A stretch of 26,464 nucleotides of DNA from a virus. Within the stretch, counting starts at the first letter, position 1; every line of letters starts with the position of its first letter. The stretch lies in the IMG/VR virus record IMGVR_UViG_3300021960_000437, positions 1 to 26,464 of that record; one strand, written 5' to 3'. The translations under genes were made by a program, and so were the position numbers. Positions 1 to 26,464 of this stretch are shown here, one piece after another. The notes below the pieces were generated by a model. It had not been told where the DNA came from, made no database searches, and saw only the letters and a program-made list of their open reading frames with translations.

Positions 1-1028
1 TGTCTTATACAGTATTTTCTAAGGATAGAAAATCATTACAGTTTCCTGTAATGTGTAATGGCTATGTTCACATTAAAGCGGCAGATAGTTTTAATCAAGA
101 AACTACGGGTATTTGGGATTATGAAGGTCCGTTTACTTTAGAAATGTTAGTAACTCCATATGAAATTAATGGTAATCCTGTTACTGATAACGAGGCTAGC
201 CAAAAAAGTTTGCCGAGAGATGCTACCTACGGCTTAACATATCTAAGTGCCGCAAGCAGACATAGTGTAGAAATGTGTCTATTTCACAATAATTACATTA
301 CAGTTTCGTTAGTTAATACTACTACTCAGGCATTTCAACAACCTGCTGAGTATTCAATTAAGTTTAGTTTAACAATTGACGGCACTACACAGACTTTAGA
401 ATCACCAACAGTATTTCGTTCTGAAGTAGTAGATAATTCATATTCTAACCCAACGGAATATTTTTATATTAATCATTTACCCGCCTATAAAAAATACGCT
501 CAAATTGTTAGCATTGTGGATGCTAACACAATGACTATTGCAGATACTTCTGTATTGAATGCAAGCCAGCCTATTTATTATATTGACGGGGATGGGGTAA
601 TGCAAAGTAGTGGAACGATTGATACTATTACAGATGCTACAACTTTTGATATTGCCGGTGCTTCGACAAACAACTTTAGTGTTGGCGACTACATGTATAT
701 TCCCGTGGACCGTGATGTTCTCTATCCTGAAACGTCGCACCACCTCGCCGTATCATATGGCTACGGACGTATGTTTATTGCATTCAATGGGGGCATTGTA
801 GCAGAACGCGGTCATGCAGGGGAGTTTCAATTAGACGCTTCAGATATCTACTTAGGACAAAACCCTAATGCCGCTACACCCCGCCTCACACAATTCATGG
901 GTGAACTCCATGAAGTGTCGTATTTTAAGGGGCAGACAGTAAGTTTCAAAAGCACGAACTCCCTATCACCACCGTATAAAAACGCCCTGTTGTATTTAGA
1001 TTTCGAGGAGGCTAGAATCAATGAGTAA
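1..1028 (+). CDS. LamG/concanavalin A-like tail protein (5' end cut by window)
   Basis: The reading frame is open to the left edge (first full codon at base 3), so the gene starts outside the window; the ATG at 51 lies inside the frame and has no ribosome binding site. The last third reads as a jelly-roll lectin/glucanase (LamG_3-like) domain: a histidine-leucine-alanine strand, a YGYGRMFIAFNG strand and turn, an LGQNP turn, then a GELHEVSYFKG strand and a final LDFEE. In this family that pattern binds carbohydrate or serves as a beta-sandwich adhesin. It precedes a tail-hub-like gene and overlaps it by 8 nt, so a tail or receptor-binding role is likely by position. No signal peptide or membrane segment is seen in the visible part. 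The fold is fairly sure; ligand and exact role are unknown. Confidence 0.7.
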   Translation, partial: SYTVFSKDRKSLQFPVMCNGYVHIKAADSFNQETTGIWDYEGPFTLEMLVTPYEINGNPVTDNEASQKSLPRDATYGLTYLSAASRHSVEMCLFHNNYITVSLVNTTTQAFQQPAEYSIKFSLTIDGTTQTLESPTVFRSEVVDNSYSNPTEYFYINHLPAYKKYAQIVSIVDANTMTIADTSVLNASQPIYYIDGDGVMQSSGTIDTITDATTFDIAGASTNNFSVGDYMYIPVDRDVLYPETSHHLAVSYGYGRMFIAFNGGIVAERGHAGEFQLDASDIYLGQNPNAATPRLTQFMGELHEVSYFKGQTVSFKSTNSLSPPYKNALLYLDFEEARINE

Positions 1029-4000
1029 TGAGTTATACGTTCTCAATGAAGGGGTAAGCATTCCCACTTTAGGTGGTGCTACCTTCACACCCTCTAATCT
1101 GAGTCAATTAGATACCTCAGTCAATCCTAACCTTGTGTCTAATATCCCACAAGCAACGGCTGAAACTGCTGAAGGGTTGGTATCATTCTATGAAATCCAT
1201 GAAGATGAACAGACTACTATGCGTAATCCTCTTTCTATCGTATCTTGGCCCACCCAATCGGGAAGCGCGTTAGATACATACGGTTCAAATGCCCATGAAA
1301 CTCCCGGTTATAGAGTGGTATTAGAAACGGCCTCGGCTTTAAATCTATCAACTACTACTTATTACATTTTAGTTTATGCAGATAATATGTATAAACACCA
1401 CTTTGCTAAAATTACAGAAGAAGTTTCCTATGAAGGGGATTTTAATACTTATGATTTTACACCAAGATTGAAGGAAAACATTCCTAAAAATACTAAGGTA
1501 ATGATTTTCTCAGCACCTACAACCTCCCCTGTTGCATTGGCGTATGGCTTAATGAACGATGATTCAGGAACAGAAGAAAGGCACGATAGATATGTAAATG
1601 TTAGCCGCCCTACATTTTATTTCTTAGAAGGCGATTCACTAAAAGCAAATACCAAATACACGGCAGTTCGCGCCTATCACAATAATAACGATGGGAGTAA
1701 TCAAAAGGATTACACCGTGTTTAGAACCGCTACTGAAACTTCTGATATGATTTTAGATAAATCATTTTACACTCAAAACGCAACAGTAAAGGATGCTAAT
1801 AGAGATGATGATGATACTGATTGGGATAATACCCACTCATTTTTTGATTCTTGGACAAATGCGTTTTCTCGCTATGCTTCTCATCCGGGCGATTTAGACA
1901 CTTATATGAAATTCATTTCCTCGCCGTTGAGAAACCAAACGGTTTCGACCCCTGTGGGGGTGAAATTAGACCGAAGTATTACCGCGAGGGGTAATATCTT
2001 CGAAATTGATTACATGGACCCAGAGCGGTTTCTAGACAAGAAAATTCAGGACATGGAAAATATTAAGATTTTAGAATTCATTGGTTCTGATAATATCAAC
2101 TCCGAGCCATCATTCGCACTCCCCGGTGTATTTAACAACCATGATACAGACACGGATAAAATTGTAGTTACAGGATTGTTAGAAGGACAGGATTTATCTA
2201 CTTTATTAGAAGACTCGGGTAGTTTTGAGTTTTTGTATATTGGTAACTATTATTATATTATTAGTAATATTACCTCTCCTGTTGGTGGTTCACAAACAAT
2301 TACAATTACAGATAAGCGATTATATACATCCAACACATTTAGCGGCTCTGCAGTTGTAGAAAGTTTAACTGATGCAACGGGGTATAGAAGAAGAATTGGT
2401 AGTGTAGTTTCTAACATTGGTGTGACGCACAGTATTGATACAGAAATTAGTGGGTCAGATGTAATTAGAAACGATATTACTATTGAAACTTATGAAGCCG
2501 ATGTTTATGATTTAGAATATATCGTTGGTGGAAATAATCAGGGTATTCAGTTATTAGTAAACAAGGGTGATAGACTAAATAGTTATACAGAATTACAAAC
2601 AACACCTTCTAGTATTTTTAATTCAACAGGTTCATTATTAGATTGTATTAGAACTAATATTTCTTATAATAAGAAAATGGCTGAGGGTAGAGTCGAGTTT
2701 AAAGAAGTAGGAAATGACGGTGGAGTATTTAGACTTAAAATTTCTGGTAGGGACATTCTTTCGCAGTTATTGGGTAGCCCTGTAAATAAAAATTATACAT
2801 ATACAAATGAATACGTTTATTCAACTCTTATTCCCGGTGGAGATAGAATTATTGATACAGGGTTGGAGATTGATACAGGAACCGCCTTTGGTGCGAACAC
2901 TATTACTGTAACTACTACTATTGGAAGTGAAGTGGCCTTTGGCGATGTATTATTTACATCTTCTTCAGGGGCCGTTCCCTTGGGTGTGGTGAAATCTGTA
3001 TCAGGTAGTGTTATTACATTGTTCAAGGATGTTCATATTACAGACCACACAATTGGGGAATTAGCCCCCGATGATACAATTTATAGAGCACCCTATGGGT
3101 TTTTAGCAGGTAAATCGTTAGAAACTTATAATGGTTCCGTATATGATACTAAATCGGAAACTTATGTTAAGTTACCTAAGCCCACTACACTATTAGGTTC
3201 TGTTGATAAGGGTTTTATTTTTAATACAGGTAAGTATTATGAATATGATGGGAGTAATGTAATTGAGGGTGGAAACCTTTCTTCAGTTACATCAGCCAAT
3301 ACTGATAATGGTAATGCAATTGATAATCTAATTACTTCCGTTGTAACTAACGATGGTGTCCACGCAGATGTTCCTATTGGAATTGATATTACAGAACGTA
3401 AGGATACGATTTCTTCTATGGTTGATTTTGATATTCTAAACCAAGAAAGAGGGGAAAACCAAATTACATTTACGTTAGGGTATATTTCTCCATTGGTTTT
3501 GGGAAGAATGAGCGAATATGTAGAAACAGCGGACAAATTCTTGGAAGAATTAGCGGGAGATTATGTTAGTAGTTTTTATTTAATTAACGGACAGGGGTTA
3601 CCCAAAGGTGGGTTTTTACATTTATTAAACAACGAAGTTTGTTCAACTACAAAAGGTCCAATGACCTTTACGGATATTATCGTAGATGATGGGGGTATGA
3701 CTACTGTTTCCCCTGCGGTTATTTCTGATGCTCAATATGATTCTAGATTTAATCCCTCTATTTGGAGATATACGAATAAAACAAAGGGTGAATTCATTAA
3801 TAGTATGAGAACAGTAGGAACGGCATCTCCTACAAGATTAACTAATCATAATGATATTTACCAAACTGGAACTAATTTTAATTTTTATCTTAGCGCATAT
3901 AAGATGTGTGGAAATGAATATTTTATTCATAATCAAAATAGAGATGAAACCACATCTTATTTGATTGATAAACCCACAGAAATGTTAGGTATTAAACCAG

Positions 4001-6714
4001 CAGTAGGCTCTAGATTTTGGGACATTGATAGATACCCAGCATTTGCTAAAGATAGAGACATTTACGACAATATTGATACAGACGATATGTTAGAACATTA
4101 TTCATTATATGAAAGATGGGATGATAAAACAGGGGCTTTACATTTCTTTTTGCCGGGAGATATTTACCCTGAAAGTCAAACCAATTGGAATAATATTGGA
4201 TATGATAGCAGACCCCTTTCTGATTACTCTTTAATCTTAAAAAATAAAGAAACTACTGTTGGTAAAATGGGGCATAATACAGATACAGGAAATCCTACTC
4301 ATTGGGACGGTGTTTCTAAGCATGGTAACAGATTAGATACTGATTATGCTGAAAGAAAAATTATTGACTATAATGGTGATTTAAATAGATTTAATATCGC
4401 TAGATTAATTGAATTAACATTTGATTCATATTTTAATGAAGTAGATTATGAAAATTATGATTTAAATAGAAACGCTACTCCCAATACTGACGAAATTTTA
4501 GCAGACACTTATACTACATTAGTTTATGGGAGCACCGGAGTTGCTTTGAATCATTTAAGAACAGGTAAATTTTATTACCCTGTTGAAGAAGATGCTACTA
4601 TTGATATCCCTAATGCTACTATCGCACAAACTAATTATACCGCTAATAATGGTATTATTATGAAACTACCTGTTTTTATTGAAACTATAGGTAGCCCTCC
4701 CGTAACTACGGTTGAAGATAAATTTGTAGGTAGTAGATTTATTACAGAAACTCAAGTAGACTCATTTGAAGGATATCAATATATTCCCGATATGGATATG
4801 GTAATTTTAGATGCTAAAATTCATCCCGATTTTTATACTGATGGGGAAGATTTACAATCTATGCAAAATGCTTTCTTAGAAACGGCAAGTGTAAGTCTTA
4901 CAGACTCAGGTGCTCAAGTTGATTTTAAAGGTTCTCCTGTAATAGACCAAATCCACGGTTTCCAAAATAATAACGGGTTTATGGAAGAGGGACAATCTTC
5001 TCTCACCTCTAATGGACACCTTAGAGCCGTTAGAGCATTATTTAAACCTAAACTTTCTAGTTCAGATTGGCAAGTTATTGATAATACAGGTGGAGTAGAT
5101 TGGTCTACTCATTTAAAATCAGATGAAGCAGTATTAGAAATTGTTGTTGAAACTTCATCAGGCGGTTCAAGACATTGGATTCATTATTGTAATAATTTAA
5201 CAGGTAATTTCTTATATGATTCTACTAATCAAAGACTTCATTATATTAAATCACATACGGTTAGTAAAACAGATACTACTAATTTTAGTCATTATCTTAA
5301 AATTGATAATTTTGTTACAGGGTCATTAGGAACTGAACTAATCCCATTAAGATTATCACAAAATTGTTTTTATGATTTTACACCTGAAAGAATTGTTTTT
5401 AATGCCTTGCTTGGAACATATACCAAAGTTCCCGGTAAAAATGAAACTTTTTCTTGGGCTTATGCTCCCGATGCTAAAGAAACAGATGGTGGTATTGGAA
5501 TTCATGATAAAGAACACGTTAGGTCTATGTATGTAGTAATTAATATTGATGATAAAACTGCAAATAAAGATAAGTATTTAGTTTCTAGAACTAGGGCTGG
5601 GAATAACTTATATAACACCTTTGGTGATAATTACGACCAGACAGTTTATATTACAGACGGTGTTAATACTAATGAAGCATCCTTTTATAATATTAATACT
5701 GAAACATCCGGTTTATCAGTAGGTTATTCTAATATTAGAATTTCACCAATGAAAGCCATGAAAGGCTGTCCCTCAATTGGAAAAATCATTGAAGTTACTG
5801 TAAGCGACTTTAATGATTTTACACCTTCCACGGCCACCATCGCCGCTTCATTTGATGTAGTCTATGAAGCAGAAGAAATCGTAGACGATATCCTATCCTC
5901 AATTGATATTGACTACACCAAATCAACCGTTGGTAATGATTATTACCTATCTGCAAACTTTAATGGACAAAACGCCTATTCAGCAGCAAATAGTATTTTG
6001 CAATATGTGGATAAGAAATTATTTATCAATGGTAACGACGTAGTAGTAGTTTCTAACCAAGAAGATAAATTTTATCGTAATATTGAATTTAATGAAGATA
6101 GTAATGAATATAACATTACTTCAATTAAACGTGATAAATCATTGTTTGACGAATATAACGTAGTAGTAGTTTATGGCGACGGAGTTCGTTCAACTGCTAG
6201 AAATTATTCGTCTATTAAATCTCGAGGTAAGGAAATTACAAAAGAAGTTTATGATTACACGGTTTCTAATCAAACACAGGCTGATTCATTAGCCCAAAGT
6301 TTATTGAAGATTTACTCAAGGGTTAATGACGCAATTGAAATCCGTGTAGGTAGTGATATTCCCTTCCTTCAGCCCGGACATATTGTTTCAGTTTATTACC
6401 CATCAGAAGGTATTTATCGCGCTCCCTATGTAGTGCTTGAAACTGAGAAAAAGTTCGGAAGTCCGAGTATTATTAAATTAGGAGAATATAACAAAGACTT
6501 GGCTAATACAATGTCCATGTTACTTTCTGAAACACGCAATTTGCAAGGGTTTACAAAGAAAAAGGTATACGCTTCAACTATTACACCAAACATTATTCTA
6601 AACCAAGTTAGATTGAAATTCGTAAAGGCCGAGATTACAAATCTAACAGATACAACCACGTCCACAATTGGATTCGGTTACACAATCGGCTTTGATTCGG
6701 AGGTAGGACCATGA
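1021..6714 (+). CDS. Giant tail-tip / baseplate hub-like structural protein
   Basis: This 1897-residue protein is the largest in the window. It starts at ATG 1021, preceded by GAGGAGG inside the end of the previous gene. Two parts recall phage tail-hub proteins (XkdQ/gpD-like): residues about 560-590 with FRLKISGRDILSQLLG, and residues about 1690-1840. There a RDKSLFDEYNVVVVYGDG segment is followed by an alpha-helical QADSLAQSLLKIYSR stretch, then a strand with FLQPGHIVSVYY and a conserved-looking YVVLETE strand. The middle 1000 residues are rich in Asn, Asp, Thr and Tyr and look like beta-structured decoration; I do not recognise their domains. The usual hub is 300-400 residues, so this would be a greatly enlarged form. 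It overlaps the next gene by 4 nt (ATGA). Hub assignment is inference from weak motifs plus position before the fibre genes. Confidence 0.6.
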   Translation: MSNELYVLNEGVSIPTLGGATFTPSNLSQLDTSVNPNLVSNIPQATAETAEGLVSFYEIHEDEQTTMRNPLSIVSWPTQSGSALDTYGSNAHETPGYRVVLETASALNLSTTTYYILVYADNMYKHHFAKITEEVSYEGDFNTYDFTPRLKENIPKNTKVMIFSAPTTSPVALAYGLMNDDSGTEERHDRYVNVSRPTFYFLEGDSLKANTKYTAVRAYHNNNDGSNQKDYTVFRTATETSDMILDKSFYTQNATVKDANRDDDDTDWDNTHSFFDSWTNAFSRYASHPGDLDTYMKFISSPLRNQTVSTPVGVKLDRSITARGNIFEIDYMDPERFLDKKIQDMENIKILEFIGSDNINSEPSFALPGVFNNHDTDTDKIVVTGLLEGQDLSTLLEDSGSFEFLYIGNYYYIISNITSPVGGSQTITITDKRLYTSNTFSGSAVVESLTDATGYRRRIGSVVSNIGVTHSIDTEISGSDVIRNDITIETYEADVYDLEYIVGGNNQGIQLLVNKGDRLNSYTELQTTPSSIFNSTGSLLDCIRTNISYNKKMAEGRVEFKEVGNDGGVFRLKISGRDILSQLLGSPVNKNYTYTNEYVYSTLIPGGDRIIDTGLEIDTGTAFGANTITVTTTIGSEVAFGDVLFTSSSGAVPLGVVKSVSGSVITLFKDVHITDHTIGELAPDDTIYRAPYGFLAGKSLETYNGSVYDTKSETYVKLPKPTTLLGSVDKGFIFNTGKYYEYDGSNVIEGGNLSSVTSANTDNGNAIDNLITSVVTNDGVHADVPIGIDITERKDTISSMVDFDILNQERGENQITFTLGYISPLVLGRMSEYVETADKFLEELAGDYVSSFYLINGQGLPKGGFLHLLNNEVCSTTKGPMTFTDIIVDDGGMTTVSPAVISDAQYDSRFNPSIWRYTNKTKGEFINSMRTVGTASPTRLTNHNDIYQTGTNFNFYLSAYKMCGNEYFIHNQNRDETTSYLIDKPTEMLGIKPAVGSRFWDIDRYPAFAKDRDIYDNIDTDDMLEHYSLYERWDDKTGALHFFLPGDIYPESQTNWNNIGYDSRPLSDYSLILKNKETTVGKMGHNTDTGNPTHWDGVSKHGNRLDTDYAERKIIDYNGDLNRFNIARLIELTFDSYFNEVDYENYDLNRNATPNTDEILADTYTTLVYGSTGVALNHLRTGKFYYPVEEDATIDIPNATIAQTNYTANNGIIMKLPVFIETIGSPPVTTVEDKFVGSRFITETQVDSFEGYQYIPDMDMVILDAKIHPDFYTDGEDLQSMQNAFLETASVSLTDSGAQVDFKGSPVIDQIHGFQNNNGFMEEGQSSLTSNGHLRAVRALFKPKLSSSDWQVIDNTGGVDWSTHLKSDEAVLEIVVETSSGGSRHWIHYCNNLTGNFLYDSTNQRLHYIKSHTVSKTDTTNFSHYLKIDNFVTGSLGTELIPLRLSQNCFYDFTPERIVFNALLGTYTKVPGKNETFSWAYAPDAKETDGGIGIHDKEHVRSMYVVINIDDKTANKDKYLVSRTRAGNNLYNTFGDNYDQTVYITDGVNTNEASFYNINTETSGLSVGYSNIRISPMKAMKGCPSIGKIIEVTVSDFNDFTPSTATIAASFDVVYEAEEIVDDILSSIDIDYTKSTVGNDYYLSANFNGQNAYSAANSILQYVDKKLFINGNDVVVVSNQEDKFYRNIEFNEDSNEYNITSIKRDKSLFDEYNVVVVYGDGVRSTARNYSSIKSRGKEITKEVYDYTVSNQTQADSLAQSLLKIYSRVNDAIEIRVGSDIPFLQPGHIVSVYYPSEGIYRAPYVVLETEKKFGSPSIIKLGEYNKDLANTMSMLLSETRNLQGFTKKKVYASTITPNIILNQVRLKFVKAEITNLTDTTTSTIGFGYTIGFDSEVGP

Positions 6715-7058
6715 TTACGAGAGATGGAAGAACAGACATAAAAGATTATATAGTTGGGAATTATACTAGATATCAAGTGGGAACGGGTGGTGATTCTACT
6801 AACCCTAACGCTTCTTCACTTGATTCACCGTTATTGACTAAAACCTCAACAGGTTTAGTAGTAACTTCAAGCGATGAAAGCACAATTGAATGGAAATTTA
6901 CTTTACAAGGTTCGGCGTATATTGGCGAAACTATTAAAGAGGTTGGCATCTTTCATACTACTACTGACGAGATGCTACTTCGTGTAAATTATGATGGAAT
7001 CGGACCATTAACTAGCACGGACGAAATTGAATTTGTAATTGTAGTGGAGGTGGACTGA
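6711..7058 (+). CDS. Small tail-fibre-associated protein
   Basis: This 115-residue protein starts at an ATG that overlaps the preceding stop (ATGA) behind a GGAGGTAGG ribosome binding site. It is beta-rich and carries the pattern WKFTLQGSAYIGETIKEVGIF. The IGETIKEVGIF part resembles the segment often found in tail-fibre adaptor or N-terminal fibre proteins (DUF3751-like, with an IxEvGLF core). The C-terminus alternates hydrophobic residues (EIEFVIVVEVD), as in a beta strand. It lies between the hub-like gene and the fibre gene and overlaps the latter by 1 nt (TGATG), which fits a connector between tail tip and fibre. No catalytic motif is seen. Confidence 0.5.
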   Translation: MITRDGRTDIKDYIVGNYTRYQVGTGGDSTNPNASSLDSPLLTKTSTGLVVTSSDESTIEWKFTLQGSAYIGETIKEVGIFHTTTDEMLLRVNYDGIGPLTSTDEIEFVIVVEVD

Positions 7059-9124
7059 TGGCTTTAAACCCGGCACAGATTTCAACATTGACTAACGGAC
7101 TTACTACCGATGGAATTATTGATGGCTCAGATAAACTACATTCAGGTATTCTAAAGGCTTTATACTCAATGAGTATGGGTAGTTATGTAGTATCATGTAA
7201 TAACTTTACAGAAAGCACGGCAGGTGCATTTACATCTTATACATTAGGTGCTGAAATTGTATATGCCGTAAATGGTGATTATCGAGAATCAAATACAGAT
7301 ATGACTGTGGCTATTGCCTCTTCTGCTGATGCTACTTATCCTCGTTATGATTGGATTTACATTGATACCGATGATACGTTAAAGGTGAGAGAAGGAACAA
7401 TTAGTGGTAGCACATCATTAGTTTCTGATTTAGACCTTGGGGAAGTTCCTATTGCTATTGTGGAAATTGCAGCCGGTAGTGCTGATAACGCGGCTCACAA
7501 TGTTCAAATGTTAATGGGAATGACCGAATTACTTCAGCAACAGGTTACAAAAATTAAGGCTAGAACAGGCGTGGCTATTACAGCGGGAGATGCTCTATAT
7601 GTTTATGATAATCATAATGCTAACACCGCTATTGTGGATATCGCTGATGCTTCTGATTCTTCTAAAATGCCTGTAATTGGATTAGCAAAACAAGACCTTG
7701 CTTCACAAGAAGAAGGCTTTGCAGTTGTTTTTGGTCTATTGAAGGGTATTGATACGGTTACTGATTTTGATTCTTCAGACGTTGGTGGAACTGTATATGT
7801 AGCATCAGGTGGGGGTTTAACTCCTGATAAACCAACAGGTGCTAGTGATTTGATTCAGAACGTTGGTATTTTAACTAGATATCACGGCAGTTCAGGTGTA
7901 ATTTTTGTAACAGGTATTGGAAGAACAAATGACGTTCCTAATTTAGCCTTTGTAACCGCAGACAGTTCGGGCTTGGCTAATGGTAGGCAATTGAATGCGG
8001 GGACGGGAATTACTGTAACAGATAATGGGGCAGGGTCCACCATTGATATTACTAACACCGCGCCGGACCAAACAGTTACTTTAACCGATGGAACGGGAAT
8101 TACCACATCGGGAACTTACCCTAATTTTACCATTACAAATTCAGCACCCGACCAAACGGTGAGTTTAACAGGTGGTGGGATTACCGCCATTACAGGTAGT
8201 TATCCTAATTTTACTATTACTTCAACTGAAGCAGATACATTAGATAGTGTTGTTCAAAGAGGGCCTTCAACTTCTAATTCTATTACAGTAGGTGGGTTAA
8301 CAGATACAGGAGTTTTGATATTATCTAAACAAGCCGCTAACGGAACTTCATTTACACCCGGACCATTGTTAAATTATTCTTTATATGTTAATGAACCTAG
8401 TAATGCTATTGTAATGCCCGATGCAGCGGCTCATGATGGTATGGTTGTTAATATTAAAAATGTGGGGGCGGCAGCATTAACTATTACTCCCTTTGCTGGA
8501 AATACATTTGAAAATGCACAGCATCCTCTTAGTGACCAGAGAGTAGTAGCACCAAATACAATAAGTTTGGAAGTCTATGAGAGTATTACTTTACAGGCTT
8601 TAACTGATGCAGTATCCCCTCTTACGACAGGGTGGTATATTCACAATACAGACATACAAGGAGCGTCTTTACCTTCAGGTTTAATTACTTTAGAATACGC
8701 CGCTACTAATTTAACCACTACATCCATTTATAATACAGGACATACGAACATTCCTCTTGGAACTGCTTCTATTGGAACAACGTCGCCTATTACGGGGGTT
8801 GTTACTTTGCCCCCTGACCCTAATTTCCCAAACACAAGTCAAGGTTTTATTGTTGTTGAAGATGGGACATATATTGTTGAAGTCCGTGTGTCCTTATCGG
8901 GTTGGTCCCCCACTACATCAAACTTCTATCAATCCCGTTGGGTTCTAAATACTGCTTTACAGAATTGGGACGCAGGTGGTGAAATTGTTGGTGGTAACGG
9001 TCGAACATTACGTCAAGTGGTTACTTTATCAGCAGGGGACGAACTTGGTGTAACTACATATCAGAACTCCGGTTCCACAAAGAACACGAACACCGCTGAA
9101 ATGTTAGTGTTTAGAATAAATTGA
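7058..9124 (+). CDS. Tail fibre protein with internal repeats
   Basis: A 688-residue protein translated from a TGATG junction with a GGAGGTGG ribosome binding site. Residues 1-160 form a mixed N-terminal region that could attach to the tail. Residues about 165-300 hold a beta region with VAITAGDALYVYD and GLAKQDLASQEEGFAVVFGLLKGI, typical of phage fibre and decoration proteins. Residues about 315-390 hold three tandem units starting GTGIT or GGGIT and ending in TIDIT, FTITN or FTITS. The C-terminal 150 residues form another beta-rich head, the usual receptor-binding end. It probably forms a trimer and contacts the host surface; this is family knowledge, not something visible here. There are no transmembrane segments. 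The fibre call is fairly secure from composition, repeats and position; the receptor is unknown. Confidence 0.65.
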   Translation: MALNPAQISTLTNGLTTDGIIDGSDKLHSGILKALYSMSMGSYVVSCNNFTESTAGAFTSYTLGAEIVYAVNGDYRESNTDMTVAIASSADATYPRYDWIYIDTDDTLKVREGTISGSTSLVSDLDLGEVPIAIVEIAAGSADNAAHNVQMLMGMTELLQQQVTKIKARTGVAITAGDALYVYDNHNANTAIVDIADASDSSKMPVIGLAKQDLASQEEGFAVVFGLLKGIDTVTDFDSSDVGGTVYVASGGGLTPDKPTGASDLIQNVGILTRYHGSSGVIFVTGIGRTNDVPNLAFVTADSSGLANGRQLNAGTGITVTDNGAGSTIDITNTAPDQTVTLTDGTGITTSGTYPNFTITNSAPDQTVSLTGGGITAITGSYPNFTITSTEADTLDSVVQRGPSTSNSITVGGLTDTGVLILSKQAANGTSFTPGPLLNYSLYVNEPSNAIVMPDAAAHDGMVVNIKNVGAAALTITPFAGNTFENAQHPLSDQRVVAPNTISLEVYESITLQALTDAVSPLTTGWYIHNTDIQGASLPSGLITLEYAATNLTTTSIYNTGHTNIPLGTASIGTTSPITGVVTLPPDPNFPNTSQGFIVVEDGTYIVEVRVSLSGWSPTTSNFYQSRWVLNTALQNWDAGGEIVGGNGRTLRQVVTLSAGDELGVTTYQNSGSTKNTNTAEMLVFRIN
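8000..8228 (+). repeat. Three tandem coding repeats in the fibre gene
   Basis: Units start at 8000, 8090 and 8171 and encode about 30, 27 and 18-20 residues. Each begins with G(T/G)GIT and ends in a TIxIT or FTIT strand; the first two are followed by the linker APDQTV(T/S)LT. Units two and three are clearly similar also in their DNA (the YPNFTIT segment). Such units usually form stacked beta structures in fibre shafts. Confidence 0.7.
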
Positions 9125-9134
9125 GGTGAATAAA

Positions 9135-9311
9135 ATGAAAACAATACCAGAAGTGCTTATAGAACAATATCCTGATTTTCCCTTTCACGAATACGCTGTG
9201 GTAGTAGTATTAGGTGAAGAGTATTACTACAATGCTGAAGCATGGCCTGACGATTGGCCTGAACCTGCTCCGACATTAGAACAAATTAACCAATGGATTG
9301 CTGAAAGTTAA
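9135..9311 (+). CDS. Small acidic protein after the fibre gene
   Basis: A 58-residue protein. I take ATG 9135, not the in-frame GTG at 9126, because the GAGGTGA ribosome binding site covers 9124-9130 and lies five bases before the ATG. The protein is acidic and rich in Tyr, Trp and Pro, with a C-terminal PEPAPTLEQINQWIAES. Short proteins ending in a Pro-rich linker and a helix are common directly after phage tail-fibre genes and sometimes help fibre assembly. I do not recognise a named family, so the role is only suggested by position. Confidence 0.55.
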   Translation: MKTIPEVLIEQYPDFPFHEYAVVVVLGEEYYYNAEAWPDDWPEPAPTLEQINQWIAES

Positions 9312-9313
9312 GG

Positions 9314-9321
9314 TTTATATA
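9314..9321 (+). promoter_or_regulatory. Possible archaeal TATA box before the membrane-protein genes
   Basis: TTTATATA lies in the 44-nt gap between the small post-fibre gene and the XhlA-like gene. The gap is unusual in a block where most genes overlap. A start 25-30 nt downstream would leave a leader of about 10 nt before ATG 9356. There is no clear purine-rich BRE upstream, so this is tentative. Confidence 0.35.
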
Positions 9322-9355
9322 GTTGAATATATGTTGAAGGAATGTAGGTGTTACT

Positions 9356-9580
9356 ATGGATGATGTTCAAAATCTTAGGCTTGATAATCTCGAAAACCGT
9401 GTTGATAAACACGATGGAATGTTAGAAAAGATGGCTGAGGCACAAACTGATATGATGATTAGTATTGCTGAACTAAATACTCAAGTTTCCACCGCCATTG
9501 AATTAATGAAACGCGGTGGTGTAATTTTAGTAGCCATTGTAGCAACAATGTTAGGCTTAGATGTAAGCACATTAGTATGA
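9356..9580 (+). CDS. XhlA-like coiled-coil membrane protein
   Basis: A 74-residue protein starting at ATG 9356 behind AGGTG (9346-9350). Residues 1-50 form a heptad-patterned helix (LRLDNLENRVDKHDGMLEKM), and residues about 54-70 form one hydrophobic membrane segment (GVILVAIVATMLGL). The layout of an N-terminal coiled coil and a C-terminal membrane anchor is that of XhlA/hemolysin-like proteins, which accompany holins in phage lysis modules. The next gene, 9 nt downstream, encodes a second membrane protein. A role in lysis or virus release is inferred from topology and place at the end of the structural block. It could equally be a membrane-associated tail or superinfection protein. Confidence 0.5.
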   Translation: MDDVQNLRLDNLENRVDKHDGMLEKMAEAQTDMMISIAELNTQVSTAIELMKRGGVILVAIVATMLGLDVSTLV

Positions 9581-9589
9581 GGTGAAAAT

Positions 9590-9997
9590 ATGAGTGCTCA
9601 AAAAAATTCCTTTAACGACCGTATGATTAAGTGGACCGCCTTACCTGCGGTCTATCTTTGGCTTGCAGCAAGTGGAGCAGTAGTGGCTATGGGTATTCTA
9701 AAACCCGAAGTCGTATTAATGAACCTTGAAGGGTTTATCGCTCTTATCGCCATTATTGGTGGAACCGCTCAACCCGCTTTTGCAACCATGCTCGAATTAT
9801 GGAAGAGCGAGCAACAGACTGAAACTGAACTTCACCCTGAAGTTATTCGCGCTAACACCGAGGCTATGGTTGCTAAGGCTGAACATGACCGTAGGGTTGA
9901 GATTATGCGTGTGGAGCATCAACATTGTTTAGAGCATGAGCGTCAAAAAGTGGAACTTGGTATTCACCCAAATGGACATTTAGATGGTGAGGAATGA
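9590..9997 (+). CDS. Two-helix membrane protein, holin-like candidate
   Basis: A 135-residue protein with a GAGGTGAAA ribosome binding site before ATG 9590. It has two predicted membrane segments, at about residues 16-36 (YLWLAASGAVVAMGIL region) and 44-66 (LEGFIALIAIIGGTAQPAFA region). A charged, probably helical cytoplasmic or virion-side tail with many His, Glu and Arg residues follows. Two hydrophobic segments with a charged tail is the class II holin pattern, and the gene sits next to an XhlA-like protein. The charged tail of about 65 residues is longer than in most holins. No signal peptide is evident. Membrane location is fairly sure; holin function is a guess from context. Confidence 0.5.
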   Translation: MSAQKNSFNDRMIKWTALPAVYLWLAASGAVVAMGILKPEVVLMNLEGFIALIAIIGGTAQPAFATMLELWKSEQQTETELHPEVIRANTEAMVAKAEHDRRVEIMRVEHQHCLEHERQKVELGIHPNGHLDGEE

Positions 9998-10431
9998 TGT
10001 GGTGGGATATTCTAAAAAGTCCTGTAATTGAATGGGAATTTTTAGGATATGTAAATACTGAAGACGATAATAATAGAGCAGTTATATTAGCCACTCTACC
10101 AAGTAAAAACCCTATCCCTATTAAAGTTTTATTTTACAGAAGGACAGGAGATAATACTTCGAAATATGAAAATCAAGAAGCCGAAGATTTTATTCCGGGA
10201 AACTCATTTGCTCCCTTTTTTGGGTTTAGATATGATGGGTATTTATTTAAACCTGATTCAATCAATCAAGTGGGCAGGGCAGGTAATTATAAAGAAGCCG
10301 CTAATTATTTGAATAAAAACGTTTTCTTAACTGAAGAAGGGGCGGTTATGAATAGGGATAAAACCAATTGGAGAACAATTAATAGAATTGCTAGAAGAAA
10401 GGGGGCACAATTACACCCTAGCATTGAATAG
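9997..10431 (+). CDS. Unrecognised 144-residue protein, last gene of the plus-strand block
   Basis: The ATG at 9997 overlaps the previous stop (TGATG... arrangement) and sits six bases after the GGTGA at 9986-9990; an in-frame ATG at 9994 is too close to that site. The protein starts MWWDILKSP and contains aromatic and glycine-rich segments (NSFAPFFGFRYDGYLFKP), a helical NYKEAANYLNK part and a basic C-terminus. I see no membrane span, signal peptide or known catalytic motif. Lying after two membrane proteins it might belong to a lysis or release module, yet I cannot support an enzymatic (endolysin) call. Confidence 0.55.
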   Translation: MWWDILKSPVIEWEFLGYVNTEDDNNRAVILATLPSKNPIPIKVLFYRRTGDNTSKYENQEAEDFIPGNSFAPFFGFRYDGYLFKPDSINQVGRAGNYKEAANYLNKNVFLTEEGAVMNRDKTNWRTINRIARRKGAQLHPSIE

Positions 10432-10468
10432 TTTACTAATATTTTTAAACCAAACTCTATTAGTAAAC
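10431..10468 (+). terminator. 11-bp perfect inverted repeat ending the plus-strand block
   Basis: GTTTACTAATA (10431-10441) and TATTAGTAAAC (10458-10468) are exact reverse complements around a 16-nt loop that holds a T5 run (10442-10446). The left arm begins at the last base of the stop codon. AT-rich sequence follows to about 10490. A hairpin plus T-run just after a final gene suggests transcription termination, since archaeal polymerases stop at T-runs. Confidence 0.5.
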
Positions 10469-10513
10469 TAATATTAATTAAAATTAAAATTGCCCCAAAC
10501 CGGCTAAAAAGCC

Positions 10514-10555
10514 AAAAAAAAGGACCCCGCCCTCCCCGAAGGGAAGACGAGGCCC
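10514..10555 (-). terminator. Intrinsic-type terminator of the minus-strand block (UUCG loop, U8)
   Basis: Read on the minus strand: a 15-nt arm (10555-10541), a UUCG tetraloop (10540-10537), a complementary 15-nt arm (10536-10522), then eight U (10521-10514). All 15 positions pair in minus-strand RNA, four of them as G-U; in plus-strand RNA those four become A-C mismatches. The hairpin begins 11 nt after the stop codon of the exonuclease gene. A shorter GGCUUUUUAGCC hairpin follows. Confidence 0.85.
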
Positions 10556-10566
10556 AATTTTTACAT

Positions 10567-11160
10567 TTACCACTCTACTTTCACAATTTCGTATTCCGTG
10601 CTATCTTCATCGAAATACCTGACCTCTTTATTCTCAACACCCATTTTCCATAGGTCGTAAGTCAATTGAGAATCGAGAAGACAATACTTAACTACATCTT
10701 CATACTTACCTTCAGCCCACCATTGGACCGCCGTTAGACCATCTGCACTTTTAGCCGCATCAAGATTAGACTTGGCTAAATTATCTAACTGAACACGCTT
10801 TCCTACTACTTCTGTAATCATACGACTTGTATCAATACAACGTGTATCTCTTTCTTCAAGATATTTGCGAACACAATAGATATCCATTGAGTCACGCAAA
10901 GCGGGTAAGTCAAAGGCTACAATGTTATGTCCTAACAACTTACCACCCTTTTCAAAGTGCTCATCTAAATCAAACTTTAGTTGACCTAAAGACTTGACTA
11001 CCGCACCTTCAATTTCCATTGGTTTATCCACATAAACCGTTGCATTTTCTCCATCCCATGTAGTAGCACAAGAAACACGCCACATATGCGTATTTTCCCA
11101 ACCACCAATGTCTGCCGCTGTATTCGCCGTTTCAATATCAATTGATAAAATTCCACTCAT
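10567..11160 (-). CDS. DEDDy 3'-5' exonuclease (RNase H-like fold)
   Basis: A 197-residue protein with the three exonuclease motifs of the DnaQ/RNase_H_2 superfamily: D8-I-E10 in a first strand (SIDIETA), GHNIVAFDLPAL around D84, and YCLLD with Y159 and D163. The Tyr four residues before the last Asp marks the DEDDy class. Such enzymes remove nucleotides from 3' ends; the separate PolB already has its own proofreading motifs, so this one may trim or degrade other DNA or RNA ends. ATG 11160 overlaps the previous stop (TAATG) and has an AGGT site upstream. It is the last gene of the minus-strand block, just before the terminator. The class is clear; the substrate is not. Confidence 0.85.
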   Translation of the reverse strand: MSGILSIDIETANTAADIGGWENTHMWRVSCATTWDGENATVYVDKPMEIEGAVVKSLGQLKFDLDEHFEKGGKLLGHNIVAFDLPALRDSMDIYCVRKYLEERDTRCIDTSRMITEVVGKRVQLDNLAKSNLDAAKSADGLTAVQWWAEGKYEDVVKYCLLDSQLTYDLWKMGVENKEVRYFDEDSTEYEIVKVEW

Positions 11161-11333
11161 TAATATACCTCCGCATCTTTAATTTGGTCTACGGTATAAC
11201 CATTTTTATACATTCCAAGAATACTATATAAATATTCTTCCTGAATAAAGTTAATCAAAATGTCTATTAAATCCATCTTATCTTCTTCTTCTAAGAAAGT
11301 TCTTAGTTCAAGTAATGTCTTACCTTCAAGCAT
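11160..11333 (-). CDS. 57-residue hypothetical protein
   Basis: A short gene filling the gap between the AAA+ ATPase and exonuclease genes. ATG 11333 has a strong AGGAGGA site upstream and overlaps the end of the ATPase gene by 8 nt; its TAA shares a base with the next ATG. The protein (MLEGKTLLELRTFLEEEDKM at the start) is acidic and looks wholly helical, with a GYTVDQIKDAE end that recalls a small helix-turn-helix. No family is recognised. Tight coupling on both sides supports that it is translated. Confidence 0.7.
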   Translation of the reverse strand: MLEGKTLLELRTFLEEEDKMDLIDILINFIQEEYLYSILGMYKNGYTVDQIKDAEVY

Positions 11334-12843
11334 CCTTCTTCCTCCTAATTTCTACCTTTTGGTTAATTTTCTTTTCTTCGAAAAGGTGTTCGACTTCAGG
11401 CCATTCGCGGTAAAACGAAGGGCGTGATTTTTTCGTCACCTCCATGTAATTCTTAATCAATTGGGTTTTCTGAACCCACCCGTTGCTCTTCTTTGAACAC
11501 TTATCATAAACTGCAATAATAAGACCTTCCTTAGTCTTTTCCTTGATACGTCTTGGCGACTTCTTTAGAGTATCGCTAAACCAAGTTGTAATAGAGTCAA
11601 AACTCCGGTCAGTCAAAATTCGTGCTTGGTCTATGTGTCTAACCTCAACAGTAGTGCTACGTTCTGCAATAGCACAAAGGGTAGCGGCTACACACATATT
11701 GTTAATTGTGTTCATAAGAAAGGTGTTAAGAGCAACAAAAATATGCTCGGGGAAACCCTGCATATATTTTCGCATTCCTTTCCAAATAACCTTTAGTCGT
11801 GTTTTTGCATCGGGGGAAAATACAACCACCTTACGACGGTCGCCTACTTCGTTCAAACGATTCTCCGCCCAAATATATGTATCATATAAAAGTTCAGCGA
11901 ATTCTCTTTGAATGGCCGTAGCCCCTTCATCTTCTCCACCTACAATTTCTCCCACTTGGTCGAGATATTCTTCCTCCATTTGCTCCTTTAGAGATTCAGG
12001 AACTTCACGGACAAAAAGCCACATACGTTGGAACACACCCTTTGTTAGAATAACTCTTTCAAGACCTTCAGGGGGAAGAGTAGTTGCCCACAAACTTCTT
12101 TGGCAATCTACTACAAGGTCTTTACCCCATTCAGTCAAACGCTTCTTAATCAAGTGTGTATCAGAATCAAGACGATTCATAAACTTCTGAAACATCATCA
12201 CAGTATCTTGTTTGTGTTGGGACTCCTTGAAGATACCCGAATGTTCAAACTCGTCAAAAGCAATAATCCCCGAACCAAACAACGCGCCTTCAATATCAAT
12301 ATCAATAAACTCGGGAATTGGGTCACCGTTAATATCCAAGTTTTCATCACCACGAACCCAATCCGGATTCTTTACGTCAAACTTCTTTGTGCCGAGAAGT
12401 GCTTGGTCCGTAAATGAGTCAGGGTTTTGAAGATTGAAATTTTTCACACCTGAAAGGGGGCCACGCGGGGGGTTTCTTGTAAGCGGGTGTTCGTTGATTA
12501 GACGGAAAAGATTCTCCCATACGGGTTGCAAAAAGTCAAACATTGTAGTCTTACCACTACGAGCAGTTTGAATCCAACAGTAATGAATCCTTGGGTCGAG
12601 AGCCAACCTCCCGATAGGAACCCTAACGATATCTTTTAACATCTGCCCAAGAGTTACATAATAAGCCATAGTTGCGGGGTAATCATTATACAATGAAAAC
12701 TCCGTAACCACATCTGTCCATTCTTGAACTACGTTGGGTAATTCTGTTCTTTCCGGTCGTGAATCATCTACGAAATTATCGAAGTCTAATTTTTCTAGAG
12801 CCTCGTATAACTCCCATTCATCCACGTCTAAATCTTCTGCCAT
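11326..12843 (-). CDS. Diverged AAA+/P-loop ATPase, likely replicative helicase
   Basis: A 505-residue protein. A Walker A-like segment, QTARSGKTT (residues about 92-100), follows a hydrophobic strand; it keeps GKT but lacks the usual first glycine. Walker B is IIAFDEFE (about 193-200), followed by a sensor-like strand ending in WATTLPPEG (about 252-260) and an arginine-finger-like GVFQRMWLFVREVPES (about 269-284). DEF after Walker B and an R-hydrophobic-F/V pattern after the sensor are as in MCM helicases; DUF3987-type primase-helicases share a similar order. Residues 425-505 could be a winged helix. The gene follows the XPF-like nuclease (1-nt contact) and the primase, which fits the replicative helicase otherwise missing here. 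The ATPase call is solid; the helicase identity is inferred. Confidence 0.65.
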   Translation of the reverse strand: MAEDLDVDEWELYEALEKLDFDNFVDDSRPERTELPNVVQEWTDVVTEFSLYNDYPATMAYYVTLGQMLKDIVRVPIGRLALDPRIHYCWIQTARSGKTTMFDFLQPVWENLFRLINEHPLTRNPPRGPLSGVKNFNLQNPDSFTDQALLGTKKFDVKNPDWVRGDENLDINGDPIPEFIDIDIEGALFGSGIIAFDEFEHSGIFKESQHKQDTVMMFQKFMNRLDSDTHLIKKRLTEWGKDLVVDCQRSLWATTLPPEGLERVILTKGVFQRMWLFVREVPESLKEQMEEEYLDQVGEIVGGEDEGATAIQREFAELLYDTYIWAENRLNEVGDRRKVVVFSPDAKTRLKVIWKGMRKYMQGFPEHIFVALNTFLMNTINNMCVAATLCAIAERSTTVEVRHIDQARILTDRSFDSITTWFSDTLKKSPRRIKEKTKEGLIIAVYDKCSKKSNGWVQKTQLIKNYMEVTKKSRPSFYREWPEVEHLFEEKKINQKVEIRRKKDA

Positions 12844-13520
12844 TAGTATTTCACCTCATTTTCTGAATTTAATGCTTCAATAATATTAGAAGCAGTTGTT
12901 TTACCTATCTTTTCCACCTTACATAGTGAGTTATTATCTTGCATAGCAATTTCTAACACGCTAAGATGTTCACTAAGAAGGGCTTTAGCCTTCTTTGGTG
13001 TGATTCCTTTAATGCAACACAATAAATCAACTCTCACATCGTCTGTGCGAGTCTTTTTAGGGAGCATTTTAGTCATTTTAAAGTCTTTGTTAGCGTGATA
13101 GGCACACGCAACAATGAATTGAGCCGCAGTATCGGCATCTAATACCCAATTTGTCTTAATTTCTGTATTTAAACCAATAGAAGACAACGCCCCTAAGAAC
13201 ATTTTCTCTAATTTTTGTTTCCAGCCCGGAATATTTGTCCTTGTGTGCTTCAAATATGCTCCCACATCAGACAATCTTCCATAAACTAACAAAAAGTTAC
13301 GTTCATATGAGTCTTCCATGTTACTTAACTGATTAAACACTCTTTTATTCCTAACCGAAGCCAAAAAATCTTCAACAGACTTTGATTCAATGCAAATATT
13401 ACCAATAACATAGTCGCCAACCTCAAGATGTCTCTTTTCGGTCTTCACATTTGCTAATTTTGCATACCTTTCCACCGCATCGGAGAGAACTGAGTCTTCT
13501 CTTAGGTCAATTAGAATCAT
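12843..13520 (-). CDS. XPF/ERCC4-type structure-specific nuclease with helix-hairpin-helix end
   Basis: 225 residues from ATG 13520, which overlaps the primase stop (ATGA) behind GGAGGAAGG; the in-frame ATG at 13550 lies inside the primase gene and adds ten unlikely residues. The nuclease core shows D5, the GDYVIG strand with D36, and ESKSVEDF with E45, K47 and D51, matching the GDx(n)ERKxxxD motif except that Ser replaces Arg. Residues about 165-217 hold two helix-hairpin-helix motifs (IKGITPKKAKALL and VEKIGKTTASNII). In archaea XPF acts on flaps, forks and branched DNA, often as a dimer with PCNA. There is no helicase domain, as in the short crenarchaeal form. Likely roles are flap or recombination-intermediate cleavage during virus replication. 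Confidence 0.85.
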   Translation of the reverse strand: MILIDLREDSVLSDAVERYAKLANVKTEKRHLEVGDYVIGNICIESKSVEDFLASVRNKRVFNQLSNMEDSYERNFLLVYGRLSDVGAYLKHTRTNIPGWKQKLEKMFLGALSSIGLNTEIKTNWVLDADTAAQFIVACAYHANKDFKMTKMLPKKTRTDDVRVDLLCCIKGITPKKAKALLSEHLSVLEIAMQDNNSLCKVEKIGKTTASNIIEALNSENEVKY

Positions 13521-14560
13521 TCTCCTTCCTCCTTCGGGTATCTCCAACATTTACCTACACAGTAGCCCTTGCTAATTAAAGTATTGCATGAAGGGGCCAT
13601 ATGTCGCTTTCTAATCACATAATCTGTAAATTTGTGAGTTTTTGTAGCGTTGTAGTCAATCCAAACATCTTCGTTATTTGCAATCGTCTGAATCTCTTCG
13701 CAAATAATGTTTGTAATATCATCCAAAGCATCGCCACTAACCTCACGGGGTTTACAAGTAAGACCGTTTTCTGCGATAACTAAATCAGAAAGCAATTCAT
13801 TATACCATTGAACTAAATAATGTCTCGCTTCGTGTCTTGGGTTCTCAGTCATAATTGCAGACCTTAGACACGGGATAATAGGTAATACGCCCGGTGATTC
13901 AACTGATTCGATTTCTACTTCGGCCATACGCATTTCCTTAACTTCCGGCCATTGAACAATCTTTTCACCATAATACTCAGGTTCAATTTTTCTTGGGCGT
14001 TTAGACACCTCTAGAACGTGTTCTAAGGGCTTTGAAAGGTCTTGGGTAGTAAGGACTACCGAAAACCTTTTTGCGCCCATATGATAGGTGTTCTGAACCC
14101 TTCTAAGACGAGCCGTGTTAATCACCCTATTATCAAGTCTTGGTGATTTATAAACTACATCATGACAAATATCAAAGAAGGCTTTTACCTTTCGCAAATC
14201 AAAGGTGCGCTTCCCGTAAACAAAGATGTAAAACCCTCGACCTGAGAAAGCCATTGTGTGTTTTAAGTCTTTTTCTAATAACCAATTGTGCAACCTTTTT
14301 AAATCTGTGTATGCATCCTCAAGACTTTCTTCGCCATGCGCGTCAATGTCTAAAAATAAACGGTCAATTTTAACTGTGTGCTCTAACCCTCGATTATGTG
14401 AAAATTCATCGTAGTCATATACAGATGTGTATACATTCATTTTACCATTATAAGCGCGAATAAAATTAATGTAATCATCACGGTTTTTAACTACTACACG
14501 ACGCGGTTGAATCGCTGATTCTAAATGGGAACCCGCCCACATTTCTCGAGGAAACTTCAT
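13517..14560 (-). CDS. Archaeo-eukaryotic primase: PriS catalytic part fused to PriL-like Fe-S domain
   Basis: A 347-residue protein starting at ATG 14560 after GGTGAT. The N-terminal half is a PriS-type catalytic domain: LFLDIDAHG with D71 and D73 as metal ligands, FSGRGFYIF (about 105-113) in place of the SGxGxH nucleotide motif, and an Arg-rich TARLRRVQNTYH strand (about 149-160). The C-terminal part has IPCLRSAI with C231, a helical segment with RHEARHYLVQWYNEL, then APSC (C325), GYC (C334) and KC (C338). This spacing and the preceding conserved pattern are those of the 4Fe-4S domain of the large primase subunit PriL. One chain thus appears to combine both subunits. It makes primers for PolB. 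The GHG/SGH-type His is replaced by Tyr (GRGFY), a point to check. Confidence 0.85.
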   Translation of the reverse strand: MKFPREMWAGSHLESAIQPRRVVVKNRDDYINFIRAYNGKMNVYTSVYDYDEFSHNRGLEHTVKIDRLFLDIDAHGEESLEDAYTDLKRLHNWLLEKDLKHTMAFSGRGFYIFVYGKRTFDLRKVKAFFDICHDVVYKSPRLDNRVINTARLRRVQNTYHMGAKRFSVVLTTQDLSKPLEHVLEVSKRPRKIEPEYYGEKIVQWPEVKEMRMAEVEIESVESPGVLPIIPCLRSAIMTENPRHEARHYLVQWYNELLSDLVIAENGLTCKPREVSGDALDDITNIICEEIQTIANNEDVWIDYNATKTHKFTDYVIRKRHMAPSCNTLISKGYCVGKCWRYPKEEGE

Positions 14561-14926
14561 CTAAATCACCTGTTTTGTGTCTTTCTTAATTTGTTCTTTT
14601 AACTCTTCTTTCGAAAGAGATTTCATCCCCTTTTCAAATTGTTCTTCAAGAGGGTCTTGCACTTTTGGGGTTTCCTCTTGCACTTGCATAACAACTGCCG
14701 CCTTCTCTAAATTTTCTAAAATTAGGGGTCTAATTTCTCTTGCAAAATTAGTTTTAAACATTTGTAGAATTTCAGAATACATACCTGTTGATTCTACTAA
14801 ATAACTTAAACTATAATCGTAATTACTAAGTAATTCGTCAAGTGTTTCATCGAGTTTCATAACCTCTCCAAAAGTCCACGGACGATTGAGTAATTGCACT
14901 ACTAAATCCTTTTCAGAAGAAATCAT
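14561..14926 (-). CDS. 121-residue helical hypothetical protein
   Basis: I choose ATG 14926, with GGTGGAGAT just upstream, over the in-frame ATG at 14980, which lies inside the nuclease gene. It overlaps the end of the Cas4-like gene by 14 nt and its TAG directly abuts the primase ATG. The protein is mainly helical, with MISSEKDLVVQLL at the start and a charged Glu/Lys-rich tail (LSKEELKEQIKKDTKQVI) that may be coiled. No domain is recognised. Its place between nuclease and primase, with translational coupling to both, suggests an accessory factor in replication, but nothing in the sequence proves that. Confidence 0.6.
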   Translation of the reverse strand: MISSEKDLVVQLLNRPWTFGEVMKLDETLDELLSNYDYSLSYLVESTGMYSEILQMFKTNFAREIRPLILENLEKAAVVMQVQEETPKVQDPLEEQFEKGMKSLSKEELKEQIKKDTKQVI

Positions 14927-15815
14927 AGGTATCTCCACCACCTGCGGCTTCACAATTTTTATTAAACCCGCACTTATCACACTTCTTCCAAAAATACTTG
15001 TAGGGGAAGTCTTGTGTAAGATATGCGTCTACAAGTTTACCAAGTGAAGCCAAAACCGAAGTCATTGAACGAGGTTTTACTTCTTCAACGTAAAGATAAT
15101 TGCTAGCAGGGTAAAACCAACCCCAATGGGTAATACCAATAGCGGGGTCAAGACCTGCGGCAATTAGCGTTTCAGCCGTGGATTCTTCAAATAACAATTG
15201 ATAGAAAGCCATTTCTTTACGCATCATTGTCTTTTTGCTATCCTTCCAAGCACCTGTCTTAAGTTCGAGAGGAATGTAGCCATCATCACCAATAAAGATA
15301 CGGTCAATAATTCCCTGAAGATGAACGTTCACACCATTAACTACAAACTGTGCGTCCAATTGAACCTCATTACCCGATGGGATAAATTGGTCTATTGTGC
15401 CTTCAGTAATACATTCAAGGAATCTTTCTGCATTCCAAGCCGACATAGCGCGGTAAATATCCCTTGACTCTTCATCATCACCTTCAGGGTAATAATCCCT
15501 AAAGTGCTTTACAAGCATAGATTGGTCGTCAATAAACGGCATCGCCTTTTCGATATCAACTGCCTTCCAAAAGTCTTCTTGAGCGTTATGCACCTTTGTT
15601 CCACGAATCATCGCCTCATTAACTTCTTGTTTTACCTTACCCTTACCAAGAGGATTGTAATTCATCTCGTAAGAAGCGGGGCAGAAGTTAAATGAACCAA
15701 GAGAAGACTTTGTAATTTTAAGGACAGGTCCATCTTCTGCATCAGGGTTCCATTGATATGTAAACCCGTTATTCAAATCCTTTTCGCTCCATTCTGTTAC
15801 ATACGTCATTTTCAT
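14913..15815 (-). CDS. Cas4/RecB-like PD-(D/E)XK nuclease with Fe-S cysteines
   Basis: About 300 residues. Motifs in order: SLGSFNFCPASYEM (residues 38-51) with C45, H75 in a RGTKVHNAQE helix, GIIDRIF with D171, LELKTG with E184 and K186, and the Q-containing helix MAFYQLLFE. The C-terminus has CDKCGFNKNC (C279, C282, C288). One early and three late cysteines is the 4Fe-4S pattern of Cas4 and AddB-type nucleases, and D/ExK is the catalytic core. It is probably a DNA-end-processing nuclease for recombination or packaging. No CRISPR array or cas gene is nearby, so an adaptation role is unlikely. The start is ATG 15815 (ATGA overlap) or ATG 15809, which is better spaced from GGAGG. The last residues are TYDFF. 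Confidence 0.88.
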   Translation of the reverse strand: MKMTYVTEWSEKDLNNGFTYQWNPDAEDGPVLKITKSSLGSFNFCPASYEMNYNPLGKGKVKQEVNEAMIRGTKVHNAQEDFWKAVDIEKAMPFIDDQSMLVKHFRDYYPEGDDEESRDIYRAMSAWNAERFLECITEGTIDQFIPSGNEVQLDAQFVVNGVNVHLQGIIDRIFIGDDGYIPLELKTGAWKDSKKTMMRKEMAFYQLLFEESTAETLIAAGLDPAIGITHWGWFYPASNYLYVEEVKPRSMTSVLASLGKLVDAYLTQDFPYKYFWKKCDKCGFNKNCEAAGGGDTYDFF

Positions 15816-15955
15816 TCCTCCAATATTCTTCGAGCAAAGGCTACTGCTACCTTTTTACATTCACTACAATGTAGTTCAGCCTCAACGTGTTCTTCTTTTT
15901 CGTTCTTAAAAAGCACACGCTCTTTTACTGTTTTCCAATTATGTTCACAATTCAT
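15812..15955 (-). CDS. 47-residue zinc-ribbon-like protein
   Basis: A very short gene joined by ATGA overlaps to the gene on each side. It starts MNCEHNW with C3 and H5, and after a charged helix-prone stretch has HCSECKK with C30 and C33. Two Cys/His pairs about 25 residues apart are the mark of a small zinc-binding fold. The coding frame holds the GGAGG ribosome binding site of the nuclease gene in its last codons. The function is unknown; small zinc proteins near replication genes often bind DNA, but this is only a possibility. Confidence 0.65.
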   Translation of the reverse strand: MNCEHNWKTVKERVLFKNEKEEHVEAELHCSECKKVAVAFARRILEE

Positions 15956-16200
15956 TCTTCTTCCTCCATCAATCTTTCTAGATACTGGATACTTTTTCTA
16001 ACCTTTTCGATTTCGTGTAATACATCACCAAAAATACATTCAACCAAGAATGAAAGTTCATTCTTTTCTACTGTCCAAAAATCTAGTTTATCGGACATAT
16101 CATTTGCACAAGAACTACACACATCCATAAACCATTGAATATCCAAATTTCTAACAGTCATTCTTTCGTGCATCAATCTCATTCTTTCATACATGCTCAT
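15952..16200 (-). CDS. 82-residue hypothetical protein
   Basis: Starts at ATG 16200 with an ATGA overlap to the HNH gene stop and GGAGAT a few bases upstream; ATG 16194 is an alternative. The protein has an Arg/Met-rich amphipathic N-terminus (MSMYERMRLMHERM), a CSSC pair at about residues 28-31, one further Cys near 55 and a helical acidic end (YLERLMEEEE). No known domain. The coding frame is fixed by overlaps on both sides, so it is likely real. Confidence 0.6.
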   Translation of the reverse strand: MSMYERMRLMHERMTVRNLDIQWFMDVCSSCANDMSDKLDFWTVEKNELSFLVECIFGDVLHEIEKVRKSIQYLERLMEEEE

Positions 16201-16697
16201 GCTTTCATCTCCTTTAGGTTATCAATTAATTCCGAGGCTTCTCCCCTTGTTAATGTTTCAGTTACGCTATCAATATCTAGTTTGTGGTTTTTCTCCTTAC
16301 ACAGTTTCTTGATGTATTCAATCTGTCTAAGGGTTACGGGTCCATCGGGATTCTTAACGGTTTTAGAACCGCCTGAAGAATCAATGGCTTTACGTCTAAG
16401 TGACGCAGTAGTTTCATCGTGGCAAACACGACATACTTCAATTACGTTAGAACGTGCATGAATAAGGTATTCTCTTCCGAGGTCGCGGCATCGTCCTTGA
16501 GAAATAATATGATGCCATTCAGTTTCACCGGGAGTTAAACAAATAGAACACGTTCCGGTTTTAACCCAAAACTGTCTTTCTTTCTTAACTACTCCCAATA
16601 AATCGGAATCAATTTCCTTAATCATATCTTCTAGTTTCTTTTTACGTTCATATAATTGAATCATTGTTTTAACATATGTTCCTTCTTTCTTTCCCAT
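16197..16697 (-). CDS. HNH endonuclease with C-terminal helical module
   Basis: A 166-residue protein from ATG 16697, directly after the PolB stop, with GGTGG upstream. A charged helical N-terminus (residues 1-45) precedes the HNH core: C50-x2-C53, WHHIISQG (His 62, 63), SNVIEVC (N84), and C89-x2-C92-H93. The four cysteines should bind structural zinc, and the His/Asn residues form the beta-beta-alpha metal site. Residues about 120-165 (TLRQIEYIKKL ... LTRGEASELIDNL) form a small helical domain also seen attached to other viral enzymes (DUF3072-like). It may be a free-standing homing-type nuclease next to the polymerase, or a virus enzyme for DNA processing; its insertion directly behind polB fits the first idea. 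There is no intron or intein in polB. Confidence 0.85.
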   Translation of the reverse strand: MGKKEGTYVKTMIQLYERKKKLEDMIKEIDSDLLGVVKKERQFWVKTGTCSICLTPGETEWHHIISQGRCRDLGREYLIHARSNVIEVCRVCHDETTASLRRKAIDSSGGSKTVKNPDGPVTLRQIEYIKKLCKEKNHKLDIDSVTETLTRGEASELIDNLKEMKA

Positions 16698-16698
16698 T

Positions 16699-19152
16699 TT
16701 ACCACCACTTGTCTAATGACCGTTGATAAATGTCTTTCTTAATTAACCCAATAGGTAAACCCAAACTTTCAAAAATTAGTTCGGATTTATTGATAACTTC
16801 TGCTTGAGCGATGAATTCATAATCAGGAGTAAATTGTTCCGCTTCTTCAATTCTTTTGAAAGCGATGTAATTTGCTTCTTTCGAAACTCCGTCAACTAAA
16901 TAATATTTTTCATCTAAATCTGAGTTATCCATTCTCATAAAGAAATACGAATCTCCTTTCTCAATCTTACCGTATTCCTGTTGATTGTAATAAACAATCC
17001 CTGCTACTCCACCTGCGATGACTTCATAATCTTCAAGATTTTGACGTAGGCGTGAACGCTTGATTACCTGTTTCAAATCAACTTCAGCCTTTACAATCTT
17101 TGCATAGGCTTCGTTGCAATACTTAATAATCTTGTCTTCATCTTCAAAGAGCGAAACCATCTTAAGAAGTTTTTCCTGATATTCCTTAGCATAAGGTGTT
17201 TCGTTGCTCTTTTTCATTTCAAACCCCATTACGAAGAATTTGTTTTCTTCTAAGAAATCGCCATCTTTCCAAGAAAGCCAACCGCAGTAGCGATTCTTTT
17301 TCTTGGTTAGAAAGAACTTCTCAGCAAACTTTTCAAACTCGAGTTCCACGGGGTCGCGGAAGACCTCGCGGCTAATGTAATGGTTAAGTTTCTCTCTCAA
17401 TTGGTGAGCGTCTTCAACATCGCGGACCTTGATAAATACGGAGTCTGTGTGTCCATAGATAACTTCGTAGCCGAGTTCCTGTGCTTTGAAAGCAGTAAGA
17501 CGCATAGCACGTCGAGCGGAAGCAGTAATAGACTTAGCCATTTCCATATCCCCCCAACCGTAGCCGTCTTTTGCTAGAATTCCATAGAAAGCATTGACGG
17601 CTCTTTTTGTAGCCATTTGCGCTGAGTTCCACTTTCTCTTCTCTTCATCTGTTGTAGCCTCCTTCATCAATTGTTTATATTCTGCACGAAGGTCCATCAT
17701 TTCCATAACAGCCTTAGGTAGCAAACCTACACGCTCTTTCTCAAAATGAATATCAGGTTCACCTTCAAAGTGAGCGAGGGATTTAGGCGTATTCCACCAA
17801 ATAGGATAGCCTTCAGAAGATTTCGTTTCCCAAGAAATGTTATTGCTAGCCATCATCGTTGGGTAAAGAGATTTGAAGTCAAAAATTGCTACGTTTTCGT
17901 GAAGCCCAAATGTTTTGTAATATCTTGGGTCCATAACGAAAGCCGCTTCGAATTTTTCTTTATTACCCTTCACACCTGTTGGTGGAATCCAATCGGCCTT
18001 TCGCATGAAATACATACCACCCATTTGAGAGTTGTGGTATGTATTCCCGAATGGGCAGACAATTAGCCGTTGAAGGGCCATTTGATTTTCTGAAACATTC
18101 ATCACTTCATCAATCTTTACACACAATTCAACGTCTACCATAGCATAGTCAAGATAAGTCTGCGTATCTTCTAACCATCCTCGCTCATAAAACTCCTGCC
18201 CTTCAAACTTTTGGGACACAATCTTCTTTTGACCCAAAACTCGAGATGAACAATAATCAAGAGAAAGTGAGGGTAAGGTTCCCATTTGTGAGTCAATCCA
18301 AAGACGCTCGAACCTGTCCATTAAACAAACAGTCAAACGACCGTCAATTACTTGGTCGCTATTGTAATACTTATCTCCCTTAAAGTCAAAACTAAATTCT
18401 CTATTTCCTTCATCGTCTTTCTTATAAAGGTTTTTAATTTGTTTTAAGGGCGACATTTCTAATGGGTTAAGACCAACTGCAATCATTCTGCGAATGATGA
18501 AAGGAATATCGTATCCCATGATATACCAACCAAGAATCATGTCGGGGTCTTCCTTTTTAATCTTACGAAGGAAGTCCCTGAACATATGTTCTTCAGAAGT
18601 ATAAATACTAAGGGTATATCCTTCCGCTTTTAATTCATGTTCATGACCTTTAGGAAACCAAGTCATTACAGTATATTCATTTGTATAGTTATCATATAAA
18701 CTGAGAACCGTAACCTTGCCGTCATGTTCACCGCCTACTTGAGTTTCAATATCAAAATACCACTTACGCAGTTCGTATTCCGGAATCTTAGTCAAGCAAT
18801 CAAGGGAATACAAACGGGTGATATCAACGTCTGCTTGGTAGGTTTGAATGGCTTTGTTATGAAATGCTTCCTTGAGGTTATATCTAACCATTGGGTCTTC
18901 ATAATAAATCCTGTAAAGTGTATCACCTTCGAGATTTTTCCATTCACCGACTTCCACTTCAAAATTATAAGCCTTGTCGTTACCCCATTTATCCTTTGAA
19001 ACAATTCTGTTGCTCATAGTTAAATTAGATAAGTCCGTAGCCTTAACATAGAAGTAAGGTTTAAAATTTACTTCTTGGGTCATTCTCTCCCTTTTCGAGT
19101 TCCTGTATCTCACGGCTACTCTCTTCGTCGTCTTGTTGTAATCTATAATCAT
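16699..19152 (-). CDS. polB: DNA polymerase family B with C-terminal PIP box
   Basis: 817 residues from ATG 19152, placed eight bases after AGGTGG; an upstream in-frame GTG (19164) is less likely. The N-terminal domain has the FKPYFYV strand. Proofreading motifs follow: FDIE (D134, E136), YDIPFIIRR (about 214-222) and YAMVD (336-340). Polymerase motifs: A DFKSLYPT (425-432), B KRAVNAFYG (516-524), C YGHTDS (566-571). All catalytic residues are present. The protein ends QRSLDKWW (810-817), a textbook PCNA-interacting QxxLxxWW motif at the extreme C-terminus. It should be the replicative polymerase, tied to the PCNA-like clamp encoded upstream in the same block. The gene overlaps the upstream 74-residue frame by 92 nt, which is unusual. 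No intein is seen. Confidence 0.97.
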   Translation of the reverse strand: MIIDYNKTTKRVAVRYRNSKRERMTQEVNFKPYFYVKATDLSNLTMSNRIVSKDKWGNDKAYNFEVEVGEWKNLEGDTLYRIYYEDPMVRYNLKEAFHNKAIQTYQADVDITRLYSLDCLTKIPEYELRKWYFDIETQVGGEHDGKVTVLSLYDNYTNEYTVMTWFPKGHEHELKAEGYTLSIYTSEEHMFRDFLRKIKKEDPDMILGWYIMGYDIPFIIRRMIAVGLNPLEMSPLKQIKNLYKKDDEGNREFSFDFKGDKYYNSDQVIDGRLTVCLMDRFERLWIDSQMGTLPSLSLDYCSSRVLGQKKIVSQKFEGQEFYERGWLEDTQTYLDYAMVDVELCVKIDEVMNVSENQMALQRLIVCPFGNTYHNSQMGGMYFMRKADWIPPTGVKGNKEKFEAAFVMDPRYYKTFGLHENVAIFDFKSLYPTMMASNNISWETKSSEGYPIWWNTPKSLAHFEGEPDIHFEKERVGLLPKAVMEMMDLRAEYKQLMKEATTDEEKRKWNSAQMATKRAVNAFYGILAKDGYGWGDMEMAKSITASARRAMRLTAFKAQELGYEVIYGHTDSVFIKVRDVEDAHQLREKLNHYISREVFRDPVELEFEKFAEKFFLTKKKNRYCGWLSWKDGDFLEENKFFVMGFEMKKSNETPYAKEYQEKLLKMVSLFEDEDKIIKYCNEAYAKIVKAEVDLKQVIKRSRLRQNLEDYEVIAGGVAGIVYYNQQEYGKIEKGDSYFFMRMDNSDLDEKYYLVDGVSKEANYIAFKRIEEAEQFTPDYEFIAQAEVINKSELIFESLGLPIGLIKKDIYQRSLDKWW

Positions 19153-19285
19153 ATTCAATTCCACCTATTTCTATTCCATCACCACTAAGTTGCTCTTGAA
19201 AAGCATACTTTAGTGTTTCGATAAGATAGGGGGGTGAATCCCATCTTTCGTCTGTATCAATCTCAATATGAAGAATTAGTTTCAT
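19061..19285 (-). CDS. 74-residue hypothetical protein overlapping polB
   Basis: ATG 19285 overlaps the preceding stop (ATGA) and follows GAGGAATTGG. The first 48 residues (MKLILHIEIDTDERW ... GIEIGGIEYDYRL) look like a small alpha-beta domain, with a strand, a TLKYAFQEQL helix and a strand. The rest (QQDDEESSREIQELEKGEND) is acidic and low-complexity, and lies entirely over the start of polB in another frame. The polB N-terminus in that stretch carries conserved family features, so polB probably constrains the sequence and the acidic tail is tolerated. No family recognised. Confidence 0.55.
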   Translation of the reverse strand: MKLILHIEIDTDERWDSPPYLIETLKYAFQEQLSGDGIEIGGIEYDYRLQQDDEESSREIQELEKGENDPRSKF

Positions 19286-19551
19286 ACCAATTCCTCAGAA
19301 ATTAGAAGAAGGACTAAATAACCCATTAGGTCTAAAATCGTGTCCTTCTCGTTCTCAATCTGCATATTCCCACGAAACATGCGATTGAGTTTATCATCAA
19401 TGCGAATGCGAATACCTTCAGAAGCCTTACCTTTACTAAAGATACGCACGGGGTCAAGCGCAGAATTTCCATAGGAAAGATTCTTCGCATGAAGCATCGC
19501 TTGAATTTCGTCTAATACTGCTTGCACTTTATCGTTAAAATTATTCTCCAT
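19282..19551 (-). CDS. Nmad1/DUF1599-like small protein (MazG-related type)
   Basis: An 89-residue helical protein from ATG 19551 with GAGAGGTG upstream. The visible pattern is AKNLSYGNSALDPVRIFSK, then RIRIDDKLNRM, then EKDTILDLMGYLVLL. An early YG, a central RxxDKxxR and a late E/DxxxDTxxDLxGY are what I know of the DUF1599 family, called nucleotide modification associated domain 1, widespread in phages and near MazG-like pyrophosphatases. A role in nucleotide pool or modified-base metabolism is possible. The usual domain is of similar length. No modification enzyme is seen in the window. It ends in ATGA with the next gene. Confidence 0.6.
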   Translation of the reverse strand: MENNFNDKVQAVLDEIQAMLHAKNLSYGNSALDPVRIFSKGKASEGIRIRIDDKLNRMFRGNMQIENEKDTILDLMGYLVLLLISEELV

Positions 19552-19786
19552 TATTACACACCTCTCTTGAGAGACAATAGGTAAGGCAGGTTTCGCAATA
19601 AGACAGTCCTACAAGGGAAGCAATAAGGTCAACAAATTTTGTTTCACGGTCTTCCATAACCCAAAGGTCTTCCTTTGTATAATCAGAAATAGAAGAGCGG
19701 ATTACTGAAAACGCCTTACGCATTCCATTCTTACCATAATCTCCATAACTCTTAACAATCATCATCATCATCTCCGAGTAATTCAT
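19541..19786 (-). CDS. 81-residue protein with clustered cysteines
   Basis: The frame runs MNYSEMMMMIVKSYG ... and ends CETCLTYCLSREVC plus four residues. The four cysteines in CxxCxxxCx5C could bind zinc or an Fe-S cluster. The first ATG (19786) has no well-spaced ribosome binding site; CGGAG lies better before the ATGs at 19765 or 19762, so the true protein may be 73-74 residues. It overlaps the Nmad1-like gene by 11 nt. The function is unknown. Confidence 0.55.
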   Translation of the reverse strand: MNYSEMMMMIVKSYGDYGKNGMRKAFSVIRSSISDYTKEDLWVMEDRETKFVDLIASLVGLSYCETCLTYCLSREVCNNGE

Positions 19787-19841
19787 TACCTACGGAAACA
19801 ACAGACCAAGCCGCGATTGCCCATAACAACCCTAACATCAT
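19752..19841 (-). CDS. 29-residue single-span membrane microprotein
   Basis: ATG 19841 overlaps the stop of the gene before it (ATGA) and follows GGGAGGAAGA, a strong ribosome binding site. The peptide starts MMLGLLWAIAAWSVVSVG, one hydrophobic span, and ends with five Asp and a Cys. Its last 35 nt lie over the start of the 81-residue gene in another frame. The overlap and the strong site argue that it is translated. The target is unknown. Confidence 0.5.
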   Translation of the reverse strand: MMLGLLWAIAAWSVVSVGNELLGDDDDDC

Positions 19842-20032
19842 TCTTCCTCCCTTACTTCAAGTTGGGCTTGAAGAAGATGTCGTAGCATTTCTCTTTGACC
19901 CATAGCAAACGCTAGATGAATCTTATTACTATCACCATAAAGTTTTAGGAATAATTTTTCATCTTTGTTCATCTCATGTAGCATTCTATCAATATTTGCT
20001 TGAATAAATTCAATTGTGTCTATAATATTCAT
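19838..20032 (-). CDS. 64-residue helical hypothetical protein
   Basis: I choose ATG 20032, six bases after the GAGGTGAT that also spans the clamp gene's stop; a GTG at 20041 is inside that site. The protein is helical throughout (MNIIDTIEFIQANIDRML ... AMGQREMLRHLLQAQLEV) and ends in three Glu. No domain is recognised. Its GAGGAAGA end provides the ribosome binding site of the membrane microprotein that follows. Confidence 0.6.
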   Translation of the reverse strand: MNIIDTIEFIQANIDRMLHEMNKDEKLFLKLYGDSNKIHLAFAMGQREMLRHLLQAQLEVREEE

Positions 20033-20037
20033 TTTAA

Positions 20038-20811
20038 TCACCTCGCGTTCTCTCGCGGAGCGCGTAAGATTGTAAGTGCTTGAGTAGCAAATACAATCGG
20101 TCTTTCGTCTTCGTATAGAATAACGACTCTATCTTCACCAACGGCCTTTAGGATATTACCAATAGGTAGGGAAACTTCCACAGTAGCCGCATCCCCGTTG
20201 TAATTTAGGGGAGTAATATCTGTTGAAACTGACTGTCCACGTTCTTCAGAAGATACGTTGAAATCACCATCGTTAAAGTCAAGTTTAAAAACTGAGTTAC
20301 CAACTTTTTCAGCCAAGTTCATAGCAGGGATAAGGTCTTCAGAATCAACCTCAATCCAAGTAGACATTGAAAGTTTTTCAGTAACCTGAGTTTCTTCACT
20401 TGATGTAATAGAACGGCGAGTCATGTCTTGTAGTTTTGAACGTGCTCGAATAACCATATTCATGTTATCAATACGTTCAAGAACGGGAATAGTTACAATA
20501 GAACCGTCAATACTCATTCGTAGTGTGTTTGTATCAGCGACAATTGTTACATCGTTATCGCTAAGATACTTACCCAAAATATCTGTATTGATGCTAACAC
20601 CACCGGCAGTTGCATTTTCAACACGGTGGCGATAGACTACATAAGTAGCAGGGTCGCCGTTGTGAAAGTATAACATATTTTCCGTTGCAGTAATGTATAC
20701 CTGATGAGGCAGACCTTTCTTTCCTGCTGACATACCTTGATTATATTTACCATCAAGACAGACAATTTTTAGGATATTCTTTAACTCTTTACCATTAATT
20801 GTAAACTTCAT
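20038..20811 (-). CDS. PCNA-like sliding clamp
   Basis: A 257-residue protein, close to the 245-260 of archaeal PCNA. It is beta-rich throughout and has the typical ending: a VSLPIGNILKAVG helix, a VVILYEDERPIVF strand pair and ALTILRAPRENAR, where the PCNA family ends in a tyrosine/leucine-alanine-proline strand. The front half has FTINGKELKNILKIV and a central VTIVADTNTLRMSI strand pair. Sequence identity to model PCNAs is clearly low, so the call rests on length, end pattern and context: PolB with a PIP box, RFC and XPF-like nuclease in the same block. GGTGATGAT precedes the ATG. It would ring the DNA as a trimer and hold PolB. Confidence 0.75.
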   Translation of the reverse strand: MKFTINGKELKNILKIVCLDGKYNQGMSAGKKGLPHQVYITATENMLYFHNGDPATYVVYRHRVENATAGGVSINTDILGKYLSDNDVTIVADTNTLRMSIDGSIVTIPVLERIDNMNMVIRARSKLQDMTRRSITSSEETQVTEKLSMSTWIEVDSEDLIPAMNLAEKVGNSVFKLDFNDGDFNVSSEERGQSVSTDITPLNYNGDAATVEVSLPIGNILKAVGEDRVVILYEDERPIVFATQALTILRAPRENAR

Positions 20812-20874
20812 ATCATCACCTTTTTAGGCTCATAAACACTAAGATAATAGCACCCCTAATCAAAAACGTATTAC

Positions 20875-21792
20875 TCAGAGAGTTCCGTCCTTGATTTGAG
20901 AAAGACCGGACCAATTAACAGACCCGTCCTCATTTTCAAAAATTGTGAAGGATTGTCCCTCGTTTTCAGCATTCGTCTTACTCTTGACGACCTTTGCGTG
21001 TAGTTTAGTATTCTTTCCACGCTCTTCTCGAGAAGTAATGATGTGCTGATACAACTTTGCAGTTGTAGATTTTTCCCAATCTGGCTTCATTCCAACCACG
21101 TTAAAACCATCGTGAAGTTCTTTCATATGTGTGATAAAGAACTTGTGACAATTTAGTTGGCAAGCCGCCTTAAACAAACGTTGGTATTCTTGGGTCCGAG
21201 CAAACCATTGTGTCGGAACCATCTTCACCTTATCTGCCGCTCTTGGGTCGCCGCCCTTAACGTGATTAAGACGAGCAATCATGTTTGTAGTATCCAACCA
21301 TGTATCAAGCCCGTCAAAAACAATTGCCTTAACCGCTTTAACTTCGATAACTTCATCATCAAAAACAATCTGTTTTGTCTGAATTGCTTCACGAACCATT
21401 CCAATAAAGAATCGCGCCATATCTGCGGTAGCCAAGTAATCAACGGTCATGTCGTCTTTGTAAACGTGGGGGTTATAAATAAACACCTTGTCGTCTGAAG
21501 ACCAATGTTGTCGCCAAGTAGGTTCTGCACCTTCGTCAAAGTCGAGGACAAAAACCCAATGAGTTTCCTTTTCCTCTTCTGTTCGACAGTCAATAGCCAT
21601 ACCTGTTTTTCCTGTGCCGGGGTCACCCGAAATACCACAGATTAGATAGGCAGATTCTTGCTTTAGCAACTCTCGACGTTGTGTAAACGCCTTTGCTTTT
21701 GCTGCTGCAAAACTGCTTGCTTCATCTACATTCTTTACTTCTTTTAGACCTTTAGCGGCCATTCCTTTACTGCTTGTAATTCCCATTTTCAT
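20875..21792 (-). CDS. RecA-fold ATPase (Sak4/RadA-like, AAA_24 type)
   Basis: About 305 residues with Walker A GDPGTGKT (residues 56-63) and Walker B KAIVFDGLD (155-163). A conserved-looking helix with PTQWFARTQEYQRLF and a strand with KFFITHMKE follow, as in AAA_24 proteins of phages. Those proteins act in single-strand annealing, recombination or replication-fork repair. The N-terminus before Walker A is short (55 residues), with no helix-hairpin-helix as in full RadA, so a Sak4-like recombinase fits best. The start is ATG 21792 (ATGA overlap) or 21786, better spaced from GGAGG. The gene lies between the OB-fold protein and the clamp. A 63-nt gap follows it before the clamp gene; I see nothing firm there. 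Confidence 0.8.
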   Translation of the reverse strand: MKMGITSSKGMAAKGLKEVKNVDEASSFAAAKAKAFTQRRELLKQESAYLICGISGDPGTGKTGMAIDCRTEEEKETHWVFVLDFDEGAEPTWRQHWSSDDKVFIYNPHVYKDDMTVDYLATADMARFFIGMVREAIQTKQIVFDDEVIEVKAVKAIVFDGLDTWLDTTNMIARLNHVKGGDPRAADKVKMVPTQWFARTQEYQRLFKAACQLNCHKFFITHMKELHDGFNVVGMKPDWEKSTTAKLYQHIITSREERGKNTKLHAKVVKSKTNAENEGQSFTIFENEDGSVNWSGLSQIKDGTL

Positions 21793-21968
21793 TCCTCCTT
21801 AAATTCTTCAATTAGGGTATCTAGTTGATTTTTGTGCACAATGCGTGTAAACATCTTTCCGCTTTTCATGTGAAAGCGAACAGAATATGCCTCCCCGCCA
21901 TCGTGCTTCCACTCGATAGACTCAACCTCTTTCATATCGAGCACGATTTCATTCATTTTAATAATCAT
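21789..21968 (-). CDS. 59-residue hypothetical protein
   Basis: ATG 21968 follows CAGGTGAT; an in-frame GTG at 21977 falls within that site. The small alpha-beta protein has an LDMKEVESIEWKHDGG region followed by YSVRFHMKSG and an amphipathic end helix (QLDTLIEEFKEE). It ends in an ATGA overlap with the RecA-fold ATPase, so the two are probably co-translated. No family recognised. Confidence 0.55.
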   Translation of the reverse strand: MIIKMNEIVLDMKEVESIEWKHDGGEAYSVRFHMKSGKMFTRIVHKNQLDTLIEEFKEE

Positions 21969-21978
21969 TTCTATCACC

Positions 21979-22044
21979 TGAGGTTGGGGCTTCGCACCCC
22001 ATTGGCCGTCATTTTGCTCACGACTAAGCGGAGTTTAGCCTCAG
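21979..22044 (-). promoter_or_regulatory. Structured intergenic element between the RPA-like gene and the next gene
   Basis: In minus-strand RNA the outer arms CUGAGG (22044-22039) and CCUCAG (21984-21979) pair. Inside, GGGGU-GCGAA-GCCCC (22000-21986) forms a GC-rich hairpin that needs a U-G pair present only on this strand, and a weaker CUAA/UUAG stem is possible near 22037-22023. Together they form a possible three-way fold in one of the few gaps of the block. It could be a processing site, a weak terminator without a U-run, or a regulator of the GGTGAT site just after it. Confidence 0.4.
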
Positions 22045-23282
22045 AAGAAATCTACTTCGTCAGCGTTTGCCTCCGTAATGCCTTCAGGTGCGCCAGTTGC
22101 ATTTCGCGCATAAACACCATAAAGGTTGATTGTTACGGGGTTAAACTCGCCATCAATAGGCATCCCGTCTTCATCGCGCTTTTGTGTTTGGTTTGTGCGA
22201 CCTACAACGATAACATCTGAACCTACACCAAAGTCAATTTCGACTCCTTCAGGAATCCAAATCGGTGTGGATTCAGGGATATCCTCGTCGGAGAAACCGT
22301 AGTTTGCGTCAATGGGTTCAACCCACATAACGCGGTTTCCGGTCTTCTCATTCGGAGTTAGATTCATTGAAGTTACGATACCATCTGTAACCACAAGACG
22401 TGTTCCCTGCTTCTGTTGAATCTGTTCGTGGAACGTATCAAGTTCCATCAAATCAGCGAGATATTCAACCATGTGTTCTGCAATTGCTTCCTCATAATCA
22501 ACAGAAGAAACATCGAACCAACGCTCATCATCCTCATCGAGTGTATCAATGTATTGGATAGAAGCACGGGTCTTACCCTTGATACCATAAATCGCATTTC
22601 GTTCCTCGTTAAACATACCGTAAAGACTGAGAGGACGGAAGGTTTGAACACGGAAGTTCTTTGCATCATCGCCCTTCAATTGCACAGTCCAAAAGCCGGT
22701 ATCTTCTCCAACCTTACCACCAATGAAATGAGCGCGAACAACCCATTCTTCAGAAGGTAGTGGCTTACCGTAATTCTTGTTTGCATCACCGGATGCCCAA
22801 GCCTTTACTGCATCAAGAGGAACAATCCAACGGTCTTCTCCTACTTCCATAGCAGAACCGGGGATTTGTCCTACAACCTTTGTTTCCCATTCATCATTGT
22901 GATAACGCGTTGCTTCGTAATCACCATCAGAATTGACTTCAACGAGGGCAACCAAACCATCTTCAAGAGTTTGATTTTCGTCCGCATTGAAACGAGATAG
23001 AACGCTCTTACGCTTCCACTCCATCATATCACGAACACCTTCAACGGCTACAAAATAACCAACACCTGTGCTTCCATATCCACCACCCGTGGTTCTTGCA
23101 CCTGCAATACGTCCACGGGCAAAGTTACGGGTAAGAACAAGTGCGGTCAATTGTGCACGTTCCTCCGTTACGTCAAGGGAATTGCTCAAAGCAATTTCCT
23201 GAAACTTTTCGGTCATTTCATCTTCAGTCATTTCTAGCCTCTTGGCTAATCCATTCAATTCTTTTCTTACTCGTTCTAGCAT
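22041..23282 (-). CDS. OB-fold ssDNA-binding protein candidate (RPA-like)
   Basis: 413 residues from ATG 23282, the first start after the clamp-loader stop; earlier in-frame starts lie inside that gene and add an unlikely cysteine-rich piece. The N-terminal 60 residues are helical (LERVRKELNGLAKRLEMTEDEM). The central and C-terminal parts read as beta-barrel segments, for example PSEEWVVRAHFIGGKVGEDTGFWTVQL and LVVTDGIVTSMNLTP ... SDVIVVGRT, resembling archaeal RPA OB folds. The end is an acidic tail, ADEVDFF, which recalls the acidic aromatic tails by which single-strand-binding proteins recruit partners. Placement between clamp loader and recombinase supports an RPA role. No zinc motif is seen. 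OB folds are hard to prove by eye. Confidence 0.55.
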   Translation of the reverse strand: MLERVRKELNGLAKRLEMTEDEMTEKFQEIALSNSLDVTEERAQLTALVLTRNFARGRIAGARTTGGGYGSTGVGYFVAVEGVRDMMEWKRKSVLSRFNADENQTLEDGLVALVEVNSDGDYEATRYHNDEWETKVVGQIPGSAMEVGEDRWIVPLDAVKAWASGDANKNYGKPLPSEEWVVRAHFIGGKVGEDTGFWTVQLKGDDAKNFRVQTFRPLSLYGMFNEERNAIYGIKGKTRASIQYIDTLDEDDERWFDVSSVDYEEAIAEHMVEYLADLMELDTFHEQIQQKQGTRLVVTDGIVTSMNLTPNEKTGNRVMWVEPIDANYGFSDEDIPESTPIWIPEGVEIDFGVGSDVIVVGRTNQTQKRDEDGMPIDGEFNPVTINLYGVYARNATGAPEGITEANADEVDFF

Positions 23283-23302
23283 TTTCAATCCCTGCCTTTC
23301 TT

Positions 23303-24214
23303 TCACTTTACCAAATTCGCTACAAACCAATTCACAAGAACTTTGGGGGTCACAGAACGCGACCTCCATTCCATTTCTCCTACGCTCGCTACGACCTTAA
23401 AGGATTGGGTGTTATCCAAATCCATAGACGTTACGGCTTGTAGGAGTTTAGCACAAATATCTGTTACAGAATGTCCACTAAGGACTAGTCGCTCCAAGAA
23501 GGCCACGGCCTCCTTTGGCTTTGATTCAATGTTCTCAATACAACGAACATAGGGAACAAGACCTTCTGAGTTTAGATTCTTAGGAGATTTACCTGAGAAA
23601 ATACAAGCCTGAAGTTCGTTAATTGCACGGCGGAAATCACCACCGGAAATGTCCACTACTTCACGGACCAATGTATCATCAAAGTCTGCTCCAATAGATT
23701 CAACAATACGACTCAATCGTTCAACCTGCACTTCTGCAGGAATTGGTTCAAGCAAATAATTTGCACACCGAGAACGAAGTGCCGAGTCAATTGCGTAAGG
23801 GTCATTTGCAGTAATCACAAACCGGACGTTTTGATAACGCTCCATAGTGCGCTTTAGTGCGCGTTGTGAATCACGGGTCATACCCTCGATTTCATCAAGA
23901 AGCACAATCTTAAACTTAGAATCAACGTAAGACTTATTGCTACAAAAATTGCTAATAGTCTGACGAACTGTTTCCAAGCCTCGGTCTTGTGATGCATTGA
24001 TTTCCAAGAAGTCGTCGCGCTTTGCATCACCAAGGAAGTGATTTCCAAGAACGTGAGCAACGGTTGTTTTACCAATTCCGGGCCGTCCGTATAGCAATAC
24101 GTTAGGCATATCACCCCTCTTAATCCACGATTCAGCATCGGCTACAAGTTTAGGTTGCCCGATAACTTCTTCAATTACATTCGGTCTATATTGTTCTGTC
24201 CAATTCATGTTCAT
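23303..24214 (-). CDS. Replication factor C small subunit (clamp loader)
   Basis: A 303-residue AAA+ protein. The RFC boxes appear in order: WTEQYRP (5-11), VIGQ, Walker A GRPGIGKTT (43-51), ASQDRGLETVR (73-83), Walker B VLLDEIEGM (104-112), ITANDP sensor 1 (134-139) and SRC (148-150), then GGDFRRAINELQ sensor 2. All key residues are in place. It would load the clamp onto primed DNA. Archaeal loaders usually also need a large subunit, not seen in this window. The start is ATG 24214 (ATGA overlap with groEL) or ATG 24208, six bases after GGTGA. It is co-translated with the chaperonin, an uncommon pairing. Confidence 0.95.
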   Translation of the reverse strand: MNMNWTEQYRPNVIEEVIGQPKLVADAESWIKRGDMPNVLLYGRPGIGKTTVAHVLGNHFLGDAKRDDFLEINASQDRGLETVRQTISNFCSNKSYVDSKFKIVLLDEIEGMTRDSQRALKRTMERYQNVRFVITANDPYAIDSALRSRCANYLLEPIPAEVQVERLSRIVESIGADFDDTLVREVVDISGGDFRRAINELQACIFSGKSPKNLNSEGLVPYVRCIENIESKPKEAVAFLERLVLSGHSVTDICAKLLQAVTSMDLDNTQSFKVVASVGEMEWRSRSVTPKVLVNWFVANLVK

Positions 24215-25734
24215 TCACCAATCACACATTCTGCCGTTAATACGTAACCTGCTACACTTACGGCGGAGCGTAGCGAGGAAATAACCACCTTAGCGGGGTC
24301 AATAATATGGGATGCTTTATCCCAAGAAGTAATCTCTCCTTCTGAGAAGACGGGCACGTATTTTCCCGCCTTCTTTACCAAAGCCATATTGTCTTCAAAA
24401 CTAGCGTCATTGTAATTAGACATAATCTTACAAAGGGGAGCCATCAATGCAAATCTAATCCAAGAGGGCAAATCCTTAGAAGCGGCCATGTTAGTAAATA
24501 ATGCACCACAACCGGGGACTACACCTTCTTCAAGAGCGGCCCGTGTTGCATTTAGCGCATCATCTAAGCGGTCTAATTTATTCTTAATCTCTTGTTCTGA
24601 AATACCAAAGACTTCAATAATAGCGGCCTTAGCATTTAGTCGAGCCAATCTCGAGTTATGTTTTTTCTTGTAAAACTCGTTTTCAGCAAGGGTCAAATCG
24701 TCTGCAATTTCACTAATACGAATCTTGATTCGGTCGCCTTCGTAATCAATAAAGGTCGTCTTATCATTTGTAATAATAACTTTTCCAACAGTAGCCATTT
24801 CTTCTGCTGTAATATCAGAAAGACGCATACCAATTTGTTCATTGAAAAAGACTGACCCTGTAATAGCGGATAAGTCGCCAAGTCGCTCATCCTGCCAAAA
24901 AGAAATATCTTCTGCCTGCACTACACACATTTGGAAGTTTCCTGATGATACGTTAATAGCAACAGACTGAAGGGCCACACCCGAGATTTCCCGACAAACT
25001 ACAACCAATGGTTTCTTTTCTGCCTGAGAGATTTTGATAGCCGGAACCAACTCTTCAAATGATTGAATGCTAGCGTTGCTAACCAAAACAAGCGCGTTTT
25101 CCATTACAGTCTTTGGGCCTAAAATCTTCTTGAAAACGGGGTTAATATATCCTTTTTCACATTCATATCCATCTACAATAGTTATTGAATCTTCACCTTT
25201 AGCAGAAGGTTCAACAGTAATGATACCTTCCTTACCTACTTCCCTGAAAGCATTAGTAATAAGTTCAGCCAATTTTGCATCTCCGTTAGCGGAGATGGTA
25301 GCCACCATTAAGATTTCTTCATCCTTAGTAATAGGGGCAGTTAAACCTTTAATAGACTTGATAATCTCTTCTGCCGCTTCTTCTAACTCACGTCGAATTT
25401 CGGCACGGGGTTTCTTGCTATTGGTTACTTCATTGAACCCGTAGCGAATAAAAGCATCCGCAAGAACGGTGGCGGTTGTAGTCCCATCACCTGCTTGTTC
25501 TTGTGCTCTTTGTGCTACTTCAATGAGAAGTTTAGCACCCGCATATTCATAGGGGTCTTCAAGGACAATATGCTTTGCAATTGTTACACCATCATTCACA
25601 ACCAATGGTGCAATATCACCCTGTCGGTTGATGATTACGGATTTAGTAGCAGGGCCAAGTGTGCAACCTACTGCATTAGCAACTTGTTCAATACCACTTC
25701 GTAGGGCATCACGCGCTTCCATTCCAAACTTCAT
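24211..25734 (-). CDS. groEL: Group I chaperonin (GroEL/Hsp60)
   Basis: 507 residues, against about 548 in Escherichia coli. The family signatures are clear: KFGMEARDAL, TLGPATKSV, VVNDGV with D48, AGDGTTTATVLADA with D83, EVGKEGIITVE, and DDALNATRAALEEGVVPGCG with D392. D48, D83 and D392 correspond to the three ATPase aspartates of GroEL. The usual GGG after VVAG is GCG here. The protein stops at TAECVIGE, so the flexible Gly-Met tail is absent. It is of the bacterial type, not the thermosome type of archaea. A GroES-like gene precedes it with an ATGA overlap, and RFC follows. It would fold virus proteins in ATP-driven cycles, perhaps capsid or replication proteins. Several bacterial viruses carry their own chaperonins; the client here is unknown. 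Confidence 0.95.
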   Translation of the reverse strand: MKFGMEARDALRSGIEQVANAVGCTLGPATKSVIINRQGDIAPLVVNDGVTIAKHIVLEDPYEYAGAKLLIEVAQRAQEQAGDGTTTATVLADAFIRYGFNEVTNSKKPRAEIRRELEEAAEEIIKSIKGLTAPITKDEEILMVATISANGDAKLAELITNAFREVGKEGIITVEPSAKGEDSITIVDGYECEKGYINPVFKKILGPKTVMENALVLVSNASIQSFEELVPAIKISQAEKKPLVVVCREISGVALQSVAINVSSGNFQMCVVQAEDISFWQDERLGDLSAITGSVFFNEQIGMRLSDITAEEMATVGKVIITNDKTTFIDYEGDRIKIRISEIADDLTLAENEFYKKKHNSRLARLNAKAAIIEVFGISEQEIKNKLDRLDDALNATRAALEEGVVPGCGALFTNMAASKDLPSWIRFALMAPLCKIMSNYNDASFEDNMALVKKAGKYVPVFSEGEITSWDKASHIIDPAKVVISSLRSAVSVAGYVLTAECVIGE

Positions 25735-25952
25735 GCTACCACCGCCAAAATTTCAAACAAGTCAAGGGCTACATAATTTACATTATCCCATGTAAATTCG
25801 AAACCATCCTTGAATACGACTCTATCACCTGTATTAAATCCTGTGTTAGAATCAACCACGATACCAATATAAGGTTGAGGGGCATAATAAATACCATCGC
25901 GGTTTCCTTCATCCTTTCTTACAATTGTAATATTCTTTGTTGCTTTAATCAT
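25731..25952 (-). CDS. groES: Short GroES-like co-chaperonin
   Basis: 73 residues, against about 97 in bacterial GroES. It starts IKATKNITIVRK, like the first strand of GroES. It then has DGIYYAPQP where the mobile loop with its hydrophobic tripeptide would be. The core follows: IGIVVD, TGDRVVFKDGFEF and a LDLFEILAVVA end, aligned with GroES VGDIVIFNDGYG and SDILAIVEA. The segment between the second strand and GDRVVF is very short, so the roof hairpin is missing. Start ATG 25952 has GGAGGAAGAAG upstream; the stop overlaps the groEL ATG. This order and coupling are those of the groES-groEL operon. Assignment rests on core pattern and location; I am fairly sure. Confidence 0.8.
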   Translation of the reverse strand: MIKATKNITIVRKDEGNRDGIYYAPQPYIGIVVDSNTGFNTGDRVVFKDGFEFTWDNVNYVALDLFEILAVVA

Positions 25953-26050
25953 TCTTCTTCCTCCAAGTAATAAATTCGCTCAAATGCTTCAGTAAGTAGT
26001 GAGAAAAATATAACTAACCCAATCAATACCAATAGTGGGACAATGCTCAA
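25949..26050 (-). CDS. 33-residue membrane microprotein with TTG start
   Basis: Initiation at TTG 26050 fits a TTGA overlap with the preceding stop and the GGGGTGAT site 4-5 bases upstream; no ATG exists in this frame. The peptide has one hydrophobic span (IVPLLVLIGLVIFFSLL), then EAFERIYY and four Glu. Its stop overlaps the groES ATG, and its last codons form the GGAGGAAG site for groES. Likely translated, function unknown. Confidence 0.5.
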   Translation of the reverse strand: MSIVPLLVLIGLVIFFSLLTEAFERIYYLEEEE

Positions 26051-26208
26051 TGCATCACCCCCCAAAAGATTACAACCAATGTTACAATGTTTACAATTGA
26101 AACCGAGATTGCAATTTGGTTAGTCGTATGTAGTTCATCTTTCATCTTAACTACCTCTTGAAGCATTGTTTCTCCTAGTTCAATCAAGTTTTCCATATCT
26201 TCTTTCAT
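26047..26208 (-). CDS. 53-residue protein with C-terminal membrane segment
   Basis: ATG 26208 follows GGTGA by seven bases; ATG 26196 is an alternative start. Residues 1-30 form a charged helix (MKEDMENLIELGETMLQEVV), and residues 31-52 form one hydrophobic span (IAISVSIVNIVTLVVIFWGV). It overlaps the gene before it by 29 nt and the one after by 4 nt. The coiled-coil-plus-anchor layout resembles the XhlA-like protein of the structural block, but without sequence similarity that I can see. Confidence 0.55.
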   Translation of the reverse strand: MKEDMENLIELGETMLQEVVKMKDELHTTNQIAISVSIVNIVTLVVIFWGVMH

Positions 26209-26347
26209 ATTCTTTCACCGCCTCTTCAGGGCTATAATTACTTTCGTATAATTCTGCTAGCACTTTCATGCTAATTTTATGGGTCTTCGTGCTATTCCAC
26301 ACCCATGCGACCCACACCGCATAGGGTATTCCTTCGCCTCTTCTCAT
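26180..26347 (-). CDS. 55-residue hypothetical protein
   Basis: ATG 26347 overlaps the stop of the edge-cut gene (ATGA) with TTGGAGG upstream. The protein begins MRRGEGIPYAVWVAWVWNST, a Trp-rich stretch too short for a clear membrane span, and continues with a basic and then acidic helical part (SPEEAVKEYERRYGKLD). No domain is recognised. Frame and overlap make it likely to be real. Confidence 0.55.
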   Translation of the reverse strand: MRRGEGIPYAVWVAWVWNSTKTHKISMKVLAELYESNYSPEEAVKEYERRYGKLD

Positions 26348-26464
26348 AGGAAATCCTCCAATGTTGTCTTAGTAGCCTTCCTTTTTGAAGGTTGTTTCTT
26401 CTCCTTTTTGATACGCAACACCTTACATTCTGCCTCATCAAGTTTCGACGCCGCCCACTTTGCA
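26344..26464 (-). CDS. C-terminus of a protein cut by the right edge, PIP-box-like tail
   Basis: Only the last 39 residues are in the window: a helical start (AKWAASKLDEAECKVLRI), a Lys-rich linker, and the end KTTLEDFL. A basic linker followed by K/QxxLxxF(F/L) at the very C-terminus is how many clamp-binding replication proteins end. The 5' part lies beyond the window, so the enzyme itself cannot be named. Confidence 0.6.
   Translation of the reverse strand, partial: AKWAASKLDEAECKVLRIKKEKKQPSKRKATKTTLEDFL

What the first reader, a model, noticed from the sequence alone, without database searches (positions are those of the whole stretch)
13517..14560. One-chain primase joining PriS catalytic core and PriL Fe-S domain
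The catalytic DxD pair and the four cysteines C231, C325, C334 and C338, with PriL-like surroundings, lie in one 347-residue chain. Cellular archaea use two proteins. The nucleotide-binding motif reads SGRGFY where His is usual, so activity or nucleotide choice could differ.
Basis: partly seen in the sequence, partly recalled or inferred. Interest (0 to 1): 0.6.

Follow-up and report, generated by a model that had tools for sequence, protein, structure and literature searches.

The report
One-chain archaeal-virus DNA primase
The gene encodes a compact single-protein DNA primase of a marine archaeal tailed virus, joining the catalytic part and a probable iron-sulfur part of the usual two-subunit enzyme; the same one-chain design is already annotated in viruses of salt-loving archaea, so it is a sound find but not a new kind of thing.

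Summary
Minus-strand ORF 13517-14560 (347 aa) carries an archaeo-eukaryotic primase (AEP) core and a C-terminal four-cysteine domain. In 80 distinct homologues D71, D73 and D143 are invariant, and so are C231/C325/C334/C338 in every complete sequence; the other three cysteines are not. A predicted structure matches AEP/PriS folds. The C-terminal half is collinear with a halovirus primase whose end matches PriL models; direct PriL matches are weak, but they fall on the right half and the right cysteines. A 4Fe-4S cluster is inferred, not shown.

It is not new as a design. Haloarchaeal tailed viruses (HVTV-2, HCTV-16, HRTV-27, HJTV-1) carry a homologue already annotated as small subunit plus large subunit in one chain. 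Plasmid pTN2 has another, and some cellular archaea (DPANN cluster 2, Undinarchaeota) also fuse priS and priL, so 'cellular archaea use two proteins' is too broad.

The SGRGFY change is real but a lineage trait. Residue 111 is His in 63 of 80 homologues and Tyr in 17, in one part of the tree. Arg154 is always kept, and His160 in 16 of 17. Motif II His is known to vary in mobile-element AEPs, including to Tyr. Whether nucleotide choice differs is untested.

The parts
13517..14560 (-). Single-chain primase gene, 347 aa (PriS-like core + PriL-CTD-like domain)
   Evidence: ORF; 80 distinct homologues; dN/dS about 0.07 against L001
13913..14560 (-). N-terminal AEP / PriS-like catalytic region, residues 1-216
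   Evidence: AlphaFold2 model pLDDT 85; PDB fold matches LigD-Pol, CAPP, Prim-PolC, PriS, E about 1e-4; weak PriS profile hits in relatives
14342..14350 (-). Motif I, DID (D71-I72-D73)
   Evidence: D71 and D73 80/80
14228..14245 (-). Motif II, SGRGFY (residues 106-111); Tyr where most relatives have His
   Evidence: His 63, Tyr 17 of 80; one to two changes on the tree
14132..14134 (-). Motif III aspartate D143
   Evidence: 80/80
14081..14101 (-). Motif IV-like stretch R154-VQNTY-H160
   Evidence: R154 80/80; position 160 His/Asn, Arg in the two halovirus rows
13520..13912 (-). C-terminal PriL Fe-S-domain-like region, residues 217-347, with C231, C325, C334, C338
   Evidence: Cys invariant; collinear with halovirus primase; PriL profile hits in relatives
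12843..13550 (-). ERCC4-type nuclease with helix-hairpin-helix, next gene in the conserved replication block
   Evidence: Pfam ERCC4 1.4e-15; downstream of the primase in 94/94 loci
11326..12843 (-). P-loop ATPase, probable DUF3987-type replicative helicase partner
   Evidence: Relative L063 hits DUF3987 1.8e-5; present in 94/94 loci
16699..19164 (-). Family B DNA polymerase, the presumed user of the primers
   Evidence: Pfam DNA_pol_B 4.8e-45

Best explanation
It is the replicative primase of a marine archaeal tailed virus of the magrovirus type. The N-terminal AEP core (D71, D73, D143 binding metal ions; motifs II and IV holding the incoming nucleotide) makes the first dinucleotide and a short primer. 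The C-terminal helical domain is a reduced PriL C-terminal domain that holds a cofactor on four cysteines, most likely a 4Fe-4S cluster, and helps bind the initiating nucleotide and template. The primer then passes to the virus's own PolB with its PCNA and RFC. Shown here: fold and motifs of the core, conservation of the four Cys, homology to halovirus one-chain primases, conserved replication operon. Inferred: the Fe-S cluster, primase activity, the initiation role, and any effect of Tyr111.
For: Core: fold search hits only AEP-class structures at E<1e-3 (LigD-Pol, CAPP, Prim-PolC, Sso PriS 5of3_A, P. horikoshii PriS 1v33). Whole chain: hhalign to HVTV/HCTV primases 98.6%, E 5.7e-16, pairing C231, C325 and C334; profile match to HVTV-2 1.9e-10. 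PriL half: HCTV-16 primase residues 293-370 hit PriL PRK02249 at 8e-4, relative L049 residues 272-331 at 0.0022; among 18,950 NCBIfam models PriL was matched by the most members, with PriS also near the top. No separate PriL match in 14 magrovirus-like records of 84-98 kb; exactly one copy of this gene in each. Operon with PolB, ERCC4 nuclease and DUF3987-like ATPase in 94/94 loci.
Against: The window protein itself hits no Pfam family and only a LigD-pol model, weakly (0.022), in NCBIfam. The C-terminal fold search has no significant match; its best hit is PriX, a PriL-CTD relative without Fe-S, at E 1.3. No direct profile-profile test against cellular PriL could be run. No biochemical data. 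The cysteines could bind zinc.
Confidence: 0.87

Rival explanations
1. Prim-Pol core with a PriCT/PriX-like helical domain whose four cysteines bind zinc and are structural, not a PriL-type Fe-S domain.
For: Best C-terminal fold hits are PriX (4wyh, 5of3_C), though not significant; PriCT-type domains fused to AEPs are common in mobile elements (PMC5862659). The last Cys spacing (CxxxC) is shorter than in the haloviruses.
Against: PriL models, not PriCT, were matched by relatives; four invariant Cys include the early one beside an N-P-x-H-x-x-R stretch, also present in the halovirus primases.
Confidence: 0.15
2. A repair or gap-filling primase-polymerase (LigD-Pol/PrimPol-like) rather than the replicative primase.
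For: LigD-Pol structures are the top fold hits; the weak NCBIfam hit of the window protein is to LigD-pol; neighbours include an ERCC4 nuclease.
Against: It is the only primase gene found in near-full-length relatives, by the two searches run, and sits in the PolB-helicase block in 94/94 loci; the halovirus homologue is annotated as the DNA primase next to PCNA.
Confidence: 0.08
3. Tyr111 marks a catalytically dead or regulatory primase in this lineage.
For: Motif II His is needed in many AEPs (PMC5862659).
Against: D71, D73, D143 and R154 are kept in all Tyr members; strong purifying selection; other AEP families work with Gln there, and Tyr occurs naturally.
Confidence: 0.05

Closest known systems
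Haloarchaeal tailed-virus DNA primase (HVTV-2 gp100, HCTV-16 gp99; Druskaviridae)
   Same: One chain; AEP core then PriL-like end; four Cys; collinear over the full length, hhalign 98.6%; annotated 'small subunit (N-terminal region) and large subunit (C-terminal region)'; also near PolB, PCNA, RFC, Cas4 and HNH genes
   Different: About 19-20% identical; His in motif II and Arg at the position of H160 (HRR); last cysteine spacing x8 rather than x3
Hafunaviridae DNA primase (HRTV-27 gp62, HJTV-1 gp70)
   Same: Same one-chain annotation
   Different: More distant; as read here from the translation, HRTV-27 keeps only the first of the C-terminal cysteines
PolpTN2 of plasmid pTN2 (Thermococcus nautili)
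   Same: PriS-like plus PriL-like fusion, biochemically active (PMC3973330)
   Different: Over 900 aa, similarity to both PriL domains, Gln in motif II; different AEP supergroup (PrimPol-PV1)
Fused PriS-PriL of DPANN cluster 2 and Undinarchaeota
   Same: One-gene cellular primase (PMC7414124)
Archaeal PriSL heterodimer
   Same: Catalytic motifs, C-terminal four-Cys domain
   Different: Two genes; full-length PriS and PriL with a PriL N-terminal domain that has no room in this 347-aa chain (sizes from own knowledge)

Membership tests
AEP superfamily (PriS-type core) | Motif I DxD and motif III Asp | tested here: met
   D71, D73, D143 80/80
AEP superfamily (PriS-type core) | AEP fold | tested here: met
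   All PDB matches with E<1e-3 are AEP/Prim-Pol
AEP superfamily (PriS-type core) | Motif II His | tested here: not met
   Tyr in the window; His in 63/80 relatives. Not strictly required: it varies in several AEP families
PriL C-terminal Fe-S domain | Four conserved cysteine ligands | tested here: met
   Invariant in all complete homologues, three other Cys not
PriL C-terminal Fe-S domain | Sequence-profile match to PriL | tested here: inconclusive
   Weak hits in relatives, right region; none for the window protein itself
PriL C-terminal Fe-S domain | PriL-CTD fold | tested here: inconclusive
   PriX is best hit but E 1.3
PriL C-terminal Fe-S domain | Bound 4Fe-4S cluster | not testable with these tools
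   Needs purified protein
One-chain halovirus primase family | Full-length collinear homology | tested here: met
   hhalign E 5.7e-16 over 287 columns
PrimPol-PV1 supergroup | Conserved motif IV Arg with relaxed motif II His | tested here: inconclusive
   R154 and variable 111 fit, but archaeal PriS also has an Arg there; no tree against PV1 families was made

The most novel reading that the evidence does not exclude
One magrovirus lineage has replaced the motif II His of a PriS/PriL-type primase with Tyr while keeping motif IV Arg154 and (in 16 of 17) His160, giving a Y-R-H nucleotide pocket beside HRH, HRN and HRR relatives; this shifts nucleotide choice or initiation, and the natural series would let that be measured.
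Probability: 0.25. Interest if true: 0.45.

Novelty: new member of a known kind. Interest (0 to 1): 0.25.

Why it matters
It extends the one-chain primase of haloarchaeal viruses to a large set of marine magrovirus-like genomes (at least 327 IMG/VR stretches) with the four cysteines kept, and gives a small natural series of nucleotide-pocket variants (HRN, HRH, YRH, HRR) in one enzyme family. A compact primase of under 350 residues with a PriL-CTD-like end would be a handy model for how the two PriSL parts cooperate.

Tried and rejected
Direct PDB sequence searches with the protein, the family profile and the C-terminal profile gave nothing usable. Pfam on the window protein: nothing. PF01896 on the window record and PF04104 on the record and its relatives: nothing. 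PolpTN2 C-terminal part against PDB did not reach PriL. PADLOC: no defence hit. The Apasviridae exemplar OR863078 is not held. The magrovirus discovery paper (Philosof et al. 2017) was not available, so whether it already described this fusion could not be checked.

Full report
What is there. The window is a 26,464-base virus record. The finding lies on the minus strand: a 347-aa ORF at 13517-14560. It sits in a leftward replication block: chaperonin of the TCP-1/cpn60 family, RFC small subunit, Sak4-like ATPase and clamp, PolB, HNH, PD-(D/E)XK nuclease, the primase, an ERCC4 nuclease, a P-loop ATPase and a 3'-5' exonuclease. The gene content fits the magroviruses (order Magrovirales) of marine Poseidoniales archaea, which are reported to encode PolB, archaeo-eukaryotic primase, clamp and clamp loader (PMC10768690, PMC12999244). 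The assignment to magroviruses is by gene content, not by a tree of marker genes.

The observation. IMG/VR holds at least 327 stretches encoding relatives; the best 80 loci were kept, and with the earlier scan and two halovirus proteins gave 80 distinct sequences. D71, D73 and D143 are invariant. C231, C325, C334 and C338 are invariant in every complete magrovirus-like row and in two halovirus primases, while C132, C269 and C287 vary. The window and its nearest relative L001 differ at dN 0.089 and dS 1.31, so the protein is under purifying selection.

The catalytic half. An AlphaFold2 model from 48 window and locus sequences has mean pLDDT 85 and pTM 0.66. All 19 PDB matches with E below 1e-3 are AEP-class: LigD polymerase domain, CAPP, Prim-PolC, and PriS of Sulfolobus and Pyrococcus. 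Some relatives hit PriS models weakly (L097, TIGR00335, 0.0016, residues 76-127).

The C-terminal half. It is collinear with the end of the halovirus one-chain primases; hhalign of the whole family gives 98.6% and E 5.7e-16, pairing C231, C325 and C334, and the C-terminal part alone gives 94.7% and E 6.2e-8. The halovirus HCTV-16 protein hits PriL PRK02249 at 8e-4 over residues 293-370, and relative L049 hits PriL at 0.0022 over residues 272-331. In a scan of 48 members, PriL models had the most members matching. Each of these is weak alone. The model of this half alone is well formed (pTM 0.83), but the fold search gives no significant match; PriX, a PriL-CTD relative, is first at E 1.3. I take PriL-CTD homology as likely and the Fe-S cluster as inferred.

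Motif II. Position 111 is Tyr in 17 of 80 and His in 63. A maximum-likelihood tree puts 16 of the 17 Tyr rows in one group (support 90/78) with L049 just outside; the label needs two changes, and starred branches force only one. The haloviruses, used as outgroup, have His, so His is the likely ancestral state. Motif IV residues equivalent to the pair discussed for human PriS K318/H324 and archaeal 'HRH' (PMC5862659) appear to be R154 and H160, by the R-x5-H spacing. The triads are YRH (16), YRN (1, L052), HRH (13, the neighbouring clade), HRN (48) and HRR (2, haloviruses). So the Tyr lineage almost always keeps a His at 160. Loss of the motif II His is known: Gln in PolpTN2-like and RepB', His/Gln/Tyr in PrimHYQ. 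This is a residue-level variant with precedent; an effect on nucleotide choice is untested.

Is it the only primase? In 14 relatives of 84-98 kb, each holds exactly one copy and none has a PriL match. That PriL search used the Pfam model, which also fails on this protein, so a very divergent free PriL is not excluded. Gene order primase - ERCC4 - P-loop ATPase is kept in 94 of 94 loci with enough flank. One homologue of the ATPase matches DUF3987, a domain predicted to be a helicase and fused to AEP primases in bacterial mobile elements. Here the two are separate genes.

What is already known. HVTV-2 gp100, HCTV-16 gp99, HRTV-27 gp62 and HJTV-1 gp70 are deposited as 'DNA primase; eukaryotic/archaeal primase small subunit (N-terminal region) and large subunit (C-terminal region)'. 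PolpTN2 is a characterised PriS-PriL fusion (PMC3973330). Cellular fusions exist in DPANN cluster 2 and Undinarchaeota (PMC7414124). So the design is known, and the protein is a new member of it.

Verdict. Observation confirmed; interpretation right in essence, overstated as to rarity. Interest 0.25.

Noticed in passing
window 11326-12843 (-): 505-aa P-loop ATPase with no Pfam hit of its own; a homologue (L063) hits DUF3987, a candidate helicase usually fused to AEP primases in bacterial mobile elements. Present downstream of the primase in 94/94 loci.
   Followed up: partly
window 24211-25734 (-): TCP-1/cpn60-family chaperonin encoded by the virus next to RFC.
   Followed up: no
window 14913-15815 (-): PD-(D/E)XK nuclease with a C-terminal cysteine cluster (CDKCGFNKNC), Cas4-like; upstream of the primase in most relatives.
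   Followed up: partly
window 22041-23369 (-): 442-aa protein with no recognisable family, between RFC and the Sak4-like gene.
   Followed up: no
L105, L106: Close relatives of the primase lie in MAGs labelled Altibacter and Maricaulis (bacteria); probably archaeal-virus contigs binned wrongly.
   Followed up: no
L101:1429-2670: HRTV-27 primase keeps the first C-terminal Cys but lacks the later ones, although annotated as including the large-subunit region; possibly a natural loss of the cluster in one halovirus.
   Followed up: no
L107:8001-8282: Weak relative (32%, residues 14-114) in a Clostridia MAG contig.
   Followed up: no
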